Part shown: piece by piece, positions 1 through 64,000 of the stretch | How the letters are laid out: the number at the start of each line of letters is the position of its first letter | How positions within the stretch are numbered: the stretch's first letter is position 1 | Source of the DNA: Lampris incognitus | Taxonomy: Eukaryota; Chordata; Actinopteri; Lampriformes; Lampridae | Assembly: GCF_029633865.1 (NCBI RefSeq) | Contig: NC_079219.1 | Location: forward strand, 53,951,898 to 54,015,897 | Direction: 5' to 3' | DNA: 64,000 bases | Translations under genes and position numbers: made by a program | The notes under the pieces: generated by a model | Told to the model about the DNA's origin: nothing | The model's database searches: none | What the model saw: the letters and a program-made list of their open reading frames with translations, nothing else

Positions 1-192
1 CCAATTCTTTATGCCATGCCTCGGTCAAGGGCAGTGACGGGAGTATTAACCCGGTCTTCGATGGTGGGAGGAAACCGGAGCACCCGGCGTAAACCCACAT
101 ACAAACTCCACACAGAAATGACCTGGGACGGCCTAGGGTTCGAACCCAGGACCTTCTTGCTGTGAGGCAACACCGATACCCACTGGCCCGAA
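1..192 (-). mobile_element. tRNA-derived SINE, head at right, runs off window
   Basis: Read on the minus strand this begins near 192 with a tRNA-like head. A B-box-like GGTTCGAACCC lies near 138-148. A body follows containing 'tgtggagtttg' and 'ggtttcctcccacc', and then the 'ttaatactcccgtc' tail. The same body recurs at 52858-53201 (minus), 63491-63850 (plus) and as a tail fragment at 40030-40180. This is a common fish SINE type. The tail is cut by the window edge. It is not a functional tRNA gene. Confidence 0.8.
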
Positions 193-428
193 ATATTTCA
201 CTGCTGATCTCAGCACAGGAGGAACACTGGATGAACCAAGAATATTTCGCTTGACTCACCTCGCCGCTATATTTCACTGACATAATAAGGGAGATGAGAC
301 GCGGAAGTGCCACAGACGTCGATAAAACCCCGCTATAAAAATACAATTTCAAGAGTAGGGTTAATCAGTCACAGCTGGCAATCATCTCAGTAGCTACAAT
401 GAAACATTTCCCATCGTTAAACTGCTTT
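193..428. other. Unassigned sequence
   Basis: No coding signal or recognised repeat was seen between the SINE and the Gypsy LTR. It is probably the unique or ancient flank into which the Gypsy element inserted. Confidence 0.4.
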
Positions 429-558
429 CGTGGTGTATTTGAATAAGCACTCGGTGCTCCACTAAGTTGGGCTATTCATGAAGCACATCGTTGTTGGATT
501 GCTTATGCCTGTAGATGACACACCGTTAGACAGCCAACACCCGTTCAACTTTCAGCCT
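429..558 (+). mobile_element. Ty3/Gypsy 5' LTR, left half
   Basis: This segment aligns by eye with the first part of the 3' LTR at 14100. Both contain 'gtggtgtatttgaat', 'cggtgctc.actaagttgg' and 'ttgttggatt.cttatgcctgtag'. It stops at AACTTTCAGCCT (547-558). The same 12 bases resume the LTR at 9837-9848, so the LTR is interrupted by the 559-9836 block. The first base aligned to the LTR start is C rather than T. Confidence 0.8.
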
Positions 559-1102
559 GAGGCCAAGATGGCGCTGGTGTGAGCGACACTTCGGCTTTTC
601 CCTCACTAATATCTTGGTTAAAGTTTATGTAAGTTGCAAATATCTTAAATCTAACTTATATGTCAACTTAAGTAACAAAGTTACCAACTACCGGGTATCA
701 ACTATGTTTTTTTTCCCTCCTTCTCTTGTAATACATCTTGGCACCAACAGTGGTAACGTGAAGCTCTCTGTGCACGGTAACGTCCGTCAGGCTGGTGGAC
801 GCTCCTCCTTTGGTGTTGGTCCGTGGACGTCACTGCTAGCTGTTTCCGCCTTCGTGAGATCGATAACTTTTATTTTCTTATCTCTTCTCTTTATTCTGCC
901 CTAACCTCTTCATTTTGTTCTGATTAAGCTATTATCTGTGCTTGGCTCACTTATCGCTAGATTCTCTCGTTTTCTTGCCCTTGGGACTCGTGTTTAGTCG
1001 GCAGCTTCTCCTTCCTAGTTTGTTAACAGCTTTGAGCTTAGCCTAGCTTAGCAGTTAGCTCTATTACATTCGCAGTCAAAGCAGCCTCGTTAAAACGATG
1101 GG

Positions 1103-1929
1103 TTGTGGCGATGCTCCGTAGTTAGGTTGTCTCTATTAGAGACACGTGTCCGTGAGTTAGAGCAGCTTCTTTCAGCTAGGATTACGTTAGATGTGACGGG
1201 CACTCCAGATAGCCTTAGCCTCGGGCCTGACAGCAAACCCGCTATTGTTAGCACTAGCTCAGCCTCGTCGGCAGATACGGCCGAGTTTGTCTCCGTTTAC
1301 CGGCATGGGGAGGCTCGCAAGAGCAAGCCGCCGGTCGTGTGGCCTGGTCTGCAGTCACCTCTCCCGACTGCATACCGGTTTTCACCACTCACCAGCCCTG
1401 TTGGCAGTCCTAGCGGCCAGCGTGCTTCTCCCGTTCCTGTTGACAGAGTAAAGCAACGTATGCTAGTGATGGGAGACTCCATTACCCGCTATATTAGATT
1501 ATCACCAGCCTTGGTTCACTGTTTACCCGGGGCCAGAGTCTCCGACATAGAGGATAATCTTAGGATGCTGGCATCACGGAGGGAGAGTCAGGGAACCCAG
1601 GCACACAGCACCACTATTTTGAGCAACATTGTTATTCGTGTCGGCACCAATAACGCTAGGATGAAGCAATCAGAGAGCTCAAAAGCCAGCCTTGTTAGAA
1701 CGTTTGAGTTTGCCAGAAAGATGTGTCGGCATTGATTGTCTCTGGTCCCTTACCTGTGAGGGGTAATGATGAGATGTACTGTAGGCTCACCTCAATGAAC
1801 CGCTGGCTGGCTCGTTACTTTAATGAGCAGGGATTCGGCTTTGTTGATAACTGGCCTTTCTGGGACCGCCCACCTGCTGAAAGCGGATGGCATTCACCCT
1901 ACTGGGGACGGCCCCGCTCTTTTGTCTAG
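1103..1929 (+). pseudogene. LINE ORF1 remnant, SGNH/GDSL-esterase type
   Basis: The N-terminal half is an Arg/Leu heptad-like stretch (LSLLETRVRELEQLLSARI) that could form a short coiled coil, then a Ser/Pro-rich linker. The C-terminal half has the esterase signature: MLVMGDSITRYIRL (catalytic-Ser GDS motif) near 1459-1500 and RVGTNNARMKQSE near 1637-1675. The reading frame breaks near 1730. It resumes in another frame at 1736-1929 with VSGPLPVRGND and GFGFVDNW, and is lost before a clean D-x-x-H block. This domain is known from ORF1 of L2/CR1 LINEs, where it is thought to act on lipid or assist RNP formation. The true start codon is not resolved. It is a dead copy. Confidence 0.75.
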
Positions 1930-2218
1930 TAATATTGATAGCTGTTTACGTTTAGTTTGACACTAGGGACTTATCATTCAGCAGGTTGCAGGCGATTAGA
2001 CAGCCTGCTAGGTTTAAATCTAGTGTGGATGGGGAGTCAAATATTTTAATATTATTCAGGGAATTTCTCATAGTGTAGATTATCAGACTGACAGCTTGGT
2101 CTATAACACTGAGACAGTCTCCCTACCCTGCTTGCTGTATTGCTCCCAAGCTCTCCTCTACTAAATGTGTGACTCACAATAATCTAATAATTATACCTAC
2201 CACTGGTGGTGGTGAAAT

Positions 2219-2985
2219 GTGCAACAAGTACCAAATAGTCTACAGAACCAAACATCTGTTATCAAAAATGTGACCACATATCATCCAACGCGTTGGCTGT
2301 CAAAATTTTCAACAAGGTGTCTAATTCCAATTAATATTTCACATATTGGTAGCTCTAAAGTTCTGCCTACTACTGATCACTTCCACAAGATGCTTAAATT
2401 TGGTTTCATAAATGTCAGGTCATTGTCTACCAAAGCCTTACTAATAAATGATCTGATTCTTGAACATAGTTTCGATATGATTGGGTTATGTGAAACATGG
2501 CTGAAACCAAATGTTTTAATTCCCTTAAATGAAGCTTCCCCACCCGACTATACTTATGCCCATGTAGCTCGGGCAAACAAACAAGGTGGGGGTGTTGCCT
2601 TAATATATAAATCTATTTTCAATTTTACTTCTAGACTTGAATCTAAATTCCAGTCTTTTGGGGCTCTTGTTCTTGGTCCATCTCCCTCAGCCATGAACAG
2701 ACACGGCTCAGTCCAAATTGTGATACTCTATCAGCCTCATGGCTTTTACTGTCTCTTAAGTTGGAGAATTTGTCTCAGGCCTCGTTACCCATTCTCATGA
2801 GATTCTAATTCTAGGTGATTTCAATATTCATCTGAATAAGGCTGCTGATCCTCTAAGTATCAACCAAAAGTATCAACTACTGCCTTTCTGGCAGTAGCTG
2901 ATACTTTTGGGTTGGCCCAGTTTGTTAAAGAGTTAACTCATTGCAGTGGTAACACCCTTGATTTGGTTTTATCTAAAGCAGCGGT
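2219..2985 (+). pseudogene. LINE ORF2 endonuclease (APE-type) remnant
   Basis: From about 2393 the frame reads LKFGFINVRSLSTKALLIND, then IGLCETWLKP (the conserved ET-W block) and GGGVALIYK. These are classic N-terminal blocks of APE-like LINE endonucleases, the enzyme that nicks target DNA to prime reverse transcription. The frame breaks near 2797. LILGDFNIHLNK (the GDFN metal-binding block) follows in a shifted frame near 2805-2840. It reaches LDLVLSK at about 2960, where a MITE interrupts the codon series. It cannot be active. Confidence 0.8.
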
Positions 2986-3181
2986 GGGCAGTCTTCTCCA
3001 GAAAGGCCAATGTGGGTGAAGGTTTTTGTTCCAACCAAACAATTACACACTGTCTTCTTATCAAGTTCCTCAGCAAAGACTCTACTGCCTGGTTAGTGAG
3101 ATCAGGTGAGTAACTGCTTGGTTGGAACAAAAACCTTCACCCACACTGGCCCTTTCTGGATAAGATTGCCCACCCCTAAAA
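2981..3181. mobile_element. hAT-type palindromic MITE in LINE ORF2
   Basis: The termini are inverted copies of each other: left 'cagcggtgggcag' through 'ggttggaacaaa', right the reverse complement ending 'tgcccacccctaa'. Each arm is about 70 bp around a short centre. The terminal CAG.GGTGG pattern and the position inside a formerly continuous LINE codon series suggest a non-autonomous hAT element. The expected 8-bp duplication is not clean ('tctaaag' left, 'aaaaggg' right). It has no coding capacity. Confidence 0.65.
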
Positions 3182-4686
3182 AGGGATAGCCGTTTCTGAT
3201 CTGGATGTCTTGCCAACCACACCTACTATGTCAGATCATTGCCTCATCAAATTTGAAGCATTATTGGTCTGTCCAGTTAATGTCAGCACCGATGTAATTG
3301 CCACTCTCCACATTGGTCCTTCCACTGTAGCTGCATTTGGCCAGCAACTGCCTGAAGTCTTGGTTCCTTTCACTGTAGTGATTGACTGTTGAAAATTTCA
3401 GTAGTGACTTAAATGTGGCCCTCTCTAGTCTCCTTGATTCAGGTGCACCCTTCACTACCAGAGCTAGGCAACTAAAGAGGCCTACACCCTGGTTTAACGA
3501 TGAGACACGCGCTCTTAAATGGCCTGCAGTAGACTGTAACGTAAATGGCGAAAATCAAAATTGGAAGTTTTTTTTTATACCTATCGTGGCATGAGTGTTT
3601 ACTGAAATACAAGCGTGCTTTATTATCAGCTGCAAAAATATATTTAAAAAAAGATTGTTTTACCTGCTGCAAAAGCAACGTATCTCTCTCAATCAATATT
3701 AATAAACATAACCCCAGATTTTTCTTTGACACTGTATTTAAACTTACTAAAAAGCAGCCGTCTATTAGCTGCTCACCATTCATGGCCCATGAGTTCCTAG
3801 ACTTTTTCTACAATAAGGTTGATGAGAACTTGCTCTTCAACTCCAGCGGCTCCTGCAGATCCTGTCTAACCAAATTCATATCTATACAGTGAGTCACTGA
3901 TAGTCTCAAAAGCTGTAATAACAGGGACTATCTTTCTTGATACTTTGACTAAGCTCGTGTCAGCTTCTAAACCAACTACTCACCTACTTGACCCTTTACC
4001 AGCAAACGTTTTGAAGACCTCTGGCCTTTTCTGGGACCTAAATGCTAAACATTGTTAATTTATCACTTACTACTGGCATTGTTCCTAGCAGTTTTAAGAC
4101 AGCTGTGGTTAAACCTCTACTTAAAAAAAAAACCCACGATCCAGGGTCTCTTAATAACCCTCGACCAGTCTCTAATCTTCCATTCTTTTCTAAAGTACTA
4201 AAGAGAGTAGTGTATCAACAACTTTCGACCCATATAGAAAAAAACCCCATCTATATGAACCTTTTCAATCGGCTTTCAGGGCCTGTCATTCCACTGAAAC
4301 TGCTCTGACCAGAGTGGTAAACAATCTTTTACTAGCCATGGACTCCAATTCCAATTCTGTGCTTCTACTACTGGACCTCAGTGCAGCCTTTGACACCATT
4401 GATCACTGTATAGTATTAGACAGATTAAATTGTAATTTTGGTGTCTTTGACTTAGCCCTTTCTTGGCTTAAGTCCTACTTATCTGGAAGAACACTATGTG
4501 TCTGCTATAGTAATATTACATCAAAATTCTCTGATGTTAAATATGGTTTACCTCAGGGCTCTGTTCTTGACCCTCTATTTTTCTTTTTATGTTTCACCTC
4601 TTGGGCAAATTACACGCAGCTATGGAATAAATTTCCACTGCTATGCTGATGATACTCAGCTGTATGTACCTATAAGGGCTGATGAT
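3182..4686 (+). pseudogene. LINE ORF2 reverse transcriptase remnant (L2/CR1-type)
   Basis: After the MITE, ORF2 resumes with VSDLDVLPTTPTMSDHCLI (the SDH block ending the endonuclease). Across several frames it continues through [21 protein letters not shown], then FKPLSNLPF-like '[17 protein letters not shown]' near 4160-4210. VLLLLDLSAAFDTIDH (RT A box, 4361-4410), GLPQGSVLDPLFF (B box, 4546-4585) and CYADDTQLY (C box with catalytic ADD, 4641-4668) complete the palm. At least four frameshifts or stops separate these blocks. The protein breaks off immediately after the YADD box because another LINE lies there. Confidence 0.8.
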
Positions 4687-4975
4687 CATACTACTACTAC
4701 TTTCGGCTGCTCCCATTAGGGGTCGCCACAGCGGATCATCCGTTTCCATCTCTTCCTGTCCTCTGCATCTTCCTCTGTCACACCAGCCACCTGCATATCC
4801 TCCCTCACCACATCCATAAAGCTGCTGTTTGGCCTTCCTCTTTTCCTCTTCCCTGGCAGCTCCATATGCAGCATCTTTCTCCCAATATACCCAGCATCTT
4901 TCCTCCACACATGTTCAAACCATCTCAATCTTGCCTCTTTTGCTTTGTCTCCAAACCGTCCAACCTGAGCTTATG
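4687..4975 (-). mobile_element. RTE-type LINE 3' end, 5' truncated
   Basis: On the minus strand this reads FEHVWRKDAGYIGRKMLHME, then LPGKRKRGRP and VREDMQVAGVTEEDAEDR. It ends with the '(tag)n' tail at 4687-4702. It is the same family as 45172-46456 and 33765-34052. The region just left (TATAAGGGCTGATGATCAT) and right (tatggctttcatgatcatgg) is similar, which suggests a roughly 18-base diverged target duplication. The family assignment to RTE is from memory of similar fish sequences. It is a short dead copy. Confidence 0.7.
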
Positions 4976-5044
4976 GCTTTCATGATCATGGAATTTTAGT
5001 TGACCATTAATTGTCATACAAATAATCGCGATTAACGGTTTGTC

Positions 5045-5237
5045 TTTTTTTTTTGTGGCCTTTTCTCCCCAATTGTACTTGGCCAATTACCCCAATCTTC
5101 TGAGCCGTCCTGTTCGCTGCTCCACCCCCTCTGCCAATCCAGGGAGGGCTGCAGACTACCACATGCTTCTTCCGATACATGTGGAGTCACCAGCCACTTT
5201 TCACCTGACAGTGAGGAGTTTCACCAGGGGAACGTAA
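5045..5237 (-). mobile_element. tRNA-derived SINE, tail half only
   Basis: This matches the distal half of the SINE at 15571-15996 in the same orientation: T-run, 'aattgtacttggccaattaccc', 'gggctgcagactaccacatgcttc' and 'gatacatgtggagtc'. The tRNA-like head is missing because the copy ends near 5237, exactly where recognisable L1-Tx1 endonuclease sequence begins. Confidence 0.75.
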
Positions 5238-6388
5238 CACGTTCTCATTCAATGCCAGGGGATTATGTAACATATTGAAGAGGAAATCTATCTTTCTATA
5301 TTGTGCAGGGAAAAATGCAGATTTTTATTTTGTTTCAAGAAACACATTCCACTTCGTAAGATATGAAATTTTGGAGGAGGCAGTGGGGAAGAGAGATTTG
5401 GTTTTCTCATGGTAGCAGTCGGTCAGCAGGGGTCGCTGTGCTTCTAGGTAATTTCAAAAGGTCGCATTCTAAAACATGAGGTTGATGGTGAAAGAAGGTG
5501 GATTATTTTGCTTATGGATATTTCTCAAATTCAGTTTGTCCTTATAAATACTAATGTTAGTAATAATAAACAATTCAACACTGCCCTATTTTTAACTCTG
5601 GAAATGAAGATCAACCAAATTAATATCAAAATTCCCTTTTGCTAAAAAGTTATTAGGGGAGGTTCCTTCAATACCACTTTTAATCAAACAATTGAGAGAT
5701 GGCCACCAAAAACAAACGATTCTGTTAATAGTGTATGTTTCCATTTAGATCTTATATATACTGGCATCACAAAAACCCAGACCAAAGAATATTTACTTGG
5801 AGCTACTCAGATCTCTCAAAATAGTCCAGAATTGATTTAAATCAAATCAAGCTGCATTTTATATAGTGCTTTTCTAGCTGCAACAGCCACTCAAAGCGAT
5901 TTCTGGCTTATCAGTAACTACATTACTGACAAGATTAAGGAAGTCTCTATCGATCCAGTTGTGTTAACTGACCATAAAGCAATCTCAAATAAGATAAATA
6001 TGAATGCTTTAAGCACTAAAACAATAAATAGAAACTACTATAAACTTAAATTCATTACCAGAAAATTAATACTTTAAACAAGAATCTCATAAAATCATTA
6101 GGAAATATTGGAGACAAGTGAGTGTACTCAACAAAGTGGGATTATATTGGGAATTAATTAAGTTTGAAATGAGAAATTTGGCTATTTCATTAGGGAAAAA
6201 ATTGCTCAAAACAAAAAGAAAAACAAATAATTACAAAAATCCTGGATTTTTCTAAAAAGACAGAGCTATTAAATGAGGTATTAGAATTATCTAAATCACA
6301 GACGTGATAGATAATAACCTCATAGATAATATCCATGAGGAGAAAGCAAGAGAAGCTTTTATAAGGTCAAGACTTAAATGAATGGAAC

Positions 6389-7860
6389 ATGGTGAAAAAA
6401 ACTACTAAGTATTTTTTCCAATTTAGAAAAGAGACGTCCTTGGTTAACAAAATTTTTATTAATGTAACCAATGAGAATCCTGATGATATTTCACATTATA
6501 TCGCCTGCTTTTATCAAACATTGTATCCATCTATTCACCCATGCCCATATAAAATCCAATCATTTCTAGAAGTCTCCAGTAATGTCAAGAAAGTTGATAA
6601 CCCCTTTAAAGCTTTGTGTGATGATCAGATCACTATTGCTGAAATCAAGGAAAGTGTCAAAGGTCTTAAAGATAACCGTGCCCTTGGAAATGATGGTCTT
6701 ACCAGTGAATTCTATAAGGCCTTCAGTGAAGAGCTAGCTCCATTCCTTCCCTCATTAATGAATCATTAAGAGAAAAAGAACAACCTGCATCATTTAAACA
6801 AGGAGTTATTACAAGGAGTTATTGCACTAATTCGCAAACCCAATAAAAACAAGCTACATATAGATAACTGGAGACCCATTACTTTACTAAATAATGACTG
6901 TAAAATATTTGCTTTAATTCTTGGTAGAAGACTTAAAAACAGGATTAGAAGAAATAATTGATGAAGAACAAACTGGCTTTATGCATGGTAGGAGTATTCA
7001 CAACAACATTAGATTAATTCTGGATATGACTGATTACAACCACCTCATATTGGATGAGAGCTTTGTACTATTCATTGACTTCTATAATGCCTTTAATACT
7101 ACTACCTTTTTTTTAAAGTAATAAAATTTCTTGGTTTCTGTGATTTTTTTTTAATGCAGTCAAAACACTATACAATGGAAACAAAAGCTCAGTAAAACCG
7201 GCTCATGGAACTACACAACGATTTCAATTGAAAGGGGTTTAAAAACAAGGCTGTCCAGTCTCCCCATTTCTATTTTTGTTGGTCACTCAAGTAATAACAT
7301 CCCATACCAAAATGAGCAATTTTCAAGGGATTTCAGCTTTTGGGAGAAAATTTTAAATTTGTCAGCTGGCAGGTGATACTTAATTATTTTTAAGGGAACA
7401 AAGATGAAATCCTGAAAGCATTATGGTGAATTGAACATTTCTCTGTTGTATTTGGTCTGAAGACGAATGCCAAGAAATCTGTCCTTTTCCCACTTGAAGC
7501 TTGTAAATTTGTCTCATATACATGACAGAGGTAAAAGATACTGTCTCATATTTGGGGATCACTTTGCAATGATGAAAAAAATACATACAAAATTGAATTT
7601 TGACCCAATTATTATCCAAACCAAAAGCAGGCTCAGTATATGGTTATCCAGATATTTAAGAATTCTCTTATCAAAGGCTGAAGCCCTTTCAAGGTCTGTA
7701 TATACATCACTTTCTTTAAATATACCAACTGAAATGTATAAAGTACTAAATTCACAATTAATCAATTTTATCTGGAAGAATAAACCTCACTACTTAAAAA
7801 GAGCGATTTTGTACAACAGAAAAAATAATGGGGCCCTGGAAGTCTTAAGTGTTTCATAAT
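6389..7860 (+). pseudogene. L1-Tx1 reverse transcriptase remnant
   Basis: Blocks in order are ITIAEIKESVKGLKDNRALG and NDGLTSEFYKAF (6630-6720), NWRPITLLNND (6868-6900) and DEEQTGFMHGRSIHNNIRLI (6961-7018). The A box is FVLFIDFYNAFNT (7063-7100, first catalytic Asp kept), followed by an RGLKQGCPVSPFLFLLVT-like stretch at about 7225-7290. The YADD box near 7370 is not intact. The thumb region shows RLSIWLSRYLRILLSKAEAL (7630-7690) and LINFIWKNKPHYLKRAILYN (7760-7820). At least five frame breaks separate them, so the enzyme is dead. Confidence 0.75.
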
Positions 7861-7987
7861 CTAACATCCATCCCTCCATTATCCAAACCACTTATCCTGC
7901 TGTCAGGGTCGCGGGGATGCTGGAGCCTATCCTAGCAGTCATTGGGCAGCGGGCGGGGAGACACCCTCGACAGGCCATCACAGGGCA
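7861..7987 (+). repeat. Short dispersed fish repeat inside L1-Tx1
   Basis: The insertion starts 'tctaacatccatccctccattatcc'-like and continues 'ccacttatcctgctgtcagggtcgc', 'gggatgctggagcctatcc', ending 'ccatcacagggc'. It breaks the L1 reading frame, which resumes after 7987. A short inverted relative is at 37284-37330 ('gcccagtgactgctgggataagc'). I recognise it as a widespread fish repeat but cannot name it. Confidence 0.6.
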
Positions 7988-9501
7988 AAAACAATAGCTT
8001 TAAATAAATTAAATTGGCTTATAAAATTTTTAAATAACAAAAATAGCATATGGAACATCTTTCCCAAATACGTATTTAGTAATGTTGGTAGGTGTGATTG
8101 AATTTCTTCTTAAATGTTACTACTCCATAGACAAATTACCTATCAAACTAGCTCATTTTCACAAACAGGCACTATTAGCATGGACCTTGGCCTAAAAGCA
8201 CAACTTCTATCCACACAGACATTACATATGGAACAACAAAGATATTCCGTTTAAACACAAAACTATGTTAATCCAGAAATGGTTTGACAACAATATCATT
8301 CAAGTTCAGCAACTTTTAAATAAAGATGGGGTATTATTGTCTTATGGTGAATTTCTGAAAAAGTTTGAATTACCTGTTACACTGAAAGTATATGTATTAG
8401 TGTTTGATGCTATTCCGAAAGGTGCTTTACGAGTTCTGAAAAACTCATGATGATACAACTCAGTCCTTAGATTGGAGAGGGAATATCTTCATTGGTGATT
8501 TAGGTGTCCTAAATAAAAAATGTAGTAATAAACAAATTCCGAATAACCTTGTAGAGAATAATATTGCCGTTACGCAAATGTTCTGGTCTTCTATTTATGG
8601 TGACTTGAATTGAAAAAAGGCATGGAGAATATCAGACAAATATTGTATTTACAGTAAAATGAAAGGTGTCATTTAAAATTTTACAGAGAATATATCCTGT
8701 AAAGCATGTTCTGGGAAGGTTTAAACTGAATATTATTCTTGTGACTCCTGTGGTTTGAACAAAGAAACAATTTCTCATTTATTTTTCCATTGTATGTAGT
8801 CCAAAATATTTTGGATTAATGTGCAAAACTTTCTATCTAGGAAAACAAGTCAAAATGGTCATGCTTTATGGTAGGGATATTTTAATTTATTTTGAAAATA
8901 ACTCAATGGACAAAAATGTTAGCTTTTTAATCCAAATGTTTATGATTTTTGGTAAATTCCATATATACTTAGCACAAAAAGTAAGGAAATTTGTGTTTGG
9001 TAGATTATTTCTTTGTTGTAACAGTGCTTCTTGGCAATAAATTTTGGAAAGCCCGTTTATTTCCCTTTTAAATGGTGCCACATTTGTAAGGAACATGCAT
9101 TTGTGGGATGAGCAGCAGAGCTGAGAATGTGGGTTGCACCCATGAAACATTTGCCAAATCTTCTCTGCCAGTGCCAAACAGCTTATTTTGCTGTTGCTAT
9201 TGACTCTTGTTTTGAGCTTCTGGTACCCCAGGTGCTGACAATCAGTTGCCTGATGTAAGATTTATTGCCGAGAAGCATTGTTACAACAAAGAAATAATCT
9301 ACCAAACACAAATTTCCTTACTTTTTTTGCTAAGTTTATATAAAATGAAATGGACTAATAGAAAACCAAACTTTACCTTATTTCTAATTGATATTAACCT
9401 CTATTACAATTCTCTAGTTAAGCTGAAAAACAGAAAAAAACAAAGACCCAAACAATATTTGAATCATGTAAAATTATCAACTAATGCTACTTAACTATTA
9501 G
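7988..9501 (+). pseudogene. L1-Tx1 ORF2 C-terminal remnant
   Basis: In-frame islands include LNKLNWLIKFLNNKNSIWNI (8000-8065), HKTMLIQKWFDNNIIQVQQL (8260-8318) and LLSYGEFLKKFELPV (8336-8380). A CKACSG..CD.C...ETISHLFFHC-like block at 8700-8800 is the cysteine/histidine C-terminal motif typical of L1 ORF2. The tail KMKWTNRKPNFTLFLIDIN follows at 9343-9400. A palindromic insertion separates MIFGKFHI (8942-8965) from that tail. No function is left. Confidence 0.6.
8962..9345. mobile_element. Inverted-repeat element (MITE) in L1-Tx1
   Basis: The left arm (about 8968-9045: 'cttagcacaaaaagtaagg', 'aaatttgtgtttggtag', 'attatttctttgttgtaaca') is matched by its reverse complement at about 9262-9333. 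Each arm is about 70-80 bp with few mismatches, around a roughly 215-bp centre. It interrupts an otherwise collinear L1 coding series. The centre (9060-9250) encodes nothing I recognise. The superfamily is uncertain and a TA duplication is not clean. Confidence 0.6.
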
Positions 9502-9640
9502 GCCCAAATGTCGGCTAGCAGACAGATGTCTCTCGACAATTTTGACGTCATGAGAGACACTTTTTGTGTCTCCCAGGGCTGTCGTGTATATGACACAATT
9601 TCTTATGTCGGCTAGCAGACTAGCAGACATTTGGAGCATA
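9502..9640. mobile_element. Small palindromic element in L1 3' UTR
   Basis: It is bounded by inverted 'ccaaatgtc' (9503-9511) and 'gacatttgg' near 9627-9635. It has two direct copies of 'gtcggctagcagac' and inner inverted 'gtctctc'/'gagagac'. It is too short to code and is probably a miniature inverted-repeat element. Confidence 0.45.
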
Positions 9641-9836
9641 AATCTGTGCACCTTTATTTTTTTCCTCCTATGTATTATTTTGCTTCTATCGATTGTAAAA
9701 AGCTTCTTGCCCGATCCCTCTTTTATTTTTATATAACTGATTTCCCTGGCAATCTGTTTCCTCTTTTTATTATTTTTGTTCTTTAAACCCTTGATTTAAG
9801 TCTGAATGTTATCAATAAAGTTTTGAGGGGGAAAAA
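9641..9836 (+). other. L1-Tx1 3' untranslated end and A-tail
   Basis: T-rich sequence contains 'caataaagttttgag' at 9812-9826 (an AATAAA polyadenylation signal), followed by G5 and A7. This tail joins directly to the target duplication at 9837, so it marks the 3' junction of the LINE insertion. Confidence 0.65.
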
Positions 9837-9926
9837 AACTTTCAGCCTCAACTCTATCGTTATTGTAAATATAACCTTCGTCCACTCGGGTATTGTTACA
9901 TAATGTAAATAAAACATAACATAACA
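9837..9926 (+). mobile_element. Ty3/Gypsy 5' LTR, right half
   Basis: It begins with the duplicated AACTTTCAGCCT and continues 'tatcgttattgtaaatata' and 'ccactcgggtattgttaca', in parallel with the 3' LTR at 14219-14284. The similarity continues for another 26 bases to 'acataaca' at 9926. The LTR therefore most likely ends in CA immediately before the primer-binding site. Confidence 0.75.
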
Positions 9927-9944
9927 TGGTGTCAGAAAACGGAG
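9927..9944 (+). promoter_or_regulatory. Gypsy primer-binding site
   Basis: TGGTGTCAGAA follows directly on the LTR end, as expected for a tRNA primer-binding site. The first 9 bases fit the 3' end of a tRNA-Leu-like primer. The rest (AACGGAG) fits poorly, so the tRNA identity is only a suggestion. Confidence 0.5.
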
Positions 9945-10025
9945 TTACGGAGAAATAGGCAAAGTAAAGTGTCCTGTCAGGCAAAGTAAAGTGTCCTGTC
10001 AGACAAGCTAACAACTCACAGAAAG

Positions 10026-10855
10026 ATGAAGCCATTCAAGCCACTGTCACCACTGATAATTACTGGCAGCCTAGCAGAAAACTGGCACAGATGGGAACAG
10101 CACTTTCAGTTATACATGACCGCATCAGGAGCATGTGACAAAGATGAGGTTAAAATCACCATTCTGCTTCACACCATCGGCGAAGAAGCGTTGGACTTGT
10201 ACAACACACTCACCGTTAGCCTGGTTTATGAAGAGAATGAGATGATGGAGTGACGTTCTCACAGCGTTCCGAAGCTACTGCTGCCCATAAAAAAATATGT
10301 TCGAGCGTAATCAATTCTGGTCACATCTGATGACAGAAGGGACTTCTGTAGACAGATTCATCATGAGACTGCGACAGAAAAGCAAAGACTGAGTTTGGCC
10401 CAAGTGAAAATGATATGCTCAGAGACAGGCTAGTATTTAGCATAATGAATCCACATCTAAAAGAGACTGCTACGTGAAAATGACCTATCGCTACACAGAG
10501 CCATAGAAATATGCACAGCAACAGAGCTAGCCAAGACGCACATACAAGCAATGCAGAATGTACATAATGTGCATATCGTCTTTAATGCTCAAGTGGAAGC
10601 TATAGCGAGAACAGCAGGGCGCCTGGAACAAGAGCAGCAAAAAAAAACCAGCAATAGCAGACTGACAAAGGTGTGGAAGGAGCCATGAGCCGCCCCAGTG
10701 CCCAGCCTATGGAGCTGTCTGCCACAAATGCGGGAAAAGCAACCATTTTAACAAAGTATGTAGGGCAGCAAGCAACGACAAAAGCAAGTTTAGAACAGAC
10801 TTAAAACAACAGAGTGAAGTGCATTCCTTGTACATAGGAACAGTAGAGTGCTGAA
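10026..10855 (+). pseudogene. Gypsy gag remnant with CCHC zinc knuckle
   Basis: The start MKPFKPLSPLIITGSLAENW is followed by RWEQHFQLYMTA, a retrotransposon gag (capsid) pattern. The frame stops at 10253. Further gag sequence follows in other frames (about 10300-10640). A CCHC knuckle, CHKCGKSNHFNKVC (C-x2-C-x4-H-x4-C), lies at about 10720-10761. Gag would package the element RNA. Frameshifts make this copy non-functional. The ATG at 10026 lies about 100 bases after the 5' LTR, as expected. Confidence 0.75.
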
Positions 10856-11366
10856 GTGTGCGCAGTTAGACCAAACGAAGGACAGTGGGTGGTATACAAG
10901 CTTGACACAGGTGCTGAAGCAAACGTGCTACCTCTGTCCATTGTCAGGCAGATGCCAGGTTCCATTCAGCTACAGCCTACATTGACAGTGTTAGCTGCGT
11001 TTGGTGGTGCTTGCCTGACCCCAAACAGCGTTGTGTCACTGAAATGCAAGACCACCAAAGCCACAGCTACACTGCAGTTCTATGTACTGAGTAAGGCACA
11101 CACACTGATCATGGGCAGAGAAGCATGTGAAGATCTTCAGCTGGTGAAGAGGTTGAGGCGCTCACCACAAAGTCTCCAGCCACCAAAGAGGAGTTGGTTG
11201 AGATGTATCCAGCAGCCTTCACAGGGCTGGGTGAGTTCCCAGGAGTCCATCACATACATGTTGATCCATCCATTATGCTTGTGGGCCATGGTTGCAGGAA
11301 CATTCCTCTCTCTGTCATTGACAAACTGAAAGACACACAACAAGACCTTGAGAAAAGAGATAACAG
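10856..11366 (+). pseudogene. Gypsy aspartic protease remnant
   Basis: VVYKLDTGAEANVLPLSIV near 10889-10945 is the retropepsin active-site region (catalytic D-T-G kept). HTLIMGREACEDLQLVKRL near 11101-11155 is the second conserved block. The frame is then lost toward the RT. The protease would process Gag-Pol. This segment is one of the better preserved parts of the element. Confidence 0.75.
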
Positions 11367-12260
11367 TTGTCAAAGAACCAACAGTGGGTGAACAGTTTGG
11401 TCATCACAGAGAAGAAGAATGGTACACTAAGGGTTTGCTTAGACCCTCGTGACCTGAACGAGGCTGTAAAACGTCAGCACTACCCCATTCCCACCCCAGA
11501 AGATGTGTGCAGCAAGCTAGCAGGAAAATCCATCTTTGTCATCCTTGATGAGAAATATGGATACTGGCAGATCAAGCTGGATGAGCCATCTTTAAACTGC
11601 ACCTTCAACACACCGTAGGGCCAGTTCCGTTTCCAAAGACTCCCATTCGGCATCAAGTCTGCGAGTGAGGTGTTCCAGTAGAAGAACTGTGAGACCTTCG
11701 GTGACATCCAGGGTGTACACATCATAGCCAACGACATGATCATTGCCGCATCATCAGATCAGGAGCACACTGAGATCTTACACAAGGTAATGGAGAGAGC
11801 AAATGCAGCCAATGTGAAGTTCAACAAATACAAGATCCAGTTCAAAGTCAACACAACAAATGGGGCACATCATCACACCAGAGGGACTGAGAGCTGATGA
11901 TACAAAGGTGAAAGCAATCGACGACATGCCACCCCCAGAGGGCAAACAAGGCCTGCAACGCAGCTGCTTGGAATGACAAAGTACTTAGCACGATACATCC
12001 CAAATGAAATCTTGTTGAGAGTACCTCTCAGACAGCTACTCAGGAAGGACGCTATGTGGCAGTGGAGCCCACATCACAACGCAGCAATGGAGAATCTGAA
12101 AGCTACCCTCACACAAGCACCTGTACTGAGGTTTTACAACTACAATACAGGCAGACTCATCGAAAGACAGGCTGGGAGCGTGTCTTCTGCAAGAAGGTCA
12201 ACCTCTGTGCTATGCATCGCAAGCACTCACTGAGACTAAACAAAGATACGCTCAAATAGA
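11367..12260 (+). pseudogene. Gypsy reverse transcriptase remnant
   Basis: Blocks are LRVCLDPRDLNEAVKRQHYP (11428-11487), GKSIFVILDEKYGYWQIKLD (11524-11583, catalytic Asp kept) and QFRFQRLPFGIKSASEVFQ (11620-11677). The catalytic Y-x-D-D box has decayed to IANDMIIA (11727-11750). In-frame TAG codons occur at 11616-11618 and 11680-11682. The connection domain continues with MTKYLARYIPNEILLRVPLR and WQWSPHHNAAMENLK up to 12120. The enzyme would copy element RNA into DNA. It is inactive here. Confidence 0.8.
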
Positions 12261-12276
12261 GAAAGAACTGCTCGCC

Positions 12277-13080
12277 ATGGTCTTCGCAGCCAAAAGGTTT
12301 CATCAATACATCTACGGCAAGACAGTGACGGTCCAGTCAGACAACAAGCCTCTGGAGATCATTGTGCAGAAGCCACTGACCAAAGCACCAGCACGACTGC
12401 AGCAAATGGTCCAACAACCGCAAAGGCATGATCTGAACATCACATACACACCAGGCAAGTACATGTATATCACTGACACACTGTCCCATGCAACAGTGAG
12501 TGGAGAGGCAGAAGATGTCAACGGGAACTCCTGTGATGAGAAGGTTGTGTATGTCATGGAAGCCACAGACGCACTGGGCGCAGAGACACTCAGCCAGCTG
12601 AAAGAGGCAACTGCAGCAGTCAGTGTGCTACAAAGTCTGTGTGAGAGAAACAAGAAAGGATGGCCACAGAAACGAAGCAGCATGAACAGAAGCCCTCACA
12701 GCTACTGGCCAATGCGACACAACATCAGCCTACAGAACAACATCGTGATGGTCGGAGACAAGTTCATCATACCCCAGAGCTTCAAAACAGTCATCTTAAA
12801 GAAGCTACATCTAGCTCACCAGGGAGTTCAGCGAACAAAGGCCAAAGCAAGAAGAGTTCTTTACTGGCCTGGAATGGCACGTGACAGAGATGATGGTGGA
12901 GAAGTGTCAGCCATGTCAACAGCTACAGCCACAACACCAGAAGGAGGCACTCATCATGCATAAAGTTCCAGAACTGCCATGGATGAAAGTTGGAGCAGAC
13001 ATCTTCGAGCTGAAAGGTCAGTCATATCTGTTATTAGTGAATTACCTGACAAAGTATCCTGAAGTGCTACGTACCTGATA
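12277..13080 (+). pseudogene. Gypsy RNase H and N-terminal integrase remnant
   Basis: RNase H sequence runs MVFAAKRFHQYIYGKTVTVQ, then SDNKPLEIIVQKPL and ITYTPGKYMYITDTLSHA (usually ADALSR-like). The integrase zinc-binding region follows: LHLAHQGVQRTKAKARRVLY at 12806-12865. Its CxxC (VEKCQPCQQ, 12897-12923) lies in a shifted frame. The integrase core begins with PWMKVGADIFELKGQSYLLL (12979-13038) and VNYLTKYPEVL. RNase H removes the RNA template and integrase inserts the cDNA. A frame change near 12880 inactivates the polyprotein. Confidence 0.75.
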
Positions 13081-13755
13081 AAACAGCTCACTCAGTAATC
13101 CAGAAAATGAAGTCTGTCTTTGCCAGGCATGGTATCCCAAAAGAGCTCGTGTGTGACGTTCCATTTGCCAGCTACGAGATGAAGTCATTCGTTGCATGAT
13201 GGGAGTTCAAGCTCACACACTCCAGCCCAGGATATCCACAGTTGAATGGACTTGCGGTAAGGACCATAAAGACTATGAAACATGCACTGAAGAAAGTGCA
13301 ACAAACAGGTACGGTCCACATCTGGTGCTGCTGTCGTTGAGAAACACACCAGTAACAGGCCTGAATGACTCACCTGGACAGATGTTTGAAGGGAAGAGTC
13401 CTGCGGAGTACACTCCCATGCTCCAGTGCCGTGCTACAGCAGACTCCAGGATCTGCAGTCTCGTCAGCAGCGCTACTACAACCAAGACACCAAGCCACTG
13501 CCAGAGCTGGCCCCGGCATCCACCGTACACATACAAACGAGGTGTGGATGGCAGCTTGACGTAGCGATGCACAAGAGAGACGAACCACGTTCGTACACCA
13601 TGCAGACACCTGCAGGAAAGACACTCAGGAGGAACAGGCGCCATCTGAGGAAGATGCACCCGAGTCTGTGCACAGACACGGACCCTGACGATCATTCAGA
13701 GGTAACACTTCCCCAGACACCCAGGTCAGCCGACCCACCACTGCAAACCCTCTAG
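13081..13755 (+). pseudogene. Gypsy integrase core C-terminal part, frameshifted
   Basis: Short islands in three frames match the end of a Gypsy integrase: 'FARHGIPKELVCDVPFASYE' near 13117-13176 (catalytic D of the second block), SPGYPQLNGLA near 13226-13257, LLSLRNTPVTGLNDSPGQM (13330-13386), and a basic C-terminal tail to the stop at 13755. Frequent frame changes make it a pseudogene. About 330 bases of non-coding element sequence follow before the polypurine tract. Confidence 0.65.
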
Positions 13756-14088
13756 TGAGTACACACAACTCTCCTGCATATCACACCAAAAGTGGTAGAG
13801 CGGTAAGATTCCCTACCAGATACAGACTATGTTATGGACACTTAAATTAAAGGTCTCACCAAGTTTAAACTCTTATATATATTAAAAAAAAAAAGAATGA
13901 AAGCGATGTCATTGTTTACAGTGTAATGTGTGTTCATGGTAGTGTGTCATTTTTTTAGATCACGTTATTGCATTGTATTTTGTCTACAGTGTGTATGAAT
14001 AAATGAGTTCAAATGAGAATGACCAAAGATTTGATAATGTTTATTGTTAAATATGTTAAATGTAATGCATGGACCACATCCTAATCTA

Positions 14089-14099
14089 GAAAAGGGGGA
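14089..14099 (+). promoter_or_regulatory. Gypsy polypurine tract
   Basis: GAAAAGGGGGA lies directly upstream of the 3' LTR start at 14100, the expected place and composition for plus-strand priming. Confidence 0.7.
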
Positions 14100-14310
14100 T
14101 GTGGTGTATTTGAATATGCAATCGGTGCTCTACTAAGTTGGACTGTTCAGAAAGCACATTGTTGTTGGATTGTTTATGCCTGTAGAGGTCACACCGTTAA
14201 GACAGTCAAGACCCATTAAACTTTCGGCCTCGACTCTGTATCGTTATTGTAAGTATAGCCTCCCTCCACTCGGGTATTGTTACATAACATGAATAAACCA
14301 TCACATAAGT
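14100..14310 (+). mobile_element. Ty3/Gypsy 3' LTR
   Basis: The LTR begins TGTGGTGTATTTG and matches the split 5' LTR along its length. The clear match runs to TTACA at 14284 and probably another 26 bases to about 14310. It is short (about 185-211 bp). A clean 4-5 bp target duplication could not be read at 424-428 versus 14311 onward. Confidence 0.75.
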
Positions 14311-14477
14311 TTTATTGCTTTAGAACGAATGAAAGTAATTCGCCTTCATTTATCTTATATCATGAAAATCGTGATGGTTTATGCTGCATTCCATTCCAAG
14401 TCCAAGGTCGGAATTTCCCAGTTGGAATTTCCAATTTCCGACCTCCAAGCGTTCCAGGTGCACAACACCAAATGTCT

Positions 14478-14690
14478 AAGTGACCTCTTCAGTCTAAACT
14501 GACTGCAGGTATCCCCACCCTTATAAAAAATACAATGGCATAACAACCGAAACCAAAGATCAGTTTCATATGCAATGATCACGGCCTTATTTACATATGA
14601 AACTGATGGTTGGTTTCGGTCGTTATGCAACTGTATTGTTTATAAGGGTGGGGATACCTGCAGTCAGTTTAGACTGATGTCTTTATGCAT
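14478..14690. mobile_element. Penelope-like end sequence folded back on itself
   Basis: Left arm 14478-14568 ('gacctcttcagtctaaactg', 'actgcaggtatccccaccc', 'ataacaaccgaaacc') is the reverse complement of right arm about 14594-14685 ('atgaaactgatggttggttt', 'ggggatacctgcagtcagtt'). The arms are about 90 bp with a roughly 25-bp loop. The same sequence forms the ends of Penelope-like copies elsewhere in the window, so this is a snap-back derivative that lost its body. Confidence 0.65.
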
Positions 14691-14968
14691 GCCCAATAAT
14701 CCAGGTAAAGACAAAGAAAGTTGAAGCAGTTCATCTGGACACAATGTTTATTGACAGATACGTTTCATCACTCATCTAAGTGACCCCTTCAATCTAAACA
14801 ATAGTTGCATAATGACCGAAACCAACGAGCAGTTTCATATGCAAATATGGGCGTGACCATTAACTACAGTTTCAATGGCCATCTGTACTATTCACAGAGG
14901 ATTTGGGAATGTTTGCAATCACAGCATTGTAAGACAGCGACAGATGTACTATTAGCTGCCCCCCCGGT

Positions 14969-15160
14969 TCAGAGATGGTCGTTCTCTCTTAACATAGATG
15001 GCCTCTTGATTCCCCATTCAAACCAGCGTTCCTCCCTATCAAGAATGTGCACCAATTTCTGGCGCAGCGTGTTTTGGGGTTTGAACGCAACCGAGACGCG
15101 GTGTTTGGAAAATACACATCTCAACTTTTCTGACGCTCCTGCCACATATGGAATCACCAC
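14969..15160 (-). pseudogene. Penelope-like GIY-YIG region remnant
   Basis: This 63-residue open frame reads VIPYVAGASEKLRCVFSKHR, then FKPQNTLRQKLVHILDREER. The first half precedes the GIY-YIG nuclease in Penelope proteins, and 'ILDRE.RWFE.G' follows it. Their direct joining shows an internal deletion of the nuclease. The 43180-43461 copy keeps part of the missing section. No activity is expected. Confidence 0.6.
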
Positions 15161-15227
15161 TGGTTTACGCTTAGACAGTTGTTGTCCTTCTCTTTTCTAT
15201 CGGCTGGCGCACTGCAGTCAGTTCAGA

Positions 15228-15277
15228 CTGAAGAGGTCGCTTAGATGAGTGATGAAACGTATCGGTCAATAAACGTT
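15228..15277 (+). ncRNA. Hammerhead-ribozyme-like core in Penelope end
   Basis: Read as RNA, CTGAAGA (15228-15234) fits the CUGANGA core. A stem II follows, 'gtcgct' pairing with 'agtgat' (one G-U) across 'tagatg'. Then come GAAAC (15254-15258) and a stem III of ACGT (15257-15260) with ACGT (15273-15276), followed by T as the cleavage-site nucleotide. Penelope-like elements are known to carry hammerhead motifs. Stem I next to the core is poorly paired here, so activity is doubtful. Confidence 0.4.
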
Positions 15278-15312
15278 TTATCCAGATGAACTGATTCAAC
15301 CTTTGATTTAGA

Positions 15313-15362
15313 CTGAAGGGGTCACTTAGATGAGTGATGAAACATATCTGTCAATAAACGTA
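15313..15362 (+). ncRNA. Degenerate hammerhead-like core, second copy
   Basis: CTGAAGG (15313-15319) replaces the CUGANGA core at its last base. Stem II (TCACT with AGTGA) is perfect and GAAAC lies at 15339-15343. Stem III is weakened (ACAT against ACGT). This is probably an inactive duplicate of the motif at 15228. Confidence 0.3.
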
Positions 15363-15570
15363 TCCAGATGAACTGATTCAACTTTCTTTGATAAACAAAA
15401 AATGATGACTGACCACCATTAACTGGTGTTTTTATTGGCAAGTGTATAAACAATTGAATTTTCAGCAGTGCAGCCTCCTTGCATATATATACAAAACAGC
15501 GGAATAACTTTTGTGCCCAGAAGATTACTTTCAGAGATTGTTGACCAACTACTCAATAACATTGTTGACA

Positions 15571-15996
15571 TTTTTTTTTTCCCAATTGTACTTGGCCAAT
15601 TACCCTATTTTCCAAGCTGTCCTGGTCACTGCTCCACCCTATCTGCCGATCTGGAGAGGGCTGCAGACTACCACATGCTTCCTCCGATACATGTGGAGTC
15701 GCCAGCCACTTCTTTTCACCTGACGGTGAGGACTTTCGGCAAGGGGACGTAGCATGTGGGAGGATCACGTTATTCCCCCCAGTTCCCCCTCCCCCCGAAT
15801 AGGTGCCCTGACTGACCAGAGGAAGCGCTAGTGCAGCGACCAGGACCCATACCCACATCTGGCTTCCCAACCACAGACATGGCCAACTGTGTCTGTAGGG
15901 ACGCCCGACCAAGCCGGCAGTAATACGGGGATTCGAACCAGTGATCCCCGTGCTGGTAGGCAACGGAATAGACCACTACGCTTCTCGGACACCCCA
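15571..15996 (-). mobile_element. tRNA-derived SINE, nearly full length
   Basis: On the minus strand the head begins near 15990 with GTCCGAGAAGCGTAGTGG. It has an A-box-like GCGTAGTGG and a B-box GGTTCGAATCC at about 15931-15941. A roughly 330-bp body follows, and then a tail with 'taattggccaagtacaatt' and an A-run at 15571-15580. The tail is shared with the SINE at 21106-21497, whose head differs. A clear target duplication was not found. Confidence 0.75.
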
Positions 15997-18900
15997 CACA
16001 GTCGACATATTTTGACATCAATTTACACGCATGTATGTATTATTGTAATTAAATACAGGTAAATAAAGTTTACATTGCCTTAGTTGGGTGCTGCCATTGT
16101 TGTGTGACACACACCACCCGAAAAGTGTGAGAGGGATATATATGTGTTAATAGAGTTAGTCATAACAGCAATGCGAGTTTATCCAGGTTGCTGAAAATGG
16201 AACATGATGTTTCCATGTGTCAACTCAAGGACGGGATACTTAAGTATTCTGAATACTGATGAGATTTTACAGCGCATGCAAACGTAGTCACGATTTCATT
16301 TTGAACGGATCACTGGAATTACGATCGCTCAAATACTCCTACAATTACCATGATGCCCATGGGTGTCAGCATGTTAAACAAAAAGTCTTCAGCATAGCAG
16401 CTCTAGTAGGATAAGATGTTATCCTTATGTAAGCTTGATAGAACTCTGTACAGATGACTGCAGAGTTAATAGGGCAGTGAGACAGAGTCCCCAATTGAGA
16501 AAAAGGCTGAGACAACACTTTAAAAAGTACTAAGGAATATTAAGATGTGATTGTAGGACCAATAAATGCCCTGAGTATTACAGGTTTTTTTCTCTCCAAG
16601 CCTTTGTTCTATGAGACTGTCACTGTTTTCCTTCGGCTAAGCTACAAAATGGGTGCCAGGCAACAATTGGGTCACATATTCCTTAAGGATGTAATTTTTT
16701 TTCTTTTCCTGTGACCTTCAAAAGCTAAACTGACATGACATTCAGTGACATGAGAAGGGCTTTAACAAATAGCCGTCATTACAAGACTGTTGCTGCTGAT
16801 GCTGATTAATAGCCTAGGTGAATTACAGAGCCCTTTACTCCTTAAAGTGACATATAGAGCAAACCTATTCATGCGCTTCCAGTTTTAACACACCCGTGAA
16901 TATACTTGCTCATCAATGTAAATAACAAGACTAAATAAAGACAACATAAATACTGCATCACTTATAAAACCTAACATTGAGCAGATTAATGTGTCATTTT
17001 GGCACAGTTATATTTCACAAATTATTTATGTTAAATGTTAAACAGATTGCCTCTATAATTATGTACTTTTTAACCACATCTTGTGAAAGCTCTGCTGTTA
17101 GATGGCGGTTATTCTACCCAAGAATGACACTACTACCACAACTGTAGTACTATCCCTGTGGCCGTTTCACTAAAATACAATCACATACTATGAATGCACC
17201 CACTACAGCTTCAAAGTTCAACTATGCTATTAGATGGTGACTGTTCTGTATGAGAATAGTACTACTACTACCACCACTACTGTAGTACATTTCACTGTAA
17301 TATCACTTAGTGCAAATGCTCCTGTTATGGCTTTGGATTTGGTTGTGCATTTAAGTATGTCATTACAAATGAGAGTTAAGTAAATTCTTTTGTGGCGCAT
17401 AGTCTTTATTTTCAACCCACCACAAAGGAAAAAACAAAGAAGGCTTTGCTATAAGATAAGGAACAAAAACATCTGATAAAGACAGCCATCAGCACAGGCA
17501 ACAAAAATATGACACGAGGACTTGGAAAGCAAAGTGAAATTAAATCTGAAATTAATAGTGTCGAATTATAGCTCTTGACATGCTTTATGTGAAATGTATT
17601 TTTAAAAATCTGAAATGGTCCAATACCTGATCTCTGACTTCAGCAAAGTGTCCATTGAGCAATATGTCTTAGGTTAGTAGGCCTATATAGGCTGCCGGAC
17701 AAAAATAATCCAATTCAGTGAAGTGAGCCCTCCAAAGTGATGTCACACCTGAGAAAAAGGAAAGTGATAAAAAATTTAAAAAAGAGAGTTACAATGTATG
17801 AGACACAGAGGTACCTTTGCCTAAAACAGCTTTTGGTCAACCTTATCCAACCCCTCTCCCAAACGAATTAAAATCAAATTAATGCATATTTGATTCGCTT
17901 GGGATGCAGAAAATCGAGCATCATACTCGGGAATAATGGTATACACACATGCATTGTGATTTGTCAAGTCTTTGCACAAGGCATGTGGAAGTATACACAT
18001 CCTCTTCTTACACAACTGAACAAACGCCTTCTTCTCTTGAGATTGCTGCGCTACATTTTTTGCAGCAATGTTGGAGAGACCGTTGTATTTCTTAACACAT
18101 TACCTTTTCTGGGTCAATTAGGGTTAATGATCTCGCGTGGTGCGATACCCCACCGCTCACAAATACGCATGAAGACAAAACATAACCAACACAGATGAGT
18201 TAACTATTGCTCTGTAATGGTCGGCAACCCAGTGCTCTCCTGGACGAAGGAGAAACATGGATGCACTCCAAGCTAGCCGAGCACAACGGACTTCCATCAT
18301 TAGATGTGAGGGGACCTCATAACCTGGTCAACACAGAATAAAAACGTGTGCTCTGCGGGGCAGTGGCTGACTTGCACAGTGAAAATGTCCATATTAATGT
18401 GGATAACATGACCACCAAACGAAGGATCTGAAATAAATAAGGACACCAAGCATGGCCTGTACTAGAGGAGGAGGGCCAAATATGGCCTTTTAAAAGTCGG
18501 ATGAATCTTGCCTGGCTGGTAAAATGAGTGGGGCTTACATTGCCCAGCAAAGCACCGAGCGTTTGTAATATTTTAGTGAGAATTAAACGTTTCACGTTGC
18601 ACGCTGTGTATTCGTGGCCAAGAAGTGAGCAAAACGGCAACAGCTACACGAGTTTTAATTGCAACTCGGGTTTACCACAAAGTAAGGATAAACCTGCTAA
18701 GCTAACTAGGCTAGGCTAACGTCAACTGACAATACTTGTAGGCCATCTTTAAATTATAACGCCTAACTGTGCTAAACGCGTTTCAAGCGTTTGCCACTTA
18801 AAATGACCCCCCCGCGTAGCGTGCTACGTTTGGGAAACGCCATACATTTTGTGGCAGGTCGTATGGGTTTTGTTAGCCATTGAAAGCGGCAATTAACGTC

Positions 18901-19349
18901 TCCCTTCGTCCCTGTAAATAGAAGACCGCCTCTCCCCGTAGCTAGCTAGCACCGTTCGCTAGCGTCCCGCAGGGTGAAGCGACGATAGCCATGTTACAAG
19001 CTGGCTTGACCGACCAGAAGAGCTAACACAGAAGAAGCTAGCACATAAGGTGGCTAAAGGGCTCACGACATTTAGCGTCTCGCATAGCTTTCGAAATTAC
19101 ACCCAACCCGGTCTCGCATAAGTTATCCGGGTCAGGAGGTACACCGGCGAGCCTTGTGCCGACTTTGTGAAAACGGTGACAATTTCATGGACGTTTCCGT
19201 TGGGAGACACAGCCAACATACTCGTGTGCTATGCGCCCGGCTTCGCTAGCACGCTAAGCTAACGTTTTGTCTTGTTTTTAGCCAGGCTGTTGTCGTCATC
19301 AAAATAATAGTTACCCCCCCCCCCAAAAAAAAAGAAAAAAAAGAGGGTG
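15997..19349. other. Mostly unique, AT-rich sequence
   Basis: No convincing coding exon was seen. Two diverged copies of an approximately 90-bp unit ('ttagatggyg.yt.ttct', '..actactaccac.actgtagta') lie at 17099-17180 and 17228-17305. The open frames at 17890-18198 and 18317-18640 lack domain-like composition. From about 18700 the CpG content rises toward the next feature. Confidence 0.4.
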
Positions 19350-20560
19350 CTCTCGGCGACATACTTACTTTACCGGGTGTCTCGGGCCACTGGGCTCCCC
19401 CATTTTCGAAACCGGCCAGCAGCCGACCTGAAAACATCAAGCGACGTGCGCCGACGTCAAATCCATACGGAGCTCTGCGAGAGCGTCCGCGGGTCGCTGC
19501 GCTTCCAGTCCGGCCCGAGCGCTGTCGAGATTAGCGCAAACTGATAAAACCGCCGCCACACAGCCTGGCGGCCGAATACAGAACCGAGCGAGTAATCCCG
19601 CAGAACCAGAGGTGGGGGGACCTCGTATGTGGCCAGTGATTGTTCGCTGCAAATCTGACCCACTTGCAGCTTTATTGACATTTCTCTCTCTCTCTCTCTC
19701 GCCCCCCTTCCCCCTCCCCCCCGTGTAACTTTACGGCACGCTCCCCCCCCCCCCCCCGGTATGTTCGCTGGCTGCCGCGCGGCTATGCTTCAACATCACA
19801 TGACGGAGGCGCGCAGCTGGCGCGAGTAATGCGGCGTGGGTGGCCGTTGGAGCGAAACCCCTTTCTTAAAATTTGCGCGTAAGGTTCAGCCCGAAAAGAC
19901 AGAGAAGAAACGAAATCGGTGACATTGTAACCTACGTAGAGGCTCGCTGGCTCGACTAAAGGGGGCCGACCCCAACCACCCACCCACCCGGCCGGCCAGT
20001 GAGTCATTTTGCGGATCTTAAAAATGCGGCGCTGCGCTCTTAAAGCGCAAAACCGTGTTTGGGTTTGCTCCCCGGCCAAGCCGTCGTCGCAGCGGACCAC
20101 CGTGCGCGCTGTGGTCGTAAGACGCGGAGCGACCAATAGCAAACTTTATACACGGTTGTTTGTTTTTTTTGGGGGGGGGGTTGTTTGCCGAATTTTGAAC
20201 ATGGTGAAGTCGGGTCAAGGAAGAGACGCTGCCCGCACGCAGGCGCGGATCTACGGGGTGGCAGGACACAGTCTTGCGTTGGTAAATAAGGGTGTACCGC
20301 TTTAAGAGCAAGATCTGGGGTCGGACTCTGGTAGGGAGGGGGGAATGAGGAAGTTGTTGTTGTTGTGTGGCGCCAACGGTATTGGGAGCTCCGCGCAAGT
20401 GAAAGGAAATATTGTTACTAAGAACTGTGACATGTTGGACCTGTGTCAACGTTTTGCGCAGCCGTGAAGAAGGGTTAAATGTGTTTCCAAAGAGAGAAGA
20501 CGGTGTCCTCGCCATTTTCAGACGAAGTGAACTATTGAACTGTGTTGGGTTGTACTCCGG
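19350..20560. promoter_or_regulatory. CpG-rich, promoter-like segment
   Basis: GC and CpG content are far above the surrounding DNA (for example 'gtgcgccgacgtc', 'gagcgtccgcgggtcgctgc', 'gcggcgctgcgctct'). The segment also holds a (TC)n run at 19685-19700, C-runs at about 19744-19758, and an AP-1-like TGAGTCAT near 19999. This fits a CpG-island promoter, but no first exon could be assigned on either strand and long open frames here reflect GC content. The orientation is unknown. Confidence 0.4.
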
Positions 20561-20591
20561 AGTTTAGCTAGCTAGTGTAAACTCCTAATAA

Positions 20592-20618
20592 GACCCGTTA
20601 GCCCATAGCTAACGGGTC
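20592..20618 (+). repeat. Perfect 11-bp hairpin inside TRIM LTR
   Basis: GACCCGTTAGC (20592-20602) pairs perfectly with GCTAACGGGTC (20608-20618) across a 5-base loop. The equivalent in the second LTR (20831-20857) has mutations in one arm. A related hairpin occurs in the TRIM relative at 34133-34282. It sits just upstream of the tRNA-like module. Confidence 0.75.
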
Positions 20619-20620
20619 TG

Positions 20621-20695
20621 ACCCTTTAGCCGAGCGGTTAGTGATGTCGCCTTGTGGTGCAGTACACCCCGTATCGAATCCCGCACCGGGCAAGA
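20621..20695 (+). promoter_or_regulatory. tRNA-like pol III module in LTR 1
   Basis: TAGCCGAGCGG (20627-20637) fits the A-box consensus. GTATCGAATCC (about 20671-20681) fits the B-box with two mismatches, at tRNA-like spacing of about 40 bases. The anticodon-loop position reads CTTGTGG (GTG or TGT). The acceptor stem does not pair, so it is not a functional tRNA gene. It could act as an internal pol III promoter. Confidence 0.55.
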
Positions 20696-20859
20696 AAATA
20701 ACCGGTTACACTGGTGGCAGCGGCGGGATCCGGAAGTGTGCAGATCCTCAGAAGTCTCTTCGGAGCGCGGGAATAACAAAGCGCGAGGGCGCGCTTCCGG
20801 GAGAGGGTGACGACTGTAAACTACTAATAACACACGTTAGCCCCTAGGTAACGGGTCTG

Positions 20860-20934
20860 ACCCTTTAGCCGAGCGGTTAGTGATGTCGCCTTGTGGTGCA
20901 GTACACGTCGTATCGAATCCCGCACCGGGCAAGA
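20860..20934 (+). promoter_or_regulatory. tRNA-like pol III module in LTR 2
   Basis: The A-box is identical to that of the first LTR, and the B-box GTATCGAATCC is also the same. The only changes in this part are two bases just before the B-box ('acgtcg' for 'accccg'). Confidence 0.55.
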
Positions 20935-21105
20935 AAATAACCGGTTACACTAGCAACAGGCAGTGACGGACAGCGCCACCGAACTTCGGCCCTGGATCCG
21001 AAATAAATTCGGTTCCCCTGTATCTTCCGGCGAAGGTAGTCAGAAGACGGAGACAGGAAAAATAACACTTGCCACCCCATTTATAAATCAGATAATATGT
21101 TTTTA

Positions 21106-21497
21106 GTCCGCGGTGGCGTAGCGGTCTAAGCATCGGCTTGGTGTCGATGCAGTTGCCCACTGGGGACTGGGGTTCGCGCCCCGGTCTCGTCAGATCCGAC
21201 TATGGCCGGACTCGGTGAAGCAGCAATCATTGGCAACGCTGTCTTCGGGAGGGGGGCGGAGTCGGCTTGTGTTCGTCATGTGAATGCGTCTCTGTGTGTG
21301 TCGGAAAAACAGTGGTTCGGCTTGGATTCGCCTTGTCACGAAAGTGGGGAGGCGCTTTCCTTCGAGACTGCCGGCCGGAGAGATGCAGTTGGCGAATGCA
21401 TGCAATACGAGGGTGGGTGTTTGAATTAAAATAGGGATCAATTGGCCACTAAATTGGGAGAAAAAAGGGAAAAATCAGAAATAAATTTAAAAAAAAA
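21106..21497 (+). mobile_element. tRNA-derived SINE with perfect target duplication
   Basis: The head GTCCGCGGTGGCGTAGCGG contains the A-box. A long variable-arm region (leucine-type class II shape) precedes the B-box-like GGTTCGCGCCC at about 21169-21179. The body is about 220 bp. The tail 'caattggccactaaattggg' is followed by an A-rich end. A perfect 21-base duplication occupies 21085-21105 and 21498-21518, so both boundaries are certain. This is a young, complete insertion. Confidence 0.9.
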
Positions 21498-21518
21498 AAA
21501 TCAGATAATATGTTTTTA

Positions 21519-22509
21519 AAGTATATTTTATGTACATGCATGGTGAAGGTCAATGAGACCCGCACCAAACTCATCTCAAACAGTAGAGAACAAAATACAT
21601 TCGATGAAATCCGTTTTGAATAATAATACGTTTAGAATAATGTCCATTGCCCCCCTCCTTGAACCTCATACCACCCCTTTGCCACCCCAGGAAAAAATCT
21701 CTAGATCCGCCAATGCCTGCATGTGTCGAGGATAGAATTAAAAGCTGGAATTAAAAGCTTGTTTTGGTTTTTCAAATTTATATGTTTAACTAATTAGTGT
21801 TCTACGTAATTTTTTCAATCACTGCGAGATAAGTTAGGTTAAAACAGATGAATGTACCGTGACTGCAAGTAATATACGCTATGCTAGAACTCAAAAAAGT
21901 GACGTGTGAGGGGCCCACAGAGACTGCTGATGTATAGGGCCCAGAATTTTGTGCTACACCCCTGGGCGAGATTAAAGATTCATATACGGTCATTTCAACA
22001 GCTGTAATCCAGTTGGGTCAGTATGGAAACCAGAACCTTTCTTTTGAATGTATTCGAATGTGGTTTTGCTTTTTTTTCAATTTCAGTCTTAACCATATCC
22101 TTTGCCAATCATTGCCGAGATCACATTTTGGGAAATGAAAAGTTGGTTGCACCATTAAATGACACATGGGATTTTTTATTAACCAGGAAAAACAGCATAG
22201 GCTATGGGAAGTGCTGGAAGCTCATCGCCAGTTAGCCAAGCCAAAGTACAGACCTCCAAAGGTGACCTGATAAAGGCCTTCCTGTTCAGATGTGTCCTTG
22301 CCTGGGGTGCCTGTGAAACATCACTTTGCATTTCACAGGTGCCCATTCAGCAGCCGAGATGAGACCTTTTAAGCTTTGTCTATGGACAGTGCTATGAAAT
22401 GCCAAGCTGTTAATAAGCAAAAAGTGGGTATGCTATATAGTTTTATTTTAAAAACTCGTTATAATCCCCAAATCGCTGTTGTGCTTTGCATGAACCTTTC
22501 TTATAAATA
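21519..22509. other. No gene recognised
   Basis: AT-rich sequence without repeats that I recognise. The small open frames at 21553 and 22023 have no domain-like features and overlap no splice pattern I would trust. Confidence 0.35.
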
Positions 22510-22722
22510 CAAAGAAGGTTGAATCAGTTCATCTGGATACAAGGTTTATTGACAGATACGTTTCGTCACTCATTTAAGCGACCTCTGCAGCCTAAACTGA
22601 CTGCAGGTACCCCCACCCTTATAAATAATGCAGCTGCATGACGACCGAAACCCATGACCAGTTTCATATGCAAATGTGGGCGTGACCATTAGCTAGCGTT
22701 TCAATGGCCATGTGTGCTGTAT
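22510..22722 (-). mobile_element. Penelope-like copy, left part
   Basis: This is the minus-oriented end ('gaatcagttcatctggatac', 'acgtttcgtcactcattta', 'ctgcaggtacccccaccct'), followed by the 'gtttcatatgcaaatgtggg' body start. The sequence stops at 22722 and continues at 24950 after a 2.2 kb insertion. Confidence 0.7.
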
Positions 22723-24949
22723 CGGTGACGTGCGGTGAGGCCAGTGGCTGGGTAGACAGTGGGCATTCACAAATCCAAATCCTTCTGCGCTCTCTAATGT
22801 TTTATAATGATCTGATCCTTCTTCATTCCTCCAACTGCCACAGAAGTCTAGAATGCCCCCCCCCCTCAGCTGAACTACATTCCAAATGAAAACCTAAACA
22901 CAAATATTGTCAGAGTATAAATGAAGTACCTTTTCTTGATTTATATGGTTCTGAGAGCTGTGAAATGACTAAGCAACGCCATTGCCTCTCCTTAGAGCCC
23001 CCAGACCATTGTGGATTTCATTGTGTTCACTACAAACAGCAGTTACGAGATACTATTTGTAAATACTGTTGAAACATTACCTGAAAAGAGGAACACAAAC
23101 ACAACACAACAAAACATTTGTGGTAAAAATATTTAATTTAATATATGCAAAATATAAAAATACATATTTAAATTATGTACCATTTCATTAATTCATTTCT
23201 GGGATTATGATGTATAATAAAATGACTGATAGCAGAACTGAGTGAATTCGTGTAAATTAACTGGGTGCTGAGGTGACAGAACATTGAGATCACATGTATT
23301 GGGGTCACCTAAAGATCAATTAAAAACACTAAATTTTGGGCAATACATGTGAAAATAGCAGTTAGTCACTTAGGGCATGCATTTACCCAGAATGATTTAG
23401 AAGCAAACTTATAAGATACAAGGTGAAATCAGCATATTAGGTGACAAATGACGAGAAGGTAAACATACGTATAATAGCGTGTATCCCATCATTAATGCTT
23501 CTTCTGTGAAGTTAGATCCCAGTCCAGTTCAACGACATAATATGACTTGTAAACATTTTAAAAAGTGAATCAACATAATCACAAAAATCGTATAGTGAAA
23601 GTGAACAGTAAATATTACTATTTATGAGTAATTGCACTGATTTGTAGAAATGGAAGACAAGCAAATGACTTGCACAAATCTGTAAACTTTCAAATGGTTG
23701 ACAACTTTCAGGGCTGTTTTTGATGTGTTAGTGGGAGATGAATTGTCAATCAGTGAAAAGAAAATGATGCCTTGAGCCAGCCTGAAAAAAACACGTCAAA
23801 ACTATAAGTTAAAAAAAAAAGAAGTGTGACTTGGGAAGCCATATGTGTACTCATGTCATTCACAGTACTCAATTTCACATTTAGCCGGTATCTTAGAGAA
23901 CACAAAGTGACGAAAGCATAGTACATGATACTGGCTGCAAAGCATTAATGCAAGCATCAACTACAGCTAAACACTTCAGTTCAGCTACACAACTGCAAAA
24001 GCGCACGAATGTAAGAACAGTGGCATACCTTTGTGGACTCTACATTTGTAAAAATGAACAATAAATATCAATGCAAACTGGAGGTCTAAAAATGAACAAT
24101 AAATATCAATTCAAATGTTGTATAGGTTTGTAAAATGCATTACTAAACACTTCAGTTCAGCTACACAAACAGTTGCATACCTTTGTGAACTCTACATTTG
24201 TGTAGCTTTGTAAAAATGAACAATAAATATTGATACAAACTTGTGTAGAGTTGGAAAAATCAATGAAACTTGAATTAAAACATCTACAAAATAATTGTAT
24301 AAAGAGCTATTAATAGCAAGGATGTGACATCATGAGTATGTGCAGCTGATAGGGAAGGTGTTTCAGCGATGGTTGTCTGATGCAGCACAGCATTCTGTAA
24401 AAAAAAAGTCAAAATTTAGAGAATAGAATCAAATTAAAAATCATATTTATATGTTAACTTGTCCAACACAGCCACACTACATGAAAAACACGTTTACATA
24501 TTACTTTAACACTGCCACAAGCATAAAGGCACAAAATCAATGGCTTACCTTCACTTGAAGATGAAGTCCATTCGCCTGTCTTTCTCCACGAATCTCTCCG
24601 TGACGTCACATGACGTGACAGTGATGGCTCTGATTGGCTCGCACTCCTGCCATAAGCAGTGCCTTTCCTCGTCTGTTGCTTTCGCCTTAAACTACGCAAT
24701 ACGCGTGCGCAAAACTCAAAAATTCACAACGTTAAAGGCAATCCTGAAAAAAGCAGAGCCTACCCTTCCCATTGAAAAAAGTAGGGGAACTTGTGCGCTA
24801 TACGGCATATCGCTCTTAAAGACATTTAAGGACTTAAAAAGGACAAGGATGCAAAAATATGATTAAAAATACATCATAACACAGCATACTTGTAACTAGA
24901 GTGAGATTTTGATATGATTTTGTTGTATGGTTATTTCCGCACGTCATTG
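22723..24949. mobile_element. 2.2 kb DNA element inserted in a Penelope copy
   Basis: The Penelope sequence on either side is continuous once this block is removed ('catgtgtgctgtat' | 'gtactattcagagaatttgg'). The block ends in inverted TGACGTGCGG (left 22726-22735; right as CCGCACGTCA, 24937-24946), typical of a DNA transposon. Inside are AT-rich sequence and direct repeats of about 180 bp at 23960-24280 (sharing 'acacttcagttcagctacac', 'aaaatgaacaataaatat'). The minus-strand frame at 24454-24699 has no recognised domain. It is probably non-autonomous. The target duplication (GTRCTRT-like) is not clean. Confidence 0.55.
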
Positions 24950-25022
24950 GTACTATTCAGAGAATTTGGGAACGTTTGCAATCACAGCATTGTAAAATGG
25001 GGACAGATGTACTCACTTAGCC
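24950..25022 (-). mobile_element. Penelope-like copy, right part
   Basis: 'gtactattcagagaatttgg' and 'caatcacagcattgtaaaat' match the same region of the copies at 14888-14940 and 43026-43080. It is cut off near 25022, where BEL/Pao sequence begins. Confidence 0.65.
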
Positions 25023-25079
25023 AAGTGAAAGCGAGAGGATCAAAGCTTCAAAGAACAGGGGTACCGGCAACCAACTCGG

Positions 25080-25568
25080 ATGAGAAAGCTGTTGCTAAAA
25101 GCTGCGTGTACAAGCTGTGTCTTCTGTGAGAAGGCAGGTCACAATCTACACAAATGTCGTAAATTTACGGATGAATCGATCTCTCGGCGAGTCAAGTTCG
25201 TTCAAGAGAAGAAATTGTGCTTCGGAGTTCTGAAGTCTTGCCATTGCTCAAAGGACTGTGAAAACAGAAAGATCTGCGATACATGTGAGAAAGGACAGGC
25301 TGAAGCACAGGCTGCTAAAGCCAGAGCAGCCTACGCTGACAAAGAAATGAACATTAAATTAGAGAAAGCTCGCACTGAAGCTAATGCAAATGTTGAAAAG
25401 GTCCGCTTAGATGCAACTCTTGATGCACTTCCAGCCAAGAAAGAAGCTGACGCTTTCATGGCCAAAGCAGAGGTAATACAGTCTGCTGCTGCTCAATTTA
25501 CTGCAGAGCGAAGTGAAGAGTTAAGAGTTCCTGCCCATCCAAGTAACCCCAGAGCAGAAAGTGAGTGA
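25080..25568 (+). pseudogene. BEL/Pao gag fragment: zinc knuckle joined to coiled coil
   Basis: This 162-residue open frame starts with a CCHC knuckle CVFCEKAGHNLHKC, then FVQEKKLCFG and a second Cys cluster CHCSKDCENRKICDTC. Those are features of the C-terminal gag of Pao elements. It runs without a break into an Ala/Glu/Lys-rich helix (residues about 74-150, with AEAQAAKARAAYADKE). That helix normally lies near the gag N-terminus, ahead of the capsid-like domain at 26089. The order is therefore unusual. A fusion of two element copies is the simplest explanation. The start is not certain. Confidence 0.6.
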
Positions 25569-26088
25569 GTACATAAATAAACACTCAAGCAACTACACTG
25601 AGCTCACACAAAATAGAAAGACATGTCCACTCAGCATGATGACATCACTCCTCAGCAAAAACAAGTGAAACCTTCACCAGAGTTCACATCTTAGTTCAGA
25701 CAAGATCCAAATCAATACCACTCATCACCACCAGAGGGCAGTAAATCGGCGCTGCAAAGAGATAACACTTCAACAATGTCTTTCCTACAGTGAGCCACAA
25801 CCACAGTGGAGGTGTAACCGAAACGTTGCACCTACTGACAACACCACCAGTGACCTCGCCAGGTTCCTAGCAAAGAGCCAACTGGTATCTGGAGGACTGA
25901 CTAAGTTTGATGACAAGCCGGAGAATTATCTCAGCTGGAAGGCTACCTTTCCGAGTACCATTGCAGACCTTGGTCTTACTGCCAGTGAAGAAGTAAACCC
26001 GCTCATCAAGTGGCTCAGCCCAGGGTCTTCAGAACATGCTAGAAGGGTCAAAGCAGTCAAGATACGTCATCCATCTGTTGGTCTAGGT
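25569..26088 (+). other. BEL/Pao gag sequence with broken frames
   Basis: A stretch of gag coding remnant. In-frame pieces such as LAKSQLVSGGLTKFDDKPEN and YLSWKATFPSTI (25867-25960) lead into the next open frame. This is the typical 'F.G.p.ey..W...F' start of the Pao gag capsid domain. Confidence 0.6.
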
Positions 26089-26862
26089 ATGATCTGGACA
26101 AGACTCGAAGAATGCTATGGCTCAACAGAGGCAATAGAAAGAGCCTTGTTCTCTAGAATAGAGAACTTCCCAAAGTTCTCCAGCAAAGAACCCCACAAGC
26201 TTCGCGAGCTATCAAACTTGCTCTTAGAACTGTCAGCTGCAAAGCTAGATGGTTATTTACCTGGTTTAAGTTACCTCGACACAGCCAGGGGAGTAGGTCC
26301 AATTGTGGAGAAGCTACCCTTTCACCTCCAAGAAAAGTGGACAACAGTTGGGTCAAGATTTAAAAAAGAGCATAGAGTGGCCTTCCCACCTTTCTCTGTC
26401 TTTTCTGAGTTTGTGCAGAAAGAGGCCAGAGCAAGGAATGACCCAGGCTTTACAACAGCTTCTATCTCTGTCAGCTTCAAGAAAGAAAAGCCCCTGGGTA
26501 ATTACAACAGAAAGCCATCAGTTACAGTGCACAAGACAGATGTGTCAGCAGAGGAAACCACAAAAGTAGAAAGGGCAGTTGAAGATCTAAACAGACACTG
26601 TCCTATACATCACAAGCCGCACCCACTGAAAAGATGTAGAGGTTTTAGGATGATGCTGCTTGAAGACAGAAATAAGTTCATCAAAGACAACAACATCTGC
26701 TACCGTTGCCTAGCATCCACCAGTCACCAGGCAAAGGACTGTAATGTCACCATCAGGTGTGTGAAGTGTGAGAGTGAGAGGCACTTGGCAGCTCTTCACC
26801 CTGGCCCAGCACCACAGACAACCGTGTCCCTCTCTGCCCCTAAACAGCATGGCAGGGAGTAA
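26089..26862 (+). pseudogene. BEL/Pao gag capsid and zinc-finger region
   Basis: The frame reads MIWTRLEECYGSTEAIERAL, then LLELSAAKLDGYLPGLSYLD and VEKLPFHLQEKWTTVGSRFK, the conserved DUF1759-like gag core of Pao elements. The last third carries Cys/His clusters: CPIHHKPHPLKRC, CYRCLASTSHQAKDC and IRCVKCESERHLAALH (residues about 168-245). Gag binds and packages element RNA. The open frame of 257 residues is long for such an old element. It is still isolated from its N-terminal part. Confidence 0.8.
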
Positions 26863-27733
26863 GCAAGCTCATCAAAGCTGGATGTTACAGCAACGTGTAG
26901 AAAGGTATGTGGAAATGGATTCACAGGAAAATCCTGCTCGAAGATTTGCCTTGTGCATGTCTTCCCTGAAGGTCAGCGACACAACAGCAAGATGTATGCA
27001 ACTGTGGACGACCAAAGTAATCTGTCCCTTACAAAGGCTGAGTTTTTTTTTTACATGTTTGACACTCAAAGCACAGTTGAACCATACACCCTGAAGACAT
27101 GCGCTGGCGTAGTAGAAACGTCAGGTAGAAGAGCTTGCGGCTACACAATAGAGTCAGTAGATGGGAAAATTAGTTTTCCTCTCCCTACACTCATTGAGTG
27201 TAATGTTATCCCTAACAACAGGGAAGAAATACCCCACTCCTGAAGCCGCACCACACCACCGCCATCTGAGGTCAATAGCTGCTGAGATACTGCCCCTCGA
27301 CCTAGATGCAGACATCCTCCTGCTCATTGGATGGAAACTTATGAGAGCTCACAAGGTGCGAAAGCAGCTCAGTGGCAGAGACAATGACCCATATGCACAG
27401 ACGCTCGACCTGGGCTGGGTTATCACAGGCAATGTGTGCCTCGGCAGTGCTCACAAGCCAACTAAAGTAAGTGCTCTAAAAACGCTTGTGTTAGATATTG
27501 GACGCCCAAGCCTTCTTACCACCTGTGACAGCCGCATCAATGTGAAGGAGAACTTCAGTCTGAGTTACTCGAAACCCACTCCCCATCAACTTCAAGCTTC
27601 AAGCCCATACTCAAGATCCACTGAAGAGAGTTTAGGAGAGACTGTCTTTTGCTGCACTGATACCAACCACCAGCTTGTGCCATCTGTCGAAGACATGCTC
27701 TTTCTGAAGAAGATAGGAGTCTTCAAAGATTAA
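26863..27733 (+). pseudogene. BEL/Pao protease remnant
   Basis: Sequence in two frames: YATVDDQSNLSLTKAEFF (26995-27050; retropepsin-like D-x-S/Q region with DDQSN), GRRACGYTIESVDGKISFPL (27127-27185), then a frame change to LDLDADILLLIGWKLMRAHK (27297-27355) and LDLGWVITGNVCLG (27406-27446). These correspond to the Pao protease and its link to RT. The active-site triad is altered to DDQ. It is inactive. Confidence 0.65.
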
Positions 27734-27741
27734 ACTAACAG

Positions 27742-28740
27742 TTGGGTCGCCCCATTACCGTTTCACAGCCCCAGACGTCTACTCCCAGACAACAGACCCT
27801 ATACCTACAAGCGGCTTATGTCTCTTCGACGCCAGCTGGACAAGAAGGAAGACATGGGAGCGCACTTTGTCGGTTCATGCAGAAAATGCTCGATAACAAT
27901 CATGCAGCGCTGGCGCCACCTTGTGACAAAGATAAAGAGAGATGGTATCTTCCCACGTTCGATGTCGACCACCCACAGAAGCCTGGTAAAATTTGTGTGG
28001 TGTTTGACTCGAGTGCACAGTTTAAGGGAGTGTCTCTTAACGACGTGCTGCTTTCGGGGCCAGACCTCAACGACACCTTTTGGGTGTGCTTCTCCGCTTT
28101 CGAAAGGAACCTGTTGCTGTCACAGCAGACATAGAGCAGATGTTCTGCTGTTTTGTTGTTCAGGAAGATCACAGAGATTTTCTTCGCTTTCTCAGGTATC
28201 AGGACAGTGACCTCAGCAAAGATGTGGTAGACTACCGCATGAGAGTCCATGTCTTCGGCAATAGTCCCTCCCCAGCAGTGGCGATCTTCAGGCTGAGAAT
28301 GACAGCAAGGGAGGCGGAAGAGGAATACGGTATGTATTCATCTATGTCGACGGCGCACTGCAGTCCTTTCCTACTGAAGCTATGGCCATCGATGTCCCAC
28401 AGAGAGCTCAAAACATGCTTGCACTCTCCAATCTGCGTCTCCATAAGATCACCTCCAACAGCGTGGCAGTGGTGAATGCCTTCCCCCCAGAAGACAGGGC
28501 CAAGGAAATCAAAGACCTGGATCTCTCTGCAGACAAGCTACCTGTCCAGCGCAGCTTGGGTGTGAGTTGGAACATGATGTCTGATACGTTCACTTTCCAC
28601 GTTCCTCAGAGCCAGAAGCCATTCACTCGCCACGGGGTGCTATCAACAGTCAACAGTCTGTTCGATCCTCTAGGCTTCCTTGCCCCTGTGACTATCAAAG
28701 GAAGACTCCTTCTCAGAGAGCTTTCCAACATTGACCTTTA
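27742..28740 (+). pseudogene. BEL/Pao reverse transcriptase remnant
   Basis: Blocks are RWYLPTFDVDHPQKPGKICV and VFDSSAQFKGVSLNDVLLSG (27945-28060), then DLNDTFWVCFSAFERN. In other frames come VTADIEQMFCCFVVQEDHRD (28117-28175; A-box catalytic Asp in TADIEQMF) and a FVYVDGALQSFPTEA-like stretch around 28337-28380, where YVDD has become YVDG. The thumb follows: LPVQRSLGVSWNMMSDTFTF and TVNSLFDPLGFLAPVTIKGR (28537-28707). An in-frame stop at 28739 ends it. It is clearly defective. Confidence 0.8.
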
Positions 28741-28765
28741 GTGGGATAACCCCCTGCCCCAGGAC

Positions 28766-29746
28766 ATGGATGATGACTGGAGAAGATGGCAAGATTCGCT
28801 ACAGGATCTTCAGGCGCTGCATGTTCCTCGCACTTACGTATCCTTCTCCATCTCACACGCCAAGGCTACTGAGCTTTGTGTATTTTCAGATGCCTCAGTG
28901 AAGGCTATAGCTGCAGTGGCTTACTTGAAAGTCACACATCAAGATGGCCACAGTGAAGTCGGCTTCATTCTGGGTAAGACCAAGCTGGCTCCAGTACCAG
29001 AGCTCACCATTCCCAGACTGGAGCTCTGTGCTGCTGTGCTTGCTGTGGAATTGTTAGAGCTCCTCACAGAAGAACTCGACATGAAGGTAGACAGAACTAC
29101 ATTCTACACTGACAGCAAAGTGGTGTTAGGATACATCAACAATCAGAATAGGAGGTTCTATGTATATGTCAATAATTGTGTACAGATAATTAAGCTATCT
29201 TCTCTACCAGACCAGTGGAGGTACGTTTCAATGGAGCACAACCCCGCTGATCATGGCTCTCGGTCTGTGGCAGCAGGCAACCTTGCCAGTACCACATGGC
29301 TGTATGGTCCAGCATTCCTTCTGCAGCCTGAGAGTAACACCCCTGAAGAAGGCCCATTTGAACTCATTGATCCAGAGTCAGATGTTGAAATTCGCTCTAT
29401 GGTGACAGTGCTTGCCACTACAGTGTCTACAAGTCATTTGGGTTCAGCATGCTTTGAGTGCTTCTCGCAGTGGACCACCCTCATCAAAGCTGTAGCCCAC
29501 CTTCATCACATTTCTCGCAGCTTCATCAAGTCCAAAGATGACATCAGTTGTGCAGGCTGGCACCTCTGTAAGACAAGCCTCACAGATGAAGACTTGACCC
29601 AAGCAGAACACACAGTCATCAGATCTGTCCTACATGAAGCATATGCAAAGAAATCAAATGCATCATGGCAAAACGAGATTTACCATCTAACAGTTCCCTC
29701 TGCAAGCTTCACCCAGTCATTGATGACAATGGCCTACTACGGGTAG
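28766..29746 (+). pseudogene. BEL/Pao RNase H domain and linker
   Basis: This 326-residue open frame holds all four RNase H acidic positions typical of Pao: CVFSDASVKAIAAVAYL (D), PRLELCAAVLAVELLELL (E), TTFYTDSKVVLGYINN (D) and MEHNPADHGSR (D). After WLYGPAFL a linker leads to LTQAEHTVIRSVLHEAYAKK, the approach to integrase. RNase H degrades the RNA strand during reverse transcription. It is the best preserved frame of the element, but it is bounded by stops and depends on a broken polyprotein. Confidence 0.8.
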
Positions 29747-30756
29747 GAGGACGCCTCACAGAGTCAAAGTTTCTGAGACATGAAGTCAATCCTCTTCTAA
29801 TCCTAGGGAAGCATCACATCGCTACACTGCTCATCCGTCACCATCATGCAGCCTTAAAGCATCAGTGAAGACACCTAACTGAGGGAGCTGTAACAGCAAG
29901 TGGTTTATGGGTAGTAGGAGCAAAGAGAGCTATCAGCAGCAGCACCCACAGATGCGTGACTTGCAGGAAGCTACAAGGCAGAATGGAGCAGCAAATCATG
30001 GCAGACTTACCTGCTAAGCGCTTAGATTGATCCTCCATTTTCTTATGTTGGGCTTGATGTATTTGGACCATGGAGGTCATTGCACGCCGTACGAAAGATG
30101 GACAAGCCAACAGTAAGTGATGGGCGGTTCTGTTTACGTGCATGTCCACTAGAGCTGTTCATATCGAGGTGATTGAAACTATGAGCTCCGCTAGCTTTTT
30201 CAATGCACTTCGCAGATTCTTCACGATCAGAGGTCCTGCGCAGCAGCTGCGGTCTGACTGTTGGACCAACTTTGTCGGTGCATCCAGGGAACTGAAGCTG
30301 GATCCTCCGAGTCCTGGTGAGGCGAGTGTGGAAGACTACCTACTCGACCAGAGATGTTCTTGGGTGTTCAACCCACCCCACTCATCTCACATGGGTGGCA
30401 CGTGGGAGCACATGATAGGTATTGTGCCGCACATCCTCGACTCAATGCTCCTACAAGCTGGACACTAGGCTGACTCATGAGGTTCTGACAACGTTAATGG
30501 CTGAAGTCAAAGCTAATATTAATGCAGGATCTCTAGTGCCTGTCTCCTCTGACCCAGAAGCACCTCTGATCCTGACACCTGCAGCTCTCCTCACCCAGAA
30601 GTTCGGTGTAGCCTTACATCCCCCTGGAGACTTCACCAAGTGCGACATGTATAAGCATCAGTGGAAGAGGATTCGAGTTCTTGCTGACACATTCTGGGCT
30701 CGATGGCAGAAAATGTATCTCAACACACTTCAGAGACATCAAAAGTGGTAGCTAAA
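29747..30756 (+). pseudogene. BEL/Pao integrase remnant
   Basis: The zinc-binding approach reads VGGRLTESKFLRHEVNPLLI and HHIATLLIRHHHAALKH (29741-29866). A broken CxxC region is near 29950-30000. The core appears as VGLDVFGPW (first catalytic Asp, about 30045-30075), STRAVHIEVIETMSSASFFN, LRSDCWTNFVGASREL (second Asp) and MGGTWEHMIG (Glu, 30391-30420). The C-terminal domain runs PLILTPAALLTQKFG to NTLQRHQKW. Frame changes occur at about 29870, 30130 and 30465. DDE positions are recognisable but lie in different frames, so it is inactive. Confidence 0.75.
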
Positions 30757-30996
30757 CAGGCCAAACCTGAAGGAAGGGGACATAGTTCTTCTGAAGGATA
30801 AGTAAATAAGAAGAAATGAATGAAGGCTTTCCCAAGCAAAGATGGAGTAGTCAGGAAAGTGGAGGTCAAGCTTACCCGTCACAAGACTATTAAGACTTTC
30901 TCCAGACCCATCTCAGAATGTTTTCTTCTCTTCTCTCCAGAAGATTAGATTATGTAAATGTTTATTGTGGCATTTTAAATAATGCCAGACGGGGAG

Positions 30997-31265
30997 TGTA
31001 ATGGAACGGTTTCCTTTATTTTTAGAGCCTCCCTGCCACTAGGGGTATAGTTCCATTATCTTAACAGTCTTTTGCCCTCTAGTGGCATAGTTAAGTACTG
31101 CAGTTTAAGCTACTCCCTTTTCCTGTGACAACACAGCAATATTCATGCTCAATCATCAGCCATCACCTAGTTTCTACCCCTTTGAGTGACAAGATCTGTA
31201 AGCAACGCTATTATCCATCATTGTTAGAATCTTTATTTTGAAGTATTTTTTTACATATTTGCTAC
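30997..31265 (+). mobile_element. BEL/Pao 3' LTR (end uncertain)
   Basis: TGTAATGGAACGG follows the purine tract 'gacggggag'. Inside are two variants of a 'ccctct/actaggggtatag' and 'gccctctagtggcatag' motif. The right boundary is a guess because the 5' LTR is absent and no target duplication could be checked. Confidence 0.5.
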
Positions 31266-31619
31266 AGTTTGTATAATTTTGGTAACAAGTATGACAGCAA
31301 ATTTTAATGATGGCATTCAGGCTATACCTTTGATGCTAGCGTAAATACAGTGTTCAATGCAATACTTGATTAGTTACAATTTACATTTTATTCCTGCAAA
31401 GAAAATGTTAGTTTTATACTTACATTTGTTTCCTGAAAAATAGAGGATTAGTTATCCTAACTGTAACTCTAGATTGAGTAAGCTATTTTGTAATGTATAC
31501 TGATGTATAATTTTCTGTATGTTTATTTCAGTTTCACACTTCCTTGTTATTACATCCCATCCATAAACAACGCTGGTCTGTTCCTTGGAGGATTTGATGC
31601 AAGAGAGAGTTTAACTGGC
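31266..31619. other. Unassigned AT-rich sequence
   Basis: Nothing recognisable lies between the two BEL/Pao remnants. Part of it may still be LTR. Confidence 0.35.
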
Positions 31620-32740
31620 TGTAAAAACATAGGGCAAGAGTCACATTCGGTGTAGCAGTACAACTCCCAAAGAAGAATGTGCTGAAGCGGCCAAATACCT
31701 TGACATGGCACTGGGTGAACAACACATGGAAAGCACACTTGGTTTACAGTGGTGCGTGGCTTCTGATGAGTTCCAGTTCAGAGTGGTCATCAAAGAAAAT
31801 CCATTAACCCGAAGAGGAGTCTTGTCCACGGTCACTTCAGTATGATCCACTTGGATTTGTGTCACCCTTCATCCTGTTCGGAAAGCAGATTCTACAGCAG
31901 ATGTGTCGTGACAAGCTCAGTTGGGATGACACCTTACGACCTTCAACCCCTGTGGGAATTTTGGCTGCAAGACCTGCAAAACTTGGCTAGTGTGAAGATC
32001 GTGAGATGGTACATTCCATCAAGCTTAAAAGCCCAGTACTACAAGCTCCACCATTTCTCCGATGCCCGCATGTCAGGCTATGGAGAGTGCTCGTACCTCG
32101 GAGCAGTCAGTGCATCTAATGAAGTCCACTGCTCCTTAGTCATGGAAAAGTAAAGAGTTGCTCCTACTAAGGTTAAAACCATACCAAGATGTGAGCTTTC
32201 AGCAGCAGTGGTAGCTGTCCGCACCAGTGACATGCTCAAGAAAGAACTGGAAGTGGATTGCCAGAAGAGTTCTTTTGGACTGATTCAAGGGTTGTCCTTG
32301 GATACATCAATAATGAAGCCAGAAGATTTCATGTGTTTGTAGAACACCATGTCATACACATCAAGCCAAGCACAGAGTCTGCTCAGTGGAGGTATGTGGC
32401 TTCTGAAGAGAATCCAGCAGATCCTGCATCAAGAGGTCTCAAAGCAGAGCAACTTATAGCTTCTAACTGGTTCACAGGCCCAAACTTTCTTTAGCAGAAA
32501 GAGCTACCATGTAGAGTAGTCAAGGTGGGAGAGATTTCAAGTAGTGACCCAGAGCTCAAGAAGACCCAGGTTCATGACACCCAGGCAACGGAAGTGAGGT
32601 CACTGTTAGATCGCCTGCACAAGTTCTCCGACTGGTCAAGAATGGTGAAAGCTATCACCAGACTCAAACGCTGTGCAAGGGAAACCAAAGGCCTCAAGCC
32701 AAGATCCGGTGAAGCACCAGTTTAGAGGAAAGGAGGGAGG
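31620..32740 (+). pseudogene. Second BEL/Pao fragment: RT thumb and RNase H
   Basis: This is a different, more diverged Pao copy. Pieces read AAKYLDMALGEQHMESTLGL, then QFRVVIKENPLTRRGVLSTV and TSVYDPLGFVSPFILFGKQI (31785-31890). After several frame changes come VAPTKVKTIPRCELSAAVVA-like sequence at 32158-32215, FFWTDSRVVLGYINNEARRF and RYVASEENPADPASRGL (32267-32440). It begins and ends abruptly, with no LTRs. It is a 5'- and 3'-truncated relic. Confidence 0.75.
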
Positions 32741-32830
32741 CAGTGCTGACCATAATCAAGATGCTTCAACAAGCAACCCTGTCTCAAGAAATGCAGTGCC
32801 TCCAGTCTCATAAGAAGACTCCAGTATCTT

Positions 32831-32835
<5 letters not shown>

Positions 32836-32889
<54 letters not shown>
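32836..32889. repeat. (TC)n microsatellite
   Basis: An uninterrupted CT dinucleotide run of about 54 bases lies just after the second BEL/Pao fragment. It creates spurious Ser-Leu and Arg-Glu frames on the two strands. Confidence 0.95.
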
Positions 32890-32892
<3 letters not shown>

Positions 32893-33489
32893 AGTTCATC
32901 AGTTGGTCCAAAGTTATACTTAGTATTTTTAAATTAATGTTTTTCATATACAGTATGTTTGTCTAAGTTGTTCCATGAAATCACTTGTGATTTGGTGGGA
33001 GTGTAACTCCCTCACATTGTAAATTAAGTTTCTAGTTTGGCACCTTTTGGGCTATTTTTTTGGTTCCTACCTATAATATATAGGCAGAACTAATTTCTGC
33101 CTCTCCAGTGTTCTGCAGGTAATTAATAGAACCAAACACCTTGCAAGCAAAATGCAAAAGGCGCCAAAATAACAATGGCAAGACATTAGACAAGAACAAG
33201 AACAAAGCAAGCAAGATTTAGTGACCTCCTCTTAAATAGCAACCTATGAGGTATGGTTGAGTTTAAGTTCATTTCTATACCGTTGTGTTTGTCTATGATA
33301 GATTTAATGCATAATTTACATATGCTATAATGTGTCAGCTCATTATGGTGCCTATTGTATTGCTGTAGGGGAATTAAGAGTTGTGAATACAAAACATTTC
33401 ATTTATCTTATTTTTTATTTTCTCTTTTAACCCAATTCCAACAAAGCCCCGTTTTTCAATCATGATCTCGTGCCTCATGTCTATTACTG
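32890..33489. other. No gene recognised
   Basis: AT-rich. It contains 'tcacattgtaaattaagtt' and an imperfect run of 'caagaacaagaacaaagcaagcaag' at 33190-33214. No domain-like open frame. Confidence 0.35.
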
Positions 33490-33724
33490 GAGGGAACTAT
33501 GTGGCCATTGAAACTCTAGCTAATGGTCACGCCATATTTGCATATGAAACTCCTCGTTGGTTTCGGTCGTTATGCAACTGTATTGTTTATAAGGGTGGGG
33601 ACACCTGAAGTCAGTTTAGACTGAAGATGTCACATAGTTGAGTGATGAAACGTATCTGTCAATATCCAGATGAAATGATTCAACTTTGATTTTCTTACCT
33701 GGATTACTGAGCATGCATAAAGGC
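33490..33724 (+). mobile_element. Penelope-like element, plus-strand end fragment
   Basis: 'aactctagctaatggtcacg', 'ggtttcggtcgttatgcaac' and 'ataagggtggggacacctg' are followed by the ribozyme-like region at 33621-33651 and the terminal 'cttacctggattactgagca'. The element body is missing. Confidence 0.7.
33621..33651 (+). ncRNA. Hammerhead-like core, stem III deleted
   Basis: CTGAAGA (33621-33627), stem II GTCAC against GTGAT, and GAAAC (33647-33651) are present. The bases that would form the far strand of stem III are deleted. It is structurally incomplete. Confidence 0.3.
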
Positions 33725-33764
33725 CTTTTTGTAAATTGTTTATTTCCACCAGACATTGGCGTGA

Positions 33765-34052
33765 CGAAGAAAGGGGATTAGGAACGAGTATATTAGAGGG
33801 ACAGCTGGACGGTTTGGAGACAAAGCAAGAGAGGCAAAATTGAGTTGGTTGGTTTGGACATGTGCGGAGGAGAGGTGCTGGGTATATTGGGAGAGTGATG
33901 CTGAATATGGAGCTGCCAGGGGAGAGGAAAAGAGGAGGGCCATGGTTGTGGTGAGGGAGAACATGCAGGTGGTTGGCATGACAGAGGTAGATGCAGAGGA
34001 CAGGAAGAGATGGAAACATGATGTGCTGCAGCGACCCCTAACGGGAGCAGCC
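33765..34052 (+). mobile_element. RTE-type LINE 3' fragment
   Basis: This matches the last 290 bases of the copy at 45172-46456: 'gattaggaacgagtatatta', 'gagggacagctggacggttt', 'tggacatgtgcggaggaga', ending 'cagcgacccctaacgggagc'. It abuts Penelope sequences on both sides. The (tag)n tail is lost. Confidence 0.75.
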
Positions 34053-34132
34053 GATTGGGAAATGGTTGCAATCACAGCATTATGACACATCGACTGTGCA
34101 ATTCTAGTTAATGGTCACGACAATTCGCATAT
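34053..34132 (+). mobile_element. Penelope-like fragment left of TRIM dimer
   Basis: 'gaaatggttgcaatcacagc', 'attctagttaatggtcacga' and 'caattcgcatat' match Penelope sequence. The match continues at 34591 ('atatgaaactgatcg') after the TRIM dimer. Confidence 0.65.
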
Positions 34133-34590
34133 TGTAGCTAATTCGGGGGGCAGCCGGGAACTGCCATAGCCGGGACGCGAACCCGTAGCTCCCGCACCAC
34201 GGGCGACTACGTTAACCAGTCAACTAAAGGGTCCGACCCGTTAGCCTAGAGCTAGCGAGTCTATTTATCCGTGCACGTTACATGCATAATCAGCTCCCTC
34301 GCGCCTCTGGGCGCACGTGCTTCAAATGCCTCGCGGTCTCACCATCCCACTCTGGACGCGGCGGTTCCCGGCTGCCCCCCGAATTCGCTACATTAGTGAC
34401 TGAAGTGGGATGTTGAGATCGTGAAGGACCGTGAGGCCATCGGATGCGTTTCCCGAAGGAGGGGGGGGGTAGTGTAACGTGCACAGATAAAGACTCGGCA
34501 GCCCTTAGCGACCCATTAGTCGACTGGTTAACGTAGTCGCCCGTGGTGCAGGAACCACGGGTTCGCGTCCCCCCCCCCCAATTCGCTATA
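34133..34590. mobile_element. TRIM relative arranged as an inverted dimer
   Basis: On the left is a minus-strand LTR of 150 bp (34133-34282, ends TGTAGC / GTTACA) with its internal piece (34283-34350). On the right, in the plus orientation, are the last part of an LTR (about 34356-34392), a PBS-like TTAGTGACTGAAGTGGGATG (34393-34412), a short centre, a purine tract (34455-34469) and a full LTR (34473-34590, internally deleted). The two halves meet head to head near 34352. The outer flanks carry a 4-bp duplication ATAT (34129-34132, 34591-34594) within a Penelope sequence that is continuous once the block is removed. Each LTR has the hairpin and the tRNA-like A/B-box module of the TRIM at 20576. 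Confidence 0.75.
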
Positions 34591-34775
34591 ATATGAAACT
34601 GATCGTTGTTTTCGGTCGTTACGCCACTGAACTGTTTATGAGTGGGGATACCTGCAGTCAGTTGAGACCGAATAAGGTCACTCAGATGAGTGATGAAACG
34701 TTTCTCTCAACGTATCCAGGTGAACCGATGCAACTTTGTGATCTCCTTACCTGGACTATTAAGCGTGCTTTAAGA
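34591..34775 (+). mobile_element. Penelope-like end right of TRIM dimer
   Basis: It contains 'tttcggtcgttacgccactg', 'gtggggatacctgcagtcag' and the terminal 'cttacctggactattaagcg'. It includes a ribozyme-like core (CCGAATA at 34668-34674, a 6-bp perfect stem II TCACTC/GAGTGA, GAAAC at 34695-34699, and stem III ACGT with ACGT at 34710-34713). Confidence 0.65.
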
Positions 34776-35577
34776 CTTTCCCCAGTGATTACATCCGTAG
34801 CAAAACAGCACGTCCACTGTGTCGTGTCGCAAATGAGTTATGTTATGCTCCTCTATCTGCAGGTCTACTGACGGGATGATTGTTTTTCAAAATGACTATG
34901 CCATTAACCTTGCTCAGATGCTGCAACGGGGTCTTAAGAGCACCACAACTCTCTCTGTGGTGCCCACTGCTGGATTCCTCACCCTTATGAACAAAAAAAA
35001 AACAAAAAAAAGACATCTTACATAGCTGGTCCTCTGCCGCAGGTCCGAAGCGTCACCTCTAAAAGGTGGAAACAACGAATGGGAATGGGTGACCTCTATT
35101 TTGTGACGGATGAGCAATATAAGTTGCTCTTTTGCTGATGCTGTTACTGCTGTGTCAATACAACGGTCTCTGGAAATCCAAAGTGCTGATGTAAGTGGTT
35201 CCTTTCACATCCCTCTTGTGGCTGGAGTTTAGAGTCAGAGCCCTGGGAGCTGATAAGGTCTGCGTGTCCCCTACCTGCTGCCAAACTCTTGCACACAACA
35301 GACCCATTCAAGGTATCTGTGTATATAATACACATGCAGATATGTGTTGTTTTACTGCATTTGTTGCTCTGTAATTTTAAGACAGTTGACTTTTGGCTAG
35401 TTCCACCTTCAAGCAGTCCCACCGCTATCATTTACTGGAAAGTGGTTTTTTTTTTACATTTGTTAATATTACATATAATTTTTAACTTGGGGTTTAATTT
35501 GCAAGACTTCTTTGTTCAAGAAACTAACCCCCCCCCCCCCCCGCCAACAAGCTTGGAAATTCCACTTTCTCAATACA
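34776..35577. other. No gene recognised
   Basis: Mixed-composition sequence with A- and C-runs (34992-35010, 35528-35542). No repeat match within the window and no trustworthy coding frame. Confidence 0.35.
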
Positions 35578-35668
35578 TTTGTCACCATCTTACAATGCTG
35601 GGATTGCAACTTATTTCCCAATCCTCTGAATAGTACACGTTGCCATTTTAACTCTACTTAATGGCCAT
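35578..35668 (+). mobile_element. Penelope-like internal fragment
   Basis: 'gtcaccatcttacaatgctg' and 'ttcccaatcctctgaatagt' match the stretch at 43536-43625 of the longer Penelope copy. Confidence 0.6.
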
Positions 35669-36420
35669 ACCGGGCGCCATCTCCACTCCTGTAGGCTTCT
35701 TCTTTGGCCTGCTGAAGCTGCCTGAGTTTTGCTGGGAACCGGGGCTTATTGGTTTTTTTTTTTAACCGGGGCTGCGAGGCTGAACTCGGTATGCCGACAC
35801 AGACAGACTAACGACCGGAGGAGGCAGGGGCTGGGCTGGGCAGGGCAGGCAGGACTGTGGGACACACGGAGAGCCAGGTCTGGTCGAGGAAACAGGTAGC
35901 AGGCATCGTCCCCACATAAAGGCTGCACGCGTAGACTGAACGGAGCAGGCACTCTGACCTGGCAAGGCAGCTGTGGCAAGGCTGGGTATATCAGGAGTAG
36001 CGCTGATTGCCGTAGATGAGATGCAGGTGGTGGACCGCTGCTCTGCCTGCCGCATACCTGCCTCCGATCCCGAAGACACGTGACACAAACAGGAGAAACC
36101 AGGGCAGCGGGAGTGCGTGCTCAGTGATCCAGGTAATAAAAATCAAAACTCGAATGGCATGGAGAACCAGGAGGAATTGGGGGACCGCCTTCTGCTGCAG
36201 CCTTCATCCGCCTTCACTGCTGTTGTGACCTGGAGACATTTCCCGCCTTGAGGGCTTTGTTGGATCACGGTTCGTCTGGACCCCCCCCCCCCCATGACCT
36301 GTCCGCCACGAGCCAAGCTCCGTACGGCATAGCTCTTGGGGCCATTAGTACGCGCAAGCTTCTCCACCACGGCAAGGTGGCGATCCAGCAGAAGAGGACA
36401 TACTATAGAATACGAAGGAC
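35669..36420. repeat. GC-rich segment, probably repeat-derived
   Basis: The right part ('ttgttggatcacggttcgtc', 'gacctgtccgccacgagcc', 'ccaccacggcaaggtggcg') is familiar from fish repeats, but I cannot name the family. A Penelope-like 'gtgatccaggtaat' piece lies at 36124-36137. No gene frame is supported. Confidence 0.35.
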
Positions 36421-36428
36421 AGTTAGAG

Positions 36429-36992
36429 CAGTGGTTCTCAACCTTTTAGGGGTCCTGGACCCCCTGCGTATTTTTGATCTACCCTGAGGACCCCTCCACC
36501 TGATCTTGGGGGAGGGGGGTTGCAATTTGATAGAAACAGTAGAAACTGCATTTTAAATTGCATTATAGCATTTATTCACTCTTTGGGGCAAAAATAAGAG
36601 CTTTCAGTTGTAACTTAGATATAGTAAACAAAACAGAATTCTTATGCAGTAACTTTCAGATATATGTAACAAAACAGAATATGTATTCAGTAACTTTCAG
36701 ATATATGTAACAACAGAATTTTTATGCAGTAACTTTTAACAGTGCAAACGGGAGCGAGATCTCTTATTAAATACAATAAATTACACTTGTGAAACAGATG
36801 TAATTAGAGAAAAAAGTCCTGTTACCCTTTGTAGTTTAGGTAGATAAAGGTCTCAGTCACATTTGAGTAAAATAATCCTATTTCTATAAATGTCATAGGA
36901 TCTTTTTTTAAAAGATATTTTATTTTCACGGACCCCTTGCAATTACACCACGGACCACTAGGGGTCCGCGGACCCCCGGTTGAGAAACACTG
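36429..36992. mobile_element. hAT-type MITE, copy 1
   Basis: The 564-bp element starts CAGTGGTTCTCAACC and ends as its inverted complement GGTTGAGAAACACTG. Its flanks are AGTTAGAG (36421-36428) and AGGTAGAG (36993-37000), an 8-bp duplication with one mismatch as expected for hAT. The interior has three near-tandem variants of 'gcagtaactttcagatatat'. It is nearly identical to the copy at 59593-60172. It has no transposase. Confidence 0.85.
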
Positions 36993-37399
36993 AGGTAGAG
37001 CACAGGGTGTTTAGGTGAGACGCCGAAGAGCGGAGGTGGTTTATCCAGGTTAAGGTTTGATCACGTTGCTTTTATTGGGAAAAGTGAATTCACAGGTGTG
37101 CGCGCGATGTGACGTGACTGAAAATGCAGAACACGTAATAATGCACTTACAGATATGAGGAAAGGCGAGAGAGAACGGACGAGGGTGGGATTGGGAAGGG
37201 ATATTAGGAGCAAAGGAGGAGGTCAGGTGTAAGGAAAAACAAAAGGGGTAAAATAAATACCGGATTGCTTAAGAGAATAATCCCGCCCGCCGCCCAGTGA
37301 CTGCTGGGATAAGCGGCTTGGATAATGAGCGACTCCACGTTTAATATGCATGCTCAATAACCCAGGCAAGAAACCGTCTTTGTTTATTTAATAGAACAG

Positions 37400-38350
37400 C
37401 TCTGTTTGACTCCTGTACACCACAGCCTGTCCTACACACTCCGGTGCGGTAGGTGGCGGTGTTGCAACCAACCATTAAAAACAAAACCCGGTTCGCTTCC
37501 GCAGAACGACGCAGTCGCCCACCCGAGCTTAGCGAGAGACGGGAGGCCGAATTTGATATTGCCTTAATTTGGTTTCTCGCCTGAGAAATACATTTCCGCT
37601 GTTCTAGTCACCCGTGTAAGTTTCGTCCGCTGTTTATGGGCAACTCATTACGAGCCGATCTGCTTTACTTTTGATCAGGGATAGCTGCTAATGTAGCTAA
37701 CGCCTTAGGCCTAGCCCGCTAAGACGGGCCACCCCCGCGGTTCGCTCTCTTTGTCTGTGTCCGGGGAGCCCGCACCGGCCTATATGCGTGTTACTGTCAC
37801 GATAGCGTTATACCTGGTGTGCTGCGTGATCACCCAGCTTTGCGGTTAACCATCGAAATAAGTTGGCGTTCGCTGTTTTGCGCCTTATGTTTCTGGCCCT
37901 ATAGGTGGGATAATCGGTAGTATTTCAAATATTGCAATGGCGATATGCTCCTGCTACACACGCGTTAGCTGGCTGACCGTAGTCGCTGCCGACAGCGCGC
38001 CGGCGTTTCGCTTTTGTCATTTTAAGTGACGTTGCATTTGAGATCGTCTGATGACGTGAACTCTAACTCACTTTAAGTTCCAGGTGAAAGCGCCGGTGAC
38101 GTAAGTGTACATGAACGTTTTCTAACTTTGGTTAACAATGCCAGTCGCGTTTGCCTTGAACGATAACATCGCAAACGTTGGCATCCCATGGTACGATATG
38201 GATGTGCTTAATGTATTGTAGCGTTCACCGCTATCTTTATTCACGGCTGTTGTAGGCTACAGCCCACGCTGGATGCGCCGCCAGAGTCGAAGGTCGTCTC
38301 CGTCATACTAGGCCCGACCTACTAACCCTTGACCCGGAAACGGTGTACCA
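37400..38350. promoter_or_regulatory. CpG-rich candidate RBM12B promoter
   Basis: CpG content is high from 37430 to about 38330, with GC-rich words such as 'actccggtgcggtaggtgg' (an ETS-like CCGG core) and 'cgcttccgcagaacgacgc'. It lies upstream of the RBM12B coding exon on the same strand, with a good splice donor inside. Neither the promoter role nor the link to RBM12B can be proven from sequence. Confidence 0.45.
37440..37615 (+). other. rbm12b: Candidate non-coding first exon of rbm12b
   Basis: A consensus donor, CCCGT|GTAAGT, ends this segment at 37615. The next strong acceptor on the plus strand that precedes a coding exon is at 47371-47372. RBM12B genes are known to have non-coding 5' exons spliced to a single coding exon, so this pairing is plausible. 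The 5' limit is a guess. Confidence 0.35.
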
Positions 38351-38404
38351 ACCCCCGGAACTGCAACACATCTCCCCGCTATCTATATAATATATGTTGG
38401 TGAT

Positions 38405-39170
38405 TGCTTATAGCATGAAACAGGCTTGTACTGTCTCATAGAAATTTTACTTCACAAATTTACTTGACTCACTGGATTATATATATATATATATGTGTCA
38501 AGTAAATTTTCTATGAGACAATACAAGCCTGTTTCGTGCCATAAGCAGCTGATGATTATGGCTTGAAACAGACTTGTACTGTCTCATAGAAAATTTACTT
38601 CACAAATTTACTTGACTCACTGGATTATATATATATATTTGTCAAGTAAATTTTCTAAGAGACAGTACAAGCCTGTTTCATGCCATAAGCAGCTGATGCT
38701 TTTGGCATGAAACAGGCTTGTACTGTCTCATAGAAAATTTACTTCACAAAATTTACTTGACTCACTGGATTATATATATATATTTGTCAAGTAAATTTTC
38801 TATGAGACCGTACAAGCCTGTTTCACGCAAAAATCATCAGCTGCTTATAGCATGAAACAGGCTTGTACTGTCTCATAGAAAATTTACTTCACAAATTTAC
38901 TTAACTCACTAGATTATATTTATATATATATTTGTCAAGTAAATTTTCTATGAGACAGTACAAGCCTGTTTCATGCCAAAATCATCAGCTGCTTATGGCA
39001 TGAAACAGGCTTGTACTGTCTCATAGAAAATTTACTTCACAAATTTACTTGACTCACTGGATTATATATATATGTCAAGTAAATTTTCTAAGAGACAGTA
39101 CAAGCCTGTTTCATGCCATAATCATCAGCTGCTTATGGCATGAAACAGGCTTGTACTGTCTCGTAAAGAA
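38405..39170. repeat. Palindromic satellite, about five 145-bp units
   Basis: Each unit contains 'gaaacaggcttgtactgtc', 'tcatagaaaatttacttc', an (AT)n centre, then the reverse complement 'gtaaattttctatgagac', 'agtacaagcctgtttcatg', and a 'ccataatcatcagctgctta' spacer. Starts at about 38415, 38562, 38706, 38850, 38999 and 39139 give a period of 140-149 bp. Every unit can form a hairpin with roughly 50-bp arms. It lies in the presumed rbm12b intron. Confidence 0.85.
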
Positions 39171-39248
39171 TTTATTTGACTGGAATATTTTGCTCATGTG
39201 TTGAGCATTTTCCCTACCGTTGAGTGTTTCTTTAAACAGATATATATA

Positions 39249-39347
39249 CATTGGGAAAAATAATTATTTGACCCCTTGCTGATTTTGTAGGTTTGCCCAC
39301 TTACAAAGAATGCAACAGTCTATAATTTTTAATTATTTTCCCCACTG
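39249..39347. mobile_element. Tc1-type end-to-end deletion derivative
   Basis: The left end 'cattgggaaaaataattatt' followed by 'gaccccttgctgattttg', and the right end 'aattattttccccactgta', are inverted copies of a Tc1-type terminus (CAGTGGGGAAAATAA). Only about 100 bp remain, and flanking TA dinucleotides are present. Confidence 0.6.
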
Positions 39348-39348
<1 letters not shown>

Positions 39349-39419
<71 letters not shown>

Positions 39420-39430
39420 CACACACACAC
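39349..39430. repeat. Compound (TG)n(TA)n(CA)n microsatellite
   Basis: About 46 bases of GT repeat are followed by (AT)n and a (AC)n run ending near 39430. The run is self-complementary. Confidence 0.95.
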
Positions 39431-39679
39431 ATCCTGTTTGTGTTATTGATATTTCGCTCCTCATTAGTTGAGCAATAGTTTTTTTTCCAGCGTTTACTTT
39501 TTTTTTTTTCCTGAAACAGTCAATGGTGTTGGTAAAAGTGCTCAACAAATGAGAAGTGGAATATCAAGATAGATGTAGAAAAAAACATTAATACATAGCA
39601 GATAAGCTTGTCGCGTGCATCACACACTCATCAGCTGCTGATGTGGTTGTGTGTGTGTGTATACACGTACATCTTATCG

Positions 39680-40330
39680 GAACCGTACGGCAAAAAGCTA
39701 GGAAATTTGGCACACCTACTGCGGACGCTTCCATGATTCCTTTAAAACGAGTTACATGTCTGCACCTTGAGCGCTCTAGCGCCACCAATGGGTCAAAGTT
39801 GGAGGTACGTTTATGCATGTAACTTGGGACCAATACTATTACTGATTTTCGAAAATGGGGTACCGTTGGGTTTCAAGCCAAGTTCAACACGCTCTATGTC
39901 GCAAATTTCCACCATATTGGATCTTACGAAATAGTTTTAAAAAAAATTGTCCAATTTTCTCCAAATTTGCAGGTCTCAAGACCACGCCTCACAAAAGTTA
40001 TCATGGATTTTTGAAACCGTTTGCTCGTTAAGACGTGCGTGTTAATGTTAATACTCCTGCCTGCGCCCCTGATCAAGGCGATGACAAAGAGCTGGAGTTG
40101 GTCCCTGGGCGCTGCACTGTGACTGCCCAGTGTACACCGCTGCACACTGTTTGTAGTGTGTGTATGGAGGACTGATGAATTTCATTGTATGTATGTACAA
40201 TGACAAAGTATCTTCTTACAGCCAATCGAAATTGCGAAGCAGTCACTGTTTGCTGTATTGACATCAAACTTGGTATATGGACTTGTGACCCCTACCTTGG
40301 GTTGAGGGTAGAAAAAAAGTCATTAGACTA
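39680..40330. repeat. Dispersed repeat of unknown class, with SINE tail
   Basis: 'ggtctcaagaccacgcctca', 'cagccaatcgaaattgcg' and 'gacatcaaacttggtatatg' have diverged counterparts at 41759-42000 ('cagccaatcaaaattggc', 'aacgccaaacctggtttata'). A SINE tail fragment (40030-40180) is inserted. No coding frame. I recognise the repeat as common in fish without being able to name it. Confidence 0.5.
40030..40180 (+). mobile_element. SINE tail fragment
   Basis: 'gttaatactcctgcctgcgc', 'ggagttggtccctgggcgct' and 'tgatgaatttcattgtatgt' match the tail half of the SINE at 63491. The tRNA-like head is absent. Confidence 0.65.
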
Positions 40331-41256
40331 CGAGGGGGGGGGGCGCTGTAATAAGCACAATGCGTTTTTCTTATTCTCATGTGTTCTCCTTTCTTCTTCT
40401 AGAGTAATTCTTGTCTCAAACCGAGTGGCACTTGGGTTTCTGTTTGTGGAAGGATTCATCCAGTGGTTTTCCCAGTATTCCCGCTTTAAAGCCGGAATTT
40501 TGCCCAAGAGGGTCCCTATAGGAATTTAGAGTGCAGAGGACAAATCTGCACTTTTGCGACAAGGATTTCTAACTCACAAACGAAAATATCAGACCTAACG
40601 TTTATTTTTTTGAGATAAGAGCGTTTGTTCGGAGGGTGCGTGTGCCATAGACTAACATTATATGATCATGTATGTCACACTCTAAATGCCACACTAAATC
40701 TTACCAAATTTTGCTGTTTTTAAATCCTTAACGCCATCAATTCTCAGTCTGTTCAGACACATGATGCATTAAAATGGCTGCAGACTTGCGACCCTCACAA
40801 TTTAAAAATCTTAAGCTGTGGGATGTATAATTTTAACAAAGGAGCGTTTGTTCAGAGTGTGTGCTTTCAGAGAAAATGCACCTGTGTGTGTGTGACCTGG
40901 CTTCAATTCTCCTATGAAAATACTTTATTCTTACGGCATAATGTAACACACAGGTGTAATTTATCGTTATTAAGTAAATACTGAAATAATAACATTTAAA
41001 TATTTAAAGCTTAATTTTGAGTTTCTCCCATTCAGAGACTACCCCACCAGATATATTGAGACTCAATGGGCCTCATTTATCAATCGTTCATACATGCATT
41101 TTTTTCTTACAAACCCATAGAATCTTTAAGCACTTAAGTTTGCTTCAGAGACCAGTGCAGAACCTGGGTAACCCCTGAATTTAGACACAGTTGGCTAACA
41201 CTGGTGTCTTTGCAAGCCTGGGTGATTGCTCGTTGCGAGATGTAGGACCACAGATG
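40331..41256. other. No gene recognised
   Basis: Two copies of 'gagcgtttgttc.gagggtg.gtg' occur at 40618-40645 and 40843-40865, suggesting an old internal duplication. No coding evidence. Confidence 0.35.
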
Positions 41257-41259
41257 TTA

Positions 41260-41586
41260 GGGCCCAGACACACCAAACCGACTAGTGGCGATGAAGGCCG
41301 ACTGTTGCGTCACCTACAAGTAGCACTTGAACACATCGCAAAGACTACAGCCAACGGCCAACTAGAATGTACGTTCTGCACTCATTCACTAAGCTGAATA
41401 GCCAATCGGAGTGAACTCTCACCGACGGCTTCCGGCCATTCAACATGCTGAATCGGCTGAAAAGCTGCCGACGGGTCCGACTAGTGCCGATGGTGTGGGA
41501 CACACTGTAAAAACTAGGGTCACGGACGCTCACCGACGGCCTGACATTGGCTGACGGCAGGCCGGCAGCCTGGTGTGTCAGGGCCC
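41260..41586. mobile_element. Harbinger-type MITE
   Basis: The ends are inverted: GGGCCCAGACACACCA at left and TGGTGTGTCAGGGCCC at right. They are flanked by a 3-bp TTA duplication (41257-41259, 41587-41589), as expected for PIF/Harbinger elements. The length is 327 bp, with a GC-rich interior and 'ccgac'-rich subterminal repeats. No transposase. Confidence 0.75.
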
Positions 41587-41754
41587 TTAGGGGGAAGGAA
41601 TTACAAATAACCATCAGGCTTTGCTTCTGATTTGTAGACCATCTTGAGAGCCTAGAGAAACTCCATGGGTGTGTAAGAACAAATTCGTACGTGCAAATGA
41701 CTGATTAATGAGGCCTATCGAGCACATCGTATAAAGCTATACAGATTTTTTTTT

Positions 41755-42010
41755 TTAATCATAATTGAGAAAGTTCACAAGCCACACATTTTGTGCAATG
41801 TTCACCAAATTTTCTATCTTCGGACCAAGTGCTACAAAAGCTGTCTATGAATGTTCGATTTTCAAATCGTTTTGACAGTTGCAGCCAATCAAAATTGGCA
41901 GCAAAGCCCCCAAACAGGAAGTGAGGGTATATCTCGGCAATGCTTCGATGTATTAACGCCAAACCTGGTTTATAGACTCGGGACACCTTCCTGGGGTGGT
42001 GCTTGGACTG
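41755..42010. repeat. Second copy of the unknown dispersed repeat
   Basis: A diverged match to 39850-40310 in the same orientation, including 'gttcaccaaattttctatct' and 'aggaagtgagggtatatctc'. Confidence 0.45.
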
Positions 42011-42344
42011 CTTGGCTCCCTCATGGCTGCTTGCATTTATATTTGTTTGTGTATCGCATCACCTTGTATTGTATGACCGAGGACACAAAAATGATAAAGA
42101 CTGTGAACTTGAGGACAACGTTTGAAACCAGTAATGGAACCGGCTGTGGTAGAGGTTCAGCTCCTGTATGAAGCAGAGGAACTCTACTTCTTTCTTTACC
42201 TTGTAAAAATGTACCCAATATCTCCTCTTCTTTGTCGAGTGAGGGAGGACATGATCATCCTCACTGGATGATGTTGAATCTATTTTTTTTTCTGAAGAAC
42301 GAGCTGTCACAAATTCGTGTTTGTCAAAAATTCGTACCGCTGCC

Positions 42345-42830
42345 AGTGTCGTGCCAAAAAGTAATTGCCAAAAACTGATTGCCATCCGCGATTTCCGCTT
42401 GCCAAACACTGATCGCAGCTCCTACCTTGTGACTGAAAGGTTCTTTCTACCTCAAAAGGACTTGATTTCATTCATGAGGGTTATATTTATATGATATATG
42501 TGTGAATGAATGAAATATATATCATTCATTCATTCATATTTGAAAGATTGTAGCTTACCTAGTCCTTTTTACCAGTTGAAATATCATCAATTATGTAATA
42601 CAACCCAAATATGTGCTTTTGCACTAGCTAAAAAGTGATTGCAGCTCCTACTTGTGACTGAAAGGTTGTTTCTGCCTCAAAGTAACTTAATCTACATTTC
42701 AAAGACAAGACCATGTTAATTAATATTTAAATGAACATAAAAACAATATTTGAATATATAAACATACAATTTGCGGACCGCAATCAGGTTTTTGCGGATC
42801 ATCACTTTTTGGCATGACGCCTGTCATGGA
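42345..42830. mobile_element. MITE with about 45-bp inverted ends
   Basis: The left end 'gtcgtgccaaaaagtaatt', 'gccaaaaactgattgcc' is matched by the inverted right end 'gcaatcaggtttttgcgg', 'atcatcactttttggcatga'. The interior has a duplicated 'gcagctcctac.ttgtgactg' segment at 42414 and 42641. The superfamily is undetermined. Confidence 0.55.
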
Positions 42831-43179
42831 GAGTAATGATGTGAGGCTAATCAGTTCATCTGGACACAACGTTTAGCGGGAGAAACATTTTATCGGTCAT
42901 CCAAGTGGCTTCGTCAGTCTTGGCTGACTGCGGGTATCCCCCAACCTTATAAATGACCGAAACCAACGAGCAGTTTCATATGTAAATATGGGCGTGGCCA
43001 TTAACTAGAGTTTCAATGGCCATGTGTACTATTCACTGAGGATTTGGGAATGTTTGCAACCACAGCATTGTAAGATGGTAACAGACGTACTCTTAGCCCT
43101 CCCCCCGTTCAGGGATGGTCGTTCCCATTCCACAAAGATGGCTCCTTTGACTACCTGTTCAAATCAGCGTTCTTCCCTA

Positions 43180-43461
43180 TCAAAAGAGTGGCCCCTGGCC
43201 TGCAGATGGTGTAGACCGTGGAGTCCTGGCCTGACGCTTTAGTTCGTCTGTGTTGTGCCATCCTCTTGGCTTGATGTACAAGTCACGGCAGTCCTCCCGG
43301 CACTTAACAGCATACGCTATATTGATCTGTTTGTGCCGGGTACCCGATCCTTGGGTTGGACCAATTTCTGGCGCAGCATGTTTTGGGGTTTGAAAGCAAC
43401 TGAGACGCGGTGTTTGGAGAATAACGCGTCTCATCTCTCCTGCCACATACGGAATCACCAC
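43180..43461 (-). pseudogene. Penelope-like GIY-YIG endonuclease fragment
   Basis: The frame reads VIPYVAGEMRRVILQTPRLS, then FQTPKHAAPEIGPTQGSGTR and INIAYAVKCREDCRDLYIKP. The last block matches the start of the GIY-YIG nuclease of Penelope elements (Y-A-V ... L-Y-I spacing, normally YAVQC...DLYIGET), with the Gly after YI lost. The frame then runs into unrelated residues and stops. The nuclease would nick target DNA for priming. This fragment has no catalytic centre. Confidence 0.6.
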
Positions 43462-43721
43462 TGCTTTACGTTTAGGCAGCTGTTGTCCTTCTCCTCTCTT
43501 CGATCGGCTGGTGCACTGTTTGGGTCACTGTTTGGCTCTGTCACCATCTTACAATGCTGTAATTGCAACTATTCCCCAGTCCTCTGTGAGTAGTACACAT
43601 GGCCATTGAAACTCTAGTTAATGGCTACTACACCTATTTGCATATGAAACCAATTGTTGGTTTCGGTCGTTATGCAGCTGTGCTTTTTATAAGGTTCGGG
43701 GATACCTGCAGTCAGATGAGA

Positions 43722-43775
43722 CCGATGAAGCCTCTTGGATAAGTGATGAAACGTTTCTCCCACTAAACATTGTGT
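43722..43775 (+). ncRNA. Hammerhead-like core in Penelope end
   Basis: CCGATGA (43722-43728) differs by one base from the CUGAUGA core. A mismatched stem II region follows ('gcctcttggataagtgat'), then GAAAC (43748-43752). Stem III would be ACGTTT against AAACAT across 'ctcccact'. The core bases are closer to consensus than in the other copies, but stem II pairs less well. Confidence 0.35.
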
Positions 43776-43834
43776 CCAAAATGAATGGATTCACCTTTCT
43801 GTGATTCTCTTACCTGGATTACTGAGCATGCATA

Positions 43835-44894
43835 AAGACAAATGATGTGAAATATTCGCAGCCAAGTATTTCGTGTTGTTTATTTGTTATGTCCCTGGTG
43901 TGTAAAGCTGAACATGCTGGTGTTTTCTGTCAATGTTTAGAGTCCTGTTCCCCTAATGGGATGTTTGGGTTCCTTTATTCCCCTCCTTGGGTTTATTGAC
44001 AGTCGGGGCTGATTGTGTGTGATTGACATTCCAGTTCATGATGAATATTGTGACACGTTTGTAAGGCTGAAACTGCCTGGAAAAAAGGAGTTTGTTGTCA
44101 CTTACCTTTCGAGCTCTGCTGTTGCACGGGATTGAGATGCTCTCGGCAGAATTGTGGGCTGGAGAAATAATGAGCATTGACAGGATGAGGGATGTTTAGT
44201 CTTGGTTGATTGAAATTTTTTTAAAAGCTTATTGTGTGCAGAAATAATCAAAAGCAACGAGGTGTACTGACGTTTTCAGTTTTGGTAAGTGGAGTGCCTG
44301 CCTTATCTAGTGTTGAGATTTGTCTGGTGATTTCGATGAGGCTTAAGTAACTTAAAGACAGTTGGTGTAAATGAACCTTCACGAGCTTTCGCTAGATATT
44401 ACATGGTTTTTCTGAATGTTTTGCAATTCTTGGAATTGTGTCGTTTACTTTGAGGTTCAACTAAAATTTAAGATGGTCATATTGGCTCTCATATGTGCAT
44501 TTAGTGTTGTCCTGCAAAAAGGTGTGGTGGTTAATCAAGGCTAGCAGATTTGGAGTCCAGTTGAGCATTTTGTTTGGATCAAATCTGGCTCTGAAAAGGC
44601 TAATGAAATGATATTGTTTGCCAATACATTTGTGATCAACGCAGAATTGTTGGCCTCTGTGTGATGTGTGGGTGATCGTGTTGTGTTTTTGTTTTGGAAA
44701 ATGCAACCGTCGAACCAAAAGTTATTGCTTTGTTCATTGGGTCTGTAAAACGTGTTGTGTTGGTTTGTTGGTTTCTTCAATAGCACTGTGTGTAAAAAAA
44801 AAAAAAAGATGGTTTTAGAAAAACTCAAGGTGGGGCAGAAATGTTTATCCATGTGCCTAATTGTTGTCTTATTATGTTTTTATATGGAATTCAA
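43835..44894. other. No gene recognised
   Basis: Unique-looking, AT-rich intronic-type sequence. The overlapping minus frames at 44461-44852 have no domain-like pattern. Confidence 0.35.
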
Positions 44895-45110
44895 ATCCTA
44901 GTCGTCGAGTCAGTTTTATTTGTATAGCCCATTATCACATATTCGCCTCTGGATTTTACAGCAACACAACATCCTGTCCTTAGACCCTCGCATTGGATAA
45001 GGAACAACTCTCTAAAAAAGCCTTTAAACGGGGAGAAAAATAGGAAGAAACCTCTGGGAGAGCAACAGAGGAGGGCTCTCTCTCCCAAGACGGACGTCTC
45101 TGCAATGGAT
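44895..45110. repeat. Dispersed fish repeat, unnamed
   Basis: 'cagttttatttgtatagccc', 'ggagaaaaataggaagaaac' and 'ctctgggagagcaacagagg' form a pattern I recognise as a frequent fish repeat. No inverted ends or coding frame were found here. Confidence 0.45.
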
Positions 45111-45171
45111 GTTGTGTACACAATTTGTGTAGTGACATGCATATTTCTAAATGGTTGTCAAGCCAAAAGCA

Positions 45172-46456
45172 TGAGTGGAGAAGATTTGAGTGGAGAAGAA
45201 GCATACTGATTTTCAAGAATAAGGACGATGTGCAGAACTGTAGCAACTACAGAGGTATAAAATTGATCAGCCACAGCATGACGATATGGGAAAGAGGAGT
45301 AGAGGCTAGGTTAAGAGGAGAGGTGATGATTAGTGAGCAGCAGTATGGTTTCATGCCATGAAAGAGCACCACAGATGCGACGTTTGCTTTGAGAATGTTG
45401 ATGGAGAAGTATAGAGGAGGCCAGAAGGAGTTACATTGTGTTGTTGTGGATTTAGAGAAAGCATACGACAGGGTGCCGAGAGAGGAGGTGTGGTATGAGG
45501 AAGTCAGGAGTTGCAGAGAAGTATGTAGGAGTGATGCAGGATATGTATGAGGGAGGTGTGACAGTGGTGAGGTGTGTGGTTGGAGTGACAGATGGGTTCA
45601 AGGTGGAGGTGAGATTACATCAAGGATCGGCTCTGAGCCCTTTCTTGTTTGCAGTGGTGATGGACAAGTTGACGGACGAGATCAGGCAGGAGTCTCCGTG
45701 GACTATGATGTTTGCGGATGACATTGTGATCTGTAGCGAGAGTAGGTTGCAGGTAGAGAGCCTGGAGAGGTGGAGGTATGCACTGGAGAGAAGAGGAATG
45801 AAAGTCAGTAGGAGCAAGACGGAATACATATGCGTGAATGAGAGGAAGGGCAGTGGAATGGTGAGGATGCAAGGAGTAGAGGTGACGAAGACGTATGAGT
45901 TTAAATACTCGGGGTCAACTGTACAAAGTAACGGGGAGTGTGGAAGAGAGGTGAAGAAGAGGGTGCAGGCTGAGTGGAGTGGGTGGAGAAGAGTATCGGG
46001 AGTGATTTGCGACAGAAGGGTACCAGCAAGAGTTAAAGGGAAGGTTTACAAAACGGTTGTGAGACCAGCTATGTTATATGGTCTGGAGACGGTGGCGCTG
46101 ACGAAAAGACAGGAGGCGGAGCTGGAGGTGGCATGCTAAGATTTTTGTCGGTGATAACGAAGAAGGACGGGATTAGGAACGAGTATATTAGAGGGACAGC
46201 TCAGGTTGGACGGTTTGGAGACAAAGCAAGAGAGGCAAGCTTGGGATGGCTTGGACATGTGTGGAGGAGAGATGCTGGGTATATTGGGAGAAGGATGCTG
46301 AATATGGAGCTGCCAAAGAGGAGGTTTATGGATGTGGTAAGAGAGGACATGCGGTGGCTGGTGTGACAGAGGACGATGCAGAGGACAGGAAGAAATGGAA
46401 ACGGATGATCCACCGTGGCAACCCCTAACGGAAACAGCTGAAAGTAGTAGTAGTAG
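45172..46456 (+). mobile_element. RTE-type LINE insertion with 16-bp target duplication
   Basis: A perfect duplication TGTCAAGCCAAAAGCA occupies 45156-45171 and 46457-46472, so the ends are certain. The 1285-bp insert is a 5'-truncated LINE lacking the endonuclease. It starts inside the RT and ends with a (TAG)n tail (about 46445-46456). It is in the same orientation as rbm12b, within its presumed intron. Two other, shorter copies are at 4687-4975 and 33765-34052. The RTE label is from recalled similarity. Confidence 0.85.
45195..46440 (+). pseudogene. RTE-type reverse transcriptase, frameshifted
   Basis: The frame has NCSNYRGIKLISHSMTIWER, ISEQQYGFMP (then a stop at 45359-45361), and CVVVDLEKAYDRVPREEVWY in another frame (A box, 45438-45497). 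The long 45495-46139 frame follows with VRLHQGSALSPFLFAVVMDK (B box) and SPWTMMFADDIVICSESRLQ (C box, catalytic FADD intact). After VRPAMLYGLETVALTKRQEA a frame shift leads to LGWLGHVWRRDAGYIGRRML and VREDM at the C-terminus. The RT would prime on nicked DNA. The stop, two frameshifts and missing endonuclease make it dead, although relatively young. Confidence 0.8.
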
Positions 46457-46472
46457 TGTCAAGCCAAAAGCA

Positions 46473-47372
46473 ATTCTCAAATCAATTCTGCTTGGGAATA
46501 TCATATCATTTGAAAGGCTGTTCTTAAAATTTTAAATGCTGTTGACTTGACAGCAGTTTAAAAGTATTAATTTTAATTATTTAAAGAGCGACTTGAGAGG
46601 ACAATGGGTGTGCAGAAAATTGATGTATTTTTATGCTAACCTTCAGAGTTTGGTAAGACAGGCTAATTCGGCATGTGAGAAGAATGGATGCCTTACTGCT
46701 GTTTTAGTGCTTAATCTTGAGATTCTCAATCCTTAAACTGGATTGTTGGGCTTAAATGCAAATAGGTAGAGTTGTGCACTACTGATATTGAAGTGAATAT
46801 GCTTGCTTTTGCTTCAATAGTCTGGTTAAATTATTAGCATAGTGCCTGTCATTTTGTCATCTCTTGGCCATTGACTGATTTTTTTTCCCCAAGTGGTAGC
46901 GAATGGCATAGTATTAGCTCTTTAGCTGTTCCAGAAATATCCAAATAGAAGGAATTCCAACTCGATTGAATATACGTTTAATTGGATGGATTCTTGTGTT
47001 GGGAATGTTGCTTGTGAACCCAGATTTTATCTGATTACTTATTTTAAACACGTGAATGACGGATGCATTAACCTCATACTGTGCATTGAGAGTGAGAGCT
47101 CTTGGCCGGGACGTGTACGTTGGTTTGTCATCTTCGTCCATCATCCTCATCTACTGAATTTCGCGACGTTTTCTATTTCACAGCTTGCCGCTGTGGCCAT
47201 AGATGCATTTCAATGTTCTTCTTAGCCTCTCATGTTGTATGTATCCCTCACCACTGTTCTGGTGAAGCGGTGTTTTTTCTTCTTCTCTTTTTTTGAATGC
47301 CAAGGAATTAAAGGTGAGCAGCTAGAGAGGCTTTGTCAGCAATAATGTTATTTTGTACCCCTTTGTCTGCAG
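46473..47372. other. 3' part of presumed rbm12b intron
   Basis: No coding signal. The last bases form a strong acceptor: 'tttgtaccccctttgtctgcag' with a pyrimidine tract, AG at 47371-47372. Confidence 0.5.
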
Positions 47373-47393
47373 GTGCTGTTTTTTTTCCTCAAC
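47371..47393 (+). other. rbm12b: Acceptor AG and 5' UTR remainder of rbm12b coding exon
   Basis: 'ctttgtctgcag|gtgctg' is a strong acceptor 21 bases upstream of the ATG. The frame is open upstream as far as a GTG at 47373, but ATG 47394 starts the conserved MAVVIRL N-terminus and is the right start. Confidence 0.7.
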
Positions 47394-49319
47394 ATGGCGG
47401 TGGTCATCCGTTTACAGGGACTCAGAATCACAGCAGGTTCTGAGGATATTCGCAATTTCTTCACTGGCCTCAAAATTCCAGATGGTGGGGTGCACATTAT
47501 TGGTGGGAAACGAGAGGAGGCTTTCATTATTTTTGCTTCGGATGAAGATGCAAGAAGAGCCATGACTCGATCAGGGGGTTGCATTAAGGGTTCCCCTGTT
47601 AACTTGCTGCTAAGCAGTAAATCGGAAATGCAGAGTATTCTTGAGGAAAGTACAAAAAATGCTGAACAAGCTCAAAAGAGGTCAATTAAGGAAAGCTCAA
47701 GACTGGAAATGGATGATCCAGTAGGAGTTAGAAGAACAAGCCACCCTGAAGAAGGTAGAAGATCAGGTAGCAGGTCAGGTTATTCTCCTCTGCGCCCCCG
47801 GAGGGCTGCAACAACTGGTAATGATGACTTGTACTTGTTTTTGAAGGGAATGCCTTTTTCCGTGACTGAAAAGGAGGTCAGTCAGTTTTTTCATGGTTTA
47901 CTTTGTGATGATATTATCTTGATGAAAAACTCTCGTGGACAAAACAATGGGCTAGGTCTGGTCAAATTTGCAACACGACAGGATGCAAGAGAAGGAATGA
48001 AGAGAGATAGGGGACACATTGGGTCAAGGTTTGTGGAAGTGTACACAGCGACAGAAGAACAGTGGCGTGAGGCAGGTGGTACTGTGGTAATGGGTGTCAA
48101 CAGTAACGGCAGGTTTAGAAGAGGGAAGTCTCCAGTTCATGCTCAGAGGTTTCAACATCAACCAAGGTCACGGTCACCTATTGGTCAACGGTCCAACTCT
48201 CCTTCCGGAGAGGAGTTCTGCATTTTGCTGGAAAATCTATCCTACTCGGTGGATAAAAGGAACATCAAGGAACTTTTCCGTCATGCAAGACTACAGGACG
48301 ATCAGATTCTTTACCTACTTGACAGTGAGGGGAGAAGAACAAGATCTGCATTTGTGTTGTTCAAGAGTCTGAGGGACTACTGTGCTGCCCTAAGTCATCA
48401 TAAGGAGGAGTTTCTCAACCGATTTGTGTACATCTCCCCCATATCGAGAGAGAAAATGATCTCCATTCTGGAATCTCCCAACATGAGGGAGGAAATTTCT
48501 GAGAGGTCTAATCAGTTCCAAGAGAGGCCTTCCTTTCAGCAAGGGGGTCCTTTTGACTCAGAGAAGGTTTGTCTCTATGTGCGGAATATGCCGTTTGATG
48601 TGCGTAAAGTTGAGATTATGGACTTCTTCCTTGGGTTTAATATCACGGAGGACAATGTAGTCTTGCTGCGTGACCACAAAGGTGCTGGTCTTGGAGAGGC
48701 TGTGGTTGTCTTTCAGTCTGAGGGAGAGGCTGTGAATGCACAATCTCTGAATGGGCAAAGGTTTCTTGGGTCTGAAGTCATGTTGAAATGCATTTCACGG
48801 TCTCAGATGCGGGAGTTTGGTGTTGAGCCTCCAGTGATGCAAGAGCTAAGGGAGGAGAGGGGCTCAGCCAGGAACAGTGAGGCATCCCATCATCCTAGTG
48901 ACATGGAATACCCCGATGTAAGAGGCACCCCTGATAGTAATATGCCAATGGCTAATCTACAGGTTCATATTCAAGGAGGTGGCAATAATGATTCTTATGC
49001 AGGAGGCTCCTATACTCCTCAAAACAGAAACGATGGATCGATTCATGGTGGTTTTGGGCCCCCTGCCCAGCGTTTTGATGGCCCTACCTGTCTAAAGTTA
49101 GTTAACCTACCGTCACAAATCAAAATTGATGAAATCTATGATTTTTGCTATGGATATCGTGTTATCCCTGGATCTGTCTCACTGCAGTATGACAGAAATG
49201 GAATGCCTAAAGGCTCTGCCACAGTAGTGTTTGAATCCCGCCAGGAGGCATTAACTGCTGTTAAGGAACTGAGTGGGAGACCGATAGGTTCAAGAAAAAT
49301 ACAACTGGTTTTTGTGTGA
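47394..49319 (+). CDS. rbm12b: RNA-binding protein 12B-like, five RRM domains
   Basis: This is a single uninterrupted 641-codon frame. RRM-type domains lie at residues about 1-75 (starts MAVVIRLQGL, with DGGVHIIGG and EAFIIFASDEDARRAM), 145-220 (LYLFLKGMPFSVTEKEV), 275-350 (CILLENLSYSVDKRNI), 390-468 (VCLYVRNMPFDVRKVEI) and 565-641 (LKLVNLPSQIKIDEIYDF). Linkers are Ser/Arg/Gly-rich. The N-terminus is shared by RBM12 and RBM12B. The lack of a proline-rich tract and the overall layout favour RBM12B. Mammalian RBM12B is longer, with a repeat-rich insert before the last RRM that is missing here. The ATG at 47394 follows a splice acceptor at 47371-47372, which fits the family's single coding exon. 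Predicted nuclear RNA-binding protein; its targets are not known from sequence. Confidence 0.88.
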   Translation: MAVVIRLQGLRITAGSEDIRNFFTGLKIPDGGVHIIGGKREEAFIIFASDEDARRAMTRSGGCIKGSPVNLLLSSKSEMQSILEESTKNAEQAQKRSIKESSRLEMDDPVGVRRTSHPEEGRRSGSRSGYSPLRPRRAATTGNDDLYLFLKGMPFSVTEKEVSQFFHGLLCDDIILMKNSRGQNNGLGLVKFATRQDAREGMKRDRGHIGSRFVEVYTATEEQWREAGGTVVMGVNSNGRFRRGKSPVHAQRFQHQPRSRSPIGQRSNSPSGEEFCILLENLSYSVDKRNIKELFRHARLQDDQILYLLDSEGRRTRSAFVLFKSLRDYCAALSHHKEEFLNRFVYISPISREKMISILESPNMREEISERSNQFQERPSFQQGGPFDSEKVCLYVRNMPFDVRKVEIMDFFLGFNITEDNVVLLRDHKGAGLGEAVVVFQSEGEAVNAQSLNGQRFLGSEVMLKCISRSQMREFGVEPPVMQELREERGSARNSEASHHPSDMEYPDVRGTPDSNMPMANLQVHIQGGGNNDSYAGGSYTPQNRNDGSIHGGFGPPAQRFDGPTCLKLVNLPSQIKIDEIYDFCYGYRVIPGSVSLQYDRNGMPKGSATVVFESRQEALTAVKELSGRPIGSRKIQLVFV

Positions 49320-50060
49320 AAAAGTTCCCTGTGATGGCATCTAACATGAATAGATTCTGACATTGGCTTTCAACTTGTAAAAAAAAGGTTTCAGAAAAAC
49401 TGGTTGATCAAGGCAAGTGAATTACCTTCATTTATTTCCTCTCCATTTGTGGATTGACTTAAAAAGTATAACTAAATGGTGATTTTTTTTTCCTTGAACT
49501 AAAATTTGTGTTGATGTGATAAGGTAAAATAGTTAATTGGGTAGACAGTTTTATGCTGTAGCTTAGTTGTTTTTCGGTGGAATATTTGGTTGCCAATCTT
49601 GGAATGTCAAGATTTCGTTTATTTTGCGCCATGGTATTGTATATAAATATTGTTTGGTCAGTATGTGTTTATTGTTGTGTAAGTGAAATTCTGATATAAA
49701 AAATGCATAGTTTAGTCTTGGCCCATGTTTTCATGTTTATCATTAAAAATCTAAATTAACCTTATCCCTCCATGTTTTATGAAAAGAGGACAATTCACGA
49801 GATTTATTGTGATTACTTGTAAGTTAACATAGCGAGGTTTTTTTTTTTTACTTAAAGCTACTTTTATTACTGATAATAATGGTGATATTTCTAATTGCTT
49901 TTTCTGTTTATTGCTCAAAAATCAAGTTATTAATTTGCTATTGAGGAGTTGTTAGTGCTGTTGTCAGCTTCTTCCACACCTGAATAAAAGTACAATTCAA
50001 CCCCAATATTAGGTATTGATGGTATGGTACCTATTAATAAAAGTCTATGGGGCACTTGTA
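49320..50060 (+). other. rbm12b: rbm12b 3' UTR with poly(A) signals
   Basis: AT-rich sequence after the stop, without coding signal. AATAAA occurs at 49983-49988 and 50037-50042, followed by T/G-rich sequence. Either could be the cleavage signal. An earlier ATTAAA lies near 49742. Confidence 0.55.
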
Positions 50061-50194
50061 CTTGTTTGCAATGTCAATTTATCTTCTACATTAAACTCTC
50101 CTCTAATAACCTTTTCTCGTGGCATTTGACAGGAAGATAGAGATACACGTTATCTCCCAGTCTGATCCCACGAAGATTTAGCTCGGGATAACTC

Positions 50195-50335
50195 ATGGAT
50201 GTAGTTCTACAACTACATCCATGGAGAACTACATCCATGGATGTAGTAGTAGAACTACATCCATGGCTGTAGTAGTAGAACTACATCCATGGCTGTAGTA
50301 GTAGAACTAGAACTACATCCATTGTTTAGTAGCCA
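50195..50335. repeat. Minisatellite with palindromic units
   Basis: There are about five imperfect copies of 'gaactacatccatggctgtagtagta' (26 bases on average, longer in one unit). Each unit contains CTACATCCATGG, which pairs with CCATGGATGTAG in neighbouring or the same unit. Confidence 0.85.
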
Positions 50336-50682
50336 TGGGATAAAGGCCAATATTTCAGGGCTTCCGGTTCCGGTTTAGCTGCTGGCCGCAAGCTTCCGTT
50401 TTCTGTGAAGATTTTCTCTTCCATTGTTCACAGTCGGATTAGATACTTGGTACGCGAGAATGGAGTTGAGAGACGACGTCCGCGGCCGGATTATTTCACA
50501 AGAAGTTGACACGAGTCGAATATTTCTCCAAACAATACGCAGACGTAGATAATTTTTGTAGGCGTTATAGTTCCATACAACATTTCTGCCCATGGCATCC
50601 GCCTCTTTAGCTCCCCCACACGTACTGTTTCAGACATGCGAGCAAAGTGTATTCCTGTAGAAACCGCCTTCTAGTCAAACGT

Positions 50683-50728
50683 GACTGGTCAATACTACTC
50701 GGACTAAAACGAGTAGTATTGACCAGTC
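50683..50728. repeat. Perfect 19-bp hairpin
   Basis: GACTGGTCAATACTACTCG (50683-50701) and its exact reverse complement (50710-50728) are separated by 8 bases (50702-50709). Confidence 0.9.
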
Positions 50729-50949
50729 AGGCGATAAAACAGATAGATGGTCCTTTGTGTGATACAAAGCCTTGGGTAGAGCTTGGGCAGAGTTCAGCAA
50801 ACTTTTTTTGGAGTTCTCAGTCCACTCCGGCCGGAAGTGGTTCACAGCCAGTAAAATAATGTCCTGGCTCAACGTTTTCATTTTGACGACGAGGAAGTTT
50901 GAGCTCATCATCCACAATACTTTTGCCATCGACAGCCGTGTACGTATAC

Positions 50950-51012
50950 CTCTGGTTTTATTCGAGATTTATCCTCCGGAGCAGCGGGCCCTCTGTCAAC
51001 TGCCGTCGCCAT
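50950..51012 (-). other. Possible first coding exon on minus strand
   Basis: On the minus strand, 'ggtcaagATGGCGACGGC' gives an ATG at 51012-51010, an open stretch MATAVDRGPAAPEDKSRIKP, and a donor-like CCAGAG|GTATAC ending the exon at 50950. The 'caagatggcg' context is typical of vertebrate translation starts. Downstream minus frames to 50675 remain open in other phases. No protein family is recognised, so this is only a candidate. Confidence 0.25.
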
Positions 51013-51039
51013 CTTGACCAGAAGTAAATGCGATGCGTC

Positions 51040-52510
51040 AGAAGCTTTTGATCGAGTTAATCGTGGTAACTTGTTAAACTACAAGAGCGAGGGGTCCCCT
51101 CTTATTTGAGAATGATCTTGTGTTTTTGGTGTGCATATCAAAGCATGCAAGTTAGATGGGGTAAGAGTGTATCTGCACCATTCTTGGTGACCAATGGGGT
51201 CTGACAAGGTGGAATACTCAAATCAATCTTACTTAATCAGACACATAGGTCCATATTTAAAAAAAAATACAACACAGGACAACAACACAAAAATATCGCT
51301 GAACAGCAGTTCACAAGTCCACAATGATTAAAACCTCTACAGACATTTGCTCCAGTGTTTCCAGAAATGAGGAGTACCTTGTGTCACTTTGTGTAGGCTC
51401 AGTTATAATTACATTCTTGGAGTCACTCGACACAAATTTGTACATAAAATTCATCAACACAGCATGAAAAGCGGGAACATTGCTAGTCACAAACATATGA
51501 CTTGCATTTGTCCATCTTGGAAGCTTGAGCAAGATTCTGAATGCATCATTATATGCTACCTGCAGCTTTTTCATTTTTGCTTAGCTATAATTGTACCACA
51601 AGTGGGCTGTATAGAGTGGCGTATAGTAGGCCCTAAAAAGAGCTGTTTTACTGTCACCTGTTCTCTTCAGTTTGTATATGGGTGACCTTTCCAAAAAGTT
51701 AAGAGTGTAAGACTGGCTGTATGGTGGGGGATAGTCTTACTAACCATCTGATGTACGCTGATGACTTAGTCGTCCTGTCTGCTTATAGTGCTGGCTTACA
51801 GCAACTGCTCAGTCTGCTCAAGTTATGGTGTGCAGCATGACATTAAATTTAACTCTAAAAAGAGTTGTCATGATTGCTAAAACCAAGGAGGATCAGAAGC
51901 AACATTTTCCTTCATTCTTGATGGCAGACCAAGCGCCAAATGTGGTGAACAAAACAAAATATTTGGGTCACATCATCAGGAATGATTTATGTGATATTGA
52001 TGTGCAGCGCCAGTGTTGTAAACTATGCACGAGCCAATATGCTGGCACACAAATGTCATATGTGTACAGATGATGTTAAAACTGCTCTTTTTAGGGCCAA
52101 CTGTACTCCACTCTATACAGCCCACTTGTGGTGCAAGTATAGCGAAGCAGAAATGGAAAAGCTGCAGGTAGCATATAGTGATGCATTCAGAATCTTGCTC
52201 AAGCTTCCAAGATGAACAAGTGCCAAGTCATGTGTTCCCACTTTTCATGCTGGAATTTAATGTACAAATTTGTGTCGATTATTTGATTCCAAGAATGTAA
52301 TTATAATGCGCTTAACTGAGCATGCACAGTGATACAAGCTACTCCTGTTGTTTCTGGAAACATTGGAACAAATGTCTGTACAAGTTTTAATCATTGTGTA
52401 CATGTGAACTGCTGTTTTAGCTAGATTTTTTGTTGGTGTCCTGTGTTGTATTTTTGTTTTTTAATATGGACCTATGTGTCTGAATAAAGTAAGATTTGAT
52501 TGAGTGATTG
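51040..52510 (+). mobile_element. LINE copy, 5' truncated, interrupted by an inverted copy
   Basis: Plus-strand pieces: 'AFDRVNRGNLL' (RT A-box region, about 51045-51075), VSAPFLVTNGV with QGGIL (51170-51220), then, after 51652, LFSLYMGDLS, YADDLVVLSAYSAGLQQLL (51740-51800), VVNKTKYLGHIIRND and MEKLQVAYSDAFRILLKLPR (52153-52212). It ends with 'tctgaataaagtaagatttg' and TGATTGA-like repeats at 52480-52510. It belongs to the same family as 53930-58190 and 61480-62130. The family is APE-type, but I cannot place it in a named clade. Many stops make it dead. Confidence 0.65.
51216..51652 (-). mobile_element. Inverted LINE 3' end inside the plus copy
   Basis: On the minus strand this carries the same C-terminal frame as 52090-52400 (KKLQVAYNDAFRILLKLPRW, then NASHMFVTSNVPAFHAVLMN). 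Its tail 'ctgattaagtaagattgatt' is at the left. It separates the QGGIL and SPVLF-type codons of the plus copy's RT. It is either a later insertion of a truncated copy or an inversion. Its sequence is better preserved than the host copy. Confidence 0.65.
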
Positions 52511-52617
52511 ATAGATAGATGTCATACATCGATCACCAAGACCTGCCTAATAATTGTGTAAGTCCCCCTTGTTGCCACCAAAACAACTCTGACCAGTCGT
52601 GGGAGATGTTTGCAGCA

Positions 52618-53405
52618 GGTCACAGGAAGTTGAATCAGTTCATCTGGACACAGCGTTTGAGAGAAACGTTTCATCACTCATCTAAGTGACCTCTTCAGTC
52701 CCAACTGACTGCAGGTACCCCCACCCTTACAAACAATACAGTGGCATAACGATCGCGGGGGGGGGAGGGGATCTGTCGCCATCTTAGAATGCTGTGATTG
52801 CAACTATTCCCAAATCCTCTGTGAACAGTACACATGGCCATTGTAACTAGTTAATGAAAGCCACTTTATTTTTTCATATTCTTACAACAAATTGTGTTGT
52901 TTAAACGAATTTGTCTTCTGCATTTGACCCATACTATTGTATAGGAGCAGCGGACAGCTGCAGCGCCCGGGGCCAACTCCAGTTCTTTGCCTTGCTCAGG
53001 GGCACAGACAGGAGTATTAACACTAACATGCATGTCTTTTTGATGGTGGGAGGAAACCAGAGTACCCGGTGGAAACCCACGCAGACACGGGGAGAACATG
53101 CAAACTCCACACGCAAAGGACCTGGGACAGCATGGAGTTCGAACCCAGGACCTTCTAGCTGTGAGGCAACAGTGCTGACCACTGGGCCACTGTGCTGCCC
53201 CAAATATGCAAATTCCTCATGGCAATTTGCATATGAAAGTGGTTGTTTTCGGTCTTTATGCCACTATTGTTTACAAGGGTGGGGGTACCTGCAAGAGGTC
53301 ACTTAGTTGAGTGATGAAGCATTTCTCTCAAATGTTGTGTCGGGATAAACTGATTTATCGTCATGTAATTTCCTTACCTGGACTACTGAGCATGCATAAA
53401 GGCAT
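52618..53405 (-). mobile_element. Penelope-like copy inside Tc1
   Basis: The minus-oriented end 52625-52745 ('aatcagttcatctggacaca', 'cgtttcatcactcatctaag') and the plus-oriented end 53215-53405 ('ggtcacttagttgagtgatg', 'cttacctggactactgagca') enclose a short body (52770-52857). A SINE sits in the middle. The coding part is lost. Confidence 0.65.
52858..53201 (-). mobile_element. tRNA-derived SINE inside Penelope copy
   Basis: The head at 53201 reads GGGGCAGCACAGTGGCCCAG on the minus strand, with a B-box GGTTCGAACTCC near 53128-53139. The body matches 63491-63850. The tail ends 'aaaaaataaagtggcttt' near 52858. It is complete, of the same family as 1-192. Confidence 0.8.
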
Positions 53406-53863
53406 TAGCAGCAGATTGTTCAAGAACTGTAAGATGTGAGGTAGAGCTGCCCTGGATCGGACTTGTCGGTCCAGTACATCCCACAGATGCTCAATGGGAT
53501 TGAGATCTGGGGAATTTGGAGGCCAAGACAACATCTTGAAGTCTTTATGTTCCTCAAACCATTCCTGAACTATTTTTGCAGTGTGGCAGGGCACATTATC
53601 CTGCTGAAAGAGGCCACTGCCATCAAGGAATACCGTTGCCATGAAGGGGTGTACTTGGTCTGCAACAATGGAGGTAGGTGGTACGTGTCAAAGTAGCAAT
53701 CAAATGAATGCCAGGACCCAAGGTTTCCCAGCAGAATGTTGTCCAGAGTATCACTGTGCCAGCCCGCCTTCCCATAGTGCATTCTGGTGCCATCTCTAAA
53801 TGACACACACACAGCCGGCTGTCCACATGATGTAAAAGAATGTGATTCATTAGACCAGGCCAC
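53406..53863 (-). pseudogene. Tc1-like transposase C-terminal remnant
   Basis: The minus strand reads MAWSNESHSFTSCGQPAVCV, then a frame with GLFQQDNVPCHTAKIVQEWF (second catalytic Asp in QQDN) and WPPNSPDLNPIEHLWDVLDR (third catalytic residue, Glu in PIEHLW). These are hallmarks of the Tc1/mariner DDE transposase. The N-terminal DNA-binding part and first Asp are missing because of the upstream break and frame changes. It cannot be active. Confidence 0.8.
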
Positions 53864-53951
53864 CTTCTTATGTTATTCAAACTAATCTGTTTTTTTTTTT
53901 CACAGTTAACTGGGATACAAAAAATTCGCTCATCTAATAAAACACTTTTGG

Positions 53952-54230
53952 GTGATTCTTCAGTTTGGGGCACTTTTGGCTTTTGAAATTTTGAAAAAAC
54001 ATTTTTTTCTAAATGTGTATACACCCTATGAATGCCAGCAGAATGAGGATGAGTATTTAAATAGGCTTGCACTCATCAATTCCTTGATTGAAGATAATAC
54101 TTCTTCCAGTGTGTATGTCATTGGGGATTTGAATGCTGACATCTCGGACAGGAATTCGTTATTTGCTAATCACATCGTTCAGTTCTGTCAAGATAATCTT
54201 TTATTGTCAAGCAAAGTCGTACATACATGA
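53952..54230 (+). pseudogene. LINE APE endonuclease fragment
   Basis: FLNVYTPYECQQNEDEYLNR and SSVYVIGDLNADISDRNSLF (54109-54170) carry the VYxP and GDxN blocks of APE-type LINE endonucleases. Further pieces follow to 54480 in other frames. The N-terminal catalytic blocks are absent, so the copy is 5' truncated near 53930. Confidence 0.7.
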
Positions 54231-54671
54231 GTAGGCCTGGCACACTACGTCATGGCTGCACCACTGTATTTGCACTGCTGATGCACATGCCTCGTTGGGA
54301 AGTATGGGTATTTTGCATGGGGCAGCATCGACTGATCACATACCTCTTGCTATGGCTATAAATGTTGAACAGCCTGTGCTGTCTAGTAATGGAGATAGTG
54401 ATAATGCAGAAAGGTTGGACTGGTCAAGTCTTATAATACAAAGGAGGACATATTAGCCTATCATGCCTGTACAGATGAAACGTTAGGTAATATACATCTG
54501 CTTAGAAATGCAGTTATGTGCAGAGACATTAATTGTAAGGATATGAGGCATAGGAGAGGTCTCTGCTGCATGTATGATGATATTGTTGGTGCTCTGTGTG
54601 AAGGTAGTAAGCCCTACTATAAGTATAAAAATAAGACACATAACGTCAGGACTGGTTGGAACAAGTATGTA

Positions 54672-56297
54672 CAGTGCATCCAGAAAGTATTCACACCCCT
54701 TCACTTTCCCCACAGGTTGTTATGGTACAGCCTTATTCCAAAATGGACTAAATTCCTTTTTTTCTTATCAATCTACACACAATACCCCATAATGACAAAG
54801 TGAAAAAGGTTTTGTAGACATTTTTGCAAATTTATTAAAAATAAAAAACTGAAATATTGCATGTACATAAGTATTCACACCCTTTGCTATGACACTCAAA
54901 ATTGAGCTCAGGTTCATCCTGTTTCCACTGATCATCCTTGAGATGTTTCTACATCTTAATTGGAGTCCACCTGTAGTAAATTCAATTGATTGGACACGAT
55001 TTGGAAAGGCACACTCCTGTCTATATAAGGTCCCACTGTGGACAGTGCATGTCAGAGCAGAAACCAAGTCATGAAGTCAAAGGAATTGTCTGTGGACCTC
55101 CGAGACAGGATTGTATCGAGGCACAGATCTGGGGAAGGGTACAAAAAAATGTCTACAGCTTTGAAGGTCCTGAAGAGCACAGTGGTCTCCATCATTCGTA
55201 AATGGAAGAAGTTTGGATCCACCAGGACTCTTCCTAGAGCTGGCCGCCCAGCCAAACTGAGCAATCGGGGGAGAAGGGCCTTGGTCAGGGAGGTGACCAA
55301 GAACCCAATGGTCACTCTGACAGAGCTCCAGCATTCCTCTGTGGAGATGGGAGAACCTTCCAGAAGGACAACCATCTCTACAGCACTCCACCAATCAGGC
55401 CTTTGTGGTAGAGTGGCCAGACGGAAGCCTCTGCTCAGTAAAAGGCACATTACAGCCCGCTTGGAGTTTGCCAGAAAGCACCTAAAGGACTCTCAGACCA
55501 TGAGAAACAAGATTCTCTGGTCTGATGAAACCAAGATTGAACTCTGGCCTGAATGCCAAAAGTCACGTCTGGAGGAAACCAGGCACCTCTCATCACCTTG
55601 CTAATGCCATCCCTACAGTGAAGCATGGTGGTGGCAGCATCATGCTGTGGGGATGTTTTTCAGCAGTAGGAACTGAGAGACTAGTCGGGATCGAGGGAAA
55701 GATGAATGGAGCAAAGTACAGAGAGATCCTTGATGAAAACCTGCTCCAGAGCGCTCAGGACCTCAGACTGGGGCGAAGGCTTACCTTTCAACACGACAAC
55801 GACCCTAAGCACACAGCCAAGACAATGAAGGAGTGGCTTTTGGACAAGTCTGTGAATGTCCTTGAGTGGCCCAGCCAGAGCCCAGACTTGAACCCTTGAA
55901 CATCTCTGGAAAGACCTGAAAATAGCTGTGCAGCGACGCTCCCCATCTAACCTTACAGAGCTCGAGAGGATCTGCAGAGAAGAATGGGAGAAATACCCCA
56001 AATATAGGTGTGCCAAACTTGTAGCTTCATACCCAAGAAGACTTGAGGCTGTAATCGCTGCCAAGGGTGCCTCAACCAAGTACTGAGTGAGTAAAGGGTG
56101 TGAATACTTATGTACATGCAATATTTTAGTTTTTTATTTTTAATAAATTTGCAAACATTTCTACAAAACCTTTTTTCGCTTTGTCATTATGGGGTATTCT
56201 ATGTAGATTGATGAGAAAAAAAAGTAATTTAATCCATTTTGTAACATAATAAAATGTGGGGAAAGTGAAGGGGTGTGAATACTTTCCGGATGCACTG
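54672..56297 (+). mobile_element. Tc1-like transposon, full length with TA duplication
   Basis: The left end CAGTGCATCCAGAAAGTATT and its inverted right end AATACTTTCCGGATGCACTG bound a 1626-bp element. The flanking TA occurs at 54670-54671 and 56298-56299. The inverted repeats are long: the outer about 45 bases match, and an inner 'ttaaaaataaaaaactgaaa' is matched near 56120-56145. One frameshifted transposase lies inside. It is inserted in the LINE at 53930-58190. The ends look fairly young. Confidence 0.9.
55071..55970 (+). pseudogene. Tc1 transposase, frameshifted
   Basis: The frame from the ATG near 55071 reads MKSKELSVDLRDRIVSRHRS (first helix-turn-helix) and KKMSTALKVLKSTVVSIIRK, with a basic GRPAKLSNRGRRALVRE linker containing the GRP box. 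The catalytic domain begins [11 protein letters not shown] (first Asp, about 55513-55545). A frameshift near 55548-55560 moves the rest to another frame: [40 protein letters not shown] (second Asp) and [11 protein letters not shown] stop at 55897-55899 precedes the region where the third acidic residue is expected. It is non-functional as it stands; trans-activation by other copies is possible. Confidence 0.85.
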
Positions 56298-56299
56298 TA

Positions 56300-58070
56300 G
56301 CTGGGTATCACGATGAAGCCCGTGAAGCCTTTAAATCATGGGCTATGGCAGGCAGACCCAGACAAGGGTCTGAGCTTGAACACAAGAAGCTCACTAATGC
56401 AAGATAGAAGTACGCCATTCACTTCATCTGTAAAAATGAGCAAGCCATGAGGGCAGATTCCATGGCTAAGAAGCTGCTAGGAAATGATCCTGCAAATTTT
56501 TGGAAAGACGTGAGAGCTCTCAAAAACTATAAAACATCTCTACTATGCACTGTTGATGGTATCTCCGGTACAGACAACATTGCTGAGTTATGGCGACAGC
56601 ATTATAGCACCTTATTCAATCGTGTGCAAAGTGATCTGTATAAGGTGGGCAATATTGAGAGTGATGATTCAATGGTGATCATGTCGCACGAGGTGTACCA
56701 AGCTATACACAAGCTGTCTGTTGACAAGGCAAGTGGCTTAGATCATATTACTGCTGAACACCTTAAATATGCCAGTCCGAGGTTAGCTCCTCTCCTTGCT
56801 ACTTGTTTTACTGGCTTTATGGTCCATGGCTTGTTACCAGACTCAATGTTGTCTGTACTGTTAGTGCCAGTCATTAAGGACAAAGCTGGTAAAGTATGCA
56901 GCCTAGATAACTACAGGCCTATATCTCTAGCCAGCATACTGTCAAAAGTCATAGAAAGAATCCTGCTGGATAGAGTGCATGAGTTTATCAACTCTCCACA
57001 GATAACCAGTTTGGTTTTAAAGCTAAACATGGCACTAACTTATGTATATATGCCTTAAAGGAAATAGTAAACAAATTTAGAGGCCAAAACTCATCAGTTC
57101 TTACGTGTTTTATTGATGCTTCTAAAGCTTTTCATCATGTTAATCACAGAATGTTGATTGTTAAATTGAGTCAAAGAGGGGTGCCTGAATACATTGTGAG
57201 AATTCTGGTTTATTGGTATGCCCACCAGACTATGCAAGTGAAATGGGGTAATAGCGTTTCAGCCCTATTTGGGTTTAGCGATGGTGTCAGACAAGGGGGA
57301 ATTCTGTCTCCAGTTCTCTACAATTTATATATTGATGATTTGTTCAAGCAGCTGAAAGCCTGTAACACTGGGTACATGATGGGTAATACCATATTATGTA
57401 TGCAGATGACCTTGTCATTATTAGTCCCTGTAGCGCTGGTCTCCAGCTCCTTGATATATGTTCTGTTTATGGTGTGGAGCATGATATCAAATACAATGCT
57501 AGTAAGAGTGTTGTCATGATCTGCAGAACCAAAGAGGTCAATCATCTAAAATTTCCTGATTTTAAATTGTCTGATAATAATCTTGGGGTATGTAATAAGG
57601 TGAAATATCTTGGGCACTATATTACTGAACAAATGACAGATGATATTTATAGGCAATGCCGCATGATGTATGTGCACAAACGAACACTCTGTCACACAAG
57701 GTTGGTATGTGTTCAGTTAGTGTGACGATGTCTCTGTTCAGAGCACATTGTACAACTCTCTATACTGCCCCCTGTGGTCAAACTATAAAAAAGCAAGCTT
57801 ACAGAGGCTTCAAGCAGCTTATAATGATGCTGTGAGAATGCTGCTAAAAAGGCCTAGATGGTGTAGTGTAAGTGAGCTGTTTGTGGCTGCAGGAGTCGGT
57901 ACCTTTCAGGCTCTTCTAAGACATCTCATTTATAAACTTATTTGCCAGCTCAATGACTCTGATAATGTAATCATCAACAGTTTAACTAATATAAGATTCA
58001 GTGCCACACACTACCAGTCCCGGCAGTGGGGCCACTGGTATAGCCGCCGCCTTATAAGACACTGACTTGT
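56300..58070 (+). pseudogene. LINE reverse transcriptase remnant
   Basis: MRADSMAKKLLGNDPANFWK starts the linker. KLSVDKASGLDHITAEHLKY (56713-56772), LVPVIKDKAGKVCSLDNYRP and ISLASILSKVIERILLDRVH (56860-56985) follow. After a frameshift near 57000-57050 come VLTCFIDASKAFHHVNHRML (A box), GVRQGGILSPVLYNLYIDDL (B box, 57282-57345), MYADDLVIISPCSAGLQLLD (C box, ADD intact, 57396-57455) and VCNKVKYLGHYITEQMTDDI. The C-terminus has SLQRLQAAYNDAVRMLLKRP to 57860. Three frame changes are visible, so the copy is dead but recent enough to read throughout. Confidence 0.8.
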
Positions 58071-58190
58071 TCCATTTAAGTTATTTTATTGTGTTTACTC
58101 TTTGTATTGTCTGGGGTTTGTCCTTTGCCTATTTGTCTTTGTCTGTTATGGACCCCGAGTCTGCAATAAAGTTTTGAACTGAACTGAAAA

Positions 58191-59592
58191 TTTCTTTAAA
58201 ATCAGTTTTTTTTCTTTTTCAAAAGCTCTATTAAACGGTCTGGAACAAATATCTTAGCACAGCTTTGACCGTCCTACAAAATAAGTTTGATATTATGATG
58301 CTTTTTTTCCCCCAAAAATTGTAGCAGCAAAATGTGATGTAATGACATGTGATGGTAATGACTTGCTAACCTAACTTGATAGCTAGCATACGATGTACAA
58401 TAAATATACGCCAATAAAGAGAAATGTCTTATTTCTGTACTAAAATACTCAGTAGCTTGTTTGGTGATGACGCCTAATAAACATACTCTCAGATCGGGGC
58501 ATATAAATCTAAAAATTACTCACATTTGTGGACCTGAAAAAGTCACGCTTCTGCCATGACTGGTCACGCACCTCTGGCACTTCTCATTTCCATGGCAACC
58601 ACGTTGTTGTTTGAAAAAACGTCACTGCTCTCTAAAACGTTCGGCGTGATGGTGATGACGTATGTGAAGGACAATGATATTTAACTATAAAAAAATGTGC
58701 AGATTGCACATACATAAGCCACATGAATTTGAAATGCACATAAGCCACATGAATTTGAAATATGTCTTTTTAAATTATTATGAGAAAATACAAAGTAAAG
58801 CTTTAATGAATTGAACAGTTTTATTGCTTTATTGTAGAGGGGAAGTTAAAAAGTCTGGCTTGGAGACAAGCCCAAAACAGTGAAATTCGGGCACATTTTG
58901 ATTTTCAACTTACTGAAAAAGTATTAAAATGTCATCATTTAGATACAAATCTTTTTTTTTCATAGCTAACAACCTAACTCTTAACAAATACAATAATTGT
59001 TAAAAAAAATCATGAAAATCTACCCTGGGGACAGAAAAACTCCCTCAACTGAAGGATCACCTTGTTACAGGGATCCCACAAAGTTGACGTTTCTCCCATT
59101 AAACTGTTTCCGGGTGAATCTATTGAACTTTCTGGGATTTCTACACGTGGGTTCCTGAGCACCAACACATGTTGTTACAAGGACATGGTCGCGACTATCT
59201 GGGAGAGGTACCGCTCAGTACATTTGGTCGGGGGGTTCGTCTGCACCAACCAACCCACATCGTCCCGCGATGCTGGCAGATACAAAGCCCCTTGATTGGG
59301 ACAAATGGCTACAAAATCAGATCAGTGTACAACCTTCCGTGTGGTGGCTGCAGCTAATTGTTGTATATTCCAATAACTCGGGAGTTGCTGCAACACTGCG
59401 ACCCCCGACAGCAGCACACGCGGTTTGGATAAGGGATGGGTGGGTGTTTACGCTACAGATATAGCCCCGCCCCTTTATGTTAAAAAGCTACAAATTAATG
59501 TCAGATTCAGGAAGTGTGCGGCATCTTCCGGACCAACCAGCGCCGAGAGGGGGCGGGGGGTTGTGGAAACACGTGAAGGTGATGCTGTACGG
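58191..59592. other. No gene recognised
   Basis: AT-rich to about 59040. A short direct repeat 'cacataagccacatgaatttgaaat' occurs twice at 58708-58760. From 59040 the composition becomes more balanced and CpGs appear, with 'agccccgcccctt' (GC box) near 59463. No coding exon can be defended. Confidence 0.35.
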
Positions 59593-60172
59593 CAGTGGTT
59601 CTCAACCTTTTTGGGGTCCTGGACCCCTGCGTAATTTCTTTGATCTACCCTGAGGACCCCTCCACCTGATCTTGGGGGAGGGGGGTTGCAATTTGATAGA
59701 AACAGTAGAAACTGCATTTTAAATTGCATTATAGCATTTATTCACTCTTTGGGGCAAAAATAAGAGCTTTCAGTTGCAACTTAGATATAGTTAACAAAAC
59801 AGAATTCTTATGCAGTAACTTTCAGATAGATGTAACAAAACTGAATATATATTCAGTAACTTTCAGATATATGTAACAACAGATTTTTTATGCAGTAACT
59901 TTTAACAATGCAAACGGGAGCGAGATCTCTTATTGAAATACAATAAATTACACTTGTGAAACAGATGTAATTAGAGAAAAAAGTCCCGTTACCCTTTATA
60001 GTTTAGGTAGATAAAGGTCTCAGTCACGTTTGAGTAAAACAATCCTATTTCTATAAATGTCATAGGATCTTTTTTTTTAAAGATATTTTTTATTTTCACG
60101 GACCCCTTGCAATTACACCACGGACCACTAGGGGTCCGCGGACCCCCCCCCCCCCCTGGTTGAGAAACACTG
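59593..60172. mobile_element. hAT-type MITE, copy 2
   Basis: Ends CAGTGGTTCTCAACC and GGTTGAGAAACACTG are flanked by a perfect 8-bp duplication CTGTACGG (59585-59592, 60173-60180). The length is 580 bp, the difference from copy 1 (36429) being mainly C- and T-run length. The two copies differ at few positions along the body, so the family was active fairly recently. Confidence 0.9.
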
Positions 60173-60180
60173 CTGTACGG

Positions 60181-61038
60181 GTTAACCCGTCTTCCACATC
60201 ATCTGACCAACAAATAAAGGTAACTTTAAAGTTCCACCAAGTATTGGCGCACCCGGAGAAGTATACCCCCCCCCCCATCCCGGGCGAGCTTGGTAACGAG
60301 CGGAAAGCGCTCAAAAAAAAAGAAAACACAAAACGCTATGCGACGCTTAGGAGCAGGTGTCCGGGAGTAGCGTTAAAAGCGTGTTTTTGGAAATGGGATA
60401 GAAATGTGCAGAACCTCGCCCCCCCCCTGCGCGCCCCCCCCCCGCACGCGCGGTCTTCTGACGCGGCTCTCCGTTACCCCACGTTGACGCGCAACCCCTT
60501 CCATTTGCCGGCGTCAGGTTAGCATACGCGGCTTGTACACCGGCCGGCGGGCGACTTGCTAACCAAAACCACCCGCGGAGGCTCGTTTAGTTAGCTCACC
60601 CACCTGCGTTGCGCACCGTCTCCCGCCGACGTCCGCCGCTGAGCAACTCTGAGTTGTTTTCGTTGTTGTGGTTGTTTTTTTCCCCGCATAGCAACTCCAT
60701 GGATGGACAACGTTAGCTTGGCAACAAGTTCTTCCACAGTTTTCCAGCAGTTTTCCTTCGCTAGCCACCCTGCGCCGCTTTGAGCTACGGTGATGAGCGC
60801 TTTCTTTCTTTCTTTCGTTCTTTCTTTCTTTTTTTGTTTTGTTCCGTATCTAAAGTTCCGTCACGGAATAAAAAAAAAAACCCTTTGGGTTTTTGAGTCG
60901 AAAAGCCAGCAAAGGGGAACCCCTTTCGGGATAAAGCCCCTAGCAACCGTTACTTGCTGCTGTTTGTCGCCGTTTCGCAGGTTTGATGACCGGGCGGAGC
61001 ACCACGCGTTAAGTCATCAGCCGGCCGTCAACTTCACA
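60181..61038 (+). promoter_or_regulatory. CpG-rich candidate promoter and 5' UTR
   Basis: C/G-runs and frequent CpG ('tacgcggcttgtacaccggc', 'cgtctcccgccgacgtccgc') fill this stretch. It leads into an ATG with a good donor downstream. The long plus frame 60790-61440 that spans it is a by-product of composition. Confidence 0.4.
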
Positions 61039-61123
61039 ATGGAGGCGTCGAGGAGACGAGTCCTCCAGAAACATCTAGAACCGGCCAGACCCCTGCGGCG
61101 CTGCAACAACGTTGACCCCCCCG
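61039..61123 (+). CDS. Candidate first coding exon, gene unknown
   Basis: The ATG at 61039 stands in a fair context (cacaATGG). Its 28 codons begin MEASRRRVLQKHLEPARPLR and end with NNVDPP. A near-perfect donor, CCCCCG|GTAAGC, follows at 61123/61124, leaving phase 1. The CpG-rich surroundings fit a promoter-proximal exon. The peptide is basic and Arg/Leu-rich. I do not recognise its family, and no second exon was found before the LINE at 61480. The following open frame (to 61440) would be intron read-through. Confidence 0.4.
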
Positions 61124-61479
61124 GTAAGCGGTTCGGCGCAGGCTTGTTTTATTTAAATGAGCGCGTGCTCGAGGTTATGATCTCGGATGACTCTTGGGAT
61201 TTGAATTGTAACTCGTTGTCCGCGAAGCGTCGAGCTTTTATCGACTCATCTGGTATCAGAGTGGTGATCCTTTTTATTTTTTTATTTTTAAACTGCACCT
61301 CGAACGAAATTACACCGCCCCCCGTGTCCCGGCACCCCCTGCAGTTGTTAACCCGTGAAGTGCGCCAGGCCAGGGACCTCCGTCAAGTTGCCCCCCCCCC
61401 ATCTGACCACACCATGAATACAAGTATCGTCATTCAGTAGCGCAGGATTTGTGCCGCAAAAACTGCTCAATTCAGAACT

Positions 61480-62130
61480 TTACTGCAGACTCGGGGCCCG
61501 TAAAGACAACTAGGTAAAAGGCAAACCCCAGACAGCACACAGAGTAAACACAATAAAAGAACATAAAAGCAACAAATCAGTGTGTTATAAGAAGGCAGCT
61601 ATACCAGGGATTGGTGGTGTGTGGCACTGAATCTTATATTAGTTAAAACCGTGATGATTACATTATCAGAGTCATTGGGCCGGCAAATAAATGTATACAT
61701 GAGATGTCTTAGAAGAGCCTGAAAGGTGCTGACTCCTGCAGCCACCAACATCTCACTTGCGCCACACCATCTAGGTCTTTTCAGCAGTATTCTCACAGCA
61801 TCATTATAAGCTACTCGAAGCCTCTGTAAGCTTGCTTTTTCGTAGTTTGACCACATGTGTGCAGTATAGAGTTTTGTACAATATGCTCTGAACAGTCATC
61901 TTCACACTAACTGAACACATACCAACCTTGCGTGACAGGGTGTTTGCTTGTGCACATACATCATGCGGCATTGCCTATAAATATCATCATCATCTGTCGT
62001 TTGTTCAGTAATATAGTGCCCAAGATATTTCACCTTATTACATACCCCAAGATTATTGTCAGACAATTTCAAATTAGGAAATTTTAGATGATTGACCCCT
62101 TTGGTTCTGCAGGTCATGACATATTGTTTG
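61480..62130 (-). mobile_element. LINE 3' fragment, same family as 53930
   Basis: The minus strand carries VNHLKFPNLKLSDNNLGVCN, KVKYLGHYITEQTTDDDDIY, then LQRLRVAYNDAVRILLKRPR and MLVAAGVSTFQALLRHLMYT. It ends with the 'gggccccgagtctgcagtaaagtt'-type tail at 61480-61500. It is 5' truncated at about 62125, with one or two frame breaks only. Comparison with 57530-58190 shows high identity by eye, so it is a relatively recent copy. Confidence 0.8.
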
Positions 62131-62449
62131 TGCTGTAATATTTTTTGAAATATTAAGCATTATGTTTTATAGGCTGTGACATCACCCTGCACCCCATTAT
62201 CGTTCAAAACGGGGTCTCGTTTGTTTGTGACCGTTTGTGCAGTTAGAAGAAATATGACCTAATTCACTCAAATTATGAGAAAACAGCAATTTTACACTCG
62301 AAGTTAAAGAAACACTGTTGCATTAGAAGATCGATAGATGCAAAAATGATTACAATGAATAAATAAACACTCAGCCTAGCATGAAATTACTTAGGAAATG
62401 AATAGGGGTCATTTTTATCCCCACCAAGATTGCCAGACTAGATGGTCAA
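62131..62449. other. No gene recognised
   Basis: AT-rich sequence without repeat or coding signal. Confidence 0.35.
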
Positions 62450-62735
62450 CTTTTGTGAAATCCTGAATAAGGAGCATACAGATAGCACAAAAACGATGTG
62501 ATAGAGCAAATCTGAGCTCAGATTTGGATTCAGCAGCCCAAAATTAGCCAAAAAAGGTTTCCAAAGTACATACAAGAAAAAAAAAATTGTAGACCAGTGT
62601 AATGATTTTTCATAGTTCAAAAACCTGATGTGATAGGCAAAAACTAATGCCAGATTTGGATTCAGCACCCAAAAGTTAGCTAGAATCCGTTGAAAAAACC
62701 CATGCAAGAAAAATTGTGTTGACCAGTGTTATTAG
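62450..62735. repeat. Two diverged tandem units of about 130 bp
   Basis: Unit 1 (62497-62612) and unit 2 (62630-62732) share 'gatgtgatag', 'cagatttggattcagca', 'cccaaaa.ttagc', 'caagaaaaa' and 'gaccagtgt.at'. The minus-strand frame across them is a product of the repetition. Confidence 0.6.
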
Positions 62736-63490
62736 ATAATCATTTGAAATGGTTTATTGTTTTTTCAAGTCATGTTTGTTTGAAGAGATAACAGCAAATA
62801 TAAAATTTCCTCAGGGAAACGGAAAACGGAGGGTTAGTGATGTGGTAACCTCACACCAACAGCAGTAAAAAGTAAAAATGTAGAAAAATGGCTGCAAAAT
62901 CATCCCCCAACAAACGGCTTCAAAAGAATTATGCAATGTCCTTTTTTCAGGGCCATTCAGTGTGTTCATCAGGAATAGAGTGTAGCCTGTTTGTTCAAAA
63001 CTATTTACAAAAGTTTGCTGCTGTGTAAGTCAGATTATGATGAGGGCTTTTAACCTTCCTTTGAGAAAAGCACAGCGTGGGGTTTTATTTTTGTTTCTTC
63101 AGAGGCTGTTGTGACCTGACAAGAAAGGTCATCATATTTCTCCCAGATCAAGGAGGATATTCAGTAGGCCACGTAGTGACCAAGGGCGTCCCTCGATGGC
63201 CCTGATATGATTGCAACAGTTTCTCGTAGTGTGAATGAGTCATTGTTTAGTTTCAAGTTGACTGGAAATTCAGGCAGTGGAGTGTCCGCACCTGTTTCTC
63301 TTCACAGTAGTTGTCCAGTAGTGTAGCTGTGTGTGACTGAGCCATGGCAGAGCAATTTCAGTGATGAAGGGTCACGTTTCAAGCTATCTGGGCCCTCATC
63401 AGGTAACTTCAATGGCCTCAAACATGTGGATGGATTGAGTAATAGTCCATCTTCCAGTGCAGCTTGTAGCTGATTCATTCCTCCTGTTTG
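62736..63490. other. No gene recognised
   Basis: Mixed composition. Stretches at 63080-63420 look less AT-rich, but no open frame with splice signals could be assembled. Confidence 0.35.
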
Positions 63491-63850
63491 GGCAGCACGG
63501 TGGCGCAGTGGTTAGCGCTGTCGCCTCACAGCAAGAAAGCCCTGGGTTTGAACCCCGGGGTTGTCCAACCTTTGGGGGTCATCCTCTGTGTGGAGTTTGC
63601 ATGTTCTCCCCGTGTCTGCGGTGGGTTTGCTCCGGTTTCCCCCACTATTAAAAGAAACGTGCATGTTTTGGTTAATACTCCTGTCTGTGCCCCTGAGCAA
63701 GGCAATGGGAAAAGAACTGGAGTTGGTCCCCAGGCGCTGCATGAAGACGGCGGTCCACTGCTCCGAACTACACAGATCACAGTTAAACTGCAGTAAATCA
63801 ATTTCCCCAAGGGGATTAATGAATCATCATAATAATCATTAATAAATCAT
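63491..63850 (+). mobile_element. tRNA-derived SINE, full length
   Basis: GGGCAGCACGGTGGCGCAGT starts the tRNA-like head, with A-box TGGCGCAGTGG and a B-box-like GGTTTGAACCCC at about 63545-63556. The body has 'gtggagtttgcatgttctcc', and the tail 'tgtctgtgcccctgagcaag' runs to 'attaataaatca' near 63850. It is the best example of the family also found at 1-192, 40030 and 52858. Confidence 0.85.
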
Positions 63851-64000
63851 TTTCTCTTCTTTGTTGACATAACTGCAAAATGCCTGTCACAGAACGCACA
63901 ACAGAGACTTTGCCAAAAGGAGTCAAAGGCACAAGTATTGTTTACACAAAGAAGGGTTTTGCCGACTTTAACAGGCTGTTTCGCCATGTAGTGGACATTT
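63851..64000. other. No gene recognised
   Basis: The end of the window, with a short open stretch ('atgcctgtcacagaacgcac' onward, 63881) running off the edge. It could be coding, but it is too short to judge. Confidence 0.25.

Follow-up and report, generated by a model that had tools for sequence, protein, structure and literature searches.

A tRNA-like module within the long terminal repeats of a probable Helenus-type TRIM in the Lampris incognitus genome

The window, i.e. the whole stretch of 64,000 nucleotides of Lampris incognitus DNA that was analysed, contains a gene-less element of 374 bp, which was resolved by direct-repeat comparison into two 135-bp LTRs and a 104-bp centre (Table 1). 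This architecture, with a CTAG duplication at the flanks and a primer-binding site (PBS) one base after LTR1, had been proposed in a sequence-only reading of the window, and all coordinates were confirmed. The two LTRs are identical at 128 of their 135 sites, and their divergence of seven sites in 135 (0.052) is about the median of 76 elements sampled from the genome (0.052). Four ORFs of at least 60 amino acids overlap the element, the longest being of 74 amino acids, and no mobility proteins are encoded. Neither AATAAA nor TATAAA is present in the element, and for 5S rRNA, the criterion for Cassandra elements, no Rfam family scored as high as its gathering threshold within the window. One of two 18-base ends with a purine run before TGACGAC was found in 93 of 119 sampled copies. 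The plus strand of the window copy is without TTTT, the first such run downstream starts 151 bases past the element, and TTTT was present in 2 of 116 sampled LTRs; the missing TTTT was rejected as a sign of selection, since the T content of the LTR is near 0.22 and a sequence of 374 bp is often without TTTT by chance.

Table 1. Features of the element and of related sequences, in coordinates of the window.
Feature	Position	Strand	Basis or remark
TSD CTAG, left	20572-20575	.	same as 20950-20953
LTR1 (5' LTR), TGTAAAC...GGTTACA	20576-20710	+	direct repeat; genome copies share both boundaries
12-bp perfect hairpin	20591-20619 (arms 20591-20602 and 20608-20619)	+	shuffles, predicted fold
LTR1 A-box-like word TAGCCGAGCGG	20627-20637	+	11/11 letters of TRGYNNAGYGG
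LTR1 B-box-like word GTATCGAATCC	20671-20681	+	9/11 letters of GGTTCGANTCC
Internal region, without gene	20711-20814	+	104 bp
PBS matching tRNA-Leu-AAG	20712-20729	+	17/18 letters; one base past LTR1
Purine run GGGAGAGGG, possible polypurine tract	20799-20807	+	7 bases before LTR2; putative role
LTR2 (3' LTR)	20815-20949	+	direct repeat
Degraded LTR2 hairpin, 9/12 pairs	20830-20858	+	LTR sites 17, 20 and 34 differ
LTR2 A-box-like word	20866-20876	+	identical to LTR1
LTR2 B-box-like word	20910-20920	+	identical to LTR1
TSD CTAG, right	20950-20953	.	same as left copy
F2 diverged LTR	34133-34282	-	
F2 LTR end	34360-34395	+	followed by internal part
F2 LTR	34473-34590	+	

The genome searched comprises 1.48 Gb, in which a 30-mer of the internal region occurred exactly 1765 times (control 0). 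A search with the whole element gave at least 44 listed matches of 95-100% identity from 2957 first-look candidates. The internal-selected sample drew on 100 listed places of the 1765 30-mer occurrences, all 100 on one contig, of which 80 were fetched after exclusion of nine in tandem copies, four from earlier lists and the last seven. From the 119 loci of this sample, 76 were scored, 39 having been dropped in the boundary search and four by length limits; two of its loci, L024 and L025, are one tandem array. The collection of copies with 4-bp duplications, which the earlier reading had called for, resulted in exact duplications for 49 of the 76 scored elements, when about 1 in 256 is expected by chance. 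These duplications favour NTAN: 35 of the 49 carry T as their second base and 33 carry A as their third. Among the loci of earlier searches, 41 two-LTR elements were scored by script (23 with an exact 4-bp duplication, four two-unit). Another 21 LTRs were scored as solo, nine of them with exact duplications and one of these nine followed by PBS-like sequence, and some of these script-scored "solo" LTRs adjoin internal sequence that the script missed.

The consensus sequence is TRGYNNAGYGG for box A and GGTTCGANTCC for box B. Words resembling both boxes were indeed present in each LTR, as had been claimed (box A 11/11, box B 9/11, both identical between the LTRs), and a pair of A and B boxes as good and with suitable spacing was reached by none of 500 dinucleotide shuffles of LTR1. 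Exact matches to both TAG[CT]CGAG[CT]GG and TCGAATCC were found in 99 of 116 sampled LTRs; the boxes are thus present in most of the copies sampled, not missing from them. The commonest form of box B in the main subfamily is off the consensus at two sites. A covariance-model check of the LTR for tRNA, also suggested in the sequence-only reading, was negative: neither the Rfam search nor ARAGORN recognised a tRNA, whether in the element or among the scanned relatives.

At non-CpG sites, the two boxes together diverged by 0.021 in the internal-selected sample vs 0.039 for the rest (P 0.05), with values of 0.0143 for box A and 0.0263 for box B. Divergence was about as low in the first 15 bases of the LTR (0.0145) and at sites 107-121 (0.0246), so that the conservation of the boxes is not special. 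The hairpin arms and the sequence that separates box A from box B were the most divergent parts, about 0.053 each. The hairpin was rejected as the part most conserved among copies, its non-CpG divergence being 0.049 and random sites being as low with a probability of 0.90. Hence, the expectation that boxes and hairpin vary less than the rest of the LTR holds modestly for the boxes and fails for the hairpin. The presence of a tRNA-like box A/box B module in the LTRs, kept by the copies, is supported.

In the same genome, a gene for tRNA-Leu-AAG (L070) has a 3' end whose last 18 bases, once CCA is added, form the complement of the most frequent PBS, TGGTGGCAGCGGTGGGAT. The match was 18/18 in 69 of 119 sampled copies and at least 17 in 105 of 119, with 17 of 18 for the window copy. 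There was no sign of the tRNA-like module serving as the element's own primer, since it is complementary to the PBS region over words of 7 letters at most.

On its sequence features, the element is almost certainly a non-autonomous TRIM of the Helenus type (TRIMp3). TRIMs with a tRNA in the LTR were named Helenus ("TRIMp3") by Kojima 2024 (PMC10886601), with hosts including coelacanth, sterlet, paddlefish, zebrafish (LTR-11_DR), carp, goldfish, a catfish and milkfish. The earlier statement that no well-described vertebrate counterpart exists is therefore wrong, as Helenus is known in fishes including zebrafish LTR-11_DR (Kojima 2024, PMC10886601); this kind of element is already known, and the element in the window is a further Helenus member. 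Like the LTR-11_DR-related fish families, it is a TRIM of <1 kb with tRNA-like boxes in the LTR and 4-bp duplications, and it shares with the fish families the use of tRNA-Leu (among the vertebrate primers), a high copy number and tandem arrays (PMC10886601). It differs in box B, which here contains GTATC instead of the conserved GGTTC of that paper, and in the stem-loop beside the module, the word "hairpin" being absent from the paper's main text (PMC10886601). The Helenus boxes have been reported as conserved across fungi, animals and plants. Many of the tRNA predictions, for which Censor and tRNAscan-SE were used, are unfunctional, and the sharing of spacer and PBS between animal Helenus and Gypsy elements has been described (PMC10886601).

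The plant Cassandra elements are likewise TRIMs having pol III promoter sequence of small-RNA origin in the LTR, yet this is 5S rRNA, whereas it is tRNA-like here. Among such TRIMs, pol III transcription has been validated for Cassandra only, and its transcripts terminate within the 5S portion of the 3' LTR (PMC10886601); the window copy, in contrast, has no TTTT on its plus strand. The tRNA-derived SINEs (SINE2) have a similar box A/box B module, but the element studied here has LTRs and a PBS. SINEs are without either of these. They are moved by non-LTR retrotransposons (PMC10886601).

Related subfamilies, F2 and F3, were identified in this genome in addition to the main subfamily. The F2 LTRs are mostly of 152-157 bp, with the form TGTAACGTGC...CGCTACA, and the PBS starts with TTGGTGTCAGAAGTGGG; the F2 search gave 2993 first-look candidates. 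When flanks were read by eye, exact 4-bp duplications were found at five of 17 single-LTR loci, which equals five of the seven solo-looking ones, at one of three two-LTR loci, and in six of 14 copies of a separate set. F3 is closer to the main subfamily than F2 is, with an LTR that starts with TGTAAACTACTAAAAAGACTC and ends with GGTTACA, or with variants of these, and L202, L203 and L206 have a PBS resembling TGGTGGCAGCGG. Among seven printed copies of the F3 module, box B had GGTTC in five and GGTTCGAATCC was present in four. As the main-subfamily box B is off the consensus and F3 mostly has GGTTC, the abundant subfamily has apparently spread with the weaker box. When the majority LTR of the main subfamily was compared with that of F2, identity was highest for the hairpin (86%), followed by the module (71%), the 5' end (50%) and the 3' end (26%). 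The module is kept in F2 as well as in F3, and F2 has different LTR ends. Within the window, a diverged F2 pair, apparently rearranged or nested, is located at 34133-34590.

An 11-bp perfect hairpin had been described for each LTR. In LTR1 it is indeed perfect, but of 12 pairs, when perfect arms in 500 shuffles did not exceed 9, and for the 38-nt stretch a fold of -21.5 kcal/mol was predicted, as low as in none of 300 shuffles. The LTR2 copy is broken at sites 17, 20 and 34, and its predicted fold is without the hairpin. The C at site 20, which makes the hairpin perfect, was present in seven of 152 LTRs of the internal-selected sample, and with the commonest letters of the main subfamily, sites 20/40 form an A·G mismatch (77 of 116 LTRs). 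Because of this mismatch and the broken LTR2 copy, the perfect hairpin is not typical of the family. An alignment gap within the hairpin of one LTR was found in 20 of the 76 scored elements.

The stem-loop alignment consisted of 22 LTR stretches with related rows, i.e. four from the main subfamily, 17 from F2, and L031. In the proposed structure, 86.1% of cells pair (85.1% in the hairpin helix) vs 34-47% with the partners slid. Both-sided changes were present in three hairpin pairs, one in five rows, one in two and one only in L031, which misfits the alignment at that pair. In these related rows, the covariation score was above that of all 500 shuffles, but a number of changed pairs as high was reached by 137 of the 500. 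Out of 300 shuffles, none folded as low as the commonest sequence of the main subfamily, 36 as low as LTR2 and 24 as low as L071; for four F2 stretches the number was 4-20, and for six F3 stretches 1, 28, 37, 74, 84 and 295, the last one having a deletion. A stem-loop was accordingly predicted at the same place in most folded stretches of two related subfamilies, with limited compensatory change. L071 (C17:8964050-8964850) is a tandem copy with two LTRs in which the hairpin is cut to about 12 bases (AGACACGTGTCT in one of the two) and TTTT is located just before box A; such shrinkage indicates that the hairpin is not strictly needed. At 1990-2180 of L031, the module matches F3 and the upstream stem-loop, TTTGGCA...TGCCAAA, is of unrelated sequence; among 50 places listed, this stretch had a full-length match only to itself.

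We read the hairpin as an inherited stem-loop that may be under weak or past constraint. A bolder reading is that, in one vertebrate genome, stem-loop and tRNA-like module form a single portable unit common to three Helenus subfamilies, of which one has LTR ends quite unlike the others; the stem would be kept as its letters change, and Leu-primed Gypsy elements that make 4-bp duplications would serve these subfamilies. This we regard as distinctly unlikely; if true, the stem-loop would be a functional RNA part of an LTR retrotransposon started by pol III, with roles such as shielding of the RNA 5' end or help in strand transfer or packaging.

For a helper element, the pattern of LTR end, spacer and PBS was searched with the main subfamily's own LTR end excluded, which resulted in 50 places, some of them related TRIMs (L071). 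L069 is an element of the Ty3/Gypsy type that has, in broken frames, fragments of protease, RT and RNase H, and, read by eye, a Tc1-like insertion; its gag-like frame matched no Pfam family. The Gypsy LTR starts with TGTAGTAAACC and ends with TTATTACA, is 980 bp long in one copy, and contains AATAAA. Exact 4-bp duplications, read by eye, were found in three of seven copies (CTTC, GTAT and ATAC), the other four being without. This LTR is unrelated to the TRIM LTR, and the part shared with the window element is the spacer and 18-nt PBS only, with 18/19 identical bases. A long autonomous element with the TRIM's own LTR, which would have counted against the sequence-only reading, was absent from the best-scoring loci examined. 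Elements of the L069 type are candidate helpers on the basis of the 18/19-base match, which the primer tRNA dictates almost entirely, together with the duplication length and the TGTA...TTACA ends. L072 and L073 were considered as a Gypsy 5'/3' LTR pair and rejected, since they share about 1 kb including both flanks and are therefore copies of one repeat array; no purine tract of the Gypsy element was found.

The explanation that we consider highly probable is a Helenus-type TRIM moved as an LTR retrotransposon, with Gypsy acting in trans and a putative pol III start. The anatomy, i.e. LTRs, PBS, 4-bp duplications, well over 1000 copies, solo LTRs and tandem copies, points to such movement, and Gypsy-like machinery is very probably what moved the element. 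That the module serves as a pol III promoter in active copies is somewhat favoured. Transcription would start just upstream of box A, inside the 5' LTR, driven by the tRNA-like module, and, the plus strand of the window copy having no TTTT, would continue across the 3' LTR into the DNA beyond. The RNA would then be primed by tRNA-Leu-AAG at the PBS and reverse-transcribed, and a Ty3/Gypsy integrase would insert the product in trans, with 4-bp duplications and a preference for NTAN. As priming at the PBS and the purine tract would define the ends of the DNA copy, an internal terminator would be unneeded.

The tRNA-like boxes and the small size would also suit a dimeric SINE moved by a LINE, but this is scarcely credible for an element with exact 4-bp duplications in 49 of 76 cases, a PBS complementary to a tRNA 3' end and TG...CA ends, and with duplications also at LTRs scored as solo. 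More weight is due to the possibility that the tRNA-like stretch of a Helenus-type TRIM is an old SINE relic, and that active copies use pol II or read-through from a neighbour. The degenerate box B of the main subfamily, the lack of a recognised tRNA fold, and an LTR 5' end conserved as well as the boxes are consistent with a relic, whereas the element has neither AATAAA nor TATAAA, the module is kept across three subfamilies of which one has different LTR ends, and the boxes are conserved across fungi, animals and plants (Kojima 2024, PMC10886601). A relic is thus unlikely, if far from negligible.

The hairpin could in turn be a special device, perfected in the 5' LTR by fold-back in reverse transcription. 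In the first sample, C20 was present in 16 of 47 5' LTRs vs 2 of 45 3' LTRs (discordant pairs 13 vs 1), and an LTR search with C20 in its query gave C20 in 11 5' LTRs vs two 3' LTRs. However, the first sample was partly picked by a query having C20 in its 5' LTR, and in the internal-selected sample C20 was found in 5 vs 2 of 76 (5' vs 3' LTR), with 28 vs 28 private left-arm substitutions and 12 vs 8 hairpin gaps. The asymmetry is mostly ascertainment and receives no support from the internal-selected sample, which leaves fold-back very improbable.

For the preferred explanation, a TRIM with a putative pol III start and Gypsy in trans, a pol III promoter and an LTR life cycle in one element would test whether LTR retrotransposons can dispense with pol II. 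Well over 1000 copies, many of them matching the primer perfectly, together with a candidate Gypsy helper make this genome convenient for an animal test of a pol III-LTR cycle.

About 160 bases past the element, at 21107-21250 of the window, a tRNA-like sequence, GGTGGCGTAGCGG ... GGGGTTCGCGCCCC, resembles the head of an ordinary tRNA-derived SINE. For the Gypsy LTR, many of 40 copies listed are located at C1:147.9-149.5 Mb, several of them about 14.2 kb apart, and this region is a long repeat array with the Gypsy LTR and a TGTTAAGAGTTCTAGTG-like minisatellite.
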